A stretch of 64,000 nt of DNA from Aquipseudomonas alcaligenes NBRC 14159 (GTDB lineage: Bacteria; Pseudomonadota; Gammaproteobacteria; Pseudomonadales; Pseudomonadaceae): assembly GCF_000467105.1 (NCBI RefSeq), contig NZ_BATI01000033.1, positions 1-64,000 on the forward strand. The letters are read 5' to 3'. Both the position numbers and the translations under genes were made by a program. Under the pieces are notes generated by a model that was not told the DNA's origin, searched no databases, and worked only from the letters and a program-made list of their open reading frames with translations. Below, in pieces: positions 1 through 64,000 of the stretch (position 1 is its first letter; each line of letters starts with the position of its first letter).

Positions 1-538
1 AGCCCCTGCGGATCTCAGCCAATAGCTCGGCAATCTGGTCTGTCGTCAGCCAGGACAGTTCACGCTCCTGGATCTTCAACGGCTTCACCAGGGACAGCGG
101 ATTGTCGTAGTCGATGACGCCCAGGCCGCGCAGTTCGTTGTAGACGGCACGCAGATACCCAAGCTCATTATTCAGAGTCTTCGGCGACGTGCCCGCCCCT
201 AACCTGATCCGGCGATACTGTGCGTAGGTCTGCGGGTCCAACCTGATGGCAGGAGGGTCGCGCAGGCACTTGGCCAGGGCTTCAAGCTTGATGCGGCGAC
301 GCTCGCCGTCTCTCAGCGAATGACCGTGTAAATCGAACCAGAGGCCGACCAACTCACCGAGACGGCGAAGGTCTTTCGGCTTGGGTGCCCAATCCGGGTT
401 TTGTGCAAATCTGGCTCTGCAGGTCGCTTCGAATCGCTGGGCTTCACCCTTGGTCTTGAGGGTCTTGCGGAAGCGCTTGCCTTTGACGGGCTCGACGTCG
501 ACCTTCCAACGTCCGTCCGGTAGCTGTTCGATTGCCAT
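1..538 (-). CDS. Phage-type tyrosine integrase, N-terminal part (3' end outside window)
   Basis: The complement of 538 down to 1 is open from an ATG and runs off the window edge, giving about 179 residues starting MAIEQLPDGRWKVDVEP. The start is an Arm-type DNA-binding domain, a short beta sheet with a basic KGKRFRKTLKTKGEA stretch. It is followed by a SAM-like core-binding domain (TSPKTLNNELGYLRAVYNEL...). The catalytic R-H-R-Y half would lie beyond position 1 and cannot be seen. The ATG directly abuts the TAG of the replication initiator gene (539-541), so the two are translationally coupled. The rep-int order matches the int end of Pf-type inoviruses of Pseudomonas (established knowledge). 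It presumably catalyses site-specific integration into a tRNA-type site to the left. Confidence 0.9.
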   Translation of the reverse strand, partial: MAIEQLPDGRWKVDVEPVKGKRFRKTLKTKGEAQRFEATCRARFAQNPDWAPKPKDLRRLGELVGLWFDLHGHSLRDGERRRIKLEALAKCLRDPPAIRLDPQTYAQYRRIRLGAGTSPKTLNNELGYLRAVYNELRGLGVIDYDNPLSLVKPLKIQERELSWLTTDQIAELLAEIRRG

Positions 539-1816
539 CTATACAGCTCGCCCCCACCTGACGTGGCGTTCCTCCAGTAGCCCCTTGATGTGCTTATAGA
601 GCTCGCGCTCGCTCATTTCCTTAGCGGCGTAGTGCTCCCGGATGACGGGCCAACAGTCCCATTGTTTTAGGGTGGAGAACGCCTTTTTTACGCCCACTCG
701 CTCCCTAGCCAGCAGGCTTACGAAGTTTCCCAGGAACAGCTCCACGTTCTTACCGGAGAAGCCTCGGGCAGTCTTGTAGTGGCGCTTGTACTCGGTGGCA
801 TCGATCAGGGAATCGACCGGCACATCGACACGCGCATCGTCACGCATCAGGGTCCATACCGGCTCGAAATAGCCAGGGCGGGAGATGAACTTGAACTGCC
901 GCAGGCCATAGCGCCACAGGCCGTCCAGATGCCCTGCGAAGGTCGCATAGCAGTCGGTTTCAATGGCCTTGCCGGTGGCCAGATCGATGGAGCCGCTGGC
1001 GAATTGCTGGATGATGGAGTGGTGGTAACGCAGTTCCACACGCCACACATCCTGGGCCGGGTTGTAGTTGTCCGGGTCGCCCTCGTCGAAGCTGTCGCGG
1101 CGCTTCCAGACGCCTTCCCAGAAGTCGAGTTTGTCAGTGGCCTTGGCCTGCTCGGTCTTGTTGTAAATGCACAGTTGCACGCCAGCAGCGGAACCGAACA
1201 TGGAGGTTTCACCGCGGCCGTAGACGCTGGATTTGGTGGCCCACTCGATCTGGTTGATGCCGCTGATGTCGCGGTGAGTGCGCGCCCGGCAGTGCATACG
1301 GGCGACCAGATCGGCAGGTGGTTGCCAGCCCTGTACGTCCAGGGCCAGATGCACGGCGCACTGGTTGCGCTCGATGTGGCTCAGCACGTGGCTGGCGTAA
1401 TAGTCCATGCGCTCTTGCAGGCGCTCGGGGCTCAGGGCGTCGATGGCATGGGGTGACACTTCGATCTTGAGGTGGGGACCGATCACGTCAGACTTGCAGT
1501 TGAAGTTCTTCACCAGCAGGACAAAGCCCAGGTCGGCGTTCTGCAGCTTGTACTGGTAGCCGGAGTCCTTGCTGACACGGCCGGCATGCCAGCGCTCCCC
1601 TGCGAAATCGACGATGGTGCCGGGCTTGTCGAACATGCCCAGGATGTGGGGCAGGATCAGCCCCCGGTACAGCTGGCGGACCGTATCGACCGCGCAGCGC
1701 AGCAGGCGGACGTTCGACAGGTCGGTCAGCCGTGCATTGCCCGGGTCCACGAAGATTCGTCCCTTCGGGCTCTCTTCACCGTTCAGGTTGAGGCGAACGT
1801 GGTCTTTCATCTTCAT
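539..1816 (-). CDS. Pf-like phage replication initiation protein (rolling-circle type)
   Basis: A 425-residue protein of the replication initiation factor class found in Pf-type filamentous phages. Visible hallmarks are the VHLALDVQGW stretch around residues 155-164, typical of the conserved Asp-containing strand, and the VQLCIYNKTEQAK block, the lYdKxxE-like motif of this family. A conserved ELRYHH segment follows. The role is nicking of the double-stranded replicative form to start plus-strand synthesis; this comes from the family and is not shown here. Start: ATG at 1816 with a GGAGAA-type Shine-Dalgarno just upstream on the complement. It lies directly before the integrase gene with no spacer. 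In complete Pf phages a Zot-type ATPase gene precedes rep; none is seen here. Confidence 0.85.
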   Translation of the reverse strand: MKMKDHVRLNLNGEESPKGRIFVDPGNARLTDLSNVRLLRCAVDTVRQLYRGLILPHILGMFDKPGTIVDFAGERWHAGRVSKDSGYQYKLQNADLGFVLLVKNFNCKSDVIGPHLKIEVSPHAIDALSPERLQERMDYYASHVLSHIERNQCAVHLALDVQGWQPPADLVARMHCRARTHRDISGINQIEWATKSSVYGRGETSMFGSAAGVQLCIYNKTEQAKATDKLDFWEGVWKRRDSFDEGDPDNYNPAQDVWRVELRYHHSIIQQFASGSIDLATGKAIETDCYATFAGHLDGLWRYGLRQFKFISRPGYFEPVWTLMRDDARVDVPVDSLIDATEYKRHYKTARGFSGKNVELFLGNFVSLLARERVGVKKAFSTLKQWDCWPVIREHYAAKEMSERELYKHIKGLLEERHVRWGRAV

Positions 1817-1884
1817 TGGGTTTCTCCATCAATGACCAGTAATTGCTGTTTCGGAAACTGACTATCTGACGTGTTACAGGGACG

Positions 1885-2070
1885 TCAGGCGGCGGCCGGC
1901 GCGCGCGTGGTCGCTCTGTACCGAGCCGCTCCATCGCGCGCGCCGTCTGCCGCTTCGTAGAGCCATATGGTTGGTTGAATACTGTTGGGTAACTGGGTTG
2001 CGGCTTGGCCGATCCAGTGAGCAAGGGAGAGCAACAGAAGGAGGATTGCGAGGGGATTGAGGCCGTCCAT
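1885..2070 (-). CDS. Small phage membrane protein, unknown function
   Basis: A 61-residue frame beginning MDGLNPLAILLLLLSLAHWI. It is supported by a Shine-Dalgarno (GGAG, 8 nt before the ATG at 2070). Residues 5-20 form one hydrophobic membrane-spanning stretch, and the C-terminal half is Ala/Arg-rich with no recognised motif. It sits between the paralogous pair and rep, where complete Pf phages carry small membrane and coat genes. It lacks the longer N-terminal signal peptide expected of a Pf major coat protein, so I do not call it a coat protein. It could also be a regulatory or anchoring peptide. Moderate confidence that it is a gene, low on function. Confidence 0.5.
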   Translation of the reverse strand: MDGLNPLAILLLLLSLAHWIGQAATQLPNSIQPTIWLYEAADGARDGAARYRATTRAPAAA

Positions 2071-2163
2071 TTCGAACGCTCCAGGGATGGGGTGGTTGCC
2101 ATAGCCTGCAGGCCATCAGAAGACGGGAAGTAAAGCGCGGGAGGAATCAGCTGAAATGCACAC

Positions 2164-2312
2164 CAAGGGCGCCGCCCTTGTCATCCCGCTCTTGCCGCCG
2201 AGGGCTCGGGAGCGTGGGGTGGTGAAGCTACCCCACACTCCCCGGCAGAGGCTGTTCATGTTTGTGCAGGGTCAAGGGTGCGCTGCGCCCGTGCTTCCGT
2301 TCTTCGGAACGG
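2164..2312. other. Cluster of four hairpins; candidate phage replication origin or packaging signal
   Basis: Four inverted repeats follow each other. CAAGGGC-GCC-GCCCTTG spans 2164-2180 and CCGAG-GG-CTCGG spans 2198-2209. A 13-bp stem with one mismatch spans 2208-2242 (inner arms GTGGGGT 2214-2220 and ACCCCAC 2230-2236). CCGTTC-TTCG-GAACGG spans 2297-2312 and overlaps the 3' part of the upstream gene. None has a convincing T-run, so a terminator explains them poorly. Clustered hairpins are typical of origins and packaging signals of single-stranded DNA phages (general knowledge). The functional call is inference. Confidence 0.4.
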
Positions 2313-2661
2313 TGGAGCTGTTCCGACGAGCCGGGAGCGCGGCCCCTGACCTCTCTGGATAGGTTCGGGTCATACGGCCCAGTACGTTGCCGGAACTGTG
2401 CCGGTCGCGGTGCCGTATCGCCCGAATGGTGCGGATGTTGTAGAAGCAAAGCTCGGTCGGAAAATCAGCCTTTCCATCCAGGGGCATCGTCAGGAAGTAG
2501 CCGGCCTCGTGGTAAACGCCCTCCATCGGCAGGGCCATGCCGACGATGTGGAAGCAGCGCCACAGCGGTTCCGGGTCTTGGTACCAGATCATTTCAACGA
2601 GTACGGTGGCGCCCATGTACTGCGCCGCATTGGCAGCGGTGACGACATTGCAGCTATGCAT
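2272..2661 (-). CDS. Phage protein of unknown function, paralogue of the upstream gene
   Basis: A 129-residue protein starting [20 protein letters not shown]. Residues 10-80 align with the neighbouring gene at 2654-2989. The shared pattern is G-x2-V-x-VE-x2-W-x3-DPEP-x-WR, then V-x-G-x2-LP-x-EGV and a final IR-x-IR-x-IR. The last 45 residues are not shared and lie over a hairpin, so they may be a recent extension. The ATG at 2661 overlaps the preceding stop (2654-2656) by 8 nt, so translation is coupled. No known domain is recognised. Position between the Xis-like genes and rep suggests an early or regulatory phage function rather than a structural one. Confidence 0.65.
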
Positions 2662-2989
2662 GGCGGCGCTCTCCTTCCTTGAATCCGGGCTGGCTCTGGA
2701 ACATCGGAGGGATCGGCAAGCGCCTCAGAAAACTGCGCGCTTCGCTGCGAATCGACCGGATAGAACGGATATCCGAGAGATACACGTCCAGAGGGTGTTC
2801 ATCGCCGGGATTCTTCATCAGCAGGAACGCCTGCTCATGAACGCCTTCGACGGGCAACACCAAGCCGATCACATAGCCGGCACGCCAGCACGGCTCGGGA
2901 TCGTCGTCCCAGACCAGTTCGACCACCACCGGCTCCCCCAGGAAGCCCACAGCGGAGAGCACATCCAGACCAGCAGGCTTACTAGACAT
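2654..2989 (-). CDS. Phage protein of unknown function, paralogue of the downstream gene
   Basis: A 111-residue protein starting MSSKPAGLDVLSAVGFLGEP. The ATG at 2989 lies inside the end of the upstream gene (stop 2982-2984), an 8-nt overlap identical in style to the overlap with the next gene. That chain of coupled starts decides the start against the longer upstream frame. The core (VVVELVWDDDPEPCWRAGYV and LPVEGV, then IRSIRSIR) is clearly homologous to the product of 2272-2661, so the two arose by tandem duplication. It has no signal peptide or membrane segment. The family is not recognised. Confidence 0.65.
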   Translation of the reverse strand: MSSKPAGLDVLSAVGFLGEPVVVELVWDDDPEPCWRAGYVIGLVLPVEGVHEQAFLLMKNPGDEHPLDVYLSDIRSIRSIRSEARSFLRRLPIPPMFQSQPGFKEGERRHA

Positions 2990-3194
2990 GGCTGTAGTCC
3001 CCCTCTTTGAACTGGGTCTTGCCCTTGGCCATGTCTTCACGCAGGCGGGCGAGGTTAACCATGCGGAAGTCCGCTAGCCGCATGCTCGGGATGGTGCCGG
3101 TGTCGATCCAGTTGATTGCCTCTTCCACCGACACACCGCTCATTTCGGCGAAGGTCTTCACGCTGCACAGGTCCAGGCTTTGGTCTTTGCTCAT
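2982..3194 (-). CDS. Small Xis/MerR-like DNA-binding protein (second of a pair)
   Basis: About 70 residues from the ATG at 3194, which forms an ATGA overlap with the TGA of the upstream gene. A GTG at 3203 is an alternative start; GGGAG lies 8 nt before the ATG and favours the latter. The sequence VKTFAEMSGVSVEEAINWIDTG followed by RMVNLARL is a winged helix-turn-helix of the excisionase/AlpA type. It resembles its neighbour, sharing W-I-D-x-G and RMVN/RVMVN with hydrophobic helices at matching positions. In Pf phages an Xis-type protein in this position controls excision and replication (established knowledge). Whether this copy is an Xis or a second regulator cannot be told. Confidence 0.65.
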   Translation of the reverse strand: MSKDQSLDLCSVKTFAEMSGVSVEEAINWIDTGTIPSMRLADFRMVNLARLREDMAKGKTQFKEGDYSHV

Positions 3195-3412
3195 AGGGTC
3201 CACTCCCGCTCCAGAAGGTGGCGGGTCAGAAGCGCCACGTTGACCATCACGCGCTTACCTACCTTCTCGGTGGGCAAGTAGCCGCGATCAATCCAGGTAC
3301 GCACGACGATGGGTTCGTCACCCATGCCGATCCATTCGGCGAACCTCTGCCAAGGCATCAAAGGCGGGGCACCGTGCAGCTTTTGGGGGTCAAGACCTTC
3401 AGGTGGTAGCAT
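3191..3412 (-). CDS. Xis-like DNA-binding protein (first of a pair)
   Basis: A 73-residue protein and the first gene of the leftward operon. The ATG at 3412 has GGAG 7 nt upstream. The body MPWQRFAEWIGMGDEPIVVRT, then IDRGYLPTEKVGKRVMVN, reads as a winged helix-turn-helix of the excisionase type, with the WIDRGYLP turn and a basic KVGKR recognition wing. It resembles Xis proteins of Pf-type phages and is divergent from the repressor gene. The likely role is promoting excision and switching on rep. The paired smaller paralogue follows immediately. Confidence 0.7.
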   Translation of the reverse strand: MLPPEGLDPQKLHGAPPLMPWQRFAEWIGMGDEPIVVRTWIDRGYLPTEKVGKRVMVNVALLTRHLLEREWTL

Positions 3413-3440
3413 CCATGAACTCCGCTATATCCAGCTTTAT

Positions 3441-3520
3441 CTTGCATTAAATGCCTTACATTATTTGCAAGGTAGAGACAAAATATAAGCCAGCCACCAC
3501 ATAGAAACCACCACTATGTG
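3441..3520. promoter_or_regulatory. Divergent phage control region with two palindromic operator candidates
   Basis: Between the leftward Xis-like operon (start 3412) and the rightward repressor gene (start 3544). Palindrome A spans 3441-3471 with CTTGCA at the left end and TGCAAG at the right; 10 of the 13 outer positions pair across the centre. Palindrome B spans 3498-3520 as CACATAG, a 9-nt spacer and CTATGTG, a perfect 7-bp repeat. The location is that expected for C-repressor binding and the lytic promoter of a temperate phage. I could not place -35/-10 boxes with confidence. Confidence 0.55.
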
Positions 3521-3543
3521 CAAGCTTTTTAGATGCTTTAGGA

Positions 3544-3813
3544 ATGATAAGAGAAAGATTGATATCCATTTGGGATAAAGAACAGCTTTCGGCCCCTAAG
3601 CTTGAGAAGCTAACCGGCATAGACCGCAGCAGCTGGTATCACCTGAGAAATGGAAAGCGGCGTGCCAACGAACAGGACATAGAGGCCATCGTGCAGATGT
3701 TTCCTCAGTACGCTTTTTGGATTGCTAGCGGGCAAACAGCACCCGAGATTGGACAGACAAGCCCTGACCCTGACGAGGCCAACCGAAACTTGAGCCAACC
3801 GAACGCGGGATAG
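3544..3813 (+). CDS. Cro/C1-type phage repressor
   Basis: An 89-residue protein, MIRERLISIWDKEQLSAPKLEK... The helix-turn-helix runs from about residue 16 to 46 (APKLEKLTGIDRSSWYHLRN then GKRRANEQDI). The FPQYAFWIASGQTAPEIGQTSP tail is a pattern seen in small Pseudomonas phage regulators of the Pf repressor C class. It is divergent from the Xis-like operon across two palindromes, as a lysogeny repressor would be. The start is weakly supported: AGGA sits only one base before the ATG, so a low-efficiency or leaderless start is possible. It presumably keeps the Xis-rep operon off. Confidence 0.75.
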   Translation: MIRERLISIWDKEQLSAPKLEKLTGIDRSSWYHLRNGKRRANEQDIEAIVQMFPQYAFWIASGQTAPEIGQTSPDPDEANRNLSQPNAG

Positions 3814-3981
3814 CGCTCAAGCAAGGAATAGCTAGGCGCAGGCATGCCCGGCAAAAGGTGGATTCGTAAGGCGTGCTCAGAAAACAGAAATGGCCGGCCT
3901 ACTTACAGCGCGACAAGTGCCGTGCCTGCCATTTAGTTAAAACACATAAAGCGGCATCGCCTTAAACAAGGGCACGCACCA

Positions 3982-5310
3982 ATGAACTCAGAAAAAGCCA
4001 TAAACAACATATTAAAATCAGAGCTTGAGATAACATTTAAGACATTAAAAATAATATCTCAAGACAAACAAAACCCGAAAAAATACATTGCCAACGGAAA
4101 AATAACACAAGACAAAAATGGCCAACTAATATTGGAGGCAATATGGAGCCCCCCAAAAGGAAAACCTCTTGAGCCAAACTGGGGAATGGACTACATAGAG
4201 CCAGGCCAAATCATCCCAAAAGAACACTATTTCAAAATCGAAGGAATAAGCGTAGAAGGCCATAAGTGGATAGCGACAGACATCCACCTAAGCACAAATT
4301 ACTACTTCCCAACAAGCACCATAGTTTTTAAAGGGCAAATACCCGACATTTTTCAAAAAGGAAAAACGGCTCACCCGCCGACGGGAAACACTCGACTAAT
4401 AGCCTGCGAAGTAAAAGACCTAAAGATTCCAACCAATGAATATAACGAGAAAGAACAGAAAAGAAACATTACCAACGTCACTGTTGCCGACAAAAAATGC
4501 CAGATTAGAATTCACGAAAACCATGTGACCTTTCTGATAAAAAGCCCCAAACAAATTACAAATGAAAAAGCACAATCAATTGTGCATGCAATTGAACTAG
4601 CTACCGGCAAGAATCTTCAAAAAATATACGATCACAGCATAACCCCAAAGAGCTTCTCTATAACGCTCTATTCCCGCCCTGCCCCCGAAGAGCTGTGGAG
4701 CATCCTGCCACCTCTGAACCGCCACCACAAAATAGATGAGCTTGAAGAAATAACAAATAAACTACACAAGCTCTCTCAAGAAAAAAGAAAGGCAATAATA
4801 TGGTTCTGGAAAGAGATCGGCATATCAAGCCAAGCCGGGATAGAACCCTTCATGAAATCAATATGCTCAAACATAGAAGGGATGGTAGATTTCTTTTACA
4901 GCAAATATAAAGTAGCTGACAGCTCCTTTGAGAAAGAGTGCCTGCAAGCACTAGATGTCATCTCAAAAATAGAGTCATCGATATCCCCAAGAGCCTTTCA
5001 AAGAATCTCAGGGAACTTGAAATCTGCAGGTTCGCCATCCGTAAAAAATGCGTTTTATAAGCTACTAGGCAACAAAGCAGACAACTGGAACAGTCTCAGA
5101 CATAAAGCTCTTCATGGCAGCCATCAAAAGTTATTCAATGACACTCAAAAGCTTTTCGACCTTACATATAGCTGCCTATATATATTTTACGAACTAACAT
5201 TAGAAGCCATAGGCCATAGAAATAAAATAATTGACTACTCAACAAGAGGCTATCCAGAAATACCCCCTCTTATTTCTCAAATTAAAGCCGGCCTCCAAAG
5301 CCAGAAATAA
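3982..5310 (+). CDS. AT-rich cargo protein with C-terminal HEPN-like R-x4-H motif; candidate anti-phage effector
   Basis: A 442-residue cytoplasmic protein with no signal peptide or membrane segment. The C-terminal part contains NSLRHKALHG with R373 and H378. This fits the HEPN ribonuclease signature R-x4-6-H with a polar residue after the Arg, inside a helical region (DTQKLFDLTYSCLYIFYELT follows). The N-terminal 170 residues look beta-rich, with many W/Y/G turns, and may be a sensing domain. The layout resembles ApeA-like and other HEPN defence proteins, but I cannot assign the family. The gene is far more AT-rich than its surroundings (one line at 4021-4080 is 17 of 60 G+C) and rich in AAA/ATA codons, so it was acquired from elsewhere. 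It occupies the cargo position beyond the repressor, where Pf prophages carry accessory or defence genes. Confidence 0.6.
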   Translation: MNSEKAINNILKSELEITFKTLKIISQDKQNPKKYIANGKITQDKNGQLILEAIWSPPKGKPLEPNWGMDYIEPGQIIPKEHYFKIEGISVEGHKWIATDIHLSTNYYFPTSTIVFKGQIPDIFQKGKTAHPPTGNTRLIACEVKDLKIPTNEYNEKEQKRNITNVTVADKKCQIRIHENHVTFLIKSPKQITNEKAQSIVHAIELATGKNLQKIYDHSITPKSFSITLYSRPAPEELWSILPPLNRHHKIDELEEITNKLHKLSQEKRKAIIWFWKEIGISSQAGIEPFMKSICSNIEGMVDFFYSKYKVADSSFEKECLQALDVISKIESSISPRAFQRISGNLKSAGSPSVKNAFYKLLGNKADNWNSLRHKALHGSHQKLFNDTQKLFDLTYSCLYIFYELTLEAIGHRNKIIDYSTRGYPEIPPLISQIKAGLQSQK

Positions 5311-5415
5311 TCTTGCCCGAGCCGTAGCTACTAGGGCCAGTGACCATAAAGTGTCACAGAAGAAGCAAAGCTATGCAGCTCAATGCGGCAGCACGTGTGC
5401 AGCGAGGTCAGCACT

Positions 5416-5477
5416 GCCGGGATATGCAGAGCATTGCAAGCGCGACAGGATGGGTTCAAATCCTCCCGGCTCCGGCA
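5416..5477 (+). other. tRNA-like 3' end; candidate right attachment site of the phage element
   Basis: GGTTCAAATCC (5453-5463) is a textbook T-loop sequence. AGGAT (5447-5451) can pair with ATCCT (5460-5464), and directly after it CCCGGC (5465-5470) can pair with GCCGGG (5416-5421), imitating a T-arm stacked on an acceptor stem. Only 25 nt separate the 5' arm from the T-arm, so the anticodon arm is missing and this is not a functional tRNA. No encoded CCA is seen. Duplicated tRNA 3' ends are the usual scar of Pf-type integration (established knowledge). The matching left copy would lie outside the window. Confidence 0.45.
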
Positions 5478-5485
5478 GATCACCC

Positions 5486-5522
5486 CCCTGATTTTCCTGC
5501 CGAAGATCAGGGTTTTTCTTTT
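5486..5522 (+). terminator. Rho-independent terminator at the element's right edge
   Basis: CCCTGAT (5486-5492) and ATCAGGG (5506-5512) form a 7-bp stem with a 13-nt loop, followed by TTTTTCTTTT. It lies just downstream of the tRNA-like sequence, consistent with being the original terminator of the tRNA-type gene used as the integration site. Confidence 0.75.
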
Positions 5523-6175
5523 CTGATCAAAAAATCGACAACCGCCCACCGCAACGTGTTATGGTGCCGCCCCCCGCAAGGTGATAGGCGCAGATGGCAA
5601 CGGCCATCCTGAGCCATGCGGCAATGCAGTCCTTCCCGGACCTGGCATGTATCTGGAACACCACTCCACTTGAGCACACGTTCTGCCCCCCTGAGATCAG
5701 GAGCAGATGCACTGTGCAGCATTGATGCAAGCCGCCCCTCCCCTGCAGTGCCTTGTTCGACAAGGTTCGTGCAGCTGTTCTGCTTGATCTCAATCGTCCC
5801 TACTGGCGTCACCTCCTGTCGAGACAACTAGCCGCCGCTGAACCAGCTTGCGAACGCATGCCTGGCTTGCCGGTCATAACGCATGCGCGCCCAGGCACAA
5901 CGTCGGCGCGCCCGACATGAGCATTCATCATGAGTACACCCATCATCTGCCGTACCTATCGGCAACCCGTCAATCAATGCAAATGCTTCCGCTGCCGCCC
6001 GCAGGGCGTGAAGCTCAGTGAACGCGCAGGAACCGGCCTCGCGGCCGCGCCGCACGGCTGAAGCGCGCCCGGACAGCCCTGTATCAGCACAGGCTGCAGA
6101 GCGCCGGTGGCAGCGGTATGCTCTGCGCGTACCGGTCAGCCCGGACGTTTTTGCAGATCGACCGGGAGACGGTTC

Positions 6176-7603
6176 GTGCGGTATCTGTTGTTGATGTTGG
6201 GCCTGCTCTGCGCCCACGCCTGGGGTGATGTGGCGCTGTCACCGGAGCAGCAGGCCTATGTGCGCGCCCACCCCGAAATCAGTATGTGTGTCGACCCGGA
6301 CTGGGCGCCGTTCGAGCGCCTCAATGCCCGGGGCGAGCATGAAGGCATCGCCGCCGACCTGCTGCGTCTGCTGGCCAGCCGCGCCGGGCTGACGCTGCGT
6401 ATCCACGTCACACCGGACTGGGATGCCTCGCTGGCCGCTTCCAAGGCTGGCGAGTGTCAGTTGCTCGGCTTTCTCAACCAGAGCCCGGACCGCGACGCCT
6501 GGCTGCTGTTCACCCAGCCCTACTTCACCGACGCCAATGTGCTGATCAGCCGCGAGGAGCACCCCAGCGTCGCCAGCCTGGGCGACTTCGTCGGCGCCCG
6601 CATCGCCCTGCCCTCGGGTACCTCGGTCGAGGAAAAGCTGCGCCGCCTCTATCCCGGCCTGCAGTTCGTGATCGTCGGCAGCGAGGCGGAGGCCTAGCGC
6701 CTGGTCAACGAGCGCCAGGCCGAGTTCACCCTGCGCTCGCTGGTGATGGCCGCCGACACCATCAAGAACGAGGGCTGGTTCAACCTGAAGATCGCCGGCC
6801 AGGTGCCGGAACTGGACAACCTGTTCCGCATCGGCGTGCTGCGCTCGGAGCCGATGCTGCGCGACATCCTCGATCAGGCCATCGCCACGCTCACCCCGGA
6901 CGAGGTCAACGCCATCGTCAATCGCTACGTGGCGGTACGGGTGGAGACGCCGGTCGACTATCGACTGCTGCTGCAGGTGGTCGCTGTGTTCGTGCTGATC
7001 CTGGCCAGCAACCTGTTCTGGGTGATACGCCTGCGCCGGGCGAACCGCAAGCTGGCGCGGCAGGCGGTCACGGACGCGCTGACCGGCCTGGCCAACCGCA
7101 AGCAGCTCAACCGGTTCAGCCAGGGCACCGTCGAAACCGCGCGCCGCCATCATCGGCCGCTGGCGGTGGTGCTGTTCGACATCGACCACTTCAAGGTGGT
7201 GAACGATCAGCACGGCCATCTGGTCGGCGACCAGGTGCTGTGCGACATCGCCGCGCTGCTGGCGCGCGCCGTGCGCCAGGGCGACTGCCTGGGGCGCTGG
7301 GGCGGCGAGGAGTTTCTGCTGATCTGCCCGGAAACCCGTGGCGAGCAGGCGCTGCAACTGGCCGAGCGCATCCTGGCGCAGGCGCGGAGCCTGCCGCTGG
7401 CTACCGGCAAGCCGTGCACGCTGAGTGCGGGGGTTGCCCAGCTCGGCGCCGGGGACAGCGTCAACGACCTGCTGCAGCGCGCCGACGAGGCGCTCTATCA
7501 GGCCAAGACGCAGGGGCGTGACCGTGCGAGCCTGGCACAGCGCTCAGAACAGCCCGAGCTGGCGCTCGATCAGCGCAGCGAAGTCGTCACCCACGAAGGG
7601 TAG
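6176..7603 (+). pseudogene. Periplasmic-sensor diguanylate cyclase interrupted by an in-frame amber codon
   Basis: GTG at 6176 (GGGAGA just upstream) begins a signal peptide, VRYLLLMLGLLCAHAWG. A SBP_bac_3-type periplasmic domain follows (ISMCVDPDWAPFERLN...), then a membrane helix near codons 265-285 (VVAVFVLILASNLFWVI) and a GGDEF domain with intact RWGGEEF (G376-F380). A TAG at 6695-6697, codon 174, breaks the frame; reading continues in the same frame on both sides with family-typical sequence. A single C-to-T change of a CAG codon would explain it. As written, the product ends inside the sensor domain and no cyclase is made unless there is readthrough or internal restart (ATG at 6743). 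The 3' end overlaps the polB end by 60 nt, convergent. Confidence 0.85.
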
Positions 7604-9895
7604 GATGGCGTCCGCCACCGGCCGCAGCTGGCGCTGGATGTAGTGGTCGTAGTCGATGGCCGAGCGCCGGGTTTCCAGCGGCTCGGGGCCGGCAACGGTG
7701 ATCAGGTAGCCGATCCAGGCGCCGCGCCGGTACTGCCGGGGGCGGCCGAGGCGGTCGTTGTGTTCGTCGGCCAGGCGCGCGGCGCGCACATGCGGCGGCA
7801 CATTACGCGGGTAGTCGGTGAGGTTGCGCTTGAGCCGCTTGCGGTACACCAGCAACTCGTCCAGCTCGCCATCCAGGGTGCGCTGCACGTAGTCACGCAC
7901 ATAGTCGCGGTGCGGCTGGCGCGCGAAGATCAGGCGGTACAGCTCCTGCTGGAACTGCTGGGCCAGTGGCGACCAGTCGGTTCGCACCGTTTCCAGGCCC
8001 TTGAACACCATCTCGTCACGCCCGTCGGCACGCCTGACCAGGCCGGCGTAGCGCTTCTTGCTGCCCTCCTCGGCACCCCGCACCGTGGGCATCAGAAAGC
8101 GCAGGTAATGGGTCTCGAACTGCAGCTCCAGGGCGCTGGTCAGCCCCATCTCGGCCTGCAGGTGCTCGCGCCACCACTGGTTTACCCGCTCGACCAGCGC
8201 CCGGCCGACGGCCGTCGCCGCCTCGTTCTCGTGCGCGCGGCCGAGCCAGACGAAGGTGGAGTCGGTGTCGCCATAGATCACCTGGTAGCCCTCGGCCTCG
8301 ATCAGCTCGCGGGTGCGGCGCATGATCTCGTGCCCGCGCAGGGTGATGGACGAGGCCAGGCGCGGGTCGAAGAAGCGGCAGCCGCTGGAGCCGAGCACGC
8401 CGTAGAAGGAATTCATGATGATCTTCAGCGCCTGCGACAGCGCCGCGTTGCCGGCGCGCTTGGCCGCCTCGCGGCCCTGCCAGACGCGCTCGACCATCGC
8501 CGGCAGGGCATGCCGGGTACGAGAGAAGCGCGCGCCACGGAAACCGGCCACCGAATGCGCATCGTCCGGCTCGCGCAGGCCTTCGATCAGCCCGACCGGG
8601 TCGATCAGAAAGGTGCGGATGATCGAGGGGTACAGGCTCTTGTAGTCCAGCACCAGCACCGATTCGTACAGGCCGGGGCGCGAATCCATGACGAAGCCGC
8701 CGGGGCTGCTGTCGCCCTGCATGTCGCCCAGGTTGGGCGCGACGAAGCCCAGGCGGTGCATGGGCGGCAGGTACAGGTGGGTGAAGGCGGCCACCGAGCC
8801 GCCGCTGCGATCGGCCTGCAGGCCGGTGACGGCGGCGCGTTCGAGAAGGAAGTCGATCAGCCGGGTGTGGGCGAAGATGCGCGTGACCAGCTCGCAGTCC
8901 TTGAGGTTGTCGCGGGCCAGGGCCGGCTTGTCCTCGGCGAACATGCGGTTGATCTCGTCCATCCGCTCGTAGGGCGTGTCGATTGCCTTGCCCTCGCCGA
9001 GCAGGCTCTGGGCGACGTTTTCCAGGCTGAACGAAGGGAAGTTCCAGGTCGCCGAGCGCAGTGCCTCGATACCGTCGATGATCAGCCGCCCGGCCGCCTC
9101 GGCGAAGTAGTGGTTGTGGCTGCGATGCTCGCGCCAGTGCAGCTCGCCGCCGTCACGGCCGAGGCGCAGCGGCACCTTGAGCTCGCGGGAGTGGGCCAGC
9201 AGCACGCGCAAGTCGAACTGCACCAGGTTCCAGCCGATGATGGCGTCCGGGTCATGCGCGGCCAGCCAGTCATTCAGCCGCTGCAGCAGCTCGGCGCGGC
9301 TGGCGCAGTAGGTCAGGTCGAAGTCGTCCACCGCCGCGCCTTCGCCGAGCATGTACACCTGGCGCTGGCCGCAACCTTCCACGGCGATGGAATACAGCTC
9401 GCCGCGCTCGCTGGTCTCGATGTCCAGCGAGGCCAGGCGCAGCTGCGGGCGGTAGTCCGGCGCCGGCTTGAGCAGGCCGTTGCACAGCACGCCCTCGGCA
9501 TCCGGCGTGCCGGCAAACAGCACCGGCGCGGTGATGAAGCGCTCCATCAGGTAGCGTTCGGGCGGGCGGATGTCGGCCTCGTAGACCTCCACGCCGGCCT
9601 CGCGCAGGCGCTTTTCCAGCTTCAGCAGCTGGCGATAGGAGGCGCAGTACAGGCCGAGCACCGGGCGCTGGTGGAAGTCGCGCAGGCCCAGCTCGCGCAG
9701 CTCCACGCCGCGCTCGCCCTGCAGCAGCGCTTGCGCCTGTGCGCGTTGTTGCAACGGCACGAAGGCCACCGCCGGCTGCGGCGCCAGACGCAGGCGACGC
9801 GGGCCGGCATCCGTGGCCAGCCAGAATTCCACCTCGCTGCCGGCGGCGGTGTCGCGCCAGTGGCGGGTCAGGACGAAGCCCTGCTGTAGATCCAC
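7544..9895 (-). CDS. polB: DNA polymerase II (family B)
   Basis: 783 residues, the usual length for bacterial Pol II. The 3'-5' exonuclease motifs are LASLDIETS (D158, E160) and [11 protein letters not shown] (N223, D228). The polymerase motifs are [13 protein letters not shown] (motif A, D417), [14 protein letters not shown] (motif B, from K491) and [10 protein letters not shown] (motif C, D543, D545). All catalytic residues are present. The enzyme performs replication restart and translesion synthesis after DNA damage (family knowledge). No convincing LexA box was noticed upstream. It converges with the broken cyclase gene and lies 63 nt downstream of kup. Confidence 0.97.
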
Positions 9896-9958
9896 GCGGT
9901 TGTCCCGGAAAACTGTTCTCGGCGCGATTCTACTTGGACCGTCGCGGCGCCGTCCGGG

Positions 9959-11860
9959 TTAGATCTCCACCTGGGTACCCAACTCGATCACCCGGTTCAC
10001 CGGCAGCTGGAAGTAACTCATGCTGCTGTTGGCGTTCTTCTGCAGCACCACGAACAGGCGCTCGCGCCAGGGCGCCATGCCGAAGCGTTTGGTCGGGATC
10101 ACCGTCTCGCGGCTGAGGAAGTAGGTGGTACGCATCGGCTCGACATTCAGCCCTTCGACCCGGCACAGACGCAGCGCCTCCGGCACGTTGGGCTCCTCCA
10201 TGAAACCGAAGTGCAGCAGTACACGGAAGAAGCCATCGCCATACCGCATGACCTCAATACGCTGCCCTGCCTCTACCCGCGGGCAGTCCTCTACCACCAC
10301 CGTGAGCAATATCACCTGCTGGTGCAGCACCTGGTTATGCAGCAGGTTGTGCAGCAACGCGTGGGGCACGGCGTCCGGGCGGGCGCTGAGGAAGATGGCG
10401 GTGCCATCGACCCGATGCGGCGGCTGGATGCGGATGCTGTCGAGGAAGGCCTGCAGGGGCAGCGCCGTCTCGTCCAGCCGGGCGAACAGCATCTGCTTGC
10501 CGCGCTTCCAGGTGGTCATCAGGACGAACAGCGCCACCCCGGCCACCACCGGAAAGGCGCCGCCCTGGAAGATCTTCGGCACGTTGGCGGCAAAGAACAG
10601 CCCGTCCACCACCAGGAAACCGAGCAGCAGCGGCAGCGCCAGCCACAGCGGCGCGCGCCACAGCAACAGAGCCACGGCAGCCACCAGCAGGGTATCGATC
10701 AGCATGGTGGTGGTCACCGCCACGCCATAGGCGGAAGCCAGGGCGCCGGACGAGCCGAAACCGATCACCAGCAGCACCACGGCGACCATCAGCGCCCAGT
10801 TGACCACGCCGATGTAGATCTGCCCCTGGGCCGCACTGGAGGTGTGCTGCACCTGCATGCGCGGGATGTAACCAAGCTGGATGGCCTGCTGGCTGAGCGA
10901 GAAGGCACCGGAGATCACGGCCTGCGAGGCGATGATGGTGGCCAGGGTGGCGAGGCCGATCATCGGCAACAGCGCCCAGGACGGCGCCAGCAGGTAGAAG
11001 GGGTTGCGCGCCGCCTCGGGGTTTTCCAGCAGCAGCGCGCCCTGGCCGAAGTAGTTGAGCACCAGCCCCGGCAGCACCAAGGCGAACCAGGCGCGGGCGA
11101 TCGGCTTGCGGCCGAAATGCCCCATGTCGGCATACAACGCCTCGGCACCGGTCAGCGCCAGCACCACGGCCCCGAGAATGGTGATGCCGATGCCCGGATG
11201 GCTGATGAAGAAGTTCACTGCCCACACCGGGTTGACCGCCTGCAGCACTTCGGGGCGCAGCACGATGCCCTGGATGCCGAGCACGCCGAGCACCGCGAAC
11301 CACAGCACCATCACCGGCCCGAACAGAATGCCGATGCGCGCCGTACCGTGCTTCTGGATCACGAACAGGCCGATCAGCAGCACCACGGTGACCGGCACCA
11401 CCCAGTGCCCCAGGGCCGGCAGTGCCACTTCCAGCCCCTCGACCGCGGACAGCACCGATATCGCCGGGGTGATCATGCTGTCGCCATAGAACAATGCCGT
11501 ACCGAACAGGCCGAGCAGCACCAGCACCCCGCTCAGGCGCGGATAACCGGCGGTGGCGCGGCGGGCCAGCGCGGTCAGGGCCATTACCCCGCCCTCGCCA
11601 CCATTGTCGGCGCGCAGCATGAATAGCACGTACTTGAGCGACACCACCCAGAGCAGCGACCAGAGGATCAGCGAGAGGATGCCCAGCACGCCCTCGGCGT
11701 CGACACGCACCCCGTAATGTCCGGCGAAGACTTCCTTGAGGGTGTAGAGCGGGCTGGTGCCGATGTCGCCGTAGACCACGCCGGCGGCGGCCACCAGCAG
11801 GCCGAAGGATGATGTGCGGCCGTGGCTCTCGGCGGCCGACTCTGCAGTATTGGAACTCAC
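9959..11860 (-). CDS. kup: Kup-type low-affinity potassium uptake protein
   Basis: 633 residues with about twelve membrane helices and a cytoplasmic C-terminal domain. Diagnostic motifs are [16 protein letters not shown] (residues 29-44) and [19 protein letters not shown] (83-101). The C-terminal part ending in [20 protein letters not shown] is typical of the family. It imports K+ together with H+ across the inner membrane. The ATG at 11860 places the first helix at residue 19, as expected. It reads in the same direction as polB, but nothing suggests a functional link. Confidence 0.96.
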
Positions 11861-11992
11861 CTGGATCTCCCCGGAACCCGCTGGGACTGACGAATACGGC
11901 GAGCGGCAGGCAACCGCTCAGCGCAGCATAGCTGGCCGTCAATTTTCGCCAACAGACTGGGCATCCGGCGTTAAAAAAGCGTAAAGATTCGC

Positions 11993-12523
11993 CTAGAACA
12001 GCGCGGATTGCCGCGCCAGCACACCTTCCAGCTCCAGCAGCGCCTGCTTGCGCGGCAGGCCGCCGGCATAGCCGGTGAGCTTGCCGTCGGCACCGATGAT
12101 GCGGTGGCAGGGCACGATGATGGCGATGGGGTTGACCGCGTTGGCGCGGCCCACGGCGCGCGCCGAAGTCTGGCGGTTGAGCTTCAGGGCCAGCTGGCCG
12201 TAGCTCAGGGTGGTGCCATAGGGCACCTGGCGCAGGTGCTGCCAGGCTTCCTGGAGAAAGGCGTTGCCCTGGGGCGCCAGCGGCAGGTCGAAGACCCGAC
12301 GGCGGCCGGCGAAGTATTCCTGCAACTGCCAGGCTACCGGGGCCACGGCGGCCGACTCGCGCTGCACCAACACACCCCGCCAGTACAGCGGCTCGTCCGG
12401 GGCCTCATCGATAAACTCCAGGCGCTGCAGAGCGCCGTGCCCGTCCACCAGGGCGATCATGCAGCCCAGCGGGGTGTCGATCAGGTCGCCGCGCAGCTGA
12501 GTCATGTCTGCGCTCTCAGCCAT
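11993..12523 (-). CDS. ogt: Methylated-DNA--protein-cysteine S-methyltransferase
   Basis: 176 residues with the active-site block NPIAIIVPCHRIIGADG, in which C139 accepts the methyl group from O6-methylguanine, and GYAGGLPRKQALLELE after it. The wing/HTH segment LSYGQLALKLNRQTSARAVG is also intact. It lacks an Ada regulatory domain, so it is the constitutive Ogt type. The ATG at 12523 overlaps the stop of the globin gene by 8 nt, so the two are probably cotranscribed and coupled. Confidence 0.95.
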   Translation of the reverse strand: MAESADMTQLRGDLIDTPLGCMIALVDGHGALQRLEFIDEAPDEPLYWRGVLVQRESAAVAPVAWQLQEYFAGRRRVFDLPLAPQGNAFLQEAWQHLRQVPYGTTLSYGQLALKLNRQTSARAVGRANAVNPIAIIVPCHRIIGADGKLTGYAGGLPRKQALLELEGVLARQSALF

Positions 12524-12929
12524 GCCGTGCGGCGCTGGCCTGGACGATGCGCCGGGCCGGCACGCGCAGCTGGGTCAGCAGGTACTCGGCGAAGGCCGGC
12601 GCGTAGTCCTGCTGCGCGATGGCCTGGGCCATGCAGGTCAGCCATGCCTCGGCCTGGGCCTCGTCGATCGGCCACTGGGCATGGAACGCGGGGATGGCAA
12701 TCGAGCCGTAGCGCTCGGCGAACAGCCTGGGGCCACCGAGCCAGCCGCTGAGGAAGCAGGCCAGCTTGTCGCGCGACATCTCCAGGCTGGCCGGGTGCAT
12801 GGCGCGCACGGCGGCCGCCTCGGGCAGCTCGTCCATGCAGCGGTAGAAATCCTCGACCAGCCGGCGCAGGCCTTCGATACCCCCGGCCGCCCGGTAGGAC
12901 GCGTCGCCGACACCGTACTGCTCGCTCAT
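12516..12929 (-). CDS. Group II truncated haemoglobin
   Basis: 137 residues. The start at ATG 12929 is supported by GAGG 8 nt upstream and by the family N-terminus YGVGDASYRAAGG. Conserved features are FYRCMDELPEA (B/C region), KLACFLSGWLGGP, proximal haem ligand H83 (AIPAFHAQWPI) and W96 in AWLTCM, the group II-specific G8 tryptophan. Members bind O2 or NO and are linked to oxidative or nitrosative stress; the physiological role here is not known. It is coupled to ogt by an 8-nt overlap. Confidence 0.9.
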   Translation of the reverse strand: MSEQYGVGDASYRAAGGIEGLRRLVEDFYRCMDELPEAAAVRAMHPASLEMSRDKLACFLSGWLGGPRLFAERYGSIAIPAFHAQWPIDEAQAEAWLTCMAQAIAQQDYAPAFAEYLLTQLRVPARRIVQASAARHG

Positions 12930-13042
12930 ATGTCGCACCTCATGAAGACAGAGCGACATTCTAGCGCCGAGCCCCATCCGCAGGGCGGGTGCAGCCCGCG
13001 CAGCCGCCCACGCGAGTTGCACACGCCCTGCTCGAAGCGGCT

Positions 13043-14995
13043 TCAGCTACCGATCACCCCGCCATCATTTCGGGTGATCAGCAGCGTGGTCGAGCGCGGG
13101 CGGGTTTTGCCGTCGCTGGCCGGGAAGCTGAGGCCCGGGTGCTGGATATTGGCCCACATGGCCTTGCCGTCCGGGCTCCAGGCCAGGCCGGTGATCTCGC
13201 AGCCGCGCGGGCCGACCAGGAAGCGACGCACCTCACGGGTGGCGGGATCGGCACAGAGCAGCTGGTTGCAGCCCATGTTGTGCATGGCCGGCTCGATGTC
13301 GTCGTAGTCGGTCTGGATCCACAGGCGCCCGGCAGCGTCGAAGGCCAGGCCGTCCGGCGAGGAGAACAGGTCGCCATTGATGGTGCCGGTCAGGTTGGCC
13401 GGCACCGGCTTGCCGTCCTTGTCCTTGGCGCCGCGCGCCTCGCCGGCGAGCAGGAACAGCTCCCAGGCGAAGGCGGTGGCAGTCGGGTCGGCGCCCTGCT
13501 CGTTGAAGCGCAGGATCTGCCCGTGCAGGTTGTGCGGGCGCGGGTTGGCCTTGTCGGTGGGTTGCTTGTCGCCGCGCCCGTCATTGTTGGTCAGGGTCAC
13601 GTAGACCTCGCCGGTCGTGGGGTGCACGGCGGCCCACTCGGGGCGGTCCATCGGCGTGGCGCCGGCGCGGTCGGCGGCGGCGCGGGCGTTGAGCAGTACC
13701 TCTTCCTGGCTGGCGAAGCCGTTCTCGGCGGTCAGGCCGTTCTGCCCGTGCACCAGCGCCAGCCACTGGCCGGAGCCATCGTCATTGAGGCGCGCGACGT
13801 ACAGGGTGCCCTCGTCGAGCAGGTTGCGCGCGGCCTTGGGGTTGGCGACATCGAAGCGGCCGGCGGGGACGAACTTGTAGATGTACTCGCCCTTGGCATC
13901 GTCGCCGGAGTAGAACGCCATGCGCCCGTCCTTGCCCAGGCTCTGCGCCGCGCACTCGCGGCTGAAGCGGCCGAAGGCGGTGCGCTTGATCGGCTGCGCC
14001 TGCGGATCGAAGGGGTCGATCTCGACCACCCAGCCGAAGCGGTGCGGCTCGTTGACGTGGCCGCCGTGGGGCTGGTCGGCGTATGGCGTGGCGTCGAAGC
14101 GCGGATCGGCAGTCTCCCACGCGTAGTTCTTGCTGGTGCCTTCCTTGGCCAGGCCGTAGCGCTTGTGCGATACGCGTGCCTCGAAGTCGGCCTTGTCGCG
14201 GTTGATGAAGTAGTTGGGCCAGTTCTCCTCGCAGGTGAGGAAGGTGCCCCAGGGGGTGACGCCGGTGGCGCAGTTGTTGAGGGTGCCGAGCACCTCCAGC
14301 CCCGCCGGGTCGCTGGCGGTCTTCATCACCGCGTGACCGGCCAGCGGGCCGGCGATGCGCATCGGCGTGAGCATGCTGATGCGGCGGTTGTAGGGCGAAT
14401 CCATCACCCGTTGCCACTGACCATCTGCGCCCTTCTTCACCTCGATCACCGACACGCCGTGGGCCGCCTGCTCCTTGCGTACCTCGGCCAGTGGGCGCGG
14501 CTTGCTCTGGTCGATCTTGCCGGACGGGTGCAGCGGCGGGTTGACGTACTCGTGGTTCATCACCAGCAGGCCACGATCCGTCTCGCCGGCGAAGGGGAAG
14601 AAGTTCATGCCGTCGTGGTTGTCGCCGGCCTGCTTGAGCTGGGCCTGCCAGTCGTCGCTGGCATCCGGGTTCCAGGCCGGCGCGCCGGCTTCCACCGGGT
14701 CGCCCCAGGAGAAGAACGGCACGGCGCGATAGCCCTCCGCCACCAGCACGCGGTCGAACTGCGGGTCGAGCTGCACCGGCACGCCCTTGAAGCCCAGCAG
14801 CGGGCTGGCAGTGGCCTTCGCGCAGGCGGCCAGGCCGCCGCCGAAGAAGCCCAGCGCCGCCAGGGTCAGGCCGCCCTTGAGCACATTGCGCCGGGCCGGG
14901 TTGATCAGGTTGGCCAACGGCGGGTTGCTGCTGGGGTTGATGGCGATGTCGTCGTGGGCTTCCAGGCGTTCGTGGAAGTGGCTGTGTTCGTTCAT
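13043..14995 (-). CDS. PhoX-family (DUF839) exported phosphatase
   Basis: About 650 residues from ATG 14995 (a TTG codon just before it is less likely). The N-terminus has a Tat signal, ARRNVLKGGLTLAALGFFGG, followed by LAAC, a possible lipobox. The rest is the DUF839/PhoX beta-propeller, with FFPFAGETDRGLLVMNHEYVN, GTFLTCEENWPNYF, YSGDDAKGEYIYKFVP and SPDGLAFDAAGRLWIQTDYD. PhoX enzymes are Ca/Fe-dependent alkaline phosphatases that release phosphate from organic esters in the periplasm. Its position at the end of the TonB-phytase-receptor block supports a phosphate-acquisition role. Confidence 0.88.
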   Translation of the reverse strand: MNEHSHFHERLEAHDDIAINPSSNPPLANLINPARRNVLKGGLTLAALGFFGGGLAACAKATASPLLGFKGVPVQLDPQFDRVLVAEGYRAVPFFSWGDPVEAGAPAWNPDASDDWQAQLKQAGDNHDGMNFFPFAGETDRGLLVMNHEYVNPPLHPSGKIDQSKPRPLAEVRKEQAAHGVSVIEVKKGADGQWQRVMDSPYNRRISMLTPMRIAGPLAGHAVMKTASDPAGLEVLGTLNNCATGVTPWGTFLTCEENWPNYFINRDKADFEARVSHKRYGLAKEGTSKNYAWETADPRFDATPYADQPHGGHVNEPHRFGWVVEIDPFDPQAQPIKRTAFGRFSRECAAQSLGKDGRMAFYSGDDAKGEYIYKFVPAGRFDVANPKAARNLLDEGTLYVARLNDDGSGQWLALVHGQNGLTAENGFASQEEVLLNARAAADRAGATPMDRPEWAAVHPTTGEVYVTLTNNDGRGDKQPTDKANPRPHNLHGQILRFNEQGADPTATAFAWELFLLAGEARGAKDKDGKPVPANLTGTINGDLFSSPDGLAFDAAGRLWIQTDYDDIEPAMHNMGCNQLLCADPATREVRRFLVGPRGCEITGLAWSPDGKAMWANIQHPGLSFPASDGKTRPRSTTLLITRNDGGVIGS

Positions 14996-15026
14996 CAAGG
15001 GTCTCTTGGCAATTTTGTGGTGGTTT

Positions 15027-15103
15027 CCCGGATTGCATCCGGGCTACGGCCTGAGGTGGTCGCCATACCCTCACCCCGGCCCTCTCCCGGAGGGAGAGGG
15101 GGT
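15027..15103. repeat. Two intergenic hairpin repeats
   Basis: CCCGGAT-TGC-ATCCGGG (15027-15043) followed by GCTACGG is the same hairpin family as the pair at 34573-34630. From 15068 to 15103 a CCCTCACCCCGGCCCTCTCCC... unit with a GGGAGAGGG return arm belongs to the second family, also seen at 17123, 19164 and 28184. They lie between tonB and the PhoX gene and may attenuate or stabilise the transcript. Confidence 0.7.
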
Positions 15104-15129
15104 GGTCGGAGTGGGCTGGCCGCTCTGGG

Positions 15130-15921
15130 TCATTCGATGCGGTAGTGGAAGGTGTTCCTCACCCCTTCCACCGCCACCGCGCGGCCATCGACCAGGCGCG
15201 GCTGGTAGCGGAAGCTTTTAGCGGCGTTGAGTGACGGGCGTATGAACAGCGGATGACAGTCACCCACCACCTGCGGGTCTTCGACGCGGCCCTGCGGGTT
15301 GACCCGGTAGCTCACCGTGCAGTCGCCCTCGATGCCCTTGTCCAGGGCGCGTTCGGGGTAATCCGGCGCGTCCTTGGCGATCGGCAGGTACTGGCGACTG
15401 GCGGCCGCCGCGGCCTCGGCCTGGCGGGCGCGTTCGGCGGCTGCGGCAGCGGCGCGGGCCTGGGCTTCCTGTACCTGCTGGCGGGCCAGTTCCTCGGCCG
15501 CACGGCGCTCGCGTTCAATGCGCTGGCGCTCGGCCTGTTCGCGTTCCAGGCGCTGACGCTCGCGCTGCTGCTCGACGCGCTTGCGCGCCAGGGCGGCCTG
15601 CTCCAGCTGCTGCTGTTCGATGCGTGGGTCGGGCCTGGGTGCCTCTACCGGCTTGGCCGGCTCGGGCTCGGGCAGCACCGCGGGCGGCAGCACGGCCTCG
15701 GGCTGTGGCGGGGCCGGCGGCGCCAGGGTGACCAGGCGCGTGGTCAGCGTCTGCACCTGCGGTGCGGGTGGCGTGTCGGCCTGCCAGTGGCTGAGCAGCA
15801 AAGCCAGCACCAGGGCGTGCAGGCCCACCGCCACGCCGGCGGCGACAAAGCTGCGCCAGCCGTTGCCGGTCAGCGGTACGAACACCCAGGACGACGGGCG
15901 AGACATGGCCAGCGTGCTCAC
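15130..15921 (-). CDS. TonB-family energy transducer
   Basis: 263 residues from GTG 15921, which overlaps the ExbD-like stop as GTGA and has GAGG 7 nt upstream. ATG 15906 is a weaker alternative. An N-terminal membrane anchor lies at about residues 24-43. A proline/glutamate-rich spacer (PEAVLPPAVLPEPEPAKPVE) is followed by a long charged coiled-coil of Arg/Glu/Gln repeats and an Ala-rich helix, as in TolA. The C-terminal domain is of TonB type (YPERALDKGIEGDCTVSYRV...GRVEDPQVV...SFRYQPR). It would transmit proton-motive force to outer-membrane receptors, most likely the one encoded at 19293-21806. Confidence 0.88.
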   Translation of the reverse strand: MSTLAMSRPSSWVFVPLTGNGWRSFVAAGVAVGLHALVLALLLSHWQADTPPAPQVQTLTTRLVTLAPPAPPQPEAVLPPAVLPEPEPAKPVEAPRPDPRIEQQQLEQAALARKRVEQQRERQRLEREQAERQRIERERRAAEELARQQVQEAQARAAAAAAERARQAEAAAAASRQYLPIAKDAPDYPERALDKGIEGDCTVSYRVNPQGRVEDPQVVGDCHPLFIRPSLNAAKSFRYQPRLVDGRAVAVEGVRNTFHYRIE

Positions 15922-16361
15922 TGCGGTGCCTCGGTGATCAGGCCGAGGTTGCTCACCCCGCCCTTCTGCAGCGCAGCCATGCCGGCCAGGACCGTGGCGT
16001 AGTCGGCGTGGCCGTCGGCGCGGATGTACACCTGGGTGTCGCTGCGCGCGGCAATCAGCGCGCCGACCTTGCTGGTCATCTCCTCCAGGCTCACGGCACT
16101 GTCGGTGCGGTGTTCGGTGTCCAGCTCGCTGCCAAGGTTCCAGTAGTAGCCGCCGTCGGCCTGCACCGAGAGGGTCAGCACCTGCTGCTGGCTGTCGGTC
16201 GGCAGCGCCTCGGCGGCGACCTTGGGTAGCTCGATCTTCACGCCCTGGGTGAGCATGGGCGCGGTGACCATGAAGATCACCAGCAGCACCAGCATCACGT
16301 CGATATAGGGCACCACGTTCATCTCGGCCTTGGGGCCGTGTTTGCACTGCGGCTTGCGCAT
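15918..16361 (-). CDS. ExbD/TolR-family membrane protein
   Basis: 147 residues with one membrane helix and a periplasmic domain. The segment [20 protein letters not shown] carries the essential membrane aspartate (D21), followed by [15 protein letters not shown]. The N-terminal segment is closer to TolR than to classical ExbD. It is the middle gene of a Q-R-TonB set: 11 nt after the ExbB-like stop, with a 4-nt overlap into the TonB gene. It forms the proton channel together with the ExbB/TolQ homologue. Confidence 0.92.
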
Positions 16362-16372
16362 CTCGCCTCTCC

Positions 16373-17077
16373 TCAGGCCGCCTGGGCCAGGCCGGATGCC
16401 GGCAGGCGCCGCTGCAGGCGGCCCTGCAGCTCGTTACCGAAGGCATACAGGCGGGTGCTCAGGGCCGCCACGCGGGCGGAGAAGCGGTTGTAGGCGATCA
16501 CCGCAGGAATCGCCGCGAACAGGCCGATGGCGGTGGCGATCAGCGCCTCGGCGATGCCCGGGGCGACAGTGGACAGCGTCGCCTGCTGCACCTGCGACAG
16601 GCCGATAAAGGAATTCATGATTCCCCACACGGTGCCGAACAGACCGATGTAGGGGCTGACCGAGCCGATGGTGGCGAGCAGTGTCAGGCCTTTCTCCAGG
16701 CGCGCCTCCTGCTCGGAAATGGCCACCAGCAGGCTGCGCTCCACGCCGTCGATCAGCGTCTCGCGCGCCACCTGTGGATCACGGCGCAACTGCGCATATT
16801 CGCCATAGCCGGCGCGGAACAGCTGCTCCAGCGCGGCGTCGTCATCAGTGCGTTCGGCACCTTCGCGGTACAGGGTGGCGAGATCGCCTGTCTCGCGGAA
16901 GCGACGCAGGAAATCCCGCGCCAGGCGCTCGCTGCGACCCAGCAGCAGGCTGCGCTGGACGATCAGGTACCAGCTGGCCAGCGAAGCGGCAAGCAGGCTC
17001 AGCATGACCAGCTTGACCAGCAGGCTGGCGTCGTTGACCAGGCTCCAGACGGTCATCTGTTCCAGGGTGGCGTGCAT
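16373..17077 (-). CDS. ExbB/TolQ-family proton channel protein
   Basis: 234 residues with three membrane helices: [19 protein letters not shown] near residues 23-41, and the conserved pair around residues 135-195 ([20 protein letters not shown] and [21 protein letters not shown]). [13 protein letters not shown] and [12 protein letters not shown] are family signatures. With the next two genes it makes a complete ExbB-ExbD-TonB module separate from the housekeeping Tol-Pal set. It lies downstream of the phytase gene and a hairpin repeat. Confidence 0.93.
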
Positions 17078-17122
17078 GGTGTGGCTCCTCCTCAGGTGTG
17101 GGGGCGGGTCGTGCTTGCACGT

Positions 17123-17156
17123 CCCTCACCCCGGCCCTCTCCCGGGGGAGAGGGTG
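17123..17156. repeat. CCCTCACCCCGGCCCTCTCCC-type hairpin repeat
   Basis: A copy of the intergenic unit also seen at 15068-15103, with the return arm GGGGGAGAGGG. It lies between the phytase and ExbB-like genes. Confidence 0.65.
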
Positions 17157-17202
17157 AATGGGTGCTATTCGATTACGCGGCGGTTACCGCCTGATGACAG
17201 GG

Positions 17203-19119
17203 CTATTCCAGGCCGAGGGCACGGGCGATGTCGGCCCAGGGCACCAGCTTGAAGTTCTGCGTGCTCTCCGGCATGCGCTTGCGCCCGTCCTGCACCACCA
17301 GCAGGCCCTGGCTCCAGGGCCCGCCGAGGTTGGCCGAGGTCACTTCCAGGCCGTCGGTCTCGGAGGCGCCGTCGATACCCAACTCGCCGTTGAGGCCGAC
17401 GCGGAAGGCGCCCTTGAGCGCATAGGGCGGCTCGGCATCGAGCAGCAGGTAGCTGTCGTTGCCCTGGCTGGACACCACCAGGTAGTCGCGCTCCTCAGAC
17501 TGGTACAGGCCGAGGCCCTCGACATCGGCATGCAGCGCGCCGCCGACCTTCATCACCTCGTGCAGCTCGGTGGGGCCGTCGGCACGGGCGTCCAGCGCCC
17601 ACACGCCGGTGTCCTCCTCGCCGACGAACAGGCGCTGGCGCTGGTCGTCGGCCACGCAGCCCTCGGGCTGGCTGGCCACTGCGAAGCGCCGCACCAGCTC
17701 ACCCGCGACCTCACCGCCGCTATCACTCAGGCGGTACTGCAGGAAGCTGCCGTCCTTGCCGTTGGCGAAGGCGTACAGCTCGCCGCTGGCCGGCTGGAAC
17801 AGGCAGATGCCGTAGATTTCCTTGAGCGGCGTGCGAATCTCGCCGGCCTCGCGCAGCTCGCCGCTGGCGCGGTCGATGGCGAACACGGCGATGCTGTCGC
17901 GGTCACGGTTGCTGGCCACGGCCAGGTCGACGCGTTCGCCGCCCAGGCTGAAATTGGCGCGCACATCGACGTTGTTCAGCCGGCCCACCGGCAATTCCTG
18001 CAGCAGCGTGCCGTCCAGGTCGTAGACCAGCAGGCCCTGCTTCTTGTTGGTGCCGAGTACGCGCGAGCGCGCCGGGTTGACCGGGTCGACCCAGATCGCC
18101 GGATCGTCGGCGGCGTCACCGTGGCGGCCGACCGGTTCGCTCTGGCGCAACGCGGGGATATTCACCAGCGCCTCGGGCGCCGCCACCGGCTGCGGCTGCC
18201 AGGCCAGAGCACCCTCGTAGAAGCTGCCGCTGCCGTCGTCCTGCAGCAGAAGGTCGAGGCCCTGGGCACTCGGCCGCACGGCCAGGCGCTCGGGTTCCTC
18301 CAGGCCCGGCAGGTCAACCTTGCCGGCGGCCTTCCAGGTCTCGCCCTGGCGCTGGTACAGGTGCAGTTTGCCGGCGCCGACATCCAGCGCCAGCACGCCA
18401 CCCGGCACGCTGGCCATGGCGCCCACGCCCTGCTCCAGGCCGCCGAAGGGTTTGACCATGTCCACCGGCACGCGGCTAGCTTCGGCCTCCGGATGCGCCG
18501 GATAGGCCCACAGGCCGACACCTTCCTCGTTCACCAGCAGCTGGTTGGCGGCATCGTCGACCTGGCAGAACTCGGCCTGTGGCGGCAGCGGCAGGCCGCG
18601 CACGCGCAGGGCCTCGGTGTTCAGCTCGCGGCCAGTACCGACCAGCCACTGCTCGCCACGGCCCTCCTCGCCGACCAGGAACAGGTAGAGGTTGGCCGCC
18701 TCGTCGCGGTACAGGCACAGGCCGGTCATCGCGTAGTCGCGGGCAGGCAGGGCCAGGCTGCGGCCCCACTGGCGCGTGGCCGGGTCGAGCAGCACCAGGG
18801 TCGGGCGCTGGCTGGCGGCGTCCAGGCTGGCGACCAGCAGCTGGCCGTCCAGCTCGCGGCTGTCGAGGCCGGTGAAGCGCCCGGGCAGGCGCGCCAGCTC
18901 GGCGCCCTGGGCATCGAGCAGCAGCAGGCCGCGCTGCTCGCTGGCGGCCAGGCGCTGCTCGCCGGCGAAGCGCAGGTCCTCGGCCTTGAGCTGGCTGGAG
19001 GCGCCCCAGGGGCTCAGGCTCAGCTTCGGCGCTGCGGCCGAAGCCGAGGAAGGCAGCTGGTCGCAACCGGCCAGCAGCAGACCGGCGAACAGCAGGGAAA
19101 GGGGGAACGATGGATGCAT
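17203..19119 (-). CDS. Dual-domain beta-propeller phytase lipoprotein
   Basis: 638 residues. The signal peptide ends in LLAGC, a lipobox with C19. The C-terminal half (about residues 325-638) is a complete beta-propeller phytase: DDPAIWVDP, GTNKKQGLLVYDL, LNNVDVR, ASNRDRDSIAVF, HADVEGLGLYQS and GIDGASETDGLEVTS, with acidic calcium-binding residues in place. The N-terminal half shows only weak propeller-like repeats and resembles the incomplete first domain of dual-domain phytases. It hydrolyses phytate to lower inositol phosphates and phosphate at the cell surface. The neighbouring TonB-dependent receptor is a known partner arrangement for this family. Confidence 0.9.
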   Translation of the reverse strand: MHPSFPLSLLFAGLLLAGCDQLPSSASAAAPKLSLSPWGASSQLKAEDLRFAGEQRLAASEQRGLLLLDAQGAELARLPGRFTGLDSRELDGQLLVASLDAASQRPTLVLLDPATRQWGRSLALPARDYAMTGLCLYRDEAANLYLFLVGEEGRGEQWLVGTGRELNTEALRVRGLPLPPQAEFCQVDDAANQLLVNEEGVGLWAYPAHPEAEASRVPVDMVKPFGGLEQGVGAMASVPGGVLALDVGAGKLHLYQRQGETWKAAGKVDLPGLEEPERLAVRPSAQGLDLLLQDDGSGSFYEGALAWQPQPVAAPEALVNIPALRQSEPVGRHGDAADDPAIWVDPVNPARSRVLGTNKKQGLLVYDLDGTLLQELPVGRLNNVDVRANFSLGGERVDLAVASNRDRDSIAVFAIDRASGELREAGEIRTPLKEIYGICLFQPASGELYAFANGKDGSFLQYRLSDSGGEVAGELVRRFAVASQPEGCVADDQRQRLFVGEEDTGVWALDARADGPTELHEVMKVGGALHADVEGLGLYQSEERDYLVVSSQGNDSYLLLDAEPPYALKGAFRVGLNGELGIDGASETDGLEVTSANLGGPWSQGLLVVQDGRKRMPESTQNFKLVPWADIARALGLE

Positions 19120-19163
19120 TGCGTCGGTAATCCTTGTGATGAAGCTTGCCTGGCAGACACAGC

Positions 19164-19245
19164 TCCCTCTCCCCTTGGGGAGAGGGTTGGGGAGAGGGGG
19201 CGACTCAGGCCCTCTCCCCCCCCTCTCCCGTAAACGGGAGAGGGG
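19164..19245. repeat. Compound intergenic hairpin repeat
   Basis: Two linked units: CCCTCTCCCC-TT-GGGGAGAGGG, then CCCTCTCCC...CCCTCTCCCGT-AAAC-GGGAGAGGGG. It belongs to the same family as 28184-28271. It separates the receptor gene from the phytase gene and could form an mRNA-stabilising or attenuating structure. Confidence 0.7.
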
Positions 19246-19292
19246 CTTATATCGCGCAGCCGGCCGTATGGCCGACGCGCAGCAGGCACGAG

Positions 19293-21806
19293 TCAGAAGT
19301 GGGTGAAGGTCAGGCCGAGCTTGTAGGTCGGGCCGTATTCCTCGTACTGGGCGTTGTAGGCATTACGCCCGGTGTAGACGTAGTAGCTCTCGTCGGTGAG
19401 GTTCTGCGCCTCGAACTTGAGCTGCAGCTCCTTGGTCAGGAAGTAGCCGGCGCTGAAGTCGACGAACACCTGGTCGTCCACGTGCAGGTCGTGCTGCTTG
19501 TCGTCGATGCCGGCGACCTCGTAGAGGTAGTCGGACTTGTAGTTGGCCGACAGGCGCAGGCTGAGCTTGTCGTTCTCCCAGCCGAGCATCAGGTTGCCGA
19601 CGGTGTCGGACTGGAACGGTAGGTCGATATCGCGCGAAAGCTCGCGTCCGCTGTCGGCATCGAAGCCGCTGATGCTGGCGTCGGAGCGGCTGAAGGTGGC
19701 GTTAGCGCCCAGCAGCAGGCCGTTCCAGGGTGCCGGCAGCCAGTCGAACTTCTGCGAGTAGGCCAGCTCCAGGCCCCACAGGTCGGCGTTGTCACCGTTG
19801 GCGAAGGTGTTGGCCTCGGCGAAATCGACCCACTCGCCAGTGCCGGCCAGGTCGGCGTTGTAGACGAAGTTTTCGATGTCCTTGTAGAACAGGAAGGCGG
19901 ACACCACGCCGGCGCGGCCCAGGTAGTGCTCGATGCCGAGGTCGTAGTTGCGCGACTCCAGCGGGTCGAGCGCCGGGTTGCCGAAGCTGGCCTCGTCGCC
20001 GTCGATGACGAAGCCTGGCGCCAGCTGGCCGAAGGTCGGCCGCACCACGCTGTGGGTGATGGCGGCACGCACCTGGGTGTCCTTGTCCAGCTGGTAGCGC
20101 GCGTGCAGGCCCGGCAGCCAGTGGTGGTAGTCGTTGCTGGCCTCGATGCTCTCGTAGTCGCCGTCGCGGATGCCGGTGCCCTTGGCCTCGAACTCGGTGC
20201 CCTCGTAGCGCAGGCCGGTGATGATGCGCAGGTCGTCGATGTCGAGGGTGTGCATCAGGTAGGCCGCGTTGATGTCCTCGCTCATGTCGAAGTCGTTGAC
20301 CCGCGACTCCTCTTCGTTGAAGAACTCGCTGCGGTCCAGGCCGCCGATCAGGTCTTCGATGCGGTCCGCCGACAATCCGGGGCCGAAGCGGTCCAGGCTG
20401 TAGTCGACCGTGCCCTTGGTGAACTGGTCCATGCCCAGTTGCTCGTCGCTGAAACCGAAGTCGCCGAGGTCCTCGTAGGTCCAGATATCGGTGTCGTTGC
20501 TCTTGTCGCGGCGGCTGAGCTTGCCACCGAACTTGACCTGGGCGGCGTGGCCGGCCAGGTCGTAGTCACGGGCGGCGTCGAGCTTGATGTTCTTCTCGGT
20601 GTCTTCGGTGTTCTCCTTGGCCCACTCCACCTCGCTGAGGCTGAAGCTGGCCGGGTCGTAGAAGTCGTCGCCGACGTTCAGCCGCGGCTTGCGGGTGCTG
20701 TCGAAACCGACATCGGCGAAGTCGTCGTTGCCTTCGAACAGCGCGCCGCCAATGTGTCCGGGCGTGTCCTCGCTGGACTGGCTGTAGCCGACCTGGCCGT
20801 TGAAGGTCCACTGGCCGACCAGCTGCTCGCCGCCCAGTACGAAGGACTGGATCTCCTGGGTTTCCTCGCGGTCCTTCAGCTCGCGCCAGCCCTCGGCATC
20901 ACCCGCCTCGCCGGGCTGCTGGGCATCGGCGAACTCGACACCGGCGGCGTTGCGCGTCTCGGTGTCCTTGAAGCGGCTGTACAGGGTGCGCAGGTAGTAG
21001 CTGGAAAAGTCGTCCGGGCGGTAGTCGAAGTTCAGGCCCAGGCCGCTGCGCTCGCGGCGGATGTCGTAGTCGCGCTGCTCAAGCTGTGCGAGCCGGGCGC
21101 CGTCCTCGAAGTCCCAGTCGCCGCCGGTCTCGACGTTGTCCGAGCCGAAATCACGCTGCTGCCAGCTCAGCGCGGCGGCTACGCCGAAGTTGTCGGTGCC
21201 GTCGCCAAGGCTGAAACGGTCGCTGATGGCGCCGGAGAATTTCGGGCTGGTCTGCTCGGTGTTGTCGTCGTAGCTGCCCTCGGCGCTGCCGGTGTAGAAC
21301 AGGCCCTTGTGGTCGAAGGCCGACAGGCTCTCCACTTCGATGGTGCCGCCGAGCGAGTTGGCGTCCATGTCCGGGGTCAGGGTCTTGACCACCGACAGCG
21401 ACTGCACCAGCTCGGACGGCAGCACGTCGAGGGCCACGGCGCGGCGATCGGCCTCCGGCGAGGGGATCAGGGTGCCATTGACGCTGACGCTGTTGAGGTC
21501 CGGGCCCAGGCCACGCACGCTGACGAAGCGGCCCTCGCCCTGGTCGCGCTCGACGCTCACGCCCGGCAGGCGCTGGGTGGACTCGGCGACGTTCTGGTCC
21601 GGCAGCTGGGCCACGCCGTCGGCGTGCACGGTGCTCTGTACGCTGTCGGAGCGGCGCTGCTCCTTGAGTGCCTGATCGATGCTGGCGGCCTGGCCGATCA
21701 CCTCGACATATTCGTCGGCCGCCCACAGCGGGGTGGCGGCGATGGCCAGCGCCAGGACGCTGACGGTAAAACCCGCACGGCGGGCATTGAGTTGGCGTTT
21801 GTACAT
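19293..21806 (-). CDS. TonB-dependent outer-membrane receptor (phytate/phosphate-ester locus)
   Basis: 837 residues. The signal peptide is FTVSVLALAIAATPLWAADE, with a TonB-box-like EYVEVIG just after cleavage. A plug domain follows, with LPDQNVAESTQRLPGVSVERDQGEGRFVSVRGLGPDLNSV, then a 22-strand barrel ending in the aromatic terminus LTFTHF. It is of the Caulobacter-type receptor class. Position directly upstream of the phytase and a private TonB module suggests uptake of phytate, inositol phosphates or another phosphate-containing ligand; the ligand is inference. A Pho-box-like sequence lies about 75-90 nt upstream. Confidence 0.9.
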   Translation of the reverse strand: MYKRQLNARRAGFTVSVLALAIAATPLWAADEYVEVIGQAASIDQALKEQRRSDSVQSTVHADGVAQLPDQNVAESTQRLPGVSVERDQGEGRFVSVRGLGPDLNSVSVNGTLIPSPEADRRAVALDVLPSELVQSLSVVKTLTPDMDANSLGGTIEVESLSAFDHKGLFYTGSAEGSYDDNTEQTSPKFSGAISDRFSLGDGTDNFGVAAALSWQQRDFGSDNVETGGDWDFEDGARLAQLEQRDYDIRRERSGLGLNFDYRPDDFSSYYLRTLYSRFKDTETRNAAGVEFADAQQPGEAGDAEGWRELKDREETQEIQSFVLGGEQLVGQWTFNGQVGYSQSSEDTPGHIGGALFEGNDDFADVGFDSTRKPRLNVGDDFYDPASFSLSEVEWAKENTEDTEKNIKLDAARDYDLAGHAAQVKFGGKLSRRDKSNDTDIWTYEDLGDFGFSDEQLGMDQFTKGTVDYSLDRFGPGLSADRIEDLIGGLDRSEFFNEEESRVNDFDMSEDINAAYLMHTLDIDDLRIITGLRYEGTEFEAKGTGIRDGDYESIEASNDYHHWLPGLHARYQLDKDTQVRAAITHSVVRPTFGQLAPGFVIDGDEASFGNPALDPLESRNYDLGIEHYLGRAGVVSAFLFYKDIENFVYNADLAGTGEWVDFAEANTFANGDNADLWGLELAYSQKFDWLPAPWNGLLLGANATFSRSDASISGFDADSGRELSRDIDLPFQSDTVGNLMLGWENDKLSLRLSANYKSDYLYEVAGIDDKQHDLHVDDQVFVDFSAGYFLTKELQLKFEAQNLTDESYYVYTGRNAYNAQYEEYGPTYKLGLTFTHF

Positions 21807-22145
21807 GCTGATCTCCCCAGATAAGCGTTGCGGCCGGACCAGTGCCCGGCGACCTGGGGCGCAAGCTAGGAGCCGCGGATGACGCTTCTGTGACAGGGTT
21901 TCGGCGCAGGCCCGATTTGCCCGGATTGGCCGGCCGATCTGAGCCGAAATGACCCAGGCGCAGGCCTTCCTGGTAGGCCGGGTGAACCCCGCGAGCCCGC
22001 ACCAGCGCGGGTTTGACCCGCCCTACCCTGGGCCCGGGAAAAATAATCGGCATCTGCCCTGAGCCGATTCGACCTCCCCCGCTGCAACCATTCGGTCACA
22101 TGGCTCTGCTCTGCTGACGCCCGAACCTCTTGCGCGGAGCCCACC
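21807..22145. other. Divergent intergenic region between the receptor and the GGDEF gene
   Basis: It holds the Pho-box-like sequence (21879-21896) and an imperfect GTAGG...CCTAC hairpin repeat at 21973-22025 of a common intergenic family (GCGGGTTTGACCCGCCCTAC). The GGAG preceding ATG 22146 closes the region. No gene is seen. Confidence 0.6.
21879..21896 (-). promoter_or_regulatory. Pho-box-like PhoB binding site
   Basis: On the complement: CTGTCAC-AGAA-GCGTCAT. This is a pair of 7-mers 11 nt apart, compared with the Pho box consensus CTGTCAT-N4-CTGTCAT (6/7 and 5/7 matches). It lies 73-90 nt upstream of the receptor start, a usual distance for PhoB activation. Confidence 0.6.
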
Positions 22146-23063
22146 ATGCCCACTCTGTTCGGTCTGCATCGCCTGAAACTGGCCGCCCTGCTGCTGGCCG
22201 CCAATGCCGCCCTGCTGCTGCACCTGGGCGCCGGCGACCTCAAGCCGATGAGCGACTGGGTGTGGCTGGATATCCTCGGCGAAGGTGGCTCGGCCCTGCT
22301 CTGCCTGGTCTGGCTCGGCCTGGTACTGAAGAGCCGGCCCGCCGGGCGGGTGACCAACTTCCTCGCAATGGGCCTGGGGCTGGTGTTCCTCTCCTGGTGG
22401 GTGGACGCCCTCGACGAGTTCATCCTGCTGCCGGATGCCATAAGCTGGGACCACTGGCTGGAGTCGGCGCCAATGCCGCTCGGCCTGGTCCTGCTGACCC
22501 TTGGCATCTACCACTGGCACCGCGAGCAGCTGGCCATCAGCGCGCAGATGGAGAAGCGCGAGCGGCTGTTCCGCGAGCACCTGCTGTTCGACAAGCTGAC
22601 CCCGCTGAACACCGCCGACTACCTGCGCCGGCAGCTGCAGCAGAGCCTGGCCGAGGCGCGCGCCGCGCAGCAGCCGCTGTCACTGGTGATCCTCGACCTC
22701 GACGACTTCAGCCAGATCAACCGCCTGCATGGCCACGCCGAGGGCGACCGCGTGCTGCAGGCGCTGACCCAGCTGCTGCTGCTCAACCTGCGCCACCGCG
22801 ACCTGCTTTGCCGCCTGGCCGGTGATCGTTTCGTGGTGCTGTTACCCAATACCGGCGCACGCGAAGCGCAACTGCTGGCCGAGGAGCTGCGCCTGGCCGT
22901 GGCGCACCTGGCGTACAAGGCCCGCGCCCATGGCGAGCGCCTGCAGCTGCAGGCCAGCACGGCCGCCGTGATGGCCCTGCAGGACGATGCCGATGGTCTA
23001 CTGCAACGCCTCAACCTGGCGCTGGCCAAGGCCAAGCAGCCGCCCTACGCGCACAGCGCCTGA
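22146..23063 (+). CDS. Membrane GGDEF-domain protein with degenerate active site
   Basis: 305 residues. Four or so membrane helices occupy residues 10-125, then a short coiled-coil linker (EQLAISAQMEKRERLFREHLL) and a GGDEF fold (LVILDLDDFSQINRLHGHAEGDRVLQ). The signature reads RLAGDRF (A225-F229) where GGDEF is expected; the catalytic acidic residue is replaced by Arg and the first Gly by Ala. Diguanylate cyclase activity is therefore unlikely; GTP or c-di-GMP sensing, or a structural role, is more plausible. GGAG precedes the ATG. The AraC gene follows after 10 nt, so the pair is an operon. Confidence 0.88.
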   Translation: MPTLFGLHRLKLAALLLAANAALLLHLGAGDLKPMSDWVWLDILGEGGSALLCLVWLGLVLKSRPAGRVTNFLAMGLGLVFLSWWVDALDEFILLPDAISWDHWLESAPMPLGLVLLTLGIYHWHREQLAISAQMEKRERLFREHLLFDKLTPLNTADYLRRQLQQSLAEARAAQQPLSLVILDLDDFSQINRLHGHAEGDRVLQALTQLLLLNLRHRDLLCRLAGDRFVVLLPNTGAREAQLLAEELRLAVAHLAYKARAHGERLQLQASTAAVMALQDDADGLLQRLNLALAKAKQPPYAHSA

Positions 23064-23073
23064 GGCCGCCGCC

Positions 23074-24108
23074 ATGACCCTGCCGACCGACTGGTACGAA
23101 TGCGACAGCCGCTTCATCCCCGGCCACTGGCAGCCGGCCGTGCTGCTCGACCTGGCCCTGTCGCGCGGTATCGACAGCCACCGCCTGCTGCGCGGCAGCG
23201 GCCTGTTCCACGAGGACATCCTCAGCGGCCAGGCGCGCCTGAGCCCGCAGCAGTTCCTCTGCCTGATCGACAATGCGCGGCGCCTGCTCGAGGCCGACGA
23301 CAGCAGCTTCCTGTTCGGTCAGCGTCTGCTGCCGGGGCACTACGGCCCGGCCAGCCATGCCCTGCAGCATGCCGCCGACCTGCGCCAGGCGCTGGACGTG
23401 CTCGCCGACCAGCGCGCCCTGCTCAGCCCGCTGCTCAGCCCGCGCCTGCTGCTCGACGAGCAGTACCTGTACCTGTACTGGCTGGATAGCTGTGGCATCG
23501 GCGCCCAGCGGCGCTTCCTGCTGGAAGCCTCGTGCACCGCGCTGGTGGCCATGAGCCGCTGGCTGGCCGGCCAGGCCCTGCCCTGGCAATGCAGCTTCAG
23601 CCACGCCCAGCCGCGCTACGTGGAACAGTACTGGGTACACCTGGGCGAGACGGTACGCTTCGACGCGCCGCTGGACCTGATGCGCCTGCCACGCGAGTAC
23701 TTGCACCAGCCCTGGCCCGGCGCCGCGCTCACCGCCGGGCGCGCCGCGCAGCAACAGGGCCTGGCGCAGCTCGATGCCCTGGGCTTTCGCGCTGGCCTGC
23801 TGGATCGCCTGTACAGCTACCTGCTGGCGCATATCCGCGAACCGCTGCAGCTGGAGGGCGTGGCCCTGGCCCTGGGCATGAGCGCCTCGACCCTCAAGCG
23901 CAAGCTGCAGAAGCACGGCACGCATTTCCAGGAACAGCTGGACCAGGCGCGCAAGCACGTCGCCCTGTACCTGTACCAGGTGCGCGGCTATGGCAACGAG
24001 GAAGTCGCCGCCTATCTGCAGTTCAACGACACCACCAATTTCCGCCGCTCGTTCAAGCGCTGGACCGGCCTGGTGCCGAGCCAGGCGCGGCAGATGTTCG
24101 GGCTGTAG
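23074..24108 (+). CDS. AraC-family transcriptional regulator
   Basis: 344 residues from ATG 23074. The N-terminal 200 residues match the Arabinose_bd-like ligand domain found in OruR/ArgR-type Pseudomonas regulators ([24 protein letters not shown]). The C-terminal tandem HTH runs from about residue 245 ([20 protein letters not shown]... and [21 protein letters not shown]). It probably controls neighbouring genes; sdaA starts 94 nt downstream and is a candidate target, but this is inference. It is coupled with the degenerate GGDEF protein upstream. Confidence 0.9.
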
Positions 24109-24202
24109 CGCGGCGAAGGTCGGCAACTCGGGGTCGCATCCGCGACGGATCGCCGCAGGCTTAGGGTGTAAGCTTGTGACCATCCAGTCACAGGAGTACC
24201 TC

Positions 24203-25579
24203 ATGGCCCTCGGCGTTTTCGACCTGTTCAAGATCGGCATCGGCCCCTCCAGCTCGCACACCGTGGGGCCGATGCGCGCCGCCGCGCGTTTCATCGACGG
24301 GCTGCGGCGCGAGGGGCTGCTGGCAGCCACCGCCAGCCTCAAGGTCGAGCTGTACGGCTCGCTCGGCGCCACCGGCAAGGGCCACGGCAGCGACAAGGCC
24401 GTGCTGCTGGGCCTGGAGGGCGAGCAGCCGGACACGGTCGACACCGCCACCATCGACAGCCGCCTGGCCGCCCTGCGCGCCAGCGGCGAGCTGCAACTGG
24501 GCGGCGAGAAGACCATCCGCTTCGTCGAGAAGGAGCACCTGGCACTGATCAGGAAGCCCCTGGACTACCACCCCAACGGCATGATCTTCCGCGCCTTCGA
24601 CGCCGCCGGCCTGCAGCTCCGCGCCCGCGAGTACTACTCGGTGGGCGGCGGCTTCGTGGTGGACGAGGAAGCGGCCGGCGCCGACCGCATCGTCGAGGAC
24701 CGCACCGAGCTGGCCTACCCCTTCAAGACCGCCAAGCAGCTGCTGGCGCTGTGCGCCGAGCACAACCTGTCGATCAGCCAGCTGATGCTGGCCAACGAGG
24801 CGGCCTGGCGCCCGGAGGCGGAGACCCGCGCCGGCCTGCTGAACATCTGGCAGGTGATGCAGGACTGCGTCACCGCCGGCTGCCGCAACGAGGGCACCAT
24901 GCCCGGCGGCCTCAAGGTACGCCGCCGCGCCGCCTCCCTGCATCGCCAGCTCAGCCAGAACCCCGAGGCCAGCCTGCGCGACCCGTTGACGGTGATGGAC
25001 TGGGTCAACCTCTACGCCCTGGCGGTCAACGAGGAGAATGCCAGCGGCGGCCGCGTGGTCACCGCGCCCACCAATGGCGCGGCCGGTATCGTGCCGGCGG
25101 TGCTGCACTACTACCGGCGCTTCGTGCCCGGCGCCAATGACGACGGGGTGGTGCGTTTCCTGCTCACCGCCGCGGCCATCGGCATTCTGTACAAGGAAAA
25201 CGCCTCGATCTCCGGCGCCGAAGTCGGCTGCCAGGGCGAGGTCGGGGTGGCCTGTTCGATGGCCGCCGGGGCCCTGTGCGAAGTGCTGGGCGGAACCATC
25301 CAACAGGTGGAGAACGCTGCCGAGATCGGCATGGAGCACAACCTGGGACTGACCTGCGACCCGGTCGGCGGGCTGGTCCAGGTGCCGTGCATCGAGCGCA
25401 ACGCCATGGGCTCGATCAAGGCGATCAACGCCGCGCGCATGGCCCTGCGCGGCGATGGTCAGCACTTCATCTCGCTGGATCGGGTGATCCGCACCATGCG
25501 TGACACCGGCGCGGACATGAAGAGCAAGTACAAGGAAACCGCCAGGGGCGGCCTGGCGGTCAATATCATCGAGTGCTGA
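24203..25579 (+). CDS. sdaA: L-serine ammonia-lyase (iron-sulfur type)
   Basis: 458 residues. AGGAG 7 nt before ATG 24203 fixes the start. The N-terminal domain begins [25 protein letters not shown]. The catalytic domain has [37 protein letters not shown] and [24 protein letters not shown], whose cysteines ligate the 4Fe-4S cluster. It converts L-serine to pyruvate and ammonia. A perfect palindromic terminator lies 24 nt downstream. Confidence 0.97.
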
Positions 25580-25602
25580 GGCGCTGCACGACGTGCTCAT
25601 GA

Positions 25603-25626
25603 AAACGGAGGCCTAGGCCTCCGTTT
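25603..25626. terminator. Bidirectional terminator between sdaA and the ABC permease gene
   Basis: AAACGGAGGCC-TA-GGCCTCCGTTT is perfectly palindromic (stem about 11 bp) with short T-rich flanks on both strands. It serves two convergent genes. Confidence 0.85.
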
Positions 25627-25643
25627 CTGTACGCAGCTACCGC

Positions 25644-26405
25644 TCAGTGACGCAGCCGATAGCCGGTCCTGAAGATCCAGCTGACCACCGCCACACAGGC
25701 CAGCAGGAAGCCGCCGATCATGCCCAGGCTCAGCCCCAGGCTGACGTCGGCGACGCCGAAGAAGGCCCAGCGAAAGGCGCTGATCAGGTACACCACCGGG
25801 TTGAACAGGGTGATCTTCTGCCACAGCTCAGGGAGCATGCTGATCGAGTAGAAGCTGCCGCCGAGGAAGGCCAGCGGCGTGACGATCAGCGCCGGCACGA
25901 TCTGCAGCTTCTCCCAGCCATCGGCCCACACGCCGATGATGAAGCCGAACAGGCAGAAGGTGATGGCCGTCAGCACCAGCAGCGCCAGGGCCCAGAACGG
26001 GTGGGCCAGTTCGAAATCGACGAACAGCATCGAGGTGAAGAAGATGATCAGGCCGAGGATCACCGACTTGGTCGCCGCCGCGCCGACATAGCCGACCAGG
26101 ATCTCGAAGTAGGACACCGGCGCCGAGAGGATCTCGTAGATAGTCCCCGAGTACTTGGGCATGTAGATGCCGAACGAGGCGTTGCCGATGCTCTCGGTGA
26201 GCAGCGCCAGCATGATCAGGCCGGGCACGATGAAGGCGCCGTAGCTGACGCCGTGCACCTCGGTCATGCTGCTGCCGATGGCCGAGCCGAACACCACGAA
26301 GTACAGCGACGTGGAGATCACCGGGGTGGCGATGCTCTGCAGCAGGGTGCGCCAGGTGCGGGCCAGCTCGAACAGGTAGATGGCCTTGATGGCATAAAGG
26401 TTCAT
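25644..26405 (-). CDS. ABC-2 type transporter permease (YadH-like)
   Basis: 253 residues, six membrane helices, with the ABC-2 motif [34 protein letters not shown] near the C-terminus. ATG 26405 overlaps the ATPase stop as ATGA, so the two are coupled. It is the membrane half of an exporter like E. coli YadGH; the substrate is unknown. Confidence 0.93.
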
Positions 26406-27334
26406 GCGCGCTCCTTGTCGTGCACCAGGCTGACGAAGATGTCCTCCAGCGAGCTTTCGCTGGACTGCAGGTCCTTGAAGTCGATGCCGTGCTGAGCCAG
26501 GTCCTTGAGCAGCTCGGCGATGCCGGTGTGCTCGTGCTGGGCGTCGAAGGTGAACACCAGGGCATGACCGTCGTCGGTCAGCTCCAGGCCATAGCTGGCC
26601 AGCTGCGCCGGCACGCTGGCCAGCGGGTGCTTGAGCTGCAGGGTCAGCTGCTTCTTGCCGAGCTTGTGCATCAGCACCTGCTTGTCCTCCACCAGGATGA
26701 TCTCGCCCTTGCGGATCACCCCGATGCGGTCGGCCATCTCCTCGGCTTCCTCGATGTAGTGGGTGGTGAGGATGATGGTCACGCCGCGCTCGCGCAGGCG
26801 CCGCACCATGTTCCACATGTCGCGGCGCAGCTCGACGTCGACGCCGGCGGTGGGCTCGTCGAGAAACAGGATCGACGGTTCGTGGCTCAATGCCTTGGCG
26901 ATCATCACCCGGCGCTTCATGCCGCCGGACAGTTCGAAGATCTTGGCGTCGCGCTTGTCCCACAGCGACAGATCCTTGAGCAGCTGCTCCAGGTACTGTG
27001 GATCAGGTTTCTTGCCGAACAGACCGCGGCTGAACCTGACCGTGGCCCAGACCGTCTCGAACACGTCGTTGACCAGCTCCTGCGGTACCAGGCCGATGGC
27101 CGAGCGCGCGGCGCGGTAGTCGGCCTTGATATCAAAGCCGGCGACCCGCACCCGGCCCGCGCCGGGATTGACGATGCCGCAGATGATGCTGATCAGGGTG
27201 GTCTTGCCGGCGCCGTTGGGGCCCAGCAGGGCGAAGATCTCGCCTTTGCGGATCTCCAGATTGATGTGCTTGAGGGCGGAGTGACCGGACTTGTAGGTCT
27301 TGCTCAGGTTCTCGACCGCGATTACCGATTCCAC
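26402..27334 (-). CDS. ABC transporter ATP-binding protein (YadG-like)
   Basis: 310 residues from GTG 27334, which has AAGGAG 5 nt upstream and gives the expected N-terminus [14 protein letters not shown]. Walker A is [18 protein letters not shown], the signature [17 protein letters not shown], Walker [14 protein letters not shown] and the H-loop [13 protein letters not shown]. The C-terminal extension of about 90 residues is usual for YadG-type exporters. It powers the permease encoded next. Confidence 0.94.
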
Positions 27335-27421
27335 GGCGGCTCCTTGGTCTGGCGGGAAAACAGCGATTGTAGAGCAGGAAGCATCACCATCGCTCGCCAA
27401 GCCTGACGCAACGGCCAGGTA

Positions 27422-28132
27422 TCAGCGGCGCTTGTTATGGGAACGCAGTTTGTAGCGGTCGCCGGGGTGGAGCAGGCGGGCGTAGCTGACCAGGTGTTCG
27501 TCCGACCAGGTGCGACGGATCATCGACAGGCAGGGCGCGGCCGGGTCGATGTCCAGCCAGGCGGCGGTCTGCGCGTCCACCAGCACGGCCTCGACCACGT
27601 GCTCGACATCGGAGATCGGGCAGCTGGCCACCAGCACCTCGTTGGGCGTCTGCTGGCTGAAATCGCTGTCCAGGTAATGCGGCACCCAGCGCGGATTGAC
27701 GAAGCGGTCTTCCAGCTGGATCGGCACGCCGTCCTCGCGGTGCACCAGGATGCTGTGGAACACCTGGGCGCCCAGGCGCAGGCCGAGGCGCAGGGCCACC
27801 TCGTCGTCGGCCGCCAGCGCCTCGCAGCGCAGCACGTCGTTGCTGTAGGCGTGGCCACGGCCGCGCACCTCGGCGGCGATGTTCATCACCTCGTGCAGCG
27901 AGGATTCGGCCTTGCGGTCGGTGACGAAGGTGCCGAGGCCGGCCTGGCGCACCAGGTAGCCCTGCTGCACCAGGTTGTTGATCGCCTTGTTGGCGGTCAT
28001 GCGGCTGACGGCGAAGTCGCGCGCCAGCTGCTCTTCCGGGGGAATCTGGTGGTGGACCGGGTAGGCGCCGCCGCGAATGCGTTCGAGCAGGAAGTCCTCG
28101 ATGGCCTTGTAGCGCGGGGTGCTGCTGGTCAC
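27422..28132 (-). CDS. hutC: Histidine-utilisation repressor (GntR/HutC family)
   Basis: 236 residues. GTG 28132 is preceded by AAGGAG at 5 nt. The N-terminal GntR winged helix is YKAIEDFLLERIRGGAYP...EEQLARDFAVSRMTANKAINNLVQQGYLVR, and the C-terminal UTRA effector domain starts near residue 90. In Pseudomonas HutC represses the hut genes and responds to urocanate (established knowledge). It is the last gene of the leftward hut group, separated from hutH by hairpin repeats. No HutC palindrome was seen directly upstream of it. Confidence 0.94.
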   Translation of the reverse strand: MTSSTPRYKAIEDFLLERIRGGAYPVHHQIPPEEQLARDFAVSRMTANKAINNLVQQGYLVRQAGLGTFVTDRKAESSLHEVMNIAAEVRGRGHAYSNDVLRCEALAADDEVALRLGLRLGAQVFHSILVHREDGVPIQLEDRFVNPRWVPHYLDSDFSQQTPNEVLVASCPISDVEHVVEAVLVDAQTAAWLDIDPAAPCLSMIRRTWSDEHLVSYARLLHPGDRYKLRSHNKRR

Positions 28133-28183
28133 GGTGGCTCCTTGGAATTGCCCGGTTGCGGCGGATGATAGCGGAGCTTGGCG

Positions 28184-28271
28184 CCCCTCTCCCACTGGTG
28201 GGAGAGAGGACGGGGCGGCCCGCGTAGGCCCAGCCCTCTCCCCAACCCTCTCCCGTGAACGGGAGAGGGGG
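28184..28271. repeat. Compound intergenic hairpin repeat
   Basis: CCCCTCTCCCAC-TGG-TGGGAGAG and, 40 nt on, CCCTCTCCCGTG-AAC-GGGAGAGGG. Same family as 19164-19245. It fills the hutH-hutC gap. Confidence 0.7.
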
Positions 28272-28315
28272 CGGCCCGTCTGTCCCTTCAGTCCGTAGCA
28301 CGCTTCTTTAGTACA

Positions 28316-29851
28316 TCAGCCCACCGACGGCAGCATCCCGGCCGGCAGCAACGGCGTCAGCACGCGCTCGGCGAGCAACTCGTCGGCGGCGGCGATGTCC
28401 GGGGCGAAGAAGCGGTCTTCGACGTAATAGGGCACCCTGGCACGCAGGAGCTCACGGGCCTGTTCCAGGGCCGGCGAGCTCTTCAGCCCCTCGCGGAAGT
28501 CCAGGCCCTGGCAGGCACCCAGCCACTCCACGGCGAGTACGCCACGGGTGTTGGCGGCCATGTCCCAGAGGCGCTTGCCGGCGTTCGGCGCCATCGACAC
28601 ATGGTCTTCCTGGTTGGCCGAAGTGGGCAGGCTGTCGACGCTGTGCGGGTGGGCCAGGGCCTTGTTGTCGCTGGCCAGGGCCGCGGCCGTGACCTGGGCG
28701 ATCATGAAGCCCGAGTTGACCCCGCCATTGGCCACCAGGAAGGGCGGCAGCTGCGACATATGCTTGTCCATCATCAGCGAGATGCGTCGCTCGGACAGCG
28801 AGCCCATTTCCGCGATGGCCAGGGCGATATTGTCGGCAGCCATGGCCACCGGCTCGGCGTGGAAGTTGCCGCCGGAGATCACCTCGCCCTCGGCGGCGAA
28901 CACCAGCGGGTTGTCCGACACCGCGTTGGCCTCCACCGCCAGCACCTCGGCGGCCTGGCGCAGTTGGGTCAGGCAGGCACCCATCACCTGCGGCTGGCAG
29001 CGCAGCGAATAGGGGTCCTGCACCTTGTCGCAGGCGGCGTGGGAGCGGCCGACTTCGCTGCTGGCGCCGAGCAGGTGGCGGTAGGTGGCGGCCGCGTCGA
29101 TCTGGCCTTTCTGCCCACGGGCGGCATGGATGCGCGCATCGAAGGGCGCCCGCGAGCCCAGCGCCGCTTCCACGGTGAGGGCGCCGCAGACGCTGGCGGC
29201 GGCGTACAGGTCCTCGGCCTCGAACAACCCGCGCAGGGCGTAGGCGGTGGACACCTGGGTGCCGTTGAGCAGGGCCAGGCCCTCCTTGGCGGCCAGGGTC
29301 ATCGGCTCCAGGCCGGCGATGGCCAGCGCCTCGGTCGCCGGCAGCCACTCACCTTTATGCCGCGCCTGGCTTTCCCCCAGAAGAACGAGCGACATATGCG
29401 CCAGCGGCGCCAGATCGCCGGAGGCGCCCACCGAGCCTTTCAGCGGGATATGCGGATAGACCTCGGCGTTGACCAGGGCGATCAGCGCCTCGATCACCTT
29501 GCGCCGGATACCGGAGAAGCCACGCGCCAGGCTGTTGATCTTGAGCAGCATGATCAGCCGCACCATGGCATCACTCAGCGGCTCGCCGATGCCGGCGGCA
29601 TGCGACAGCACCAGCGAACGCTGCAGCTTCTCCAGGTCGGCGGTGGCGATGCGGGTCGAGGCCAGCAGGCCGAAACCGGTGTTGATGCCGTAGGCGGTGC
29701 GGCCCTCGGCGATGATCTGGTTGACGCAGGCGACGCTGGCGTCGATGGCCTCATGGGCCGCGGCGTCCAGGGTCAGGTGCACGGGCGCCTGGTAGGCGGC
29801 GCGCAGATTGGCCAGGGTCAGCTGGCCGGGTTTCAGGTTCAGCGTATTCAT
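28316..29851 (-). CDS. hutH: Histidine ammonia-lyase
   Basis: 511 residues from ATG 29851. The MIO prosthetic group forms from A143-S144-G145 in [13 protein letters not shown]. Other family blocks are [37 protein letters not shown] and [11 protein letters not shown]. It catalyses step one of histidine degradation, forming urocanate and ammonia. It is separated from hutU by a 141-bp MITE-like repeat that fills almost the whole intergenic gap. Confidence 0.97.
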
Positions 29852-29866
29852 GTTCTGTCTTCCACA

Positions 29867-30007
29867 GAGCGTGTTCAAAGTCTCGCGAGCTAGAGCCAAA
29901 GGGTGGCGCAAATGGCTGAGGACGCGGAGTTTACGAGCGGTAAATGAGCAGTCCGAAGCCATTTGCAACGCCGTTTGGCCGACGCGCAGCAGGCTTTGGA
30001 CATGCTC
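29867..30007. mobile_element. MITE-like inverted-repeat element, copy 1 (hutH-hutU gap)
   Basis: It starts GAGCGTGTTCAAAG and ends CTTTGGACATGCTC; 12 of 14 terminal positions pair. Internal blocks shared with copy 2 are CTCGCG.(A)CTAGAGCCA at the left and GGCCGAC.CGCA.CAGGCTTT at the right. An inner inverted repeat GCAAATGGCT/AGCCATTTGC is specific to this copy. It encodes no protein and ends directly at the hutU stop codon. Confidence 0.7.
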
Positions 30008-31672
30008 TCAGCCGATCATCGGCAAGTTCAGGCCCTGCTCGCGGGCGCAATCGATGGCGATCTGGTAGCCGGCATCGGCGTGGCGCATCACCCCGGTGCC
30101 CGGGTCGTTGGTCAGCACGCGGGCGATACGCGCGGCGGCTTCATCGGTGCCGTCGCAGACGATGACCATACCGGAATGCTGGGAGAAGCCCATGCCCACG
30201 CCGCCGCCATGGTGCAGCGAGACCCAGGTGGCGCCGCTGGCGGTATTCAGCAGGGCGTTGAGCAGCGGCCAGTCGGACACGGCGTCGGAGCCGTCCTGCA
30301 TCGCCTCGGTCTCGCGGTTGGGGCTGGACACCGAGCCGCTGTCCAGGTGATCGCGACCGATCACGATGGGCGCCGACAGCTCACCCGAACGTACCATCTC
30401 GTTGAAGGCCAGGCCGAGCTTGGCGCGCAGACCCAGGCCGACCCAGCAGATACGCGCCGGCAGGCCCTGGAAGCTGATGCGCTCGCGGGCCATGTCCAGC
30501 CAGCGGTGCAGGTGGGCGTCGTCAGGAATCAGTTCCTTGACCTTGGCGTCGGTCTTGTAGATGTCCTGCGGATCACCGGACAGCGCGGCCCAGCGGAACG
30601 GGCCGATGCCGCGGCAGAACAGCGGGCGGATATAGGCCGGGACGAAGCCGGGGAAGTCGAAGGCGTTGGCCACGCCCTCCTCCTTGGCCATCTGGCGGAT
30701 ATTGTTGCCGTAGTCGAAGGTCGGCACGCCCATCTTCTGGAAGTCGAGCATGGCCTGCACGTGCACGGCCATCGACTGCTTGGCGGCCTTGACCACGGCT
30801 TGCGGGTCGGTCTGCGCGCGGTCCTTGTACTCGGCCCAGGTCCAGCCGATCGGCAGGTAGCCATTGAGCGGGTCGTGGGCGCTGGTCTGGTCGGTGACCA
30901 TATCCGGGCGCACGCCACGCTTGACCAGCTCCGGCAGGATCTCGGCGGCGTTGCCCAGCAGGGCGACGGAGATGGCCTTGCCTTCGGCGCAGTACTTGGC
31001 GATGCGCGCCAGGGCGTCGTCCAGGTCATTGGCCTGCTCGTCGACGTAGCGGCTGCGCAGACGGAAGTCGATGCGCGACTGCTGGCACTCGATATTCAGC
31101 GAACAGGCACCGGCCAGGGTAGCGGCCAGCGGCTGGGCGCCGCCCATGCCGCCGAGACCGGCGGTCAGTACCCAGCGGCCCTTGAGGTCGCCGCCGTAGT
31201 GCTGGCGACCAGCCTCGACGAAGGTTTCATAGGTGCCCTGGACGATGCCCTGGCTGCCGATGTAGATCCAGCTGCCGGCAGTCATCTGGCCGTACATGGC
31301 CAGGCCCTTGGCGTCCAGCTCGTTGAAGTGTTCCCAGGTGGCCCAGTGCGGCACCAGGTTGGAGTTGGCGATCAGCACGCGCGGTGCATTGCTGTGGGTC
31401 TTGAACACGCCGACCGGCTTGCCGGACTGCACCAGCAGGGTCTCGTCGTCGTTCAGTTCCTTCAGGGTCTCGACGATCTTGTCGTAGCACTCCCAGTTGC
31501 GCGCGGCGCGGCCGATGCCGCCGTACACCACCAGTTCCTTGGGGTTCTCGGCCACGTCCGGGTCGAGGTTGTTCATCAGCATGCGCAGCGGCGCTTCGGT
31601 CAGCCAGCTCTTGGCATTCAGCGTGGTGCCGCGCGGGGCGCGGATTTCAACGTCACGGTACTTGGTGGTCAC
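30008..31672 (-). CDS. hutU: Urocanate hydratase
   Basis: 554 residues, the usual length; the GTG at 31672 has a GAGGAAA upstream. It carries NAD-binding and active-site blocks such as [15 protein letters not shown]-type [42 protein letters not shown] and [17 protein letters not shown]. It converts urocanate to imidazolonepropionate. It follows hutG by 26 nt and is followed by the MITE-like repeat, so hutH expression may depend on passage through that structure. Confidence 0.97.
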
Positions 31673-31698
31673 AGCGGTTTCCTCTTGTTGTTCGGCGC

Positions 31699-32634
31699 TC
31701 AGAGGCTGAGCAGGTGGATGAGGCGCGCCGCCGCCTTGGCGGTGCGGCTATCAATGTCGTGTTCGGGGTTGAGCTCGGCGAAGTCGACCAGGCGCAGCTT
31801 GCCGCTGGCCTTGAGCCGTTCGAGCAGCGGCTCCAGCAGCTCCAGGCGCACCCCGCGCGCGGCCGGGGCGCTGACCCCGGGGGCCTCGCAGGCCGGCAGC
31901 ACGTCGATGTCGAAAGTCAGGTAGAGGGCGTCGCAGTTGGCGGCGAAGGCGTCCAGCTCGGCGCCGATGGCGTCCAGGGTCGACTCGCGGATCTCGCGGT
32001 CCTCGCGCACCAGCACGCCCAGCTCGGCGGCGCGGGCGAACAGCGCGCGGGTGTTGCTGGCGCGGCTGACGCCGAGGCAGGCATAGCGGAATGGCCAGCC
32101 GCGGGCGGCGCTGGCCTCGGCGATCTGAGCGAAGGGAGTGCCGGAGGAGTGCACATGGGCCGGGTCGCGCAGGTCGAAATGGGCATCGAAGTTGACGATG
32201 CCAATCTTCGGGGCATGGTTGCCGGACAGGTGTTCGGCCAGCCCGGACCAGCTGCCGTAAGCCACTTCGTGGCCACCACCGAGCACCAGCGGCAGGTGGC
32301 CAGCATCCAGCAGCGCGCAGACGTTGCGCCCCAGGCGCGCCTGCGCGCCTTCCAGGTCGCCGTATTCGCAGGCCACGTCGCCGGCGTCATAGGCCGGCGC
32401 CCGGCGATGCCAGGCCAGGTTGGCCAGAGCCTTGCGCAGCGCCTGCGGCCCACCGGCGGCGCCGACGCGGCCGTGGTTGCGGCGCACGCCCTCGTCGCAG
32501 GCGAAGCCGAGCAGGGCCAGGCCAGGCTGGCTGTCTTCGCTCAGCGCTCTTATGCGCTGGTGCCAGCGTGGGCTGTCCGGCTCGGGGTCGACGCGGCCGG
32601 TCCAGCAGGCCATGGAATGGCGGTCAGCGTGCAT
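31699..32634 (-). CDS. hutG: Formimidoylglutamase (arginase family)
   Basis: 311 residues from ATG 32634, chosen because GGAGAG lies 7 nt upstream; a GTG at 32649 is the alternative. Manganese-binding motifs of ureohydrolases are intact: [16 protein letters not shown] and TFDIDVLP. It would hydrolyse N-formimidoyl-glutamate directly to glutamate and formamide. This is the four-step pathway and differs from the HutF plus deformylase route common in pseudomonads; no hutF is seen here. It overlaps the end of hutI by 11 nt. Confidence 0.93.
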
Positions 32635-33841
32635 GGGTAATCTCTCCACAGAAGATGCGCTGGCGCAGGCGCCCGGCCTGCACCGCGTAGGCCAGCTCGG
32701 CGGGCTGGCGGATATCCCACAGGCACAGGTCGGCGGGCGCGCCGACGGCGATGCGGCCCAGCTCCGGCAAGCCGAGGGCGCGGGCGGCGTGGGCGGTCAT
32801 GCCGGCCAGGGCCTCGCGCGGGGTGAGGCGGAACAGGGTGCAGGCCAGATGGGCCATCAGGGTGGGCAGGCAGATCGGCGAGGTGCCGGGGTTGGCGTCG
32901 CTGGCCACGGCCATCGGCACCTGGTACTGGCGCAGCAGCTCGATGGGCGGCAGCTGGGTTTCGCGCAGCACCTGGAAGGCGCCGGGCAGCAGCACGGCCA
33001 CCGTGCCGGCTTCGGCCATGGCGCGCACGCCGGCCTCATCGAGGTATTCGACATGGTCGGCGGACAGTGCGCCGTACCTGGCCGCCAGGGCGCTGCCACC
33101 GAGATTGGACAGTTGCTCGGCGTGTGCCTTGATCGCCAGGCCATGCTCGCGCGCGACCTGGAAGATGCGCTCGCAATGCGCCGGGGAGAAGCCGATGCCC
33201 TCGCAGAACACGTCCACCGCGTCGGCCAGGCCTTCACGGGCGACCGCCGGGATCATCTGCTCGCAGACCAGGCGCACATAGTCGTCGGCACGGCCGGCGT
33301 ATTCCGGCGGCAGTGCATGGGCGCCGAGCAGCGTAGTCATTACCCGCACCGGACGCAGCTCGCCGAGGCGGCGGGCCACGCGCAGCATTTTCAGCTCGTC
33401 GGCGACGGTCAGGCCGTAACCGGACTTGATCTCGACCGTGGTCACACCATCGGCCAGCAACACATCCAGGCGCGGCAGGCTGGCGGCAATCAGCTGGTCC
33501 TCGCTGGCGGTCCGGGTGGCGCGCACGCTGCTGAGGATGCCGCCGCCGGCGCGGGCGATCTCCTCGTAGCTGACGCCTTCCAGGCGCTGCTCGAACTCAC
33601 CGGCACGGTCGCCGGCATACACCAGGTGGGTATGGCAGTCGACCAGGCCTGGGGTCATCACCCCACCGCACCCGACCTTGTCGGCACCGATGGCCAGGGC
33701 CGGGTCGAACTCGCGCTCGGGCCACAGGCCGGCGATGTGGTCGCCCTCCACCAGCACGGCCATGGGCTCGGGCAGCACCTGCAGGCCATCGAAGAGGGTC
33801 AGGTCGCGCCAGAGCAGGCGCTTGCGGGAAGACTGGGACAT
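32624..33841 (-). CDS. hutI: Imidazolonepropionase
   Basis: 405 residues from ATG 33841. An amidohydrolase-fold enzyme with the metal motif [22 protein letters not shown], substrate-binding [11 protein letters not shown] motifs in [12 protein letters not shown] and catalytic D in [11 protein letters not shown]. It opens the imidazolone ring to give formimidoylglutamate. It is the first gene after the hut operator region, so the leftward operon is hutI-hutG-hutU-hutH-hutC. Confidence 0.96.
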
Positions 33842-33862
33842 TGCGGAGCTATCCTCGGCGTT

Positions 33863-33876
33863 AATGTATATACATT
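33863..33876. promoter_or_regulatory. HutC operator, hutI-proximal
   Basis: AATGTATATACATT, a perfect 14-bp palindrome 22 nt upstream of hutI. The core TGTATATACA matches known Pseudomonas HutC sites. Confidence 0.8.
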
Positions 33877-33992
33877 TAAACCGTGACCAGCGAGTCGTCA
33901 ACCCCCACGCTGCAATCCAGACGGCTAAACAACCATAGAGACACATGGAAACCGCACCGCGGGATGGACGGGGAGCCGTCTTTTGCTCAAAT

Positions 33993-34004
33993 ATGTATAT
34001 ACAT
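33993..34004. promoter_or_regulatory. HutC operator, hutD-proximal
   Basis: ATGTATATACAT, a second copy of the palindrome, 16 nt upstream of hutD and just before its GGGGAG ribosome-binding site. Two sites 130 bp apart suggest separate control of the two divergent transcripts. Confidence 0.78.
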
Positions 34005-34019
34005 TAAGGGGAGAAAAAC

Positions 34020-34565
34020 ATGCCCATCCAGCTCATCGACCTCGACTGTCTGCCCGCCAGCACCTGGAAGAACGGCGGTGGCAGCACCCGCCAGCTGGCC
34101 ATCGCCCCGGCCGCGGCCGGGCTGGATGACTTCGCCTGGCGCATCAGTTGCGCGCGGGTGAGCGGCGCCGGCCCCTTCTCCGCCTTCCCCGGCATCCAGC
34201 GCAGCCTGGCGCTGCTGGAGGGCGAACTGCTGCTGCAACGGCAGAGCGGTACCACGACCTTGTGCGCCGGCGGCAAGTCGCTGGACTTTTCCGGCGAGGA
34301 GCCGATCAGCGCTAGGCCACTGGCCGGCGAGGTGCTCGATCTGAACCTGATGAGTCGGCGCGCCGACTGGCAGCAGGGGCTGAAGTCCTTGCAGCTGCAT
34401 GGAGAAATGCCACTGACCGAGCTCGCCGAGGTGCGCCTGCAGGATGGCCACGCATTCAGCCTGCATGCGCGCCAGGCCTTGCTGCTGAACGATGAGCCGG
34501 GCGAACTGCACCTGCATGGCCAGCAGGCGCACTGCTATCTGGGCCTGCTGCGCCGGCTGAGCTGA
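34020..34565 (+). CDS. hutD: HutD-family protein
   Basis: 181 residues; GGGGAG 6 nt before the ATG. The N-terminus STWKNGGGSTRQLAIAP and the block DFAWRISCARVSGAGPFSAFPGIQRSLALLEGE are typical of HutD, a cupin-fold protein. It is not an enzyme of the pathway; in Pseudomonas fluorescens it limits hut expression, acting as a governor of hut induction (established knowledge). It is divergent from hutI across the HutC sites. Confidence 0.9.
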   Translation: MPIQLIDLDCLPASTWKNGGGSTRQLAIAPAAAGLDDFAWRISCARVSGAGPFSAFPGIQRSLALLEGELLLQRQSGTTTLCAGGKSLDFSGEEPISARPLAGEVLDLNLMSRRADWQQGLKSLQLHGEMPLTELAEVRLQDGHAFSLHARQALLLNDEPGELHLHGQQAHCYLGLLRRLS

Positions 34566-34572
34566 GGGCAGG

Positions 34573-34630
34573 TAGCCCGGATGCAATCCGGGGAGGCAGG
34601 AGGCCCCGCTCCCGGATTGCATCCGGGCTA
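34573..34630. repeat. Perfect 20-bp inverted-repeat pair
   Basis: A TAGCCCGGATGCAATCC... arm at 34573-34592 is perfectly complementary to ...GGATTGCATCCGGGCTA at 34611-34630, with an 18-nt spacer. One arm also occurs alone at 15027-15049. It is a REP-like chromosomal hairpin downstream of hutD. Confidence 0.75.
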
Positions 34631-34689
34631 CGTCAGGCCGGGCCTGTGCATGCCCTCTCCCCCTATGCCGAATTACCGGCCGCAACGAA

Positions 34690-34713
34690 AAGACCCCGCC
34701 GGGGCGGGGTCTT
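34690..34713. terminator. Terminator between hutD and the symporter gene
   Basis: AAGACCCCGCC-GG-GGCGGGGTCTT, an 11-bp perfect stem followed by TCTTTAT on the plus strand and flanked by T-rich sequence on the complement. It probably works for both convergent genes. Confidence 0.85.
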
Positions 34714-34732
34714 CTTTATCAATACGCGACGC

Positions 34733-36172
34733 TTACTGCGGCTGGGCGATCAGCATGCCGTTGTCGTTGCGCTTGAACTGCGGCAGCAGGGTACCGATGA
34801 CCATGCCGGCGATGCTGAACAGCAGGCCAGCCAGCTGCGGCGGCCAGAAGGCCTCCTCGGTCCAGCTGTACTCCAGGTAGATCCACGAGCACAGGCCGAA
34901 GGCGATGGCGACCAGCGCGCCCTGGGTGGTGGCACGCTTCCAGAACAGGCCGGCGAACAGCGGCACCACGGCGGCGACCAGGGTCACCTTGTAGGCATTG
35001 CCGACCATCTCGTAGATGCTGGCATCGGAGTACAGGGCGAAGGTCAGAGTGGCAACGGCGCATACCAGGATGGTGCAGCGCATCAGCAGCAGGAACTGCT
35101 TGTCGTTGAGCTCCGGCAGGAAGCGCTTGAGCACGTTCTCGGTCAGCGTTACCGACGGCGCCAGCAGGGTGCCGGAGGCGGTCGACATGATGGCCGACAG
35201 CAGCGCGCCGAAGAACATGATCTGGGCGAACAGCGGAGTCTTTTCCAGGATCAGCAGCGGCAGGATCATCTGCGCATCCTCGGCCAGCCACTTCTGCACC
35301 AGCGCCGGATCGATCATCGAGGCGGCGTACACCAGGAAGATCGGCAGCATGCAGAAGGCCAGGTAGAACACGGCGCCGGCCATGGAGGCGCGAGCGGCGA
35401 TGTTTTCCGTCTTGGCCGACATCACGCGCTGGTACACGTCCTGCTGCGGAATCGAGCCGAGCATCATGGTCACCGCCGCGCCAATGAAGGCGACGATGTC
35501 CTTCGGCTCGAAGCTGTGCATGAAGGTGAACTTGCCTTCGCTGGCAGCCTTGCTGATCACCAGGTCGGCACCGCCGGCCATGTCGCTGAACAGCCAGACC
35601 AGGTAGATCAGACCGACCACGATGATGATCATCTGGAAGAAGTCGGTCAGGGCGATCGACCACATGCCGCCGAACAGGGTGTACAGCAGGACGATGAAGG
35701 TGCCCAGCAGCATGCCCTGGGTGGTGCTGATGGCACCATCGGAAAGCACGTTGAACACCACGCCGAGAGCGATCAGCTGGGCGGCGATCCAACCCAGGTA
35801 GGACATGACGATAACCAGGCTGACGATCAGCTCGACCTGCGAGCCATAGCGCTTCTTGAAGTAGTCACCGATGGTCAGCAGGTTCAGGCGATACAGCGGA
35901 CGGGCGATAATCGCGCCGACGATGAACAGGCACCAGAAGGAACCGAAGGGGTCCTCGACAATGCCGGCGAAGCCTTCCTCGAGGAAGGTGGCGGGAATGC
36001 CCAGTACCGCCTCGGAACCGAACCAGGTGGCGAACACCATGGCCGCGACGATGGGGAAGCCCATGCTGCGACCGCCGGATGCGAAGTCTCGGGTGTTGTG
36101 TACCCGGGTGGAGGCATAGAAACCGATGGCCACGGTGGCCAGCAGGTACAGCGCGACGAACCAGATCAGCAT
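34733..36172 (-). CDS. Sodium:solute symporter (SSS family)
   Basis: 479 residues from ATG 36172, about 13 membrane helices. Family features are SGGRSMGFPIVAAMVFATWFGSEAV in the first helices, GDYFKKRYGSQVE, LIALGVVF, and SAIMSTASGTLLAPSVTLTENV, the sodium-site region. It imports an unidentified solute with Na+. Despite being next to the hut genes it is cut off by a terminator and its own long upstream region, so histidine or urocanate transport is only a possibility. Confidence 0.9.
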   Translation of the reverse strand: MLIWFVALYLLATVAIGFYASTRVHNTRDFASGGRSMGFPIVAAMVFATWFGSEAVLGIPATFLEEGFAGIVEDPFGSFWCLFIVGAIIARPLYRLNLLTIGDYFKKRYGSQVELIVSLVIVMSYLGWIAAQLIALGVVFNVLSDGAISTTQGMLLGTFIVLLYTLFGGMWSIALTDFFQMIIIVVGLIYLVWLFSDMAGGADLVISKAASEGKFTFMHSFEPKDIVAFIGAAVTMMLGSIPQQDVYQRVMSAKTENIAARASMAGAVFYLAFCMLPIFLVYAASMIDPALVQKWLAEDAQMILPLLILEKTPLFAQIMFFGALLSAIMSTASGTLLAPSVTLTENVLKRFLPELNDKQFLLLMRCTILVCAVATLTFALYSDASIYEMVGNAYKVTLVAAVVPLFAGLFWKRATTQGALVAIAFGLCSWIYLEYSWTEEAFWPPQLAGLLFSIAGMVIGTLLPQFKRNDNGMLIAQPQ

Positions 36173-36806
36173 TTTTCCGTTCCAGCGACATCGGCCCGCC
36201 ACAGGCTGCCCCGCAAGGCGGAGGGGCTGGGACGGCGGGCTACAGGTTTTTGTTATGGCCCTCCTGGCCTGCTTTGAACACGGAGCACCGATGATCCCCG
36301 CGCCAGGCCGCGCAGTCTGGCAAAACCGTAAAATATGTCAAACAAAATTGGCCGTTTTTATGCTCACAGCCGACGACATGCCTTGTTACGAACTGTAAAC
36401 CACTGAAAAACCTGCACTAGAACCCGGCACACCGGCAGCGGGCAGTTGCATATTTTTGACAGTACAACCACGACCTCAGCGCTGCAGCGCCGGCCCCGGC
36501 ATGGCCATCACGCCGCACTGCCACGTTCCCGGGCAACGCCTGGCGGCGACGCTCAGCACGGCGCCAGCGGCAGCCCTCTGGAGACCGTCACAGCCGCCGT
36601 CGTTATTCGCCTGCACACCAGCAATGGCGGCACTCCGACAGCCCGGGGCGAAGCACTCTGTAACACCCGCCGCAAACGCGCAGCTTGAGCCCAGCGCTCG
36701 CCTTCGGGATACTGCACGCCGATTTGCACACCGCCTGCCCGCTTTACCGCGTGTGCGCCCAAGTAGCCAATGGACTGCGTTGAAAGAAGACGGGGAGCCA
36801 TCGTCG
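36173..36806. other. 634-bp intergenic region with no gene seen
   Basis: Divergent region between the symporter and the YbhN-like gene. The part from about 36300 to 36470 is AT-richer than its surroundings and likely carries the promoters. A TTGACA occurs at 36457, but no good -10 follows. Frames open on the plus strand upstream of 36807 lack a Shine-Dalgarno and protein-like composition. Confidence 0.5.
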
Positions 36807-37748
36807 ATGATGAAGAGAAGCGACTGGATCTGGACCGTCATCGGTTTGGCCGCAGTCGTATTTTCCTGCTACCTGCTCTACAAGGAGATTCGCACCATCT
36901 CCCTGGACGAGCTGCAGGACAGTCTCCACGCCATCCGTCTGCACAACTGGCTGATGGCCGCCGGCGCCACCCTGGGCGCCTACTTCGCGCTGGCCTGGTA
37001 CGACCGCATCGCCATCGCTCACCTGGGCAAGAAGATCTCCTGGTGGTTCATCACCCTCTGCTCCTTCACCACCTACGCCCTGGCCCACAACATCGGCGCG
37101 TCGGTGTTCTCCGGTGCGGTGGTGCGCTACCGCGCCTACAGGAGCAAGGGCCTGGCGCCGCAGGATATCGGCGTGCTGATAGTGTTCTGCTCCTTCACCT
37201 TCGCCCTCGGCGTGCTGCTGTCAGGTGGCGCCGTGCTGATCTGCCAGCCCGAGCTGATCCGCCGCGTGGTCGATGTCGGGCCCTGGCTGTCGGTCGCCAT
37301 CGGCGCGATTCTGCTGGGTCTGGTGGCGCTCTACGTGCTCGGCTCCTGGCGCCAGTTCAAGCCCTGGACCTGGGGCAAACTGCGCGTCGAATATCCACGC
37401 CTGGGCATCGTCGCCCGCCAGCTGGTTGCCGGTCCGCTGGAGCTGGCCTGCGCCGCGGCGATCATCTACTTCGCCCTGCCGGCCGAGAGCAATCCGGGCT
37501 ACCTGGTGGTGCTCGGGGTATTCCTCGCCTCCTTCTCCCTGGCCCTGCTGTCGCATGCCCCCGGCGGCCTGGGGGTGCTGGAAGTGACCTTCCTCGCCGC
37601 CATGCCGGAGCTGCCCAAGGTCGATGTGCTGGCCGCGCTGATCGTGTTCCGCGCCTTCTACCTGCTGCTGCCGTTCGCCCTGTCGCTGCTGGTGGTGCTC
37701 GGCTTCGAATGGACACAATGGCGCCAACGGCGCGAGCAACGGGGCTGA
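36807..37748 (+). CDS. YbhN/UPF0104-type integral membrane protein
   Basis: 313 residues from ATG 36807 (a second ATG follows at once), with GGGGAG 10 nt upstream. About eight membrane helices. Family features are SFTTYALAHNIGASVFSGAVVRYRAY and SHAPGGLGVLEVTFLAAMPELP, the lysylphosphatidylglycerol synthase transmembrane-region fold. The soluble aminoacyl-transferase domain of MprF is absent, so it is not a lysyl-PG synthase; transport or lipid-linked roles are possible. The methyltransferase gene follows after 22 nt. Confidence 0.85.
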   Translation: MMKRSDWIWTVIGLAAVVFSCYLLYKEIRTISLDELQDSLHAIRLHNWLMAAGATLGAYFALAWYDRIAIAHLGKKISWWFITLCSFTTYALAHNIGASVFSGAVVRYRAYRSKGLAPQDIGVLIVFCSFTFALGVLLSGGAVLICQPELIRRVVDVGPWLSVAIGAILLGLVALYVLGSWRQFKPWTWGKLRVEYPRLGIVARQLVAGPLELACAAAIIYFALPAESNPGYLVVLGVFLASFSLALLSHAPGGLGVLEVTFLAAMPELPKVDVLAALIVFRAFYLLLPFALSLLVVLGFEWTQWRQRREQRG

Positions 37749-37770
37749 GGGCTCCGGCGAGGGATACGCC

Positions 37771-38499
37771 ATGCACAGCATCGAACGCATCTACCCGCCC
37801 GACCTCGACCCTGCCAGCCCGGGCGACCAGAACGCACTGCGCATCCACCTGGAACGTTACGAGTTCGCCGCCCGTCATCTGTGCGGCGAGCAGGTGCTGG
37901 ACATGGCCTGCGGCTGCGGTTACGGCAGCGCCCTGCTGGCCGAGCGACACCCGGACAAACAGGTGACGGGCGTCGACATCGACCCTGCCGCCATCGCCTA
38001 CGCCCGCCAGCACTACCAGCTGCCCAACCTGCGTTATGTCTGCGCCGATGCCGAATCCTTCGCCGCCACGCAGCGCTTCGACAGCATCGTCAGCCTGGAA
38101 ACCATCGAACACCTGCCCAACCCGCGCCAGCTGGTGGCCAACTACGCGCGCCTGCTCGCGGCCGGCGGCCGGGTCATCGCCTCGGTGCCGATCACGCCGA
38201 CCCTCGACGGCAACCCGCACCACCTGCACGACTTCAGCCGCAGGAGCTTCCTCGCCCTGTTCCGTCACCATCGCCTGCGCCCTGATACCCAGGAGCTGGA
38301 GCAGATCCAGTGGTGGCAATTCCGCGGCCTGTTCTCCCGCCGTCCGGACCACGCCAAGCGTCATCGCTCCGAAGGCGTAGGCAACGCGGTGCTGAACTAC
38401 TACCGACGCCACCCCACCTACCTGCTCGCGCGCCTGGCATCGATGCTCCGCTACGGTTTCAGCAACCGCTACCTGACCTGCCTGTTCATCGCCGAATAG
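37771..38499 (+). CDS. Class I SAM-dependent methyltransferase
   Basis: 242 residues. Motif I is VLDMACGCGYGSALLAER, an acidic ribose-binding end occurs in VTGVDIDPAAIAYAR, and a motif IV-like segment is FDSIVSLETIEHLPN. The C-terminal 70 residues are not conserved enough to tell the substrate. Co-directional with the YbhN-like gene and probably in the same transcript; a lipid or glycan substrate would fit, but this is a guess. Confidence 0.88.
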   Translation: MHSIERIYPPDLDPASPGDQNALRIHLERYEFAARHLCGEQVLDMACGCGYGSALLAERHPDKQVTGVDIDPAAIAYARQHYQLPNLRYVCADAESFAATQRFDSIVSLETIEHLPNPRQLVANYARLLAAGGRVIASVPITPTLDGNPHHLHDFSRRSFLALFRHHRLRPDTQELEQIQWWQFRGLFSRRPDHAKRHRSEGVGNAVLNYYRRHPTYLLARLASMLRYGFSNRYLTCLFIAE

Positions 38500-38632
38500 C
38501 CCGTTGCAGAGCCTGCGCAGCCGCCATTAGCGGCATCGATGGGCAACATCAGGACGATCAACTTTTGTCTCGCCGGCGCCTGAGTACCATGTGCTCCGTA
38601 GCCACTTTCCTGCTCCTTCGAGGAGACCCGAG

Positions 38633-38881
38633 ATGAAAAAGCAACTGATCGCCAGCCTGATCCTGTCCACCCTGAGCTTTGGCGCTTTCGCCCTGCCGGG
38701 TGACGAACAACCGCCACTGACCGAGCTGCAGCAGATCCGCAGCCCGTCCACTGTCACCGAGGGCGGCGCGGACCGCCTGATCAAGATCCGCCATGTCGCC
38801 GAAGGCGGTTCTGATCGCCTGCTCGAAAACCGCCGTGTTGCCGAAGGCGGTGCCGAGCGGGTCGCGCGTCGCACCGCCTGA
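38633..38881 (+). CDS. Small secreted protein with tandem 14-residue repeats
   Basis: 82 residues. A clear Sec signal, MKKQLIASLILSTLSFGAFA, precedes a mature part of about 60 residues. That part is largely three repeats of the form V-(T/A)-EGG-(A/S)-(D/E)-R-L-x5, at about residues 40, 54 and 68, with only the last one shortened. The DNA repeats GCCGAAGGCGGT are near identical, so the array expanded recently. It has no cysteines or known domain. GAGGAGACCC supplies the ribosome-binding site and a strong terminator follows. Its role is unknown; the repeat is one I associate with small uncharacterised Pseudomonas secreted proteins. Confidence 0.8.
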   Translation: MKKQLIASLILSTLSFGAFALPGDEQPPLTELQQIRSPSTVTEGGADRLIKIRHVAEGGSDRLLENRRVAEGGAERVARRTA

Positions 38882-38902
38882 TCAGGCCTCGCGCAGCCCC
38901 AC

Positions 38903-38926
38903 AAAGCCCGGCGCCTGCCGGGCTTT
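38903..38926 (+). terminator. Terminator after the small secreted protein gene
   Basis: AAAGCCCGGC-GCCT-GCCGGGCTTT followed by TTTATT. It is a strong Rho-independent terminator on the plus strand and may also serve desB on the other strand. Confidence 0.88.
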
Positions 38927-38927
38927 T

Positions 38928-40007
38928 TTATTGTGCCGGCGTCAGCGGCGGCAGGCGGTAGATCCAGATGCGCCGCAATACGCTGGCGAACTGCCGCGAC
39001 AGGCGCCCGCTGTTGTAGAACTGGCCATAGCGCGCGGCAATCTCGCGTACACGCGGCGCCAGCTCGGCATAGCGGCGCGCCGGCAGGTCGGGGAACAGGT
39101 GGTGCTCGATCTGGTGGCTGAGGTTGCCGGTGAGGATATGGAACAGGCGACCCCCCTCCAGGTTGCTGGAGCCGCGCAGCTGGCGCAGGTACCAGTGCCC
39201 ACGGCTCTCCCCTTGCACCGACTCCTGGCTGAACACCGCCGCGCGCTCGGTGAAGTGGCCGCAGAAGATCACCAGGAAGGTCCACAGGTTGCGCAGCAGA
39301 TTGGCCAGCACGTTGCCCGCCAGCACCGCCAGGGCGTTGGCACCGAGCAGCAGCGCCAGCAGGGGGAACAGGGCGTAGTCCTTGAACCACTGGCGCGCGA
39401 CCTTGAGGCCGAACTGGCGCAGCAGCGGGCGTACCTCGGCGCCGCTGATGCGGCCCTTGTACCACTTGTCCAGGCGTAGGTGCTGGATCGCCACGGCGTA
39501 CTGGAACAGCAGCGCCTGCAGCGTGACCCACAACGGCTGCCAGCGGTAGAAGGGCTTCCAGCGCTGCTCGGGGAACAGGCGCACCACGCCGTAGCCGACG
39601 TCGTCATCCATGCCGATCACATTGGTCCAGGTGTGATGGGTATGGTTGTGCGTGTGCCGCCAGAAGTCGGCCGGGCCGACGATGTCCCACTCGTAGCGAC
39701 GCCCGGCCAGCTCCGGATCGTTCATCCAGTCGTACTGGCCGTGCATCACGTTGTGGCCCAGCTCCATGTTCTCGAGGATCTTGCCCAGGCCCAGCAACAG
39801 GCTGCCAAGCAACCAGGTCGGCGGGAACCAGCCGAACATCAGCAGCGCGCGGCCGCTCCAGCAGCACAGGCGCACCGCGCCGCGCATCCGGCGGATGTAG
39901 CGGGCATCGCTCTCGCCCAGCGAGGCGAGGGTCTGGCGGCGCAGTTCATCCAGCTCGGCGGCAAAGGCGTCGAGTTCCACGGGGGTCAGTTCACGGTCAA
40001 GTCGCAT
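38928..40007 (-). CDS. desB: Acyl-CoA delta-9 fatty acid desaturase (DesB-like)
   Basis: 359 residues from ATG 40007. Three histidine boxes for the di-iron centre are present: HNVMHGQYDW (HxxxH), HTHNHTHHTW, and QIEHHLFPDLP near the C-terminus. Several membrane helices lie between them. In Pseudomonas aeruginosa DesB with its partner reductase DesC introduces double bonds into exogenous saturated acyl-CoAs (established knowledge). It starts 10 nt after the desC stop, and the pair reads away from the regulator gene. Confidence 0.93.
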   Translation of the reverse strand: MRLDRELTPVELDAFAAELDELRRQTLASLGESDARYIRRMRGAVRLCCWSGRALLMFGWFPPTWLLGSLLLGLGKILENMELGHNVMHGQYDWMNDPELAGRRYEWDIVGPADFWRHTHNHTHHTWTNVIGMDDDVGYGVVRLFPEQRWKPFYRWQPLWVTLQALLFQYAVAIQHLRLDKWYKGRISGAEVRPLLRQFGLKVARQWFKDYALFPLLALLLGANALAVLAGNVLANLLRNLWTFLVIFCGHFTERAAVFSQESVQGESRGHWYLRQLRGSSNLEGGRLFHILTGNLSHQIEHHLFPDLPARRYAELAPRVREIAARYGQFYNSGRLSRQFASVLRRIWIYRLPPLTPAQ

Positions 40008-40017
40008 CGTCGTTGTC

Positions 40018-41100
40018 CTAGAGATCGAGTTGCACATCGCCCAGCGGCGCGCTGACGCAGATACGGATCGGCTGGCCGGGTTCGGCGAAGGCCTGGCCGC
40101 TGCGCAGGTCGCGCACCGCGCCACCCAGCAGGGTGCAGGTACAGCCGGCACAGATGCCTTGGCGGCAGCCATGGGCCGGCCGCAAGCCGGCCGCCTCGGC
40201 CTGCTCCAGCAGGCTGCGCGAGCCGTCGCCCTGGCTTTCCAGGCGGCTGCGGGAGAAGTTCAGGCGCAGCGCCTGGCCGGCCTCCGGCGCGTACCGCAGG
40301 GGACTGAAAGCCTCCGCCTGCAGCGCGCCGACAGCGCTCGCCCGCACCGCCTCGACGAACCCTGCCGGCCCGCAGGCGAGCAGGGCAAAGCCCTCCATGC
40401 CCTGCAGGTGCGCAGCCCGGAAGCGCCCGCCCTGCGGCTCCGCCTCGGGACCGGTGAGCTGCCAGTGCACCTGCAGATTCGGGTGGCGCTGCATCAGCGT
40501 CTGCAGCTCGGCGGCATATGCCTGCTGGCCGCTGGCACGCACGTAGTGCAGCAGCGTCACCGGCGCCGCATAGCCGGCTTGCAGCGCCTCGCGCAGCAGC
40601 CCGAGCAGTGCCGTGATACCGCTGCCGGCGGCGAGCAGCCCGACGCCAGGTGCCGCTTGCGGCCAGCACAGCTCGCCCTGGGCCACGCCCAGTTCGACCA
40701 GATCGCCCACCGCCAGGTGGTCGAGCAGATGATTGGAGAAGCGGCCACCCGGCTGACGACGAATGCCCAGCTCGATGCCGCCGCCACGTTCGACCCGGGT
40801 CAGGCTGTAGCTGCGACTGTGGCGCACCCCGTCGATCGGCAGGTACAGCTGCACATGCTGGCCTGGGCGCCAGCCACGCGCATTGCCATTGCAGCGCAGG
40901 CGCAGCGCCAGCAGGTCGTCACTGACCCAGCAGCGCCCCGCCACCCGGGCGAAGACCCGATTCAGGCGCCAGGCCGGGTGCAGCCAGGCCAGCACGGCGT
41001 CGACTTCCGACTCGCGCAGCCAGCCTCGCGCAACCAGTACGCGCAAAGGCCCCAGCAGCGGTGCCAGCCAGCGGATGACGGAAAGAGGCAAGAGCGACAT
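40018..41100 (-). CDS. desC: Ferredoxin reductase partner of the desaturase (DesC-like)
   Basis: 360 residues. FAD-binding RSYSLTRVER, NAD-binding LLAAGSGITALLGLLREAL and LLACGPAGFVEAV, and a C-terminal plant-type 2Fe-2S domain with cysteines in GCRQGICAGCTCTLLGG. It passes electrons from NAD(P)H to the di-iron desaturase. It is the first gene of the desC-desB operon, directly downstream of two DesT palindromes. Confidence 0.92.
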   Translation of the reverse strand: MSLLPLSVIRWLAPLLGPLRVLVARGWLRESEVDAVLAWLHPAWRLNRVFARVAGRCWVSDDLLALRLRCNGNARGWRPGQHVQLYLPIDGVRHSRSYSLTRVERGGGIELGIRRQPGGRFSNHLLDHLAVGDLVELGVAQGELCWPQAAPGVGLLAAGSGITALLGLLREALQAGYAAPVTLLHYVRASGQQAYAAELQTLMQRHPNLQVHWQLTGPEAEPQGGRFRAAHLQGMEGFALLACGPAGFVEAVRASAVGALQAEAFSPLRYAPEAGQALRLNFSRSRLESQGDGSRSLLEQAEAAGLRPAHGCRQGICAGCTCTLLGGAVRDLRSGQAFAEPGQPIRICVSAPLGDVQLDL

Positions 41101-41113
41101 GCGGCATATTCCA

Positions 41114-41129
41114 GTGAACAAGTGTTCAC
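41114..41129. promoter_or_regulatory. DesT operator, desC-proximal
   Basis: GTGAACAAGTGTTCAC, an inverted repeat with GTGAACA/TGTTCAC arms, 13 nt upstream of desC. It resembles the known DesT palindrome AGTGAACGCTTGTTGACT. Confidence 0.75.
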
Positions 41130-41153
41130 AAAATGCCAGAAGCCCTCCATTTC

Positions 41154-41171
41154 AGTCAACAAGTGTTCACT
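41154..41171. promoter_or_regulatory. DesT operator, central
   Basis: AGTCAACAAGTGTTCACT; its complement AGTGAACACTTGTTGACT differs from the described P. aeruginosa DesT site by one base. It sits between desC and desT and can control both. Confidence 0.85.
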
Positions 41172-41240
41172 GATTGTCATTCGACGCCGGCAAAACGCTT
41201 TTGTTAGAGTGCGCCGCTACCTCGCCACCTGCCGAATGCC

Positions 41241-41876
41241 ATGTCACCACGCGCCGAACAGAAACAGCAGACCCGCCAGGCCTTGATGGATGCCGCGCGC
41301 AACCTGATGGACAGCGGTCGCGGCTTCGGCAGCCTGAGCCTGCGCGAAGTCAGCCGCACCGCCGGCATCGTGCCAACCGGCTTCTACCGGCACTTCCAGG
41401 ATATGGACGAGCTGGGCCTGGCCCTGGTCGCCGAGGTCGACGCCACCTTCCGCAGCACCCTGCGCGAAGTGCGCCGCAGCCAGTTCGAGATGGGCAGCAT
41501 CATCGAGGCCAGCACGCGCATCTTCCTCGACGCGGTGAGCGACAACCGCAGCCAGTTCCTCTTCCTCGCCCGCGAGCAGTACGGTGGCTCGCAACCGGTG
41601 CGCCAGGCCATTGGCCGTCTGCGCCAGCAGATCACCGACGACCTGGCCGCCGACCTCAAGCTGATGAACCGCACCCCGCACCTGGACGACGCGGCACTCG
41701 ACGTGGTCTCCGACCTAGTGGTGAAGACCGTGTTCGCCACCCTGCCGGAGCTGATCGACCCGCCCGCCGAAGGCCTGCCCGCGCACCTCACGCCCGAAGC
41801 GAAGATGACCCAGCAGCTGCGCTTCATCTTCATTGGTGCCAAGCACTGGCGCGGTCTCGGCCAGGGCCGCGACTGA
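41241..41876 (+). CDS. desT: TetR-family regulator of unsaturated fatty acid synthesis (DesT)
   Basis: 211 residues. The N-terminal HTH (RQALMDAARNLMDSGRGFGS... IVPTGFYRHFQDMDEL) has FYRHF as recognition element. Divergence from desC-desB and the palindromes match DesT, which senses the ratio of saturated to unsaturated acyl-CoA and represses or releases desCB (established knowledge). No Shine-Dalgarno is evident before ATG 41241. Confidence 0.93.
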   Translation: MSPRAEQKQQTRQALMDAARNLMDSGRGFGSLSLREVSRTAGIVPTGFYRHFQDMDELGLALVAEVDATFRSTLREVRRSQFEMGSIIEASTRIFLDAVSDNRSQFLFLAREQYGGSQPVRQAIGRLRQQITDDLAADLKLMNRTPHLDDAALDVVSDLVVKTVFATLPELIDPPAEGLPAHLTPEAKMTQQLRFIFIGAKHWRGLGQGRD

Positions 41877-42029
41877 ACGCACCAGAACAGCTCTTCTCGA
41901 TAGACGGCGCACCAACATAAGGCATCCGTAAGCCCCAACTTCTGGCACACCCCCGCCAGCGGCGGGCATCAGCGGCTTGGCAAGGGCCTTGCTCTGGTCA
42001 CCGGACCATTGCCTGGCCGGAAGCCTCTT

Positions 42030-42530
42030 ATGTTGGTGATCCATCACCGCCTCCCCCCCCAGCCCTACTGGGATGAAGAACTGCACCTGACCTTCGATGC
42101 CCGCAGCAAAAGCCGCCTGCGCTGCTTCAGCGCGGCCGGCGAGGACGTCGGTCTGTTCCTCGAACGCGGCCAGCCGCCGCTGCATGACGGCGACTGCCTG
42201 CGCGCCGAGGACGGGCGCATCGTGCGGGTCTGCGCGCGCCCGGAGAAACTCCTGCACGTCACCTGCGCCAGCAGCTTCGAACTGCTGCGCGCGGCCTACC
42301 ACCTGGGCAACCGCCACGTCACCCTGCAGCTCGGCGACGGCTGGCTGCGCCTGCCCGAAGACCACGTGCTGCAAGCCATGCTCGACCAGCTCGGCGCCAG
42401 CACCTGCCAGGTCGAAGCACCCTTCCAGCCCGAACACGGCGCCTACGGCGGCGGCCATCACCACTCCCATCATGGTGACGCCGAGTTCAACTACGGCCCG
42501 CGCCTGCACCAGTTCGGCGTGCGCCTGTGA
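42030..42530 (+). CDS. ureE: Urease accessory protein UreE (nickel chaperone)
   Basis: 166 residues from ATG 42030. The peptide-binding N-terminal domain is followed by a metal-binding domain with GNRHVTLQL, and there is a histidine-rich tail GGGHHHSHHGD near the end. It delivers Ni2+ for urease maturation. Its stop overlaps the GTG of ureF as GTGA. Confidence 0.95.
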   Translation: MLVIHHRLPPQPYWDEELHLTFDARSKSRLRCFSAAGEDVGLFLERGQPPLHDGDCLRAEDGRIVRVCARPEKLLHVTCASSFELLRAAYHLGNRHVTLQLGDGWLRLPEDHVLQAMLDQLGASTCQVEAPFQPEHGAYGGGHHHSHHGDAEFNYGPRLHQFGVRL

Positions 42531-43201
42531 ATCCCGCCTGGCAACTCCTGCGCCTGGCCAGCCCGCAGCTACCAATCGGTGGCTACAGCTACTCCCAGGG
42601 GCTGGAAATGGCGGTCGACAGCGCCCTGGTGCACGACCCGGACAGCGCCCGGCGCTGGATCGCCGATCAACTCCTGCTCAACCTGGCGCGCTTCGAGGCG
42701 CCACTGCTGCTGGCCCACTGCCGCGCCGCAGCGGTGGCCGATTGGGACCGCCTGGCCGACCTCGCCGAGCGTCACCGCGCCAGCCGCGAGAGCCGCGAAC
42801 TGGCCCTGGAGAGCCGGCAGATGGGCTACTCGCTGAAGCAGTTGCTCGAGGGCCTGCCGGAGCTCGACGAGGCGGCCCGAACCTTTCTGCACACGCAGCC
42901 GGAGCTCGGCTTGGCCCCCGCCTGGGCGCTGGCCGCGCGCACCTGGGACATCAGCGCCGAGGATGCCCTGGCCGCCTGGCTGTGGGGCTGGCTGGAAAAC
43001 CAGCTGGCGGTGCTGATGAAGACCCTGCCGCTGGGCCAGCAGGCCGCTCAGCGCCTGACCTCGGAACTGCTGCCGCTGCTGGAGCAGGCCCGCCATCAGG
43101 CCATCACCCTGGAACCCGAACACTGGGGCAGCGCCGCCTTCGGCCTGGCCCTGGCCAGCATGGCGCACGAGCGCCAGTACAGCCGTCTCTTCCGCTCATG
43201 A
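42527..43201 (+). CDS. ureF: Urease accessory protein UreF
   Basis: 224 residues from GTG 42527. Family signature [20 protein letters not shown] at the start, all-helical throughout, with the conserved C-terminal region [14 protein letters not shown]. It works with UreD and UreG as the GTPase regulator during active-site assembly. Coupled to ureE; ureG follows after 16 nt. Confidence 0.96.
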
Positions 43202-43217
43202 AACAAGGAACTCAGCC

Positions 43218-43832
43218 ATGAACAGCCAACCCCTGCGCGTCGGCATCGGCGGCCCGGTCGGATCCGGCAAGACAGCCCTGACCCTGGCGCTGTGCCAGGC
43301 CCTGCGCGAGCGCTACAACATCGCCGTGGTCACCAACGACATCTACACCCAGGAAGACGCCCAGTTCCTGGTGCGCAACGAAGCCCTGGCGCCCGAGCGG
43401 ATCATCGGCGTGGAAACCGGCGGCTGTCCGCACACGGCGATCCGCGAGGATGCCTCGATCAACCTGGAGGCGGTCGACCAGCTCAATCGGCGCTTCCCGG
43501 GGCTCGACCTGATCATCGTCGAGTCCGGCGGCGACAACCTCTCCGCCACCTTCAGCCCCGAGCTGTCGGACCTGACCCTGTACGTGATCGACGTGTCCGC
43601 CGGCGACAAGCTGCCGCGCAAGGGTGGCCCCGGCATCTGCAAGTCCGACCTGCTGGTGATCAACAAGATCGACCTGGCACCGATGGTCGGCGCCTCGCTG
43701 GAAGTGATGGACCGCGACGCGCGCAAGATGCGCGGCGACAAGCCCTTCGTGTTCAGCAACCAGAAAGTCGGCCAGGGTCTGGACCAGATCATCGACTTCA
43801 TCGAACGCCACGGCATGCTCGGCGCCGCCTAA
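43218..43832 (+). CDS. ureG: Urease accessory GTPase UreG
   Basis: 204 residues. P-loop [13 protein letters not shown] (residues 9-21), [17 protein letters not shown] with the nickel-binding [18 protein letters not shown] and the guanine-specificity motif NKIDLAP. It hydrolyses GTP to drive nickel insertion. The structural genes ureABC and ureD are not in this window. Confidence 0.97.
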
Positions 43833-43843
43833 GGAGATCCACC

Positions 43844-44416
43844 ATGCAACTGCGCAAAACCCTGTTCGCCATCGCCCTGTTCCTCAGCCCCGCGCTGGCC
43901 TTCGCCCATGGTGGCCACGACCACTCCGGCCTGCTGGCGGGCGTCGCCCACCCCATCACCGGTCTCGACCACCTGCTGGCGATGCTCGCCGTCGGCCTGT
44001 GGGCCGCGCAGCAGAGCGGCGCGGCACGCTGGGCGCTGCCGGGCACCTTTGTCGCCACCATGCTGCTCGGCGGTCTGCTCGGCTTCGCCGGGCTGGAGAT
44101 CCCGCTGATGGAGACTGGCATCGCCGGCTCGGTACTGGCCTTCGGCCTGCTGGTGGCGGTTGCCGCGCGCCTGCCGGTAGCCATGGCACTGGGCCTGACC
44201 GCGCTGTTCGCCCTGACCCATGGCGTGGCCCATGGCCTGGAGCTGCCGGCACTGGCCAGCCCGTGGGGCTACGCCGCCGGCTTCGTCGCCGCCACCGCCG
44301 CCCTGCATGGCGCCGGCTACGCGCTGGTGCGCTGGCTGCCACAAGCCGCTGCGCCGCTGGTGCGTGTGGCCGGCGCGGCATCGGCAGGTGCCGGTTTGTG
44401 GCTGCTGGGGAGCTGA
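43844..44416 (+). CDS. HupE/UreJ-family nickel/cobalt permease-like protein
   Basis: 190 residues; AAGGAG precedes ATG 43844. Signal peptide, then HGGHDHSG and the family motif VAHPITGLDHLLAMLAVGLWAA, with further helices carrying FALTHGVAHGLELP. HupE/UreJ proteins are secondary nickel or cobalt transporters; the context behind ureG makes nickel supply for urease likely. Confidence 0.92.
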   Translation: MQLRKTLFAIALFLSPALAFAHGGHDHSGLLAGVAHPITGLDHLLAMLAVGLWAAQQSGAARWALPGTFVATMLLGGLLGFAGLEIPLMETGIAGSVLAFGLLVAVAARLPVAMALGLTALFALTHGVAHGLELPALASPWGYAAGFVAATAALHGAGYALVRWLPQAAAPLVRVAGAASAGAGLWLLGS

Positions 44417-44471
44417 TATCGGCCGGCTGTTGCTAAACTGCCACTGGATTTCCCTCAACGCGGTTTACTCC

Positions 44472-45353
44472 ATGCTCGCGCGCCTGCTGCTTGGCCTACT
44501 GCTCTGCGTCACCGGCCTGGCCAGGGCGCAGAGCCCCACTCCACTCGAAGTCACCTGGGGCATGAGCCCCTGGCCGGGACTGGTCAACATCGAGGATGGG
44601 GAACCGCGCAGCGGCGTGATCATCGACCTGCTGCAGCAGATCACCCTGCGCCTGCCGGAGTACCAACACCGCTACAGCCTGGTCAACCTCACGCGCGGCT
44701 TCGAGCAGGTCAAGCGCGAGCCCCTGAGCTGCTTCCTGCCGACCTTCCGCACCGCCGAGCGGGATCAGCTCGGCCATTACGTCAGCCTATTCGTCGCCAT
44801 GCCGCATCAGTTGCTGATTCGCAGCGAAGACCGTCAGCGCATTGCCGGCGACCAGACGGAAGTGTCCCTGCAACAGCTGCTGCGCAATCCCAGCCTGCGC
44901 GGCGGACTGATCCAGGACCGCAGCTACGGGCCCGTGCTCGACCCGCTGCTGCAGGCCCCCGGCGCCCAGCCACAGCTGATACGCGTGCAGACCAGCAGCG
45001 CCGGCAACAACCTGTTCGACATGCTCGAACGCGGCCGTGTCGACTACCTGCTGGAGTACGCGGAAGTCATCCAGTTTGCCCAGCAGCAGCGCCAGACCTC
45101 GCTCGCGGTCACGCTGCTGCCACTGCAGGAGGCCAACACGCCCTTCGTCAGCGGCATCTACTGCAGCAAGAACGCCGCCGGCGCCGAGCTGGTCCGGCGC
45201 ATCGACCAGATCGCCCGGCAACCGGAAGTGATTGCGCACTTCGTCGCCGCCCAGCACGCCTATGTGCCAGCCGCCACGGTGAAGCACTACCAGGCCTGGC
45301 TGGACAGGTTCTTCGGCGAGCGCCCGGGGAAGAACCTGACCTCGCTGCCCTGA
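44472..45353 (+). CDS. Periplasmic solute-binding-like protein
   Basis: 293 residues. Signal peptide MLARLLLGLLLCVTGLARA, then an SBP_bac_3-type fold (LEVTWGMSPWPGLVNIEDGEPRSGVIIDLLQQI). The C-terminal lobe has LFDMLERGRVDYLLEYAEV. The usual two-lobe order is present but no transporter genes accompany it, so it may act as a sensor component or orphan binding protein. Not related to the urease genes by any clear feature. Confidence 0.8.
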   Translation: MLARLLLGLLLCVTGLARAQSPTPLEVTWGMSPWPGLVNIEDGEPRSGVIIDLLQQITLRLPEYQHRYSLVNLTRGFEQVKREPLSCFLPTFRTAERDQLGHYVSLFVAMPHQLLIRSEDRQRIAGDQTEVSLQQLLRNPSLRGGLIQDRSYGPVLDPLLQAPGAQPQLIRVQTSSAGNNLFDMLERGRVDYLLEYAEVIQFAQQQRQTSLAVTLLPLQEANTPFVSGIYCSKNAAGAELVRRIDQIARQPEVIAHFVAAQHAYVPAATVKHYQAWLDRFFGERPGKNLTSLP

Positions 45354-45448
45354 GTGTCCCCGCCTGGCTATCGGCCTGATCGAGACAATCAACCGGCATT
45401 CGCCGGCGGTACCACCTAGGCTTAACCCATTGCCCGGGAGTGATCGCC

Positions 45449-45532
45449 ATGAACCTGCACGACCTGCTGCACAGTCTTCTCGCCACCTACGCCGCCGGCG
45501 CCAGCGGCCGCTGCCCGCAGGAACTCGCCTGA
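45449..45532 (+). CDS. Candidate 27-residue small protein
   Basis: ATG 45449 with GGGAG 8 nt upstream opens a 27-codon frame ([20 protein letters not shown]...). Codon use matches the chromosome and the N-terminal half could form an amphipathic helix. It sits in a 230-bp gap with nothing else recognisable. It could equally be the remnant of a longer gene or chance. Confidence 0.3.
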
Positions 45533-45584
45533 CCGATCGGACAGGGTTACCCTGTGCGCCCTTTCGTTCACGGGAGCACAGTGC

Positions 45585-46166
45585 ATGAGCCTGAAGTCAG
45601 TCTGCGTATTCTGCGGCGCCAGCCCCGGCGCCCGGCCCATCTACCATGAAGCTGCAGCCCAGCTCGGCAGCCACATCGCCGAGCGCGGCCTGACCCTGGT
45701 CTATGGCGGCGGCGCCGTCGGCCTGATGGGCGTGGTCGCGGATGCCGCCCTGGCCGCTGGCGGCGAGGTCATCGGCATCATCCCGCAGAGCCTGGAGCGC
45801 GCCGAGATCGGCCACAAGGGCCTGACCCGCCTGGAAGTGGTGGACGGCATGCACGCGCGCAAGGCGCGCATGGCCGAGCTGGCCGACGCCTTCATCGCCC
45901 TGCCCGGTGGCCTGGGTACCCTGGAGGAGCTGTTCGAGGTCTGGACCTGGGGCCAGCTCGGCTACCACGCCAAGCCGCTCGGCCTGCTCGAGGTGGACGG
46001 CTTCTACGCCCGCCTCACCGACTTCCTCGACCACCTGGTGGCCGAGCGCTTCGTCCGCGAGCAGCACCGCGCCATCCTTCAGGTCAGCGCCTCACCCGCC
46101 GAGCTGCTGGCACGCATGGATGCCTGGCAACCGACCGCCGCGCCCAAGTGGGTCGACCGCACATAA
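45585..46166 (+). CDS. LOG-family protein (cytokinin riboside 5'-monophosphate phosphoribohydrolase-like)
   Basis: 193 residues, Rossmann fold starting [19 protein letters not shown], with [19 protein letters not shown] and the catalytic block [30 protein letters not shown] (PGGxGTxxE). Bacterial members release the base from AMP or cytokinin nucleotides; the in vivo role is unclear. It is followed by the TPR gene, co-directional. Confidence 0.92.
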
Positions 46167-46239
46167 CGCCGGCGGCGGCGATGACAGCGGGGCGACGCCA
46201 TGCTAAACAGGGCTCCCGCCAAACAAGGATGTTGTGCCC

Positions 46240-47007
46240 ATGCCCCTGCTCGCCCTGCTGCTCATCGCCTGCCAGATCATCTGTGGCCTGCACGTGGTCC
46301 GCAGCGGCCAGGAACGCAACTGGCTGTACCTGATCATCGCCCTGCCCGGCCTCGGCTGCCTGATCTACTTCCTCGGCATCATGCTGCCGGACCTGCTCGG
46401 CAGCCGCAGCGGCCGCCGCGCCGTCAACCGTCTGCACGACCGCCTCGACCCGCAGCGCCACCTGCGCGCCCTGCGCGACGCCCTGGAACTGAGTGACACC
46501 CGCGAAACCCGCGTGCAGCTGGCCGACGAGCTGCTGCGCCTGGATCAGCCCGCTGAGGCCGCCGACCACTACCGTGCTGCCCTGCGCGGCGTGCACAGCC
46601 ACGCACCGGACATCATGCTCGGCCTGGCACGCGCCCAGTTCGCCCTGGACGATGCCGCCGGCTGCCGTGACACCCTGGACCAGCTGATCCAGCACAACCC
46701 ACAGTACCGTTCCAGCGAAGGGCATCTGCTGTATGCCCGCGCCCTCACCCGACTCGGCGAGCTGGCCAAGGCCGAGGAGGAATACCACGCCCTGCTCGGC
46801 CACTTCGCCGGCCCCGAGGCGCGCTACCACTACGCCCAGCTGCTGCGCCAGGCCGGTCGCGAGCGTGACGCGCGCGCCCAGCTGGAGCAGATCGAGCAGT
46901 ACGCGCGGCGCGCGCCCAAGCACTACCGCAACCTGCACCAGGCCTGCCTGGCGCAGGTGCGTGACGAACTCAAGGCGCTGGACGCTCCGCAGCAGCAGAA
47001 CGCCTGA
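46240..47007 (+). CDS. Membrane-anchored tetratricopeptide-repeat protein
   Basis: 255 residues from ATG 46240 (a GTG 6 nt earlier is possible). Two N-terminal hydrophobic helices (LLALLLIACQIICGLHVV and LYLIIALPGLGCLIYFLGIM) are followed by TPR-like helical pairs, e.g. VQLADELLRLDQPAEAADHY, MLGLARAQFALDDAAGCRDTL and LYARALTRLGELAKAEEEY. Probably a scaffold at the inner membrane. It converges with the MscS gene, stops 9 nt apart. Confidence 0.85.
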   Translation: MPLLALLLIACQIICGLHVVRSGQERNWLYLIIALPGLGCLIYFLGIMLPDLLGSRSGRRAVNRLHDRLDPQRHLRALRDALELSDTRETRVQLADELLRLDQPAEAADHYRAALRGVHSHAPDIMLGLARAQFALDDAAGCRDTLDQLIQHNPQYRSSEGHLLYARALTRLGELAKAEEEYHALLGHFAGPEARYHYAQLLRQAGRERDARAQLEQIEQYARRAPKHYRNLHQACLAQVRDELKALDAPQQQNA

Positions 47008-47016
47008 CGCCAGCCC

Positions 47017-47871
47017 TCAGCCAGCGGCCTGCTGCACGATGACCGTCTGCGCCGGCATCGGTGCCGGGAAACCGGCCTCGCCGAGGGCGTCCTTGATCAC
47101 CTTGTTGGTGTCGAAGTAGACCTGCCAGTAATGGTCGGTATGGCAGTAGGGCCGTACCGCCAGCACCGGCCCGACCAGGTTGAACTCGAGAATCTCGACC
47201 TCCACTGCAGGTGTCGCCAGCACATGCTCGATGGTGGCGATGCGCTGCCGGAGCAGCGCCGCAGCCCCCTTCCAGTCGGCCGATCCCGCCAGTTGTGCCT
47301 TCAGATCGACGCGACGAAACGCGTTGTGCGAGTAGTTCTGGATGGTGTCGCCGAAGATCTTGTTGTTGCCCACCAGGGTCAGCACATTGTCCGGCGTATT
47401 GATCGCGGTAACGAACAGACCGATCTCGGTAACCGTGCCGGTCACGCCGCCGACGGTGACGAAATCACCCACCTTGAACGGCCGCAGGACGATAATGAAA
47501 CCGCCGGCCGCGAGGTTGGCCAGCAACCCCGACCAGGCCATGCCGATCGCCAGGCCCACCGCGGCGATCAGCGCCGCGAAGGTGGTGGTCTGTACCCCGA
47601 AGTAGCCGAGAATGCCGATCACCAGCAGGATATTCAGGGTGACGGTGACGAAGTTGCCCAGATAACGCAGCACGGTCGGGTCGACCTTCTGCTGGCCCAG
47701 GCCCTTTTGCAACAGGCCGACGGCGAAGCCGATCAGCCAGCGGCCGACCACCCAGAAGGCGATGGCCGCGAGAATCTTCACGGCGAAGGCGGCGCCGTAC
47801 TGCGCCGCCAGTTCCAACAACTGATTGACCTTGGCGGTACCCGCCGAGACCAGAGCTTGCCCTTCTTCCAT
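47017..47871 (-). CDS. MscS-family small-conductance mechanosensitive channel
   Basis: 284 residues from ATG 47871, with GGGAGA before it. Three membrane helices, the third glycine/alanine-rich (AALIAAVGLAIGMAWSGLLANLAAG). The beta domain follows, RPFKVGDFVTVGGVTGTVTEIGLFVT, with NKIFGDTIQNYS. It would open under membrane tension to release solutes at osmotic downshift. Confidence 0.93.
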   Translation of the reverse strand: MEEGQALVSAGTAKVNQLLELAAQYGAAFAVKILAAIAFWVVGRWLIGFAVGLLQKGLGQQKVDPTVLRYLGNFVTVTLNILLVIGILGYFGVQTTTFAALIAAVGLAIGMAWSGLLANLAAGGFIIVLRPFKVGDFVTVGGVTGTVTEIGLFVTAINTPDNVLTLVGNNKIFGDTIQNYSHNAFRRVDLKAQLAGSADWKGAAALLRQRIATIEHVLATPAVEVEILEFNLVGPVLAVRPYCHTDHYWQVYFDTNKVIKDALGEAGFPAPMPAQTVIVQQAAG

Positions 47872-47994
47872 GATGTTCTCCCGCATGCGGTGGATGACTG
47901 GAAAAACGCTAGCACGGACCCGCAAAAACGCTGGCGGCAGGGCAATTTGCCATCGTATACACTGCTGGTGCGCCCCCTGCTTCCGGTCAACTCG

Positions 47995-49032
47995 ATGATG
48001 CGCCCGTTCCTGGTGTTGCTTGCCGTACTGCTACCCCTGGCCCCGGGCCTTGCCGCCGGCGAAGCTACGCTGCGGCTATTGACCTGGCCCGGTTATGCCG
48101 ATGCCGATCTGGTCCGGCAGTTCGAACAACGCCATGGAGTCCGGGTGGAAGTCACCCTGGTCGGCAATGACGACGTACTGCGCAGCAAGCTGGCCCGCAA
48201 CAACGGCGAAGACTACGACCTGATCGCCGCCAACACCGCGGAGATCGAGCACTATGTCCAGCAGAAGCTGCTGCAGCCGCTGCAGCCGGCACGCATCAAG
48301 AACACCGCCCGCCAGCTCTGGCGCTTCCGCGACTACCCGAAAATTCCCGGCATCACCCATGACGGCAAGGTCTACGCCATTCCCTACACCTATTCGGAAA
48401 TGGGCCTGATCTATGACCGCAGCCAGTTCCGCGAGCCGCCACAGTCCATCACCAGCCTGTGGGACCCCAAACTGCAGGGCCGGGTGCTAGCCTTCAACGG
48501 CAGCAGCCATAACTTCTCCCTGGCCAGCCAGGCGCGCGGCCGCGACCCGTTCCGCATCGCCGCCGACGATTTCCCGCAGCTGGGCGAGCAGCTGATCGCC
48601 CTGCGCCGCAACGTGCTGACCTTCTATTCGCTGCCCGAGGAAGCGGCCAGCCTGTTCGAGGAACATCGCATCGCCCTGCTCTGGGCCAACTACGGCCGCC
48701 AACAGCTCAAGCAGCTGCGTGACGCCGGAGCCGACGTCGGTTACGTGATTCCCCGCGAGGGCGCGCTGGCCTGGCTCGACTGCTGGGCGATCAGCCGTGG
48801 CGCGCGCGACCTGGCGCTGGCCGAAGCGTGGATCGATTTCAGCCTGGAAGAGCCGATGAGCCGCGCCCTGCTCGAACGTCAGGGCCTGTCCAATACCCTG
48901 CAGGAGCCCGAAAGCCTGGACCTGCCCGGACGCATGATCTGGCTGCGCCCGGTGGAGGATGCCGAGCGCCGCGCGCGCCTGTGGGAGCGCATCCTTTCCG
49001 GCGAGCGGACACCGCTGGTGGAGGCGCAATGA
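47995..49032 (+). CDS. Polyamine-type extracellular solute-binding protein
   Basis: 345 residues from ATG 47995 (a second ATG follows). Signal peptide MMRPFLVLLAVLLPLAPGLAA. The fold is that of spermidine/putrescine-binding proteins (LRLLTWPGYADADLVRQFEQRHGVRVEVT, DYDLIAANTAEIEHYVQ, YAIPYTYSEMGLIYDRS). No permease or ATPase genes are adjacent. Its stop overlaps the next start as ATGA. This couples it to a diguanylate cyclase, so it probably senses a ligand for that signalling protein rather than feeding a transporter. Confidence 0.88.
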   Translation: MMRPFLVLLAVLLPLAPGLAAGEATLRLLTWPGYADADLVRQFEQRHGVRVEVTLVGNDDVLRSKLARNNGEDYDLIAANTAEIEHYVQQKLLQPLQPARIKNTARQLWRFRDYPKIPGITHDGKVYAIPYTYSEMGLIYDRSQFREPPQSITSLWDPKLQGRVLAFNGSSHNFSLASQARGRDPFRIAADDFPQLGEQLIALRRNVLTFYSLPEEAASLFEEHRIALLWANYGRQQLKQLRDAGADVGYVIPREGALAWLDCWAISRGARDLALAEAWIDFSLEEPMSRALLERQGLSNTLQEPESLDLPGRMIWLRPVEDAERRARLWERILSGERTPLVEAQ

Positions 49033-50747
49033 AGTTCGGCATCGCCTTCAAGCTGGGCTGCCTGCTGGCTGTTTTCGGCGTACTGGCCTGCGGCCTGACC
49101 GGCTATTACAGCTACAGCAGCAGCCGCGCCACCCTGCTCAAGGCCGCCGAGCGCGACCTGCTGACCGCCACCCAGGTGCTAGGGCGCAACCTGCGCGGCA
49201 ACATCGACGGCGTCTCGCGCGACGCCCTGGTGCTGGCCGGCATCGCCCAGGGCAAGTCACTGCCCCAGGCGCCCAGCGCCCCCGTCCGCGAGCAGGCGGA
49301 GAACGACCTGGCCGAGCTGTTCGAGACCCTGATGCGCGTGCACCCCGAGTACATGCAGATTCGCCTGATCAGCGCCGCCGGCCACGGCCTGGAGCAGGTC
49401 CGTGTCGATCTCGACGGCGAGCAGCCAGTGCGCATCCTCTACCCGGGCCTGCAGGAAAAGGCGCACTTCGACTACGTGTTCGACACCCTGCGCCTGCCTC
49501 CTGGCCAGGTGCGCCTGTCGCCCATCGTGATCAACCATGAGCTGGGCACCCATTCCGGGGTGGGCAGGCCGACCCTGCATGTGTCCACCCCGGTAGCGGG
49601 AGCCGACGGCCAGCCGAGCGCGCTGATCGTCATCAACATCGACCTCAACCAGCTGTTCGACCAGCTGCGCAGCGACCTGCCAGCGCACTACCAGGTCTAC
49701 CTGAGCAACCGCTGGGGCGACCTGCTGATCCACCCCGACCAGCGCCGCACCTTCGGCTTCGATCAGGGCCGCCGGCGCTTCCTGCAGGACGAGTTCCCGG
49801 ACGTGCAGCAGCTGCTCGATACACACACCGAGAGCCTGATCGGCCGCAGCGATGGCAAGGACACCAGCCTGGTGGCCGCTTTCGTGCGTCTCGCGACCAA
49901 CGCCGGCAACCGCGAGAGCTTCGTGGTACTCGGCCTGGCCCAGCCGGAGGAATATGTCCTCAAGGAGAGCAGCCGGCTCGGCGAGCGCATCATCCAGGTG
50001 GTGATTTTCGCCAGCCTGCTGGCCGTATTGATCGCAACCATCGCCTCACGTGCCATGACCAGCTCGCTGAAGCGCATCAACCTGGCCGTGCAGCAGTTCG
50101 CCCGCGAGCGCAAGAATGCCCCCCTGCCGGTGCAGCGCCAGGACGAACTGGGCCAGCTGGCACGCAGCTTCGTGCAGATGCAGGAAGAAATCGTCGAACA
50201 CCTGGAGGAGCTGAGCCGCAGCCGTAACGCCCTGGAGCATCTGGCCCGGCACGACCCGCTGACCGGCCTGCCCAACCGCCGGGTGTTCTTCGAGCGCCTG
50301 GAACACGCCCTGGCTGCCGCGCGGCGCAGCGCCAAGCCGCTGGCCGTGCTGTTCGTCGACCTCGATCACTTCAAGCAGCTCAATGACAGCCTCGGCCACA
50401 GCATCGGCGACCGCGTGCTGCAGGCCGTGGCCAATCTGCTGCGCTCGGCCACCCGCGAAAGCGACACGGTGGCGCGCCTGGGCGGCGACGAATTCGTCAT
50501 CCTCATCGAGCAGCTGGACGATCCCGGCCGGGTGGTGGCGGTGCTGCACAAGCTGCACGAACGCTTCCAGCTGCCCATGCTGCTCGACGGCCACGAGGTC
50601 AAGGTACAGGCCAGCATGGGTGTCAGCCTGTTCCCGCGCGACGGCGACGACATCGAATCGCTGGTGCAGCAGGCCGACCGCGCCATGTACGTGGCGAAGA
50701 ACGCCGGTCGTAATACCTATAGCTATGAGTCCAACGAGCAGCGCTGA
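49029..50747 (+). CDS. Membrane diguanylate cyclase with Cache-type sensor
   Basis: 572 residues. Membrane helix at about 8-28, a periplasmic Cache-like domain to about residue 315, second helix IIQVVIFASLLAVLIATIASRA, HAMP linker, and a GGDEF domain with intact RLGGDEFVIL and LAVLFVDLDHFKQLNDSLGH. It makes c-di-GMP in response to a periplasmic ligand. Coupled to the solute-binding protein upstream; the receiver-CheC gene follows 33 nt later. Confidence 0.93.
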   Translation: MKFGIAFKLGCLLAVFGVLACGLTGYYSYSSSRATLLKAAERDLLTATQVLGRNLRGNIDGVSRDALVLAGIAQGKSLPQAPSAPVREQAENDLAELFETLMRVHPEYMQIRLISAAGHGLEQVRVDLDGEQPVRILYPGLQEKAHFDYVFDTLRLPPGQVRLSPIVINHELGTHSGVGRPTLHVSTPVAGADGQPSALIVINIDLNQLFDQLRSDLPAHYQVYLSNRWGDLLIHPDQRRTFGFDQGRRRFLQDEFPDVQQLLDTHTESLIGRSDGKDTSLVAAFVRLATNAGNRESFVVLGLAQPEEYVLKESSRLGERIIQVVIFASLLAVLIATIASRAMTSSLKRINLAVQQFARERKNAPLPVQRQDELGQLARSFVQMQEEIVEHLEELSRSRNALEHLARHDPLTGLPNRRVFFERLEHALAAARRSAKPLAVLFVDLDHFKQLNDSLGHSIGDRVLQAVANLLRSATRESDTVARLGGDEFVILIEQLDDPGRVVAVLHKLHERFQLPMLLDGHEVKVQASMGVSLFPRDGDDIESLVQQADRAMYVAKNAGRNTYSYESNEQR

Positions 50748-50780
50748 GTCTATGCTTGCGCTATCGACCCTAAATCTCGC

Positions 50781-51803
50781 GTGGTGATTTCGGTGATTCC
50801 ACTGCTGGTCTGCGACGACTCCGCCATGGCGCGCAAGCAGCTGATTCGCGCCCTGCCCCCCGAATGGCCGGTGAGCATCACCCAGGCCAGCCAGGGCGAG
50901 GAAGCCATGGCCGCCATTCGCCAGGGACTGGGCGAGGTCGTGCTGCTCGACCTGACCATGCCGGTGATGGACGGCTACCAGGTACTGGCCCAGGTGCGCG
51001 AAGAGGGCCACGCCTGTCGCATTCTGGTGGTCTCCGGGGACGTCCAGGAGGAAGCTCGGCGCCGCGTCACCGAGCTGGGGGCGCTGGCCTTCATCCGCAA
51101 ACCGGCCCCGGCCGAGGCGCTGCGTGAAACCCTCGACGCCCTCGGCCTGCTGCAGCTGTCGGTGGCCGGCACTGACACCGCAGCGGCCGCCGGCGCCGCG
51201 CCGGTGGAGACCAAGGTCGGCTTCCGCGACGCCCTGCGCGAAGTCACCAACGTGGCCATGGGCCGTGCCGCCGCCCTGCTGGCCGAAGAGCTGGGCGTGT
51301 TCGTGCAGCTGCCGATTCCCGCCGTGAACCTGTTCGAGGCCAGCGAGCTGCACATGGCCCTGACCGACGCCAACCGCGGCGAACAGCTCAGCGCGGTGTG
51401 CCAGGGCTTCGTTGGCGAGGCCATTGCCGGCGAGGCGCTGCTGCTGTTTCACGACTCGCAGACCGCCGACATCGCCCACCTGCTGGGCCTGCGCCCAGGC
51501 GGTGATGTCGCCACCTCGGAAATGCTGCTGGACCTGGCCAGCGTGCTGATCGGCGCCTGCCTGTCCGGCATCGCCGAGCAGCTCGACATCCGCTTCTCCC
51601 AGGGCCATCCGCAACTGCTCGGCCAGCATGCGCGCAGCATCGACGAGCTGATCCAGTTCAACGGTGCGCGCTGGCGCAAGACCCTGGCGGTGGAAATCAG
51701 CTACGGACTGGAGGACCACGCGGTGAACTTCGACCTGCTGCTGCTGTTCACCGAGAACTCGATTCCGCGGCTGACTGCCAAGATCCAGTACCTGATGGAG
51801 TAG
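50781..51803 (+). CDS. Response regulator: receiver plus CheC-like phosphatase domain
   Basis: 340 residues. The receiver domain (about 6-122) has D12, D13, phosphoacceptor D57 (VVLLDLTMPVMDGYQV) and K107. After an Ala-rich linker, residues 145-340 look like CheC/CheX: LREVTNVAMGRAAALLAEELG with the E-x-x-N motif, and a second helix LDLASVLIGACLSGI. CheC proteins dephosphorylate CheY-type regulators. The start is uncertain because GTG 50781 has no clear Shine-Dalgarno; GTG 50784 or 50793 could be used. Confidence 0.85.
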   Translation: MVISVIPLLVCDDSAMARKQLIRALPPEWPVSITQASQGEEAMAAIRQGLGEVVLLDLTMPVMDGYQVLAQVREEGHACRILVVSGDVQEEARRRVTELGALAFIRKPAPAEALRETLDALGLLQLSVAGTDTAAAAGAAPVETKVGFRDALREVTNVAMGRAAALLAEELGVFVQLPIPAVNLFEASELHMALTDANRGEQLSAVCQGFVGEAIAGEALLLFHDSQTADIAHLLGLRPGGDVATSEMLLDLASVLIGACLSGIAEQLDIRFSQGHPQLLGQHARSIDELIQFNGARWRKTLAVEISYGLEDHAVNFDLLLLFTENSIPRLTAKIQYLME

Positions 51804-51806
51804 ACC

Positions 51807-52253
51807 ATGGCCGGCGAAGCCCAGATCGACATGCGCGAACTGCACTGGCTGCTGGATATCGTCCAGTGCCTGGATGTCGGCGTATTGGTGATGGACCGCA
51901 ACTTCCGCGTGGAAGTGTGGAACAGCTTCATGGAGAACCACTCGGGCCTGGGCGCCGACCAGGTGCAGGGGCGCAGCCTGTTCCAGCTGTTCCCGGAAAT
52001 CGACCGGGTCTGGCTGGAGCGCAAGGTCGGCACCGTGCTGCGCCTGGGCACCCGCGCCTTCAGCCTGTGGCAGCAGCGCCCCTACCTGCTGCGCTTCGAG
52101 ACCTACCGGCCGATCACCGGGCAGGCCGACTTCATGTACCAGAACCTCACCATCATGCCGCTGGCCGCCGCAGGGCGTGAGGTCGAGCACGTCTGCCTGA
52201 TGATCTACGACGTCACCGAGGCGGCCGAGGCGCAATTGCGCCAGGCGCCCTAG
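51807..52253 (+). CDS. Stand-alone PAS-domain protein
   Basis: 148 residues, one PAS domain: LHWLLDIVQCLDVGVLVMDRNFRVEVWNSFMENHSGL...VQGRSLFQLFPEID. No output domain is attached. It starts 3 nt after the CheC-fusion gene, so it is the last gene of the four-gene signalling operon, presumably a sensor partner for the receiver protein or an unlinked kinase. It ends 5 nt from the rhlE-like stop, convergent. Confidence 0.88.
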   Translation: MAGEAQIDMRELHWLLDIVQCLDVGVLVMDRNFRVEVWNSFMENHSGLGADQVQGRSLFQLFPEIDRVWLERKVGTVLRLGTRAFSLWQQRPYLLRFETYRPITGQADFMYQNLTIMPLAAAGREVEHVCLMIYDVTEAAEAQLRQAP

Positions 52254-52258
52254 GCCCG

Positions 52259-53590
52259 CTACTTCTTCTTCGGCCGCGGCTTCTCGCCGAACTTGGGCAC
52301 CGCGCGCACGGCCTTGGCCTTGGGTTTGTCGTCGTCGGCCTCGAACCAGTTGCCCATGTGGATCTTGCCCTTGCCGGCACCCGGCACCAGCTTGACCTTG
52401 GGCTTCTTCGGCTTCTTCAGCACGGCGCCGCCGGGGGCCGTGACCGGTACCCGGTGATCCGGTTCGAAGCCCGGCTCGTCCTGGCGGCGGATGACCTGGC
52501 CGATCAGCGTCTCGATGGCCGCCAGCAATTCGACTTCGTCGGCGCAGACCAGCGATACCGCCTCACCTGTGGCGCCGGCACGACCGGTACGGCCGATGCG
52601 GTGCACGTAGTCCTCGGCGACGATCGGCAGGTCAAGGTTGACCACCCGCGGCAGTTCGCTGATGTCCAGGCCACGCGCGGCCACATCGGTGGCGGCCAGC
52701 ACACGCACCTCGCCGGCCTTGAACCGCTGCAGCGCGCGCAGGCGCGCCGGCTGCGGCTTGTCACCGTGGATCGAGTCGGCAGCGATGCCCTCGGCCAGCA
52801 GCAGCTGCTCCAGCTCGTCAACGCCCTTGCGGGTCTTGGCGAACACCAGCAACTGGTCCCAGCCGCGCTCGCGGTACAGGTGCAGCAGCAGCTCGCTCTT
52901 GCGCTTCTTGTCCACCGTCACCAGCCACTGCTTGACCCCCTTGGCCGTGGTGTTGCGCGGGCTGACCTCGATGGACAGCGGGTCGCGCAGCAGCTCCTTG
53001 GCCATCAGGCGGATGGCGTCGGAGAAGGTGGCGGAGAACAGCAGGGTCTGACGCTTGCGCGGCAGTGCGCTGAACAGCTCGTCCAGCTCCTTGGCGAAGC
53101 CCAGGTCGAGCATGCGGTCGGCCTCGTCCAGCACCAGCGCCTGCAACTGGTCGAAGCGCACAGCATTCTGCCGGTACAGGTCGAGCAGGCGACCGGGGGT
53201 GGCCACCAGCAGGTCGATGCCCTTGCGCAGCTTCATCATCTGCGGGTTGATGCTGACCCCGCCGTACACCGTGTAGGTGCGTAATGACAGATTCTGCGCG
53301 TACTGCTGCACCGCCTGCGCCACCTGCTCGGCCAGCTCGCGGGTCGGCACCAGCACCAGCGCGCGCACCGAGTTGGCCGCCACCTGCGAGCCTTCCATGG
53401 TCAGTTTCTGCAGAAGCGGCAGGGCGAAGCCGGCGGTCTTGCCGGTACCGGTCTGCGCCGCAGCGAGTACGTCACGGCCCTTGAGCACGACGGGAATGGC
53501 CTGCTTCTGCACCGGCGTGGGCTCGCGGTAATCGAGTGCCTCAAGAGTGCGCAGGATGGAATCGATCAGGCCAAGGTTGGCGAAGGACAT
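52259..53590 (-). CDS. rhlE: DEAD-box ATP-dependent RNA helicase (RhlE type)
   Basis: 443 residues. Q motif PTPVQKQAIP, Walker A AAQTGTGKT, PTRELAEQV, DEAD box VLDEADRMLDLGF, SATFSD, and YVHRIGRTGRAGATG in the second RecA domain. The Lys/Pro-rich basic tail (LKKPKKPKVKLVPGAGKGK... ending KPRPKKK) is usual for RhlE. It remodels RNA in ribosome assembly or decay. Confidence 0.92.
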   Translation of the reverse strand: MSFANLGLIDSILRTLEALDYREPTPVQKQAIPVVLKGRDVLAAAQTGTGKTAGFALPLLQKLTMEGSQVAANSVRALVLVPTRELAEQVAQAVQQYAQNLSLRTYTVYGGVSINPQMMKLRKGIDLLVATPGRLLDLYRQNAVRFDQLQALVLDEADRMLDLGFAKELDELFSALPRKRQTLLFSATFSDAIRLMAKELLRDPLSIEVSPRNTTAKGVKQWLVTVDKKRKSELLLHLYRERGWDQLLVFAKTRKGVDELEQLLLAEGIAADSIHGDKPQPARLRALQRFKAGEVRVLAATDVAARGLDISELPRVVNLDLPIVAEDYVHRIGRTGRAGATGEAVSLVCADEVELLAAIETLIGQVIRRQDEPGFEPDHRVPVTAPGGAVLKKPKKPKVKLVPGAGKGKIHMGNWFEADDDKPKAKAVRAVPKFGEKPRPKKK

Positions 53591-54153
53591 GGCGGAGCAA
53601 CCGGAAGCGGAAAGCTGCCAGTTTAACCGTTCGCTTTAGAACCTGTTCAAGGTCTCGCGAACTAGAGCCAGGACAAGCAATAGAAGCGAAAAAGGCACTG
53701 GACCCGCACACGGACTGAGCATTCTGATACGTCGTGTCCCGGCGGCCGACACGCAACAGGCTTTGAGCAGGTTCCCAGTCGTGCTCGACCGCCACGCACA
53801 GTCCGTTAGTGGCATTGGCTTGAGGCTTGCTGGCCTGAACCGGCTGGACGCCGATGCTGCTGATCATAGAGGTCAGGCGGCTGCGAACAGCTGCCTGCAG
53901 TCAGGGACATGCGACGGCGCTCCAGCACGCCGAGCTGGCTGTGCAGCACCTCCAGTTAGCCGAACAGCTTGGCAACATGGTAAGGCGCAACCTTGGCTGC
54001 CGGCGCCGACGGGCAGCCCCGTCAGGCCTTGTCGATGCCTACCAAGCCCATGCACTGTCAGATCGGCGCCTTGTTACAACCGAACGCTGCGGCCGCTGGG
54101 AAGGCGCCGCTCCGGGGCTGGCGCAGGGCCGGCAAATCGCCGATGCTGCGCCC
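53591..54153. other. Intergenic region with a MITE-like copy and unassigned sequence
   Basis: The MITE-like copy 2 fills 53639-53774. From 53775 to 54153 short frames on both strands look loosely protein-like but have no ribosome-binding site or recognisable motif. I see no gene, although a decayed one is possible. Confidence 0.5.
53639..53774. mobile_element. MITE-like inverted-repeat element, copy 2
   Basis: It begins GAACCTGTTCAA and ends TTGAGCAGGTTC (11 of 12 terminal positions pair). The outer blocks TCTCGCGAACTAGAGCCA and GGCCGACACGCAACAGGCTTT match copy 1 at 29867-30007, whereas the middle is unrelated to that copy. It has no coding capacity. Confidence 0.72.
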
Positions 54154-54942
54154 ATGCGCCTGATCGACACCCACACCCACCTCGACTTCCCCGAATTCGA
54201 CGCCGATCGCGCCGAGATGCTGCAGCGCAGCCACGAGCTGGGTGTGGAGAAACTGGTGGTGCTCGGCGTGTACCAGGGCAACTGGCAGCGCCTGTGGGAC
54301 CTGGTGCAGGCGCACGACGGCCTGCACGCCGCCTTCGGCCTGCATCCGGTCTACCTCGACCAGCACCGCCCCGAGCACCTGGACGAACTGCGCGCCTGGC
54401 TGCAGCGCCTGGCCGGCCACCCGCGGCTGTGCGCGGTCGGCGAGTTCGGCCTGGACTACTTCATCGAGACGCTCGACCGCCAGCGCCAGCAGGAGCTGTT
54501 CGAGGCCCAGCTCAGGCTGGCGGCAGAGTTCGAGCTGCCCGCCCTGCTGCACGTGCGCCGCGCCCATGCCGCCACCATTGCCACGCTCAAGCGCCAGCGG
54601 CTCAAGCGCGGCGGCATCATCCACGCCTTCGCCGGCAGTTACGAGGAGGCCCGCGAGTACCTGCGCCTCGGCTTCAAACTGGGTCTGGGCGGCGCGCCGA
54701 CCTGGCCGCAGGCATTGCGCCTGCGCAAGGTGGTGGCGCAGTTGCCGGCCGAGGCCATCGTGCTGGAGACGGACGCGCCGGACATGGCACCGGCCATGTA
54801 CCCCGGCCTGCGCAACAGCCCTGAGCATCTGCCGGCCATCTGCGCAGCCCTGGCCGAACTGCGCGGGGTGACGCCTGAAGAACTGGCGTCCACCAGCAGC
54901 CGCAATGCCGCCGAGCTGTTCGGCTGGAAAGCAACCTCGTAG
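54154..54942 (+). CDS. TatD-family metal-dependent hydrolase
   Basis: 262 residues from ATG 54154. Metal-binding DTHTHLDFPEFD (H7, H9), VGEFGLDYF, HVRRAH, IIHAFAGSYEEAREY and LETDAPDMAP complete the TatD set. These enzymes are 3'-5' DNA exonucleases or DNA-repair deoxyribonucleases. The longer upstream frame was rejected because the family N-terminus is MRLIDTHTHLDF. Confidence 0.93.
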   Translation: MRLIDTHTHLDFPEFDADRAEMLQRSHELGVEKLVVLGVYQGNWQRLWDLVQAHDGLHAAFGLHPVYLDQHRPEHLDELRAWLQRLAGHPRLCAVGEFGLDYFIETLDRQRQQELFEAQLRLAAEFELPALLHVRRAHAATIATLKRQRLKRGGIIHAFAGSYEEAREYLRLGFKLGLGGAPTWPQALRLRKVVAQLPAEAIVLETDAPDMAPAMYPGLRNSPEHLPAICAALAELRGVTPEELASTSSRNAAELFGWKATS

Positions 54943-54975
54943 GGCGGGTGCAACCCGCGAGCCGGCAACACGGAT
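54940..54975. repeat. Half of a GTAGGGCGGGT...ACCCGC intergenic repeat
   Basis: GTAGGGCGGGTGCAACCCGCGAG at the end of the TatD gene resembles the return arm of the repeat at 21973-22025. A truncated copy of that chromosomal hairpin family. Confidence 0.5.
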
Positions 54976-55000
54976 TCACCTGCCCTCCCCCCACAAACGA

Positions 55001-55026
55001 CAAGGCCCGCCAAATGGCGGGCCTTG
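55001..55026. terminator. Bidirectional terminator between the TatD and chemoreceptor genes
   Basis: CAAGGCCCGCC-AAAT-GGCGGGCCTTG, an 11-bp perfect stem between two convergent genes. The flanking T-tracts are short. Confidence 0.85.
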
Positions 55027-55044
55027 CACATTGCACAGGACTTA

Positions 55045-57075
55045 TCAGACGCGGAAGGCGCTGATCAGCTCCTTGAGCCGCGCGACCTGATCGGACAGCT
55101 GGCGGCTGGCCTGTTCGGTCTGCACTGCGCCTTCGGCGGTGCGCTCGCCGGCCTGGTTGATCTCGACGATATTCATGTCGATATCGTGGGCCACGGCGGT
55201 CTGCTGCTCGGCAGCGGCGGCGATCTGCTGGTTCTGGTCGACGATCATGCCGACCGCGCCGAGGATGTTCTCCAGCGCCTGCTGCACCTGGGCCGACTGG
55301 TTGACGGTGCTCTCCACCATCTGGTGGCTGCCGTTCATGGCGGTCACAGTGGCGCCCACACCATTCTGCAGGCGACCGATCATCTGCTCGATCTCCTCGG
55401 TGGACTGGTGGGTACGCTTGGCCAGGTTGCGCACCTCATCGGCCACCACGGCGAAGCCACGGCCCTGCTCGCCGGCACGCGCGGCCTCGATGGCAGCGTT
55501 GAGCGCCAGCAGGTTGGTCTGCCCGGCGATGCCCTTGATCACGTCCAGCACCTGGCTGATGGAGGCGCTGTCGGCAGCGAGCTGATTGATCACGCCGACC
55601 GACTGGTCGATCTCGCTGGCCAGACGCTGGATGCTGCCGACCTGCGACTCGACCATGGCGCGCCCGCTGACCGTCTCGTCGTTGACGCTCTGCGCACTGC
55701 TCACCGCCGCGGCAGCGCTGCGCGCGACTTCCTGGGCAGTGGCGGACATCTCGTTCATCGCCGTGGCGACCTGCTCGATCTGACCGCGCTGAGCGGTCAC
55801 GGCCTGGCTGCTCTCGCCGGAGACCAGCTCGACGCGATCGGCCTGGCGCTCTACCTCGACCACGGTCTGGCCGACCAGGTCGATCAGGTCGCGAATCTTC
55901 GCCACGGTGCCGTTGAAGACTTCGCCCAGCTCGCCCAGCTCGTCCTGGCTACGCACATTGACGCGCACCGTCATGTCGCCGGCGGCCACCTGATTGAGGG
56001 TGCTGCCGAAGCCCTTGAGGGTGGCGCGGGTGGAGACGTAGAAAGCGCCGTAGAGATAGCCGATGGCCAGGAACACCGACACCAGCGCCACCACCAGCAG
56101 TACCATCTGCGTACGCTTGCCTTCCAGACGCTGGCTCAGCTCGTGATCGAGGAAGCCGAGCATCTGGTCGTTGAAGGTGTAGGTCTTGTCGATGGCGGCG
56201 CTGAGCTGGTCGAAGAAGCCCTGCCAAGGCGCGTCCAGGGTGTCGGCCATGAGCAGCTGCTCTTCCAGCACACCGCTGATTTCCATCAGCGAGGCACGGC
56301 TGGCCTCGGCTGCCGTGCTCAGCTCATTGCGTGCACGCGCGTTGCCATCCAGCGCACTCTGCAGCTTGAAACCGTACTCGGCGTGCAGTTGCTCCAGCTG
56401 GGCCAGCATCTCGTCGAGCTTGGTGCTGTCGGAAGAGCCGAGAATGCCCTGGCCGAGCGAGTAGGAACCCAGCGCACGCCCCTTGCTCAGCGCCTCGGTC
56501 ACCGGCGGCGTGGCAGTGGTCAGCAGCTCGGCCATCTGCCGCACGGTCAGGTCGCTGTCCTGACTGAGGCCGGACTGGCTGGCAACGAACTTGATGAAGA
56601 CCTCGGCATTGTCCAGCGCCTTGACCACCAGACCGGCCTTGCTGCGCAGCGACGACTCGGCGGCAACCGCGTCCAGGGCCGTCTTGATGGCATCACGCTG
56701 GGCGTTGAACTCCTCGATCTTCTGCGCGTCATCGCTGGGCGAGGTCAAGGCGTCGAGGGTCTCGGAGATGCTTTTCTCCAGAGGTGCAATCAGTGCCGCA
56801 AGCTTGTCCGCCTCGCCGGACTGGCCGAGCACCGCATTGATCTCGTAGAGATCGTTCAGGCGCTCCAGCTCCTGCCGCATCTTCTGGCTCTGCTTGAGCA
56901 ATTCCAGGCTCTGCAGCTCGGTTCGGGTATCGACGAAGGCGTCGTAGGATTCGCGCACCAAGTAGTAGTTGGTGACCAGCATGGGCAGGAAGAACAGCAC
57001 GCTGATCAGGCTGAACTTCATGCCGAAGCTCAGGCGGTTCATCAGCGCGATGGCAGGGTACAACACGCTATTCAC
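55045..57075 (-). CDS. Methyl-accepting chemotaxis protein
   Basis: 676 residues from GTG 57075 (AGGAGA 6 nt upstream). Membrane helix [20 protein letters not shown], a large helical periplasmic domain (about residues 45-335, NIT-like by length and helicity), second helix [25 protein letters not shown], then the signalling hairpin with [38 protein letters not shown]. The ligand is unknown. It lies in the place of the receptor that precedes ampE in other pseudomonads. Confidence 0.93.
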
Positions 57076-57250
57076 TAGACGTCTCCTGTTGCCATTATTG
57101 TTGTATGCCAGCCGGGAGAAGGCTGGTCGCTTGAACGGCAAGGTGTCGAGGCTTTCTGAATTCTAGCGGGGCTGGCCATTTGCCAGGCGCAGCTCCCCCA
57201 CCACTTGTATACCGGATATCGGCGCCGGTCTGTGTAACTTAAGGTTAAGA

Positions 57251-58144
57251 ATGCGCATGTCTCTTCGCTTCGGCATTGATCTGGGTGGTACCAAGACGGA
57301 AATCATCGCCCTGCAGGGTTCCGACGAGCGGCTACGCCGTCGCCTCCCCACTCCGCAGGGCGACTACCCGGCCACCCTGCAGACCATCGTCAGTCTAGTG
57401 CGCGAAGCCGAAGCGCAACTGGGTAGCTGCGGCAGCGTCGGGGTCGGTATTCCCGGCACCCGCTCGCCGGACCACGGGCTAATCAAGAATGCCAACTCCA
57501 CCTGCCTGATCGGCGAGGACCTGCAAGGCGACCTGGAGCGCCTGCTGGAGAGGCCGGTGCGCCTGGCCAACGACGCCGACTGTTTCACCCTGTCCGAGGC
57601 CAGTGATGGCGCTGGCGCCGGTGCCGACAACGTCTTCGGGGTGATTCTGGGTACTGGCGTCGGCGGCGGCATCGCCATCCACGGCCGACTGCTGAGCGGC
57701 CCCAACGCCATCGCCGGCGAGTGGGGGCACAATGCGCTGCCCTGGCGCAGTACCGCCGACGGCCCGACCAGGCGCTGCTACTGCGGCCTGGACGACTGCA
57801 TCGAGACCTTTCTCAGCGGCCCCGGCTGGGCCGCCCGCAGCGACCTGGGGCTGAACGCCCGCGAGCTGGTGGCCGCCGCCGAGCGCGGCGAGCCCGCGGC
57901 CACTGAGGCGCTGGCGCGCTACTGCGAGCAGCTAGCGCGGGCGCTGGCCTCGGTGATCAACATCCTCGACCCGCAGGTGATAGTGCTGGGCGGCGGCCTG
58001 TCCAACATCCCGGCGCTGTACCACGAGGTACCGCCGCTGCTGGTGCGCCATGTGTTCTCGGATCAGGTCAACACCCGCCTGGTCCAGGCCCGCCACGGCG
58101 ACTCCAGCGGCGTACGCGGCGCCGCCTGGCTATGGCCCGAGTAA
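57251..58144 (+). CDS. ROK-family sugar kinase
   Basis: 297 residues. ATP-binding FGIDLGGTKTEIIAL, LANDADCFTLSEA with the catalytic Asp, GVILGTGVGGGI, EWGHN and the zinc motif RCYCGLDDCIETFLSGP. Resembles fructokinase/N-acetylglucosamine kinase members; the sugar cannot be fixed from sequence. Its stop directly abuts the ampE stop on the other strand. Confidence 0.9.
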   Translation: MRMSLRFGIDLGGTKTEIIALQGSDERLRRRLPTPQGDYPATLQTIVSLVREAEAQLGSCGSVGVGIPGTRSPDHGLIKNANSTCLIGEDLQGDLERLLERPVRLANDADCFTLSEASDGAGAGADNVFGVILGTGVGGGIAIHGRLLSGPNAIAGEWGHNALPWRSTADGPTRRCYCGLDDCIETFLSGPGWAARSDLGLNARELVAAAERGEPAATEALARYCEQLARALASVINILDPQVIVLGGGLSNIPALYHEVPPLLVRHVFSDQVNTRLVQARHGDSSGVRGAAWLWPE

Positions 58145-58966
58145 CTAGAGCAGCAGGATCCACACGGCGAAGGCGGCGTACCAGAGTACGGCGGCACGGA
58201 TCAGCAGCTGCCACAGCTCGTCGAGGCTGGCGACACCGGGCTCGCCGGGCTGAGCCTCACTCAGCTCGGCAGCGGCGACACCGGCACGGGCCACCAGTTG
58301 CGCAGCAGGGATGTCCCAGGCCAGCAGGTCATGCAGCACGGCATGGCTGACGGCAGAGAAATTGCCGACCAGGGCAAAACTGGCCGCCAGCACCCGCACC
58401 GGCAGCCAGTCCATGGCATGTCGCAGCTGCGCCGCACGCTCGGCCACTGCCGTATCGGCCGCCCGCTCGGCGGTCAGCGCCAGCAGGCGATAGGCCAGTG
58501 CCGGCAGCGGCCCGAGCAGCGCGTACCAGAAGATCACCGCGAAAAAGCCCTGGTAGGCCTGCCACAACTCGTAGGCGCGCACGCGTTCGAGCAACTCGGC
58601 CTCGGCATCGGCCACCAGCCCCAGGTCACGCTCGGCCACATGCAGGGCGGCCTGATCATCACCCCGGCGCCAGGCGTCGCGGAACGGCCCCAGGTCCGCC
58701 AGCAGGTCACCGCGCCCCAGGCTGTAGACCAGCACCAGCAGATGCACCGGCAACAACAGCCAGCCATACGCCAGCGGCTCGAGCGCGAGCACCAGCAACC
58801 CGAGCAGGGCCACGGGCAGCAACACCGCCAGCGCCAGGGTGAACCAGGGCGAGCGCCCCGAACTGGCCGTCAGCCACTGCAGCCAGGGGCCGTCCTGCTG
58901 GATGCGCAGGCGCCCGGCGGAGAACTTCTCCACCCACAGCACCAGCAACAACACCAGAAAGTTCAT
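58145..58966 (-). CDS. ampE: AmpE inner-membrane regulatory protein
   Basis: 273 residues, about four membrane helices, N-terminus MNFLVLLLVLWVEKFSAGRL and conserved AYELWQAYQGFFAVIFWYALLGP. The start overlaps the ampD stop by 4 nt. AmpE is a putative sensory membrane protein of the ampDE operon related to beta-lactamase regulation; its biochemical function is not settled. Confidence 0.95.
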   Translation of the reverse strand: MNFLVLLLVLWVEKFSAGRLRIQQDGPWLQWLTASSGRSPWFTLALAVLLPVALLGLLVLALEPLAYGWLLLPVHLLVLVYSLGRGDLLADLGPFRDAWRRGDDQAALHVAERDLGLVADAEAELLERVRAYELWQAYQGFFAVIFWYALLGPLPALAYRLLALTAERAADTAVAERAAQLRHAMDWLPVRVLAASFALVGNFSAVSHAVLHDLLAWDIPAAQLVARAGVAAAELSEAQPGEPGVASLDELWQLLIRAAVLWYAAFAVWILLL

Positions 58967-59526
58967 CTTCCACTCTCCTCATGCTGCAGGGCATCGCGCA
59001 GGCGCGCCCAGTCGAAACAGGGGCCGGGATCGGTCTTGCGCCCCGGCGCAATATCGCTGTGACCACAGATGCGTTCGACACTAATCTCAGGATAGGCGCA
59101 CAGCAACGCACGGGTCAGCTCGGTCAAGGCCCGGTATTGAGCATCCTCGAATGGCAGCTCGTCGGTGCCTTCCAGTTCGATACCGATGGAGAAATCATTG
59201 CAGTTCTCCCGCTCGCCGAAGCGCGATACCCCGGCGTGCCAGGCTCGCTGGTTGCACGACACGAACTGGATCACGCCGCCATCGCGCTCGATAAGGAAAT
59301 GCGCGGACACGGTCAGCTGGGCGATACCGGCGAAGTAGGGATGCTCGTCCACCGGCAACTGGTTCTGGAAGAACTGCTGCACCTTGCCGGTCCCGAACTG
59401 CCCCGGCGGCAGACTGATGTTGTGCAGCACCAGCAGGGACACCTCCCCCTGCGGGCGCTCGTTGAAATTCGGCGAGGGGCAGTGACGAACGCCGTCACAC
59501 CAGCCGCTGGCAGGGTCCAGCCGCAT
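58963..59526 (-). CDS. ampD: 1,6-anhydro-N-acetylmuramoyl-L-alanine amidase
   Basis: 187 residues. Zinc ligands H35 (LLVLHNISLP), H156 (ICGHSDIAPGRKTDPG) and D166, and the conserved NDFSIGIELEGTD. It is cytosolic (no signal peptide), so it is the AmpD recycling amidase and not a periplasmic homologue. Loss of it derepresses AmpC beta-lactamase in pseudomonads (established knowledge). First gene of the ampD-ampE operon. Confidence 0.96.
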   Translation of the reverse strand: MRLDPASGWCDGVRHCPSPNFNERPQGEVSLLVLHNISLPPGQFGTGKVQQFFQNQLPVDEHPYFAGIAQLTVSAHFLIERDGGVIQFVSCNQRAWHAGVSRFGERENCNDFSIGIELEGTDELPFEDAQYRALTELTRALLCAYPEISVERICGHSDIAPGRKTDPGPCFDWARLRDALQHEESGR

Positions 59527-59575
59527 AAGGGCTCCTTAATGACTGGCCGCCACTCTAGCAGAAGTGCGCTAACGA

Positions 59576-59602
59576 AAACGCCCGGCACAGGGCCGGGCGT
59601 TT
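59576..59602 (-). terminator. Terminator downstream of the DUF1631 gene
   Basis: AAACGCCCGGC-ACAGG-GCCGGGCGTTT, 11-bp stem, followed by TTCG on the complement. It lies between the DUF1631 stop (59618) and ampD. Confidence 0.85.
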
Positions 59603-59617
59603 GCAGCCAACAGCGCC

Positions 59618-61969
59618 TCAGGCGCCCTTGAGCTTGCGCAGGTTGCCGATCACCGACTCCAGAGCACGATCGAACAGCAGGGCATCATCGAGCAGGCGAA
59701 TGGCACCACGGCGGAACTCCACGGCCAGGCCCATGCGGGTCTTCTCCATCACCTTCATGCCGGTGCGGTTGACGAAGATGTACTTGCCGGTCGGCTTGAT
59801 AATGGCCGCCAGCTTGCCGCGCAGCTTGTGCTCCTCGTCTTCCTGGATTTCCACCCAGCTGCCGACACGCAGCTCGTCCACTTTCTGCAGCGCCTCATCA
59901 TCGTCTGGCAGGCTGGCTTCCGGCTCCTGCTGGCGATTCTCGCCGGGCGCCAACAAGACGATCTCCTCGACCACCTCGACCATGGCAGGTGCTTCGACAA
60001 TCTCTTCCAGCTCCTGCGGCGGCAGCTCCAGCAAGGGCCCCGCGCCCAACTCGACGACGCTGTCGGACTGCACCTCGGCGGCGCCGCTGTCGACCTCGCT
60101 CGGCGGCACGGGCTGAGGCTCGGCGACCTCGCGCTTGAAGCGCTGGAAGGCCTGCACATGCACGCTCTCCAGCTTGCTGAAGAACTCGCTGGTGACGAAG
60201 GGGTCGATGGCCGCACTCGCGAGGCCGTCGCGCAACGACTTGAGCAGGCTCGGCACCAGCTCCAGCAGGCGCAGGCGGTCTTCCGGCGACTCGTGGGGCT
60301 CGACGCTCCAGATCAGGTCGTCCATCACCGCCAGGGCGGATACCCACTCGGCAGATTCGGCACCATGCTTCAGGCAGGTCAGCTGCAGCACCTTGCTCCA
60401 GCCTTCCTGCAGCAGGCGCACCACCACCTCGGGCAGGACCTTGCCGAGCAGACGCGAGTTCAGCGCCTGTTCGACCTGCTGGCGCGCCAGCTCGGCCTTA
60501 GCGCGGCCCTCCTCGGCGTCACGGGTGCGCTGCTCAAGCAGCTCGCTGCGGCGCTTCTCGTCGCCGGTGAAGGCAATGAACTCGGCGAGCACGTCGGAGA
60601 AGATCGCGGGGTCGTCGGTGAAATCGTTGAGCAGACGCTGCACAACCTGCTCGATGCGCTGGTACAAGGCATCGCGCTGCTCGTCACCCTGGGCATTCCA
60701 ACCCAGTGCGGCAGTCGCAATCTCGTTGAGCAGGCGGCGGGCCGGGTGACTGCCGCGGCTGAAGAAGGTCTTGTCCAGCACTGCGACCTTGAGCATCGGG
60801 ATCTGCAGACGGCCAATCAGGGCCTTGAGCGAATCCGGCAGGGTACGATCGTCGAGGATGAACTCGAACAACATGGCCACCAGATTGATCACATCCTCAT
60901 CGACTTCGCCCACCACCCGGGCCTTGCCGCTCTTGGCACTGACGCGAGTCAGCAGGCCTTCGAGCTGGTTGCGCAGGTCATAGTCGTCGCTGGCCTGCTG
61001 GCCGCCCACCGGGAAATGCTGCTGCAGGTGCGACAGCAGGCGCATAAGGTCGTTACTGGAAATCGGCACGGCATCGGCAGGAATCTCGCGCCGCGGCAAC
61101 ACGGCACTGCCACGCACCTGCGACAGCAGTTCCTGCAGGGCACCAAAGACTTCCTGAACGCCCTCGTCGGCGTAACCAGCTGAGGCGGCGCCCCTCGACT
61201 CGGCGCCTTCCTCACGTGCAGTACGCGCAGCGCCAGCCGGCGACCGGCCCGGCTGGCGACGGACCGGCGGTGCGGACTTCAGCTCCGGCAGCACGCCGGC
61301 CTCGACCAACTGTTGGTTGGCATCGGCATAAAGCTGATCGAGATCGCCCAGCACGTGTTTTTCGAAAAGCTTGAGGATGATCAGTTTGACGCGGATCTCC
61401 ACCCCGAGCCCCTCGCAGGCGGCGAGGAACTGCTCGCAGAGCAGCCGTGGCCCCAGCGGGTTGGTTTTATCGTCGAGCTTCTTGCTGATCACCGCATTGA
61501 GGCGGGTCGTGAGGTGGCCGAGGGCAGTGCCATCACGACTTAGTACGCGGGAAACCATGGCATCGAGAGCCACCGATTCTTCCAGTACATCATCCTGAAC
61601 CAAGGAAAGGTTCTCGAAGGACACATTTCCGAGCTGCGGTGCCGGAACACCTATTTCGTACTGATTCAGCGTGGCAAAGCTCTCGAAGACTCGCTGCAGG
61701 AAGCCTCGCTCGATGGTTTTGCGCTTCAGGCGCAGATCACGCATCGCCTCGAAAAAGGCATTCTGCTCGGCATTGCTGGCAGCACGATCAGCCATTTCGA
61801 AGAGTGTGTCGTCGGCGTTATCAAACAGCCCCTGAAGACTCAGCTTCAGCTGCTGCGCAGCCTTGTCACGTACCTGAATGAGGGCCACGGGAAGCCTTCC
61901 TGCTGGTGAAGTAGGCGATTGCTCGGGCGCCACCTTGCTCAGGTGCACCACTTTCGCGTCGGTCTTCAT
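59618..61969 (-). CDS. DUF1631 protein with C-terminal PilZ-like region
   Basis: 783 residues, predominantly helical, with DUF1631 features across residues 30-600 (RDKAAQQLKLSLQGLFDNADDTLFEMADRA at the start; AVLDKTFFSRGSHPARRLLNEIA in the middle). The last 70 residues (VGSWVEIQEDEEHKLRGKLAAI... then FVNRTGMKVMEKTRMGLA) look like the small beta-barrel of PilZ-type domains. Gene order with ampD, nadC and pilA is conserved in Pseudomonas. GGGAGACTCGCA precedes the ATG. A c-di-GMP link is inference only; function unknown. Confidence 0.85.
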   Translation of the reverse strand: MKTDAKVVHLSKVAPEQSPTSPAGRLPVALIQVRDKAAQQLKLSLQGLFDNADDTLFEMADRAASNAEQNAFFEAMRDLRLKRKTIERGFLQRVFESFATLNQYEIGVPAPQLGNVSFENLSLVQDDVLEESVALDAMVSRVLSRDGTALGHLTTRLNAVISKKLDDKTNPLGPRLLCEQFLAACEGLGVEIRVKLIILKLFEKHVLGDLDQLYADANQQLVEAGVLPELKSAPPVRRQPGRSPAGAARTAREEGAESRGAASAGYADEGVQEVFGALQELLSQVRGSAVLPRREIPADAVPISSNDLMRLLSHLQQHFPVGGQQASDDYDLRNQLEGLLTRVSAKSGKARVVGEVDEDVINLVAMLFEFILDDRTLPDSLKALIGRLQIPMLKVAVLDKTFFSRGSHPARRLLNEIATAALGWNAQGDEQRDALYQRIEQVVQRLLNDFTDDPAIFSDVLAEFIAFTGDEKRRSELLEQRTRDAEEGRAKAELARQQVEQALNSRLLGKVLPEVVVRLLQEGWSKVLQLTCLKHGAESAEWVSALAVMDDLIWSVEPHESPEDRLRLLELVPSLLKSLRDGLASAAIDPFVTSEFFSKLESVHVQAFQRFKREVAEPQPVPPSEVDSGAAEVQSDSVVELGAGPLLELPPQELEEIVEAPAMVEVVEEIVLLAPGENRQQEPEASLPDDDEALQKVDELRVGSWVEIQEDEEHKLRGKLAAIIKPTGKYIFVNRTGMKVMEKTRMGLAVEFRRGAIRLLDDALLFDRALESVIGNLRKLKGA

Positions 61970-62274
61970 TGCGAGTCTCCCGCAGGCTGCCAGATCAGAA
62001 CAGGCCTGCTAAACGATCAGCTGGGCATCACCCAAAAACGTCAAATAGATGGCGCCAAAAATCGCAGCCACCCTCAGTATAGGGGGATGCGAAGCATGAC
62101 CAAATACCCCCTATCGCAGACATGACTCAGATCACAGAGCGGGGAGATCAAGGTTACGAACGGTCACTCGCAGCGGCCGAGCTGCTCATTCTAGGGTCTA
62201 GTCGATTCGCCCGACGACGCTGCACCAGCCGTCGGCTATCCCTATAATCGCGCCACTAGCATGCGGAGGCCACG
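61970..62274. other. Intergenic region with an ATAGGGGG/CCCCCTAT inverted repeat
   Basis: Divergent region between the DUF1631 gene and nadC. ATAGGGGG (62079-62086) and CCCCCTAT (62107-62114) form a perfect 8-bp inverted repeat around 20 nt. It may be a regulator-binding site; I cannot name the regulator. Confidence 0.45.
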
Positions 62275-63123
62275 ATGCCCAACCTGACCCTCGCCGAACT
62301 CGGCGCCGAAATCGAAGCCAACGCACGTCGCGCCCTGAGCGAAGACATTGGCAGCGGCGATATCACCGCCCAACTGATACCTGAAGAACGCCTGGCCCAG
62401 GCCCGCGTGATCACCCGTGACGCCGCCGTTATCTGTGGCAGCGCCTGGGTCGATGCGGTATTCCGCCAGCTCGATCCGCGCGTGGCCGTGCATTGGCAGG
62501 TCGCCGATGGCGAAAGGGTCGCCCCCAACCAGACCCTCTTCAACCTCGAAGGCCCGGCTCGCGCCCTGCTCAGCGGCGAACGCAGCGCCCTGAACTTCCT
62601 GCAGACCCTTTCGGCCGTCGCCACCCGCTGCCGCCATTTTGCCGACCTGGTCGAAGGCACCGGGGTGAAGCTGCTCGATACCCGCAAGACCCTGCCCGGC
62701 CTGCGACTGGCGCAGAAATATGCCGTCACCCAAGGCGGCTGCCACAACCATCGCATAGGCCTGTATGACGCATTCCTGATCAAGGAAAACCATATCGCCG
62801 CCTGCGGCGGTATCGCCCAGGCCATCAGCGTCGCCCACGGCATCGCCCCCGGCAAGCCGGTGGAGGTTGAAGTGGAAAGTCTGGATGAACTGCAGCAGGC
62901 GCTGGAAGCCGGGGCCGATATCGTCATGCTCGACGAACTCAGCCTGGAAGACATGCGCACCGCGGTAAGACTCACCGCCGGCCGCGCCAAGCTAGAAGCA
63001 TCAGGCGGCATCAACGAAACGACCCTGCGCACGATTGCGGAGACCGGCGTTGACTACATCTCCATCGGCAGCCTGACCAAGGACATCAAGGCAGTCGACT
63101 TATCAATGAGACTGCGCTTGTAA
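62275..63123 (+). CDS. nadC: Nicotinate-nucleotide pyrophosphorylase (quinolinate phosphoribosyltransferase)
   Basis: 282 residues; GGAGG precedes ATG 62275. Family blocks are [76 protein letters not shown] and [31 protein letters not shown]. It converts quinolinate and PRPP to nicotinate mononucleotide in NAD synthesis. Confidence 0.97.
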
Positions 63124-63495
63124 ACACACAAAAAACACAAAGCCTCGCGCATCGCGGGACAATTTTTTGAAATGATGCAAAAAAAGATCGACCCAGGCCT
63201 TCAAATTAAAAAAGCACTGGGCTATCTATGAATACCCCATCAAAAATGTGGAAGGGGAGAAGGGAAGGAAAAGCAGCCACCACCCAAAAATCATGACCAA
63301 TAGCAAACTAAATACAGGCAATCTTCAGGGGCATCCTTAACAGAAACCACCATTACTCCCAACCAAACTCGAATCCTATAGATCCAAGTTAGAATCTAAA
63401 ATCCGAACGAAGTAAAGAATAAGCCCCAGCAAAACACAAACCCCAAGAAACCAAACAAACAAGACCCCGAACAAGCCGGGGTCTTGGCCAAAATG
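63124..63495. other. AT-rich gap between nadC and pilA
   Basis: About 370 bp, distinctly AT-rich compared with nadC. A short hairpin (CCTCGCGC-ATC-GCGGG) lies just after nadC at 63143-63160 and the pilA terminator at 63461-63485. No frame with a ribosome-binding site and no tRNA is seen; some pseudomonads carry a tRNA-Thr gene here. Confidence 0.55.
63461..63485 (-). terminator. Terminator downstream of pilA
   Basis: AAGACCCCG (63461-63469), 7-nt loop, CGGGGTCTT (63477-63485). Read on the complement it is followed by GTTTGTTTGG. Confidence 0.85.
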
Positions 63496-63849
63496 TTAGC
63501 GACTGCAGGTAGTGGTAGTCCAATCGCAAGTAATAGTAGTTGGGGCGGCATCACGAGCAGTGAAGGTCGCATTACCAGTCAGAGCGGCAATAGTAGTAGG
63601 GTTCTGGTTGGTTGCAGCGGAGCAGGCAGTGTTCGCGCTCGCGGTGTAGTCGGAGAGAGTTGTACCACCAATAACTGCGGCAGCGCGAGCCTTAGTGTGA
63701 GCAGAAGCCTCACCCAAGCACGCATTAGTACGACCGCGGTTGACGTAATCCTGATAAGCAGGCAGGGCGATGGCGGCCAGGATGCCAATGATAGCAACAA
63801 CAATCATCAGCTCGATCAGGGTGAAGCCTTTTTGCATTTGAGATTTCAT
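63496..63849 (-). CDS. pilA: Type IV pilin major subunit (short form)
   Basis: 117 residues from ATG 63849 (GGGAGA upstream), shorter than the usual 140-160. Leader MKSQMQKG is cut before [27 protein letters not shown], with the conserved F1 and E5. The mature part has cysteines in NACLGEA and TACSAAT and a C-terminal loop CDWTTTTC closed by two cysteines, only six residues between them. Codon use and GC are lower than in neighbours, typical of diversifying pilins. Its position beside nadC is where pilA lies in pseudomonads. Confidence 0.93.
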
Positions 63850-63896
63850 AATAGTCTCCCTTGGGATGTGATTAGGCAAATGCCTATTGCTGATCA

Positions 63897-63912
63897 TGCA
63901 TTCAACATGCCA
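63897..63912 (-). promoter_or_regulatory. Sigma-54 promoter of pilA
   Basis: On the complement: TGGCATGTTGAATGCA. The GG and GC dinucleotides are separated by 10 nt, the exact -24/-12 spacing of RpoN promoters, and TGGCA/TGCA match the consensus TGGCAC-N5-TTGCA at most positions. It lies 48-63 nt upstream of the ATG, as in other PilSR-controlled pilin genes. Confidence 0.75.
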
Positions 63913-64000
63913 ACCCTAAAAACCCGCGCAGGTTACGTGCACGCAAAGCCCGCGCCGCACCAAACAACGCAAACAGACACCTTGCGACACTTTTTGTCAC

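Follow-up and report, generated by a model that had tools for sequence, protein, structure and literature searches.

The TLC phage and RS1 of Vibrio cholerae are filamentous satellites that carry replication and regulation genes without a full set of particle genes. They use dif sites, whereas the element described here has a tyrosine integrase of its own and a tmRNA gene as its target. Integrated islands are marked by a restored gene at one end and a displaced fragment of it at the other, and in principle the same holds for this element.

For Pseudomonas aeruginosa, passages of PMC7549136 report that the integrase type of Pf prophages matches their target, and describe a Pf-tmRNA group with a 28-bp att sequence. 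The present element shares with these prophages the target gene, an att core (23 of 28 positions), a tyrosine integrase and an excisionase of the HTH_17 type. The Pf-tmRNA prophages are treated in those passages as having a common structural gene set, whereas neither gene V nor coat nor Zot genes were found in our element. The tmRNA gene, ssrA, is a core defence hotspot in P. aeruginosa according to part of PMC10250203, and part of PMC12595487 describes tmRNA islands with defence genes in P. fluorescens SBW25. As presented there, islands I23, I44 and I55 resemble our element in the tmRNA target, the tyrosine integrase and the lack of self-transfer genes; they also carry defence cargo and one inovirus Gp2-like protein. 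They share a region of about 18 kb with YqaJ and carry AlpA, whereas our element has only 6.3 kb. It can also be likened to the TLC phage and RS1, as parts of PMC4863604 and PMC4523942 describe them, with the use of a helper unproven for the present element. No Pf-derived satellite group of this genus appeared among the papers listed from the open literature, which is weak evidence with subscription papers mostly outside it; the passages on satellites in PMC4523942 and PMC7379572 contain none either.

A displaced tmRNA end at the boundary of the element

The window (the whole 64,000-nucleotide stretch of DNA analysed) corresponds to positions 1-64000 of contig C90 of the Aquipseudomonas alcaligenes genome, here G000; its features are collected in Table 1. 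A preliminary description, made from the sequence alone, had noted an anticodon-less tRNA-like sequence in front of a strong terminator and proposed that it marks an attR site. The T-loop consensus GGTTCAAATCC lies where that description put it, at 5453-5463, with CCCGGCTCC soon downstream. A search of the own genome with the 23-nt core GGGTTCAAATCCTCCCGGCTCCG, allowing at most three mismatches, found two places, the core itself and C113:185292-185314 (two mismatches), and the reversed-pattern control gave 0 matches. At the second place ARAGORN calls an intact ssrA gene (C113:184961-185317) with the tag ANDDNYALAA. The core match and this intact gene identify the tRNA-like scrap as a tmRNA 3' end. 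No exact match was found in a 28-nt search of the genome contigs, and blast of 5300-5540 against phages gave two weak matches.

An anticodon arm is absent from the tRNA-like domain of tmRNA, which accounts for the anticodon-less look of the fragment. The T-arm, described earlier as pairable, is only partly pairable and pairs poorly, since attR consists of element DNA, not of tmRNA, in its left half. No complete tmRNA or tRNA fold with acceptor stem and CCA was found at the fragment; in the whole window ARAGORN reported nothing, and Rfam reported nothing at the gathering threshold and, in the permissive mode, two matches far below the gathering score, neither of them tmRNA.

Compared with ssrA, the att copy in the window has mismatches at positions 12, 22, 23 and 26 of 26, and positions 22 and 23 correspond to the discriminator and the CCA. 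On the same positions eight of the ten other copies are identical to ssrA, the copy in G160 has two substitutions, and that in G151 reads as a 1-nt deletion. The ten aligned att stretches have GGTTCAAATCC(C)CCCGGCTCCACCA in common, and the DNA to the left of it is unrelated in the five displaced copies. The preliminary description expected an identical core at the 3' end of a tRNA or tmRNA gene left of position 1; the core is indeed at a tmRNA gene, beyond the integrase end and on a contig that apparently joins there, and it matches at 22 of 26 positions instead of being identical. The boundary is real, the fragment considered as an RNA is ordinary, and this attR is a further instance of an already known kind.

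Table 1. Features of the inserted element and of its right-hand flank in the window
Feature	Position	Strand	Evidence
Tyrosine integrase, N-terminal 179 residues	1-540	-	remaining part at G000:C113:185705-186151
Pf-type replication initiator (Rep), 425 aa	539-1816	-	phrog_1159, E 4e-202
Conserved site A just upstream of rep	1859-1893	-	13 of 13 full-rep elements including Pf AY324828, 0-5 mismatches
190-bp block conserved with Pf phages, overlapping the PA0719 coding sequence	2160-2351	-	88-89% among 10 matches listed
Hairpin site B	2160-2188	-	12 of 13 elements (not G041)
o129, marker gene of small elements	2272-2661	-	sequence matches
o128, related to o129 (36-38%)	2654-3040	-	sequence matches
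Excisionase-like HTH protein, 73 aa	2982-3203	-	HTH_17, E 0.0027 (below cut-off); Cox-like phrog_575, E 5e-6
Second excisionase-like HTH protein, 73 aa	3191-3412	-	phrog_1864, E 1e-26; phrog_575, E 1.4e-4
Repressor-like HTH protein, divergent	3544-3813	+	phrog_147, E 3e-23
442-aa cargo protein, slot beside attR	3982-5310	+	no Pfam, no PHROG match
GCCGGGA, formerly proposed 5' acceptor partner; element-side sequence	5416-5422	+	pairing at chance level
attR core, displaced and decayed ssrA (tmRNA) 3' end	5450-5477	+	23 of 28 as in the published Pf tmRNA att; 22 of 26 as in intact ssrA
Intrinsic terminator, chromosomal side of attR	5486-5522	+	stem 5486-5512, then TTTTTCTTTT; RNA fold z -3.21
Ancestral ssrA downstream flank	5486-6008	+	76-79% to G013, G304 and G293; in G293 it immediately follows intact ssrA

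The ssrA neighbourhood and the integrase end

An empty site was found in G293: intact ssrA is directly followed there by sequence matching window 5452-6000 at 79% and then by polB, which matches window 7542-9933 at 85%, and no element interrupts this order; a related integrase is present in this genome on another contig. The order in G304 is ssrA, a 13.4-kb Pf-like prophage, a copy of attR and the same flank as in the window. These two orders identify the right flank of the window as the ancestral neighbourhood of ssrA, and 5450-5477 is therefore attR, the att site farther from ssrA in an inserted element of 6.3 kb. By eye, the right-hand terminator looks like the terminators at attL of other elements and also like the flank in G293, and a more complex history is therefore possible for it.

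Two ORFs that share a frame and are separated by a stop occupy the window between the ssrA flank and polB, one with a solute-binding domain (6107-6697) and one with a GGDEF domain (6743-7603); polB comes soon after the flank in G293 and G304. The G013 genome has polB about 195 kb from ssrA, and its copy of the flank is on a different contig, with an ssrA fragment on one side and an integrase on the other. This stretch (locus L078, G013:C41, 9524-12004) contains this ssrA 3' fragment, the flank, an integrase that is intact and, of a Rep gene, just the end; such a remnant shows that the surroundings of ssrA were rearranged in G013.

The integrase gene is divided between two contigs. Its halves align end to end with one intact integrase of G013, residues 1-179 at 89% and residues 178-326 at 93%, and the ends of C113 and C90 share 8 bp. 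The resulting order is ssrA, about 0.4 kb of sequence, the integrase, the contig break and then the window; with the 8 bp counted as an overlap, the length from att to att is 6304 bp. C113 and C90 thus appear to be neighbours, judging by the 8 shared bp and the continuity of the protein and not by reads. The target gene, both att copies, the integrase and the empty site of a relative are all seen in the genome sequences.

A 224-aa ORF lies between ssrA and the integrase in another element of the genus (L079, G013:C43, 5594-6268), and our element has only short ORFs there. The attL end may perhaps hold a second variable slot, as this ORF suggests.

Integrase relatives and choice of target

The G013 integrase was searched against 298 genomes of the genus, the own one included, and matched in 30 of them at E <= 1e-60. 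Identity was at least 65% at 18 places, with the two halves of the own integrase counted once. Thirteen of these, including the own one, have an ssrA 3' end core at a distance of at most about 2.2 kb, and in every case ARAGORN predicts a tmRNA gene (the calls for G167 and G271 being those of loci L120 and L121 at the same places). Two more places (G013:C41 and G161:C25) are beside a diverged copy of the ssrA end; among the remaining three, L153 has no core in its locus and the other two lie outside the loci examined. Seven more distant loci (L156-L162; 54-58%) have tRNA-Ser in three cases, tRNA-Gly in two and neither in two. Six of the 20 integrase loci L143-L162 are without ssrA core, tRNA or tmRNA (L143, L153, L154, L155, L161 and L162); in L154 the ssrA core is just outside the locus, and a diverged copy is near L143 and L155. 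With most relatives of at least 65% identity at ssrA and five of the seven distant loci at tRNA-Ser or tRNA-Gly, the integrase type goes with the target. Judged by the ssrA neighbourhood of its relatives, the own integrase is of the tmRNA type, in agreement with the att core.

Gene content of the element

The gene order of the element is the same as in Pf AY324828. Its Rep is of the Pf type, as expected for a Pf-tmRNA prophage, with 54-78% to Pf phages among the matches listed that cover at least 97%; the match to Rep_trans (E 0.0027) is below the Pfam cut-off. No match to o128 was found in phage records.

Positions 1-6500 of the window gave no match to PA0720 (gene V) through PA0726 of Pf AY324828, to Zot, DUF2523 and CoaA of G304 or to three secretins, with limited sensitivity of such queries, since those of Pf AY324828 also miss the Zot and coat genes in the full-size elements of G304 and G041, and with ORFs of 60-80 aa, among which a coat protein could hide, outside the search. 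Within the same limit of query sensitivity, the element has the layout of a satellite: no particle genes were found, and replication and regulation genes stand in a recurring arrangement.

Small elements in the genus

The o129 gene was found in 12 of the 298 genomes, the own one included, at 15 main loci; the count excludes seven more rows, which are related genes in the neighbourhood. Not all 15 loci are at ssrA. The gap between the integrase and o129 is 1534-1802 bp at every one of them, compared with 5850 bp from PA0719 to the integrase in Pf AY324828. In 15 of 15 cases the gap contains a Rep match (in three pieces in G067). Strict exclusiveness of o129 to small elements was considered and dropped, as the phage record PfAC09 matches it at 36% over 81%.

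Besides the own element and G304, ten ssrA elements were compared, and the comparison of the full layout covers the seven small ones, the own one included; the other six are G013:C43, G133, G242, G151, G167 and G271. They have 6.7-8.8 kb in the four with both ends, and G013:C43 and G167 run to contig ends. G133 and G242 have no separate o128 and no match to the own repressor, and an Arc-type protein is present in G133 instead. The larger ssrA elements, in G041, G160, G054 and G237, have 10.8-14.0 kb. A Zot domain is found in G304, a Zot match in G041 and a secretin in G160, G054 and G237; the last three have no match with the Zot queries from G304 or Pf and are called full-size without being proven phages, Pfam having covered only part of their ORFs. 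These counts do not include G261, G013:C41 and the two stretches of G161, which are incomplete elements or remnants. The G151 genome alone has three small elements of the o129 type (contig C1), and two of these, at different sites, have equal scores.

Candidate cis-acting sites

Two conserved sites were found by scans that had no chance control and that allowed up to six mismatches for site B. Site A (Table 1), a candidate replication origin, is absent from four remnant stretches. Site B and the 190-bp block form a candidate cis element that may act as a packaging signal. The idea that the block must be cis-acting because small elements read it in a frame other than that of PA0719 fell: the PA0719-like frame is kept, and residues 20-102 of PA0719 match in 7 of 7 small elements and at 14 of 14 o129 loci. 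Cis and coding roles of the block are inseparable for this reason. Site B is also present without a PA0719 match in G304, G160, G054 and G237, which favours a cis role for it. Covariation in the hairpins of the block is not above that of shuffles (157 of 500 shuffles reach the percentage paired and 233 of 500 the number of both-side changes), and the DNA fold of the block has a z of -2.28 in the window and +0.42 in Pf AY324828.

Cargo genes beside attR

The slot beside attR holds defence systems in several relatives: PDC-M53A/B in G133, an AriAB-like ATPase in G242 and PDC-S31 in G151, where two other cargo ORFs were scanned and had no PADLOC match. The cargo of G167 is a Mrr-type nuclease without a PADLOC match, and G271 has two larger cargo proteins without Pfam or PADLOC matches. 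The Pf-like prophage of G304 carries a 1017-aa NACHT protein between the repressor-like gene and attR (L132, contig C16, 6303-9356). The own 442-aa protein has weak PADLOC scores (E 0.0036 and 0.0043), a match at 21% in one other genome among the 298, one plasmid match, also at 21%, and none in phages. A defence role for it would be a guess from its position.

Discussion

A 6.3-kb Pf-like element has almost certainly integrated into the 3' end of ssrA by means of its tyrosine integrase, with the displaced end as attR. We infer the recombination itself, its exact crossover point and the cause of the decay of attR. The ssrA end (attB) would have recombined with the copy carried by the element (attP) through the element's integrase, which would leave a complete tmRNA gene at the integrase end (attL). 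The old ssrA 3' end would be pushed to the far side of the element and become attR, with the old chromosomal terminator behind it. Lying outside a working gene, the displaced copy would then mutate, its CCA end included.

Two other explanations concern the fragment itself. The preliminary description suggested that it could make a small stable RNA mimicking tRNA; in such an RNA GCCGGG would form the 5' strand of the acceptor, and the terminator would supply the 3' end. A 7-nt complement is present (GCCGGGA at 5416-5422 with TCCCGGC at 5464-5470) and a real, strong terminator follows directly, as described, its z value computed on 5474-5525 folded as RNA; but pairing of at least 7 nt is also reached by 406 of 5000 shuffled sequences and by 243 of 5000 55-mers drawn at random from the window, which is chance level, and by inspection it is out of register with the acceptor stem of tmRNA. 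Only the terminator stands out in the folding of this stretch, folds of 67 nt (z -1.01) and 82 nt (z 0.12) being unremarkable. No promoter-like site was found in 5280-5600, neither Rfam nor ARAGORN gave a match, and the upstream half of the fragment is unrelated in four other aligned copies. We rejected this RNA, which is extremely improbable, on the grounds of chance pairing, folding and conservation. It is also very unlikely that the fragment was left by a separate insertion of greater age or by a duplication of ssrA. The four substitutions in its 26-nt core, more than in most other copies compared, would suit such an origin, but the sequence to its left reads as element up to the contig start, that to its right is the ancestral ssrA flank, and the integrase and ssrA are at the other end.

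As to its nature, the integrated element looks, from its sequence, like a Pf-derived satellite. It could instead be no more than a Pf prophage whose particle genes decayed by chance, outside any satellite group. Its attR is decayed, and there are remnants, for example G013:C41, where the last 112 residues are all that is left of Rep. Against decay by chance stands the same compact spacing with a Rep match at all 15 o129 loci in 12 genomes, and we regard this alternative as rather unlikely. We tentatively propose a recurring group of putative Pf-derived satellites in the genus, a reading that is possible on the comparison of these loci. Its members would have their own Rep, integrase, excisionase-like and repressor genes and candidate Pf cis sites (origin and packaging signal), with o129 and o128 in place of the particle-gene block. 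They would be inserted in ssrA or elsewhere, would have a variable slot at attR often filled with anti-phage defence genes, and would be packaged by resident Pf phages.

As evidence of integration at a tmRNA gene the attR boundary is routine, and it does away with a misleading hint of an RNA that mimics tRNA. Once the two ends of the small element are fixed, a recurrent layout comes into view: Pf genes for replication and integration, no block of particle genes, and a cargo slot that is occupied by defence genes in several relatives. If packaging by a helper is true, defence genes would travel from host to host with filamentous phages, inside particles that the elements do not encode, and surveys that look for inoviruses by the Zot gene would have missed such elements.
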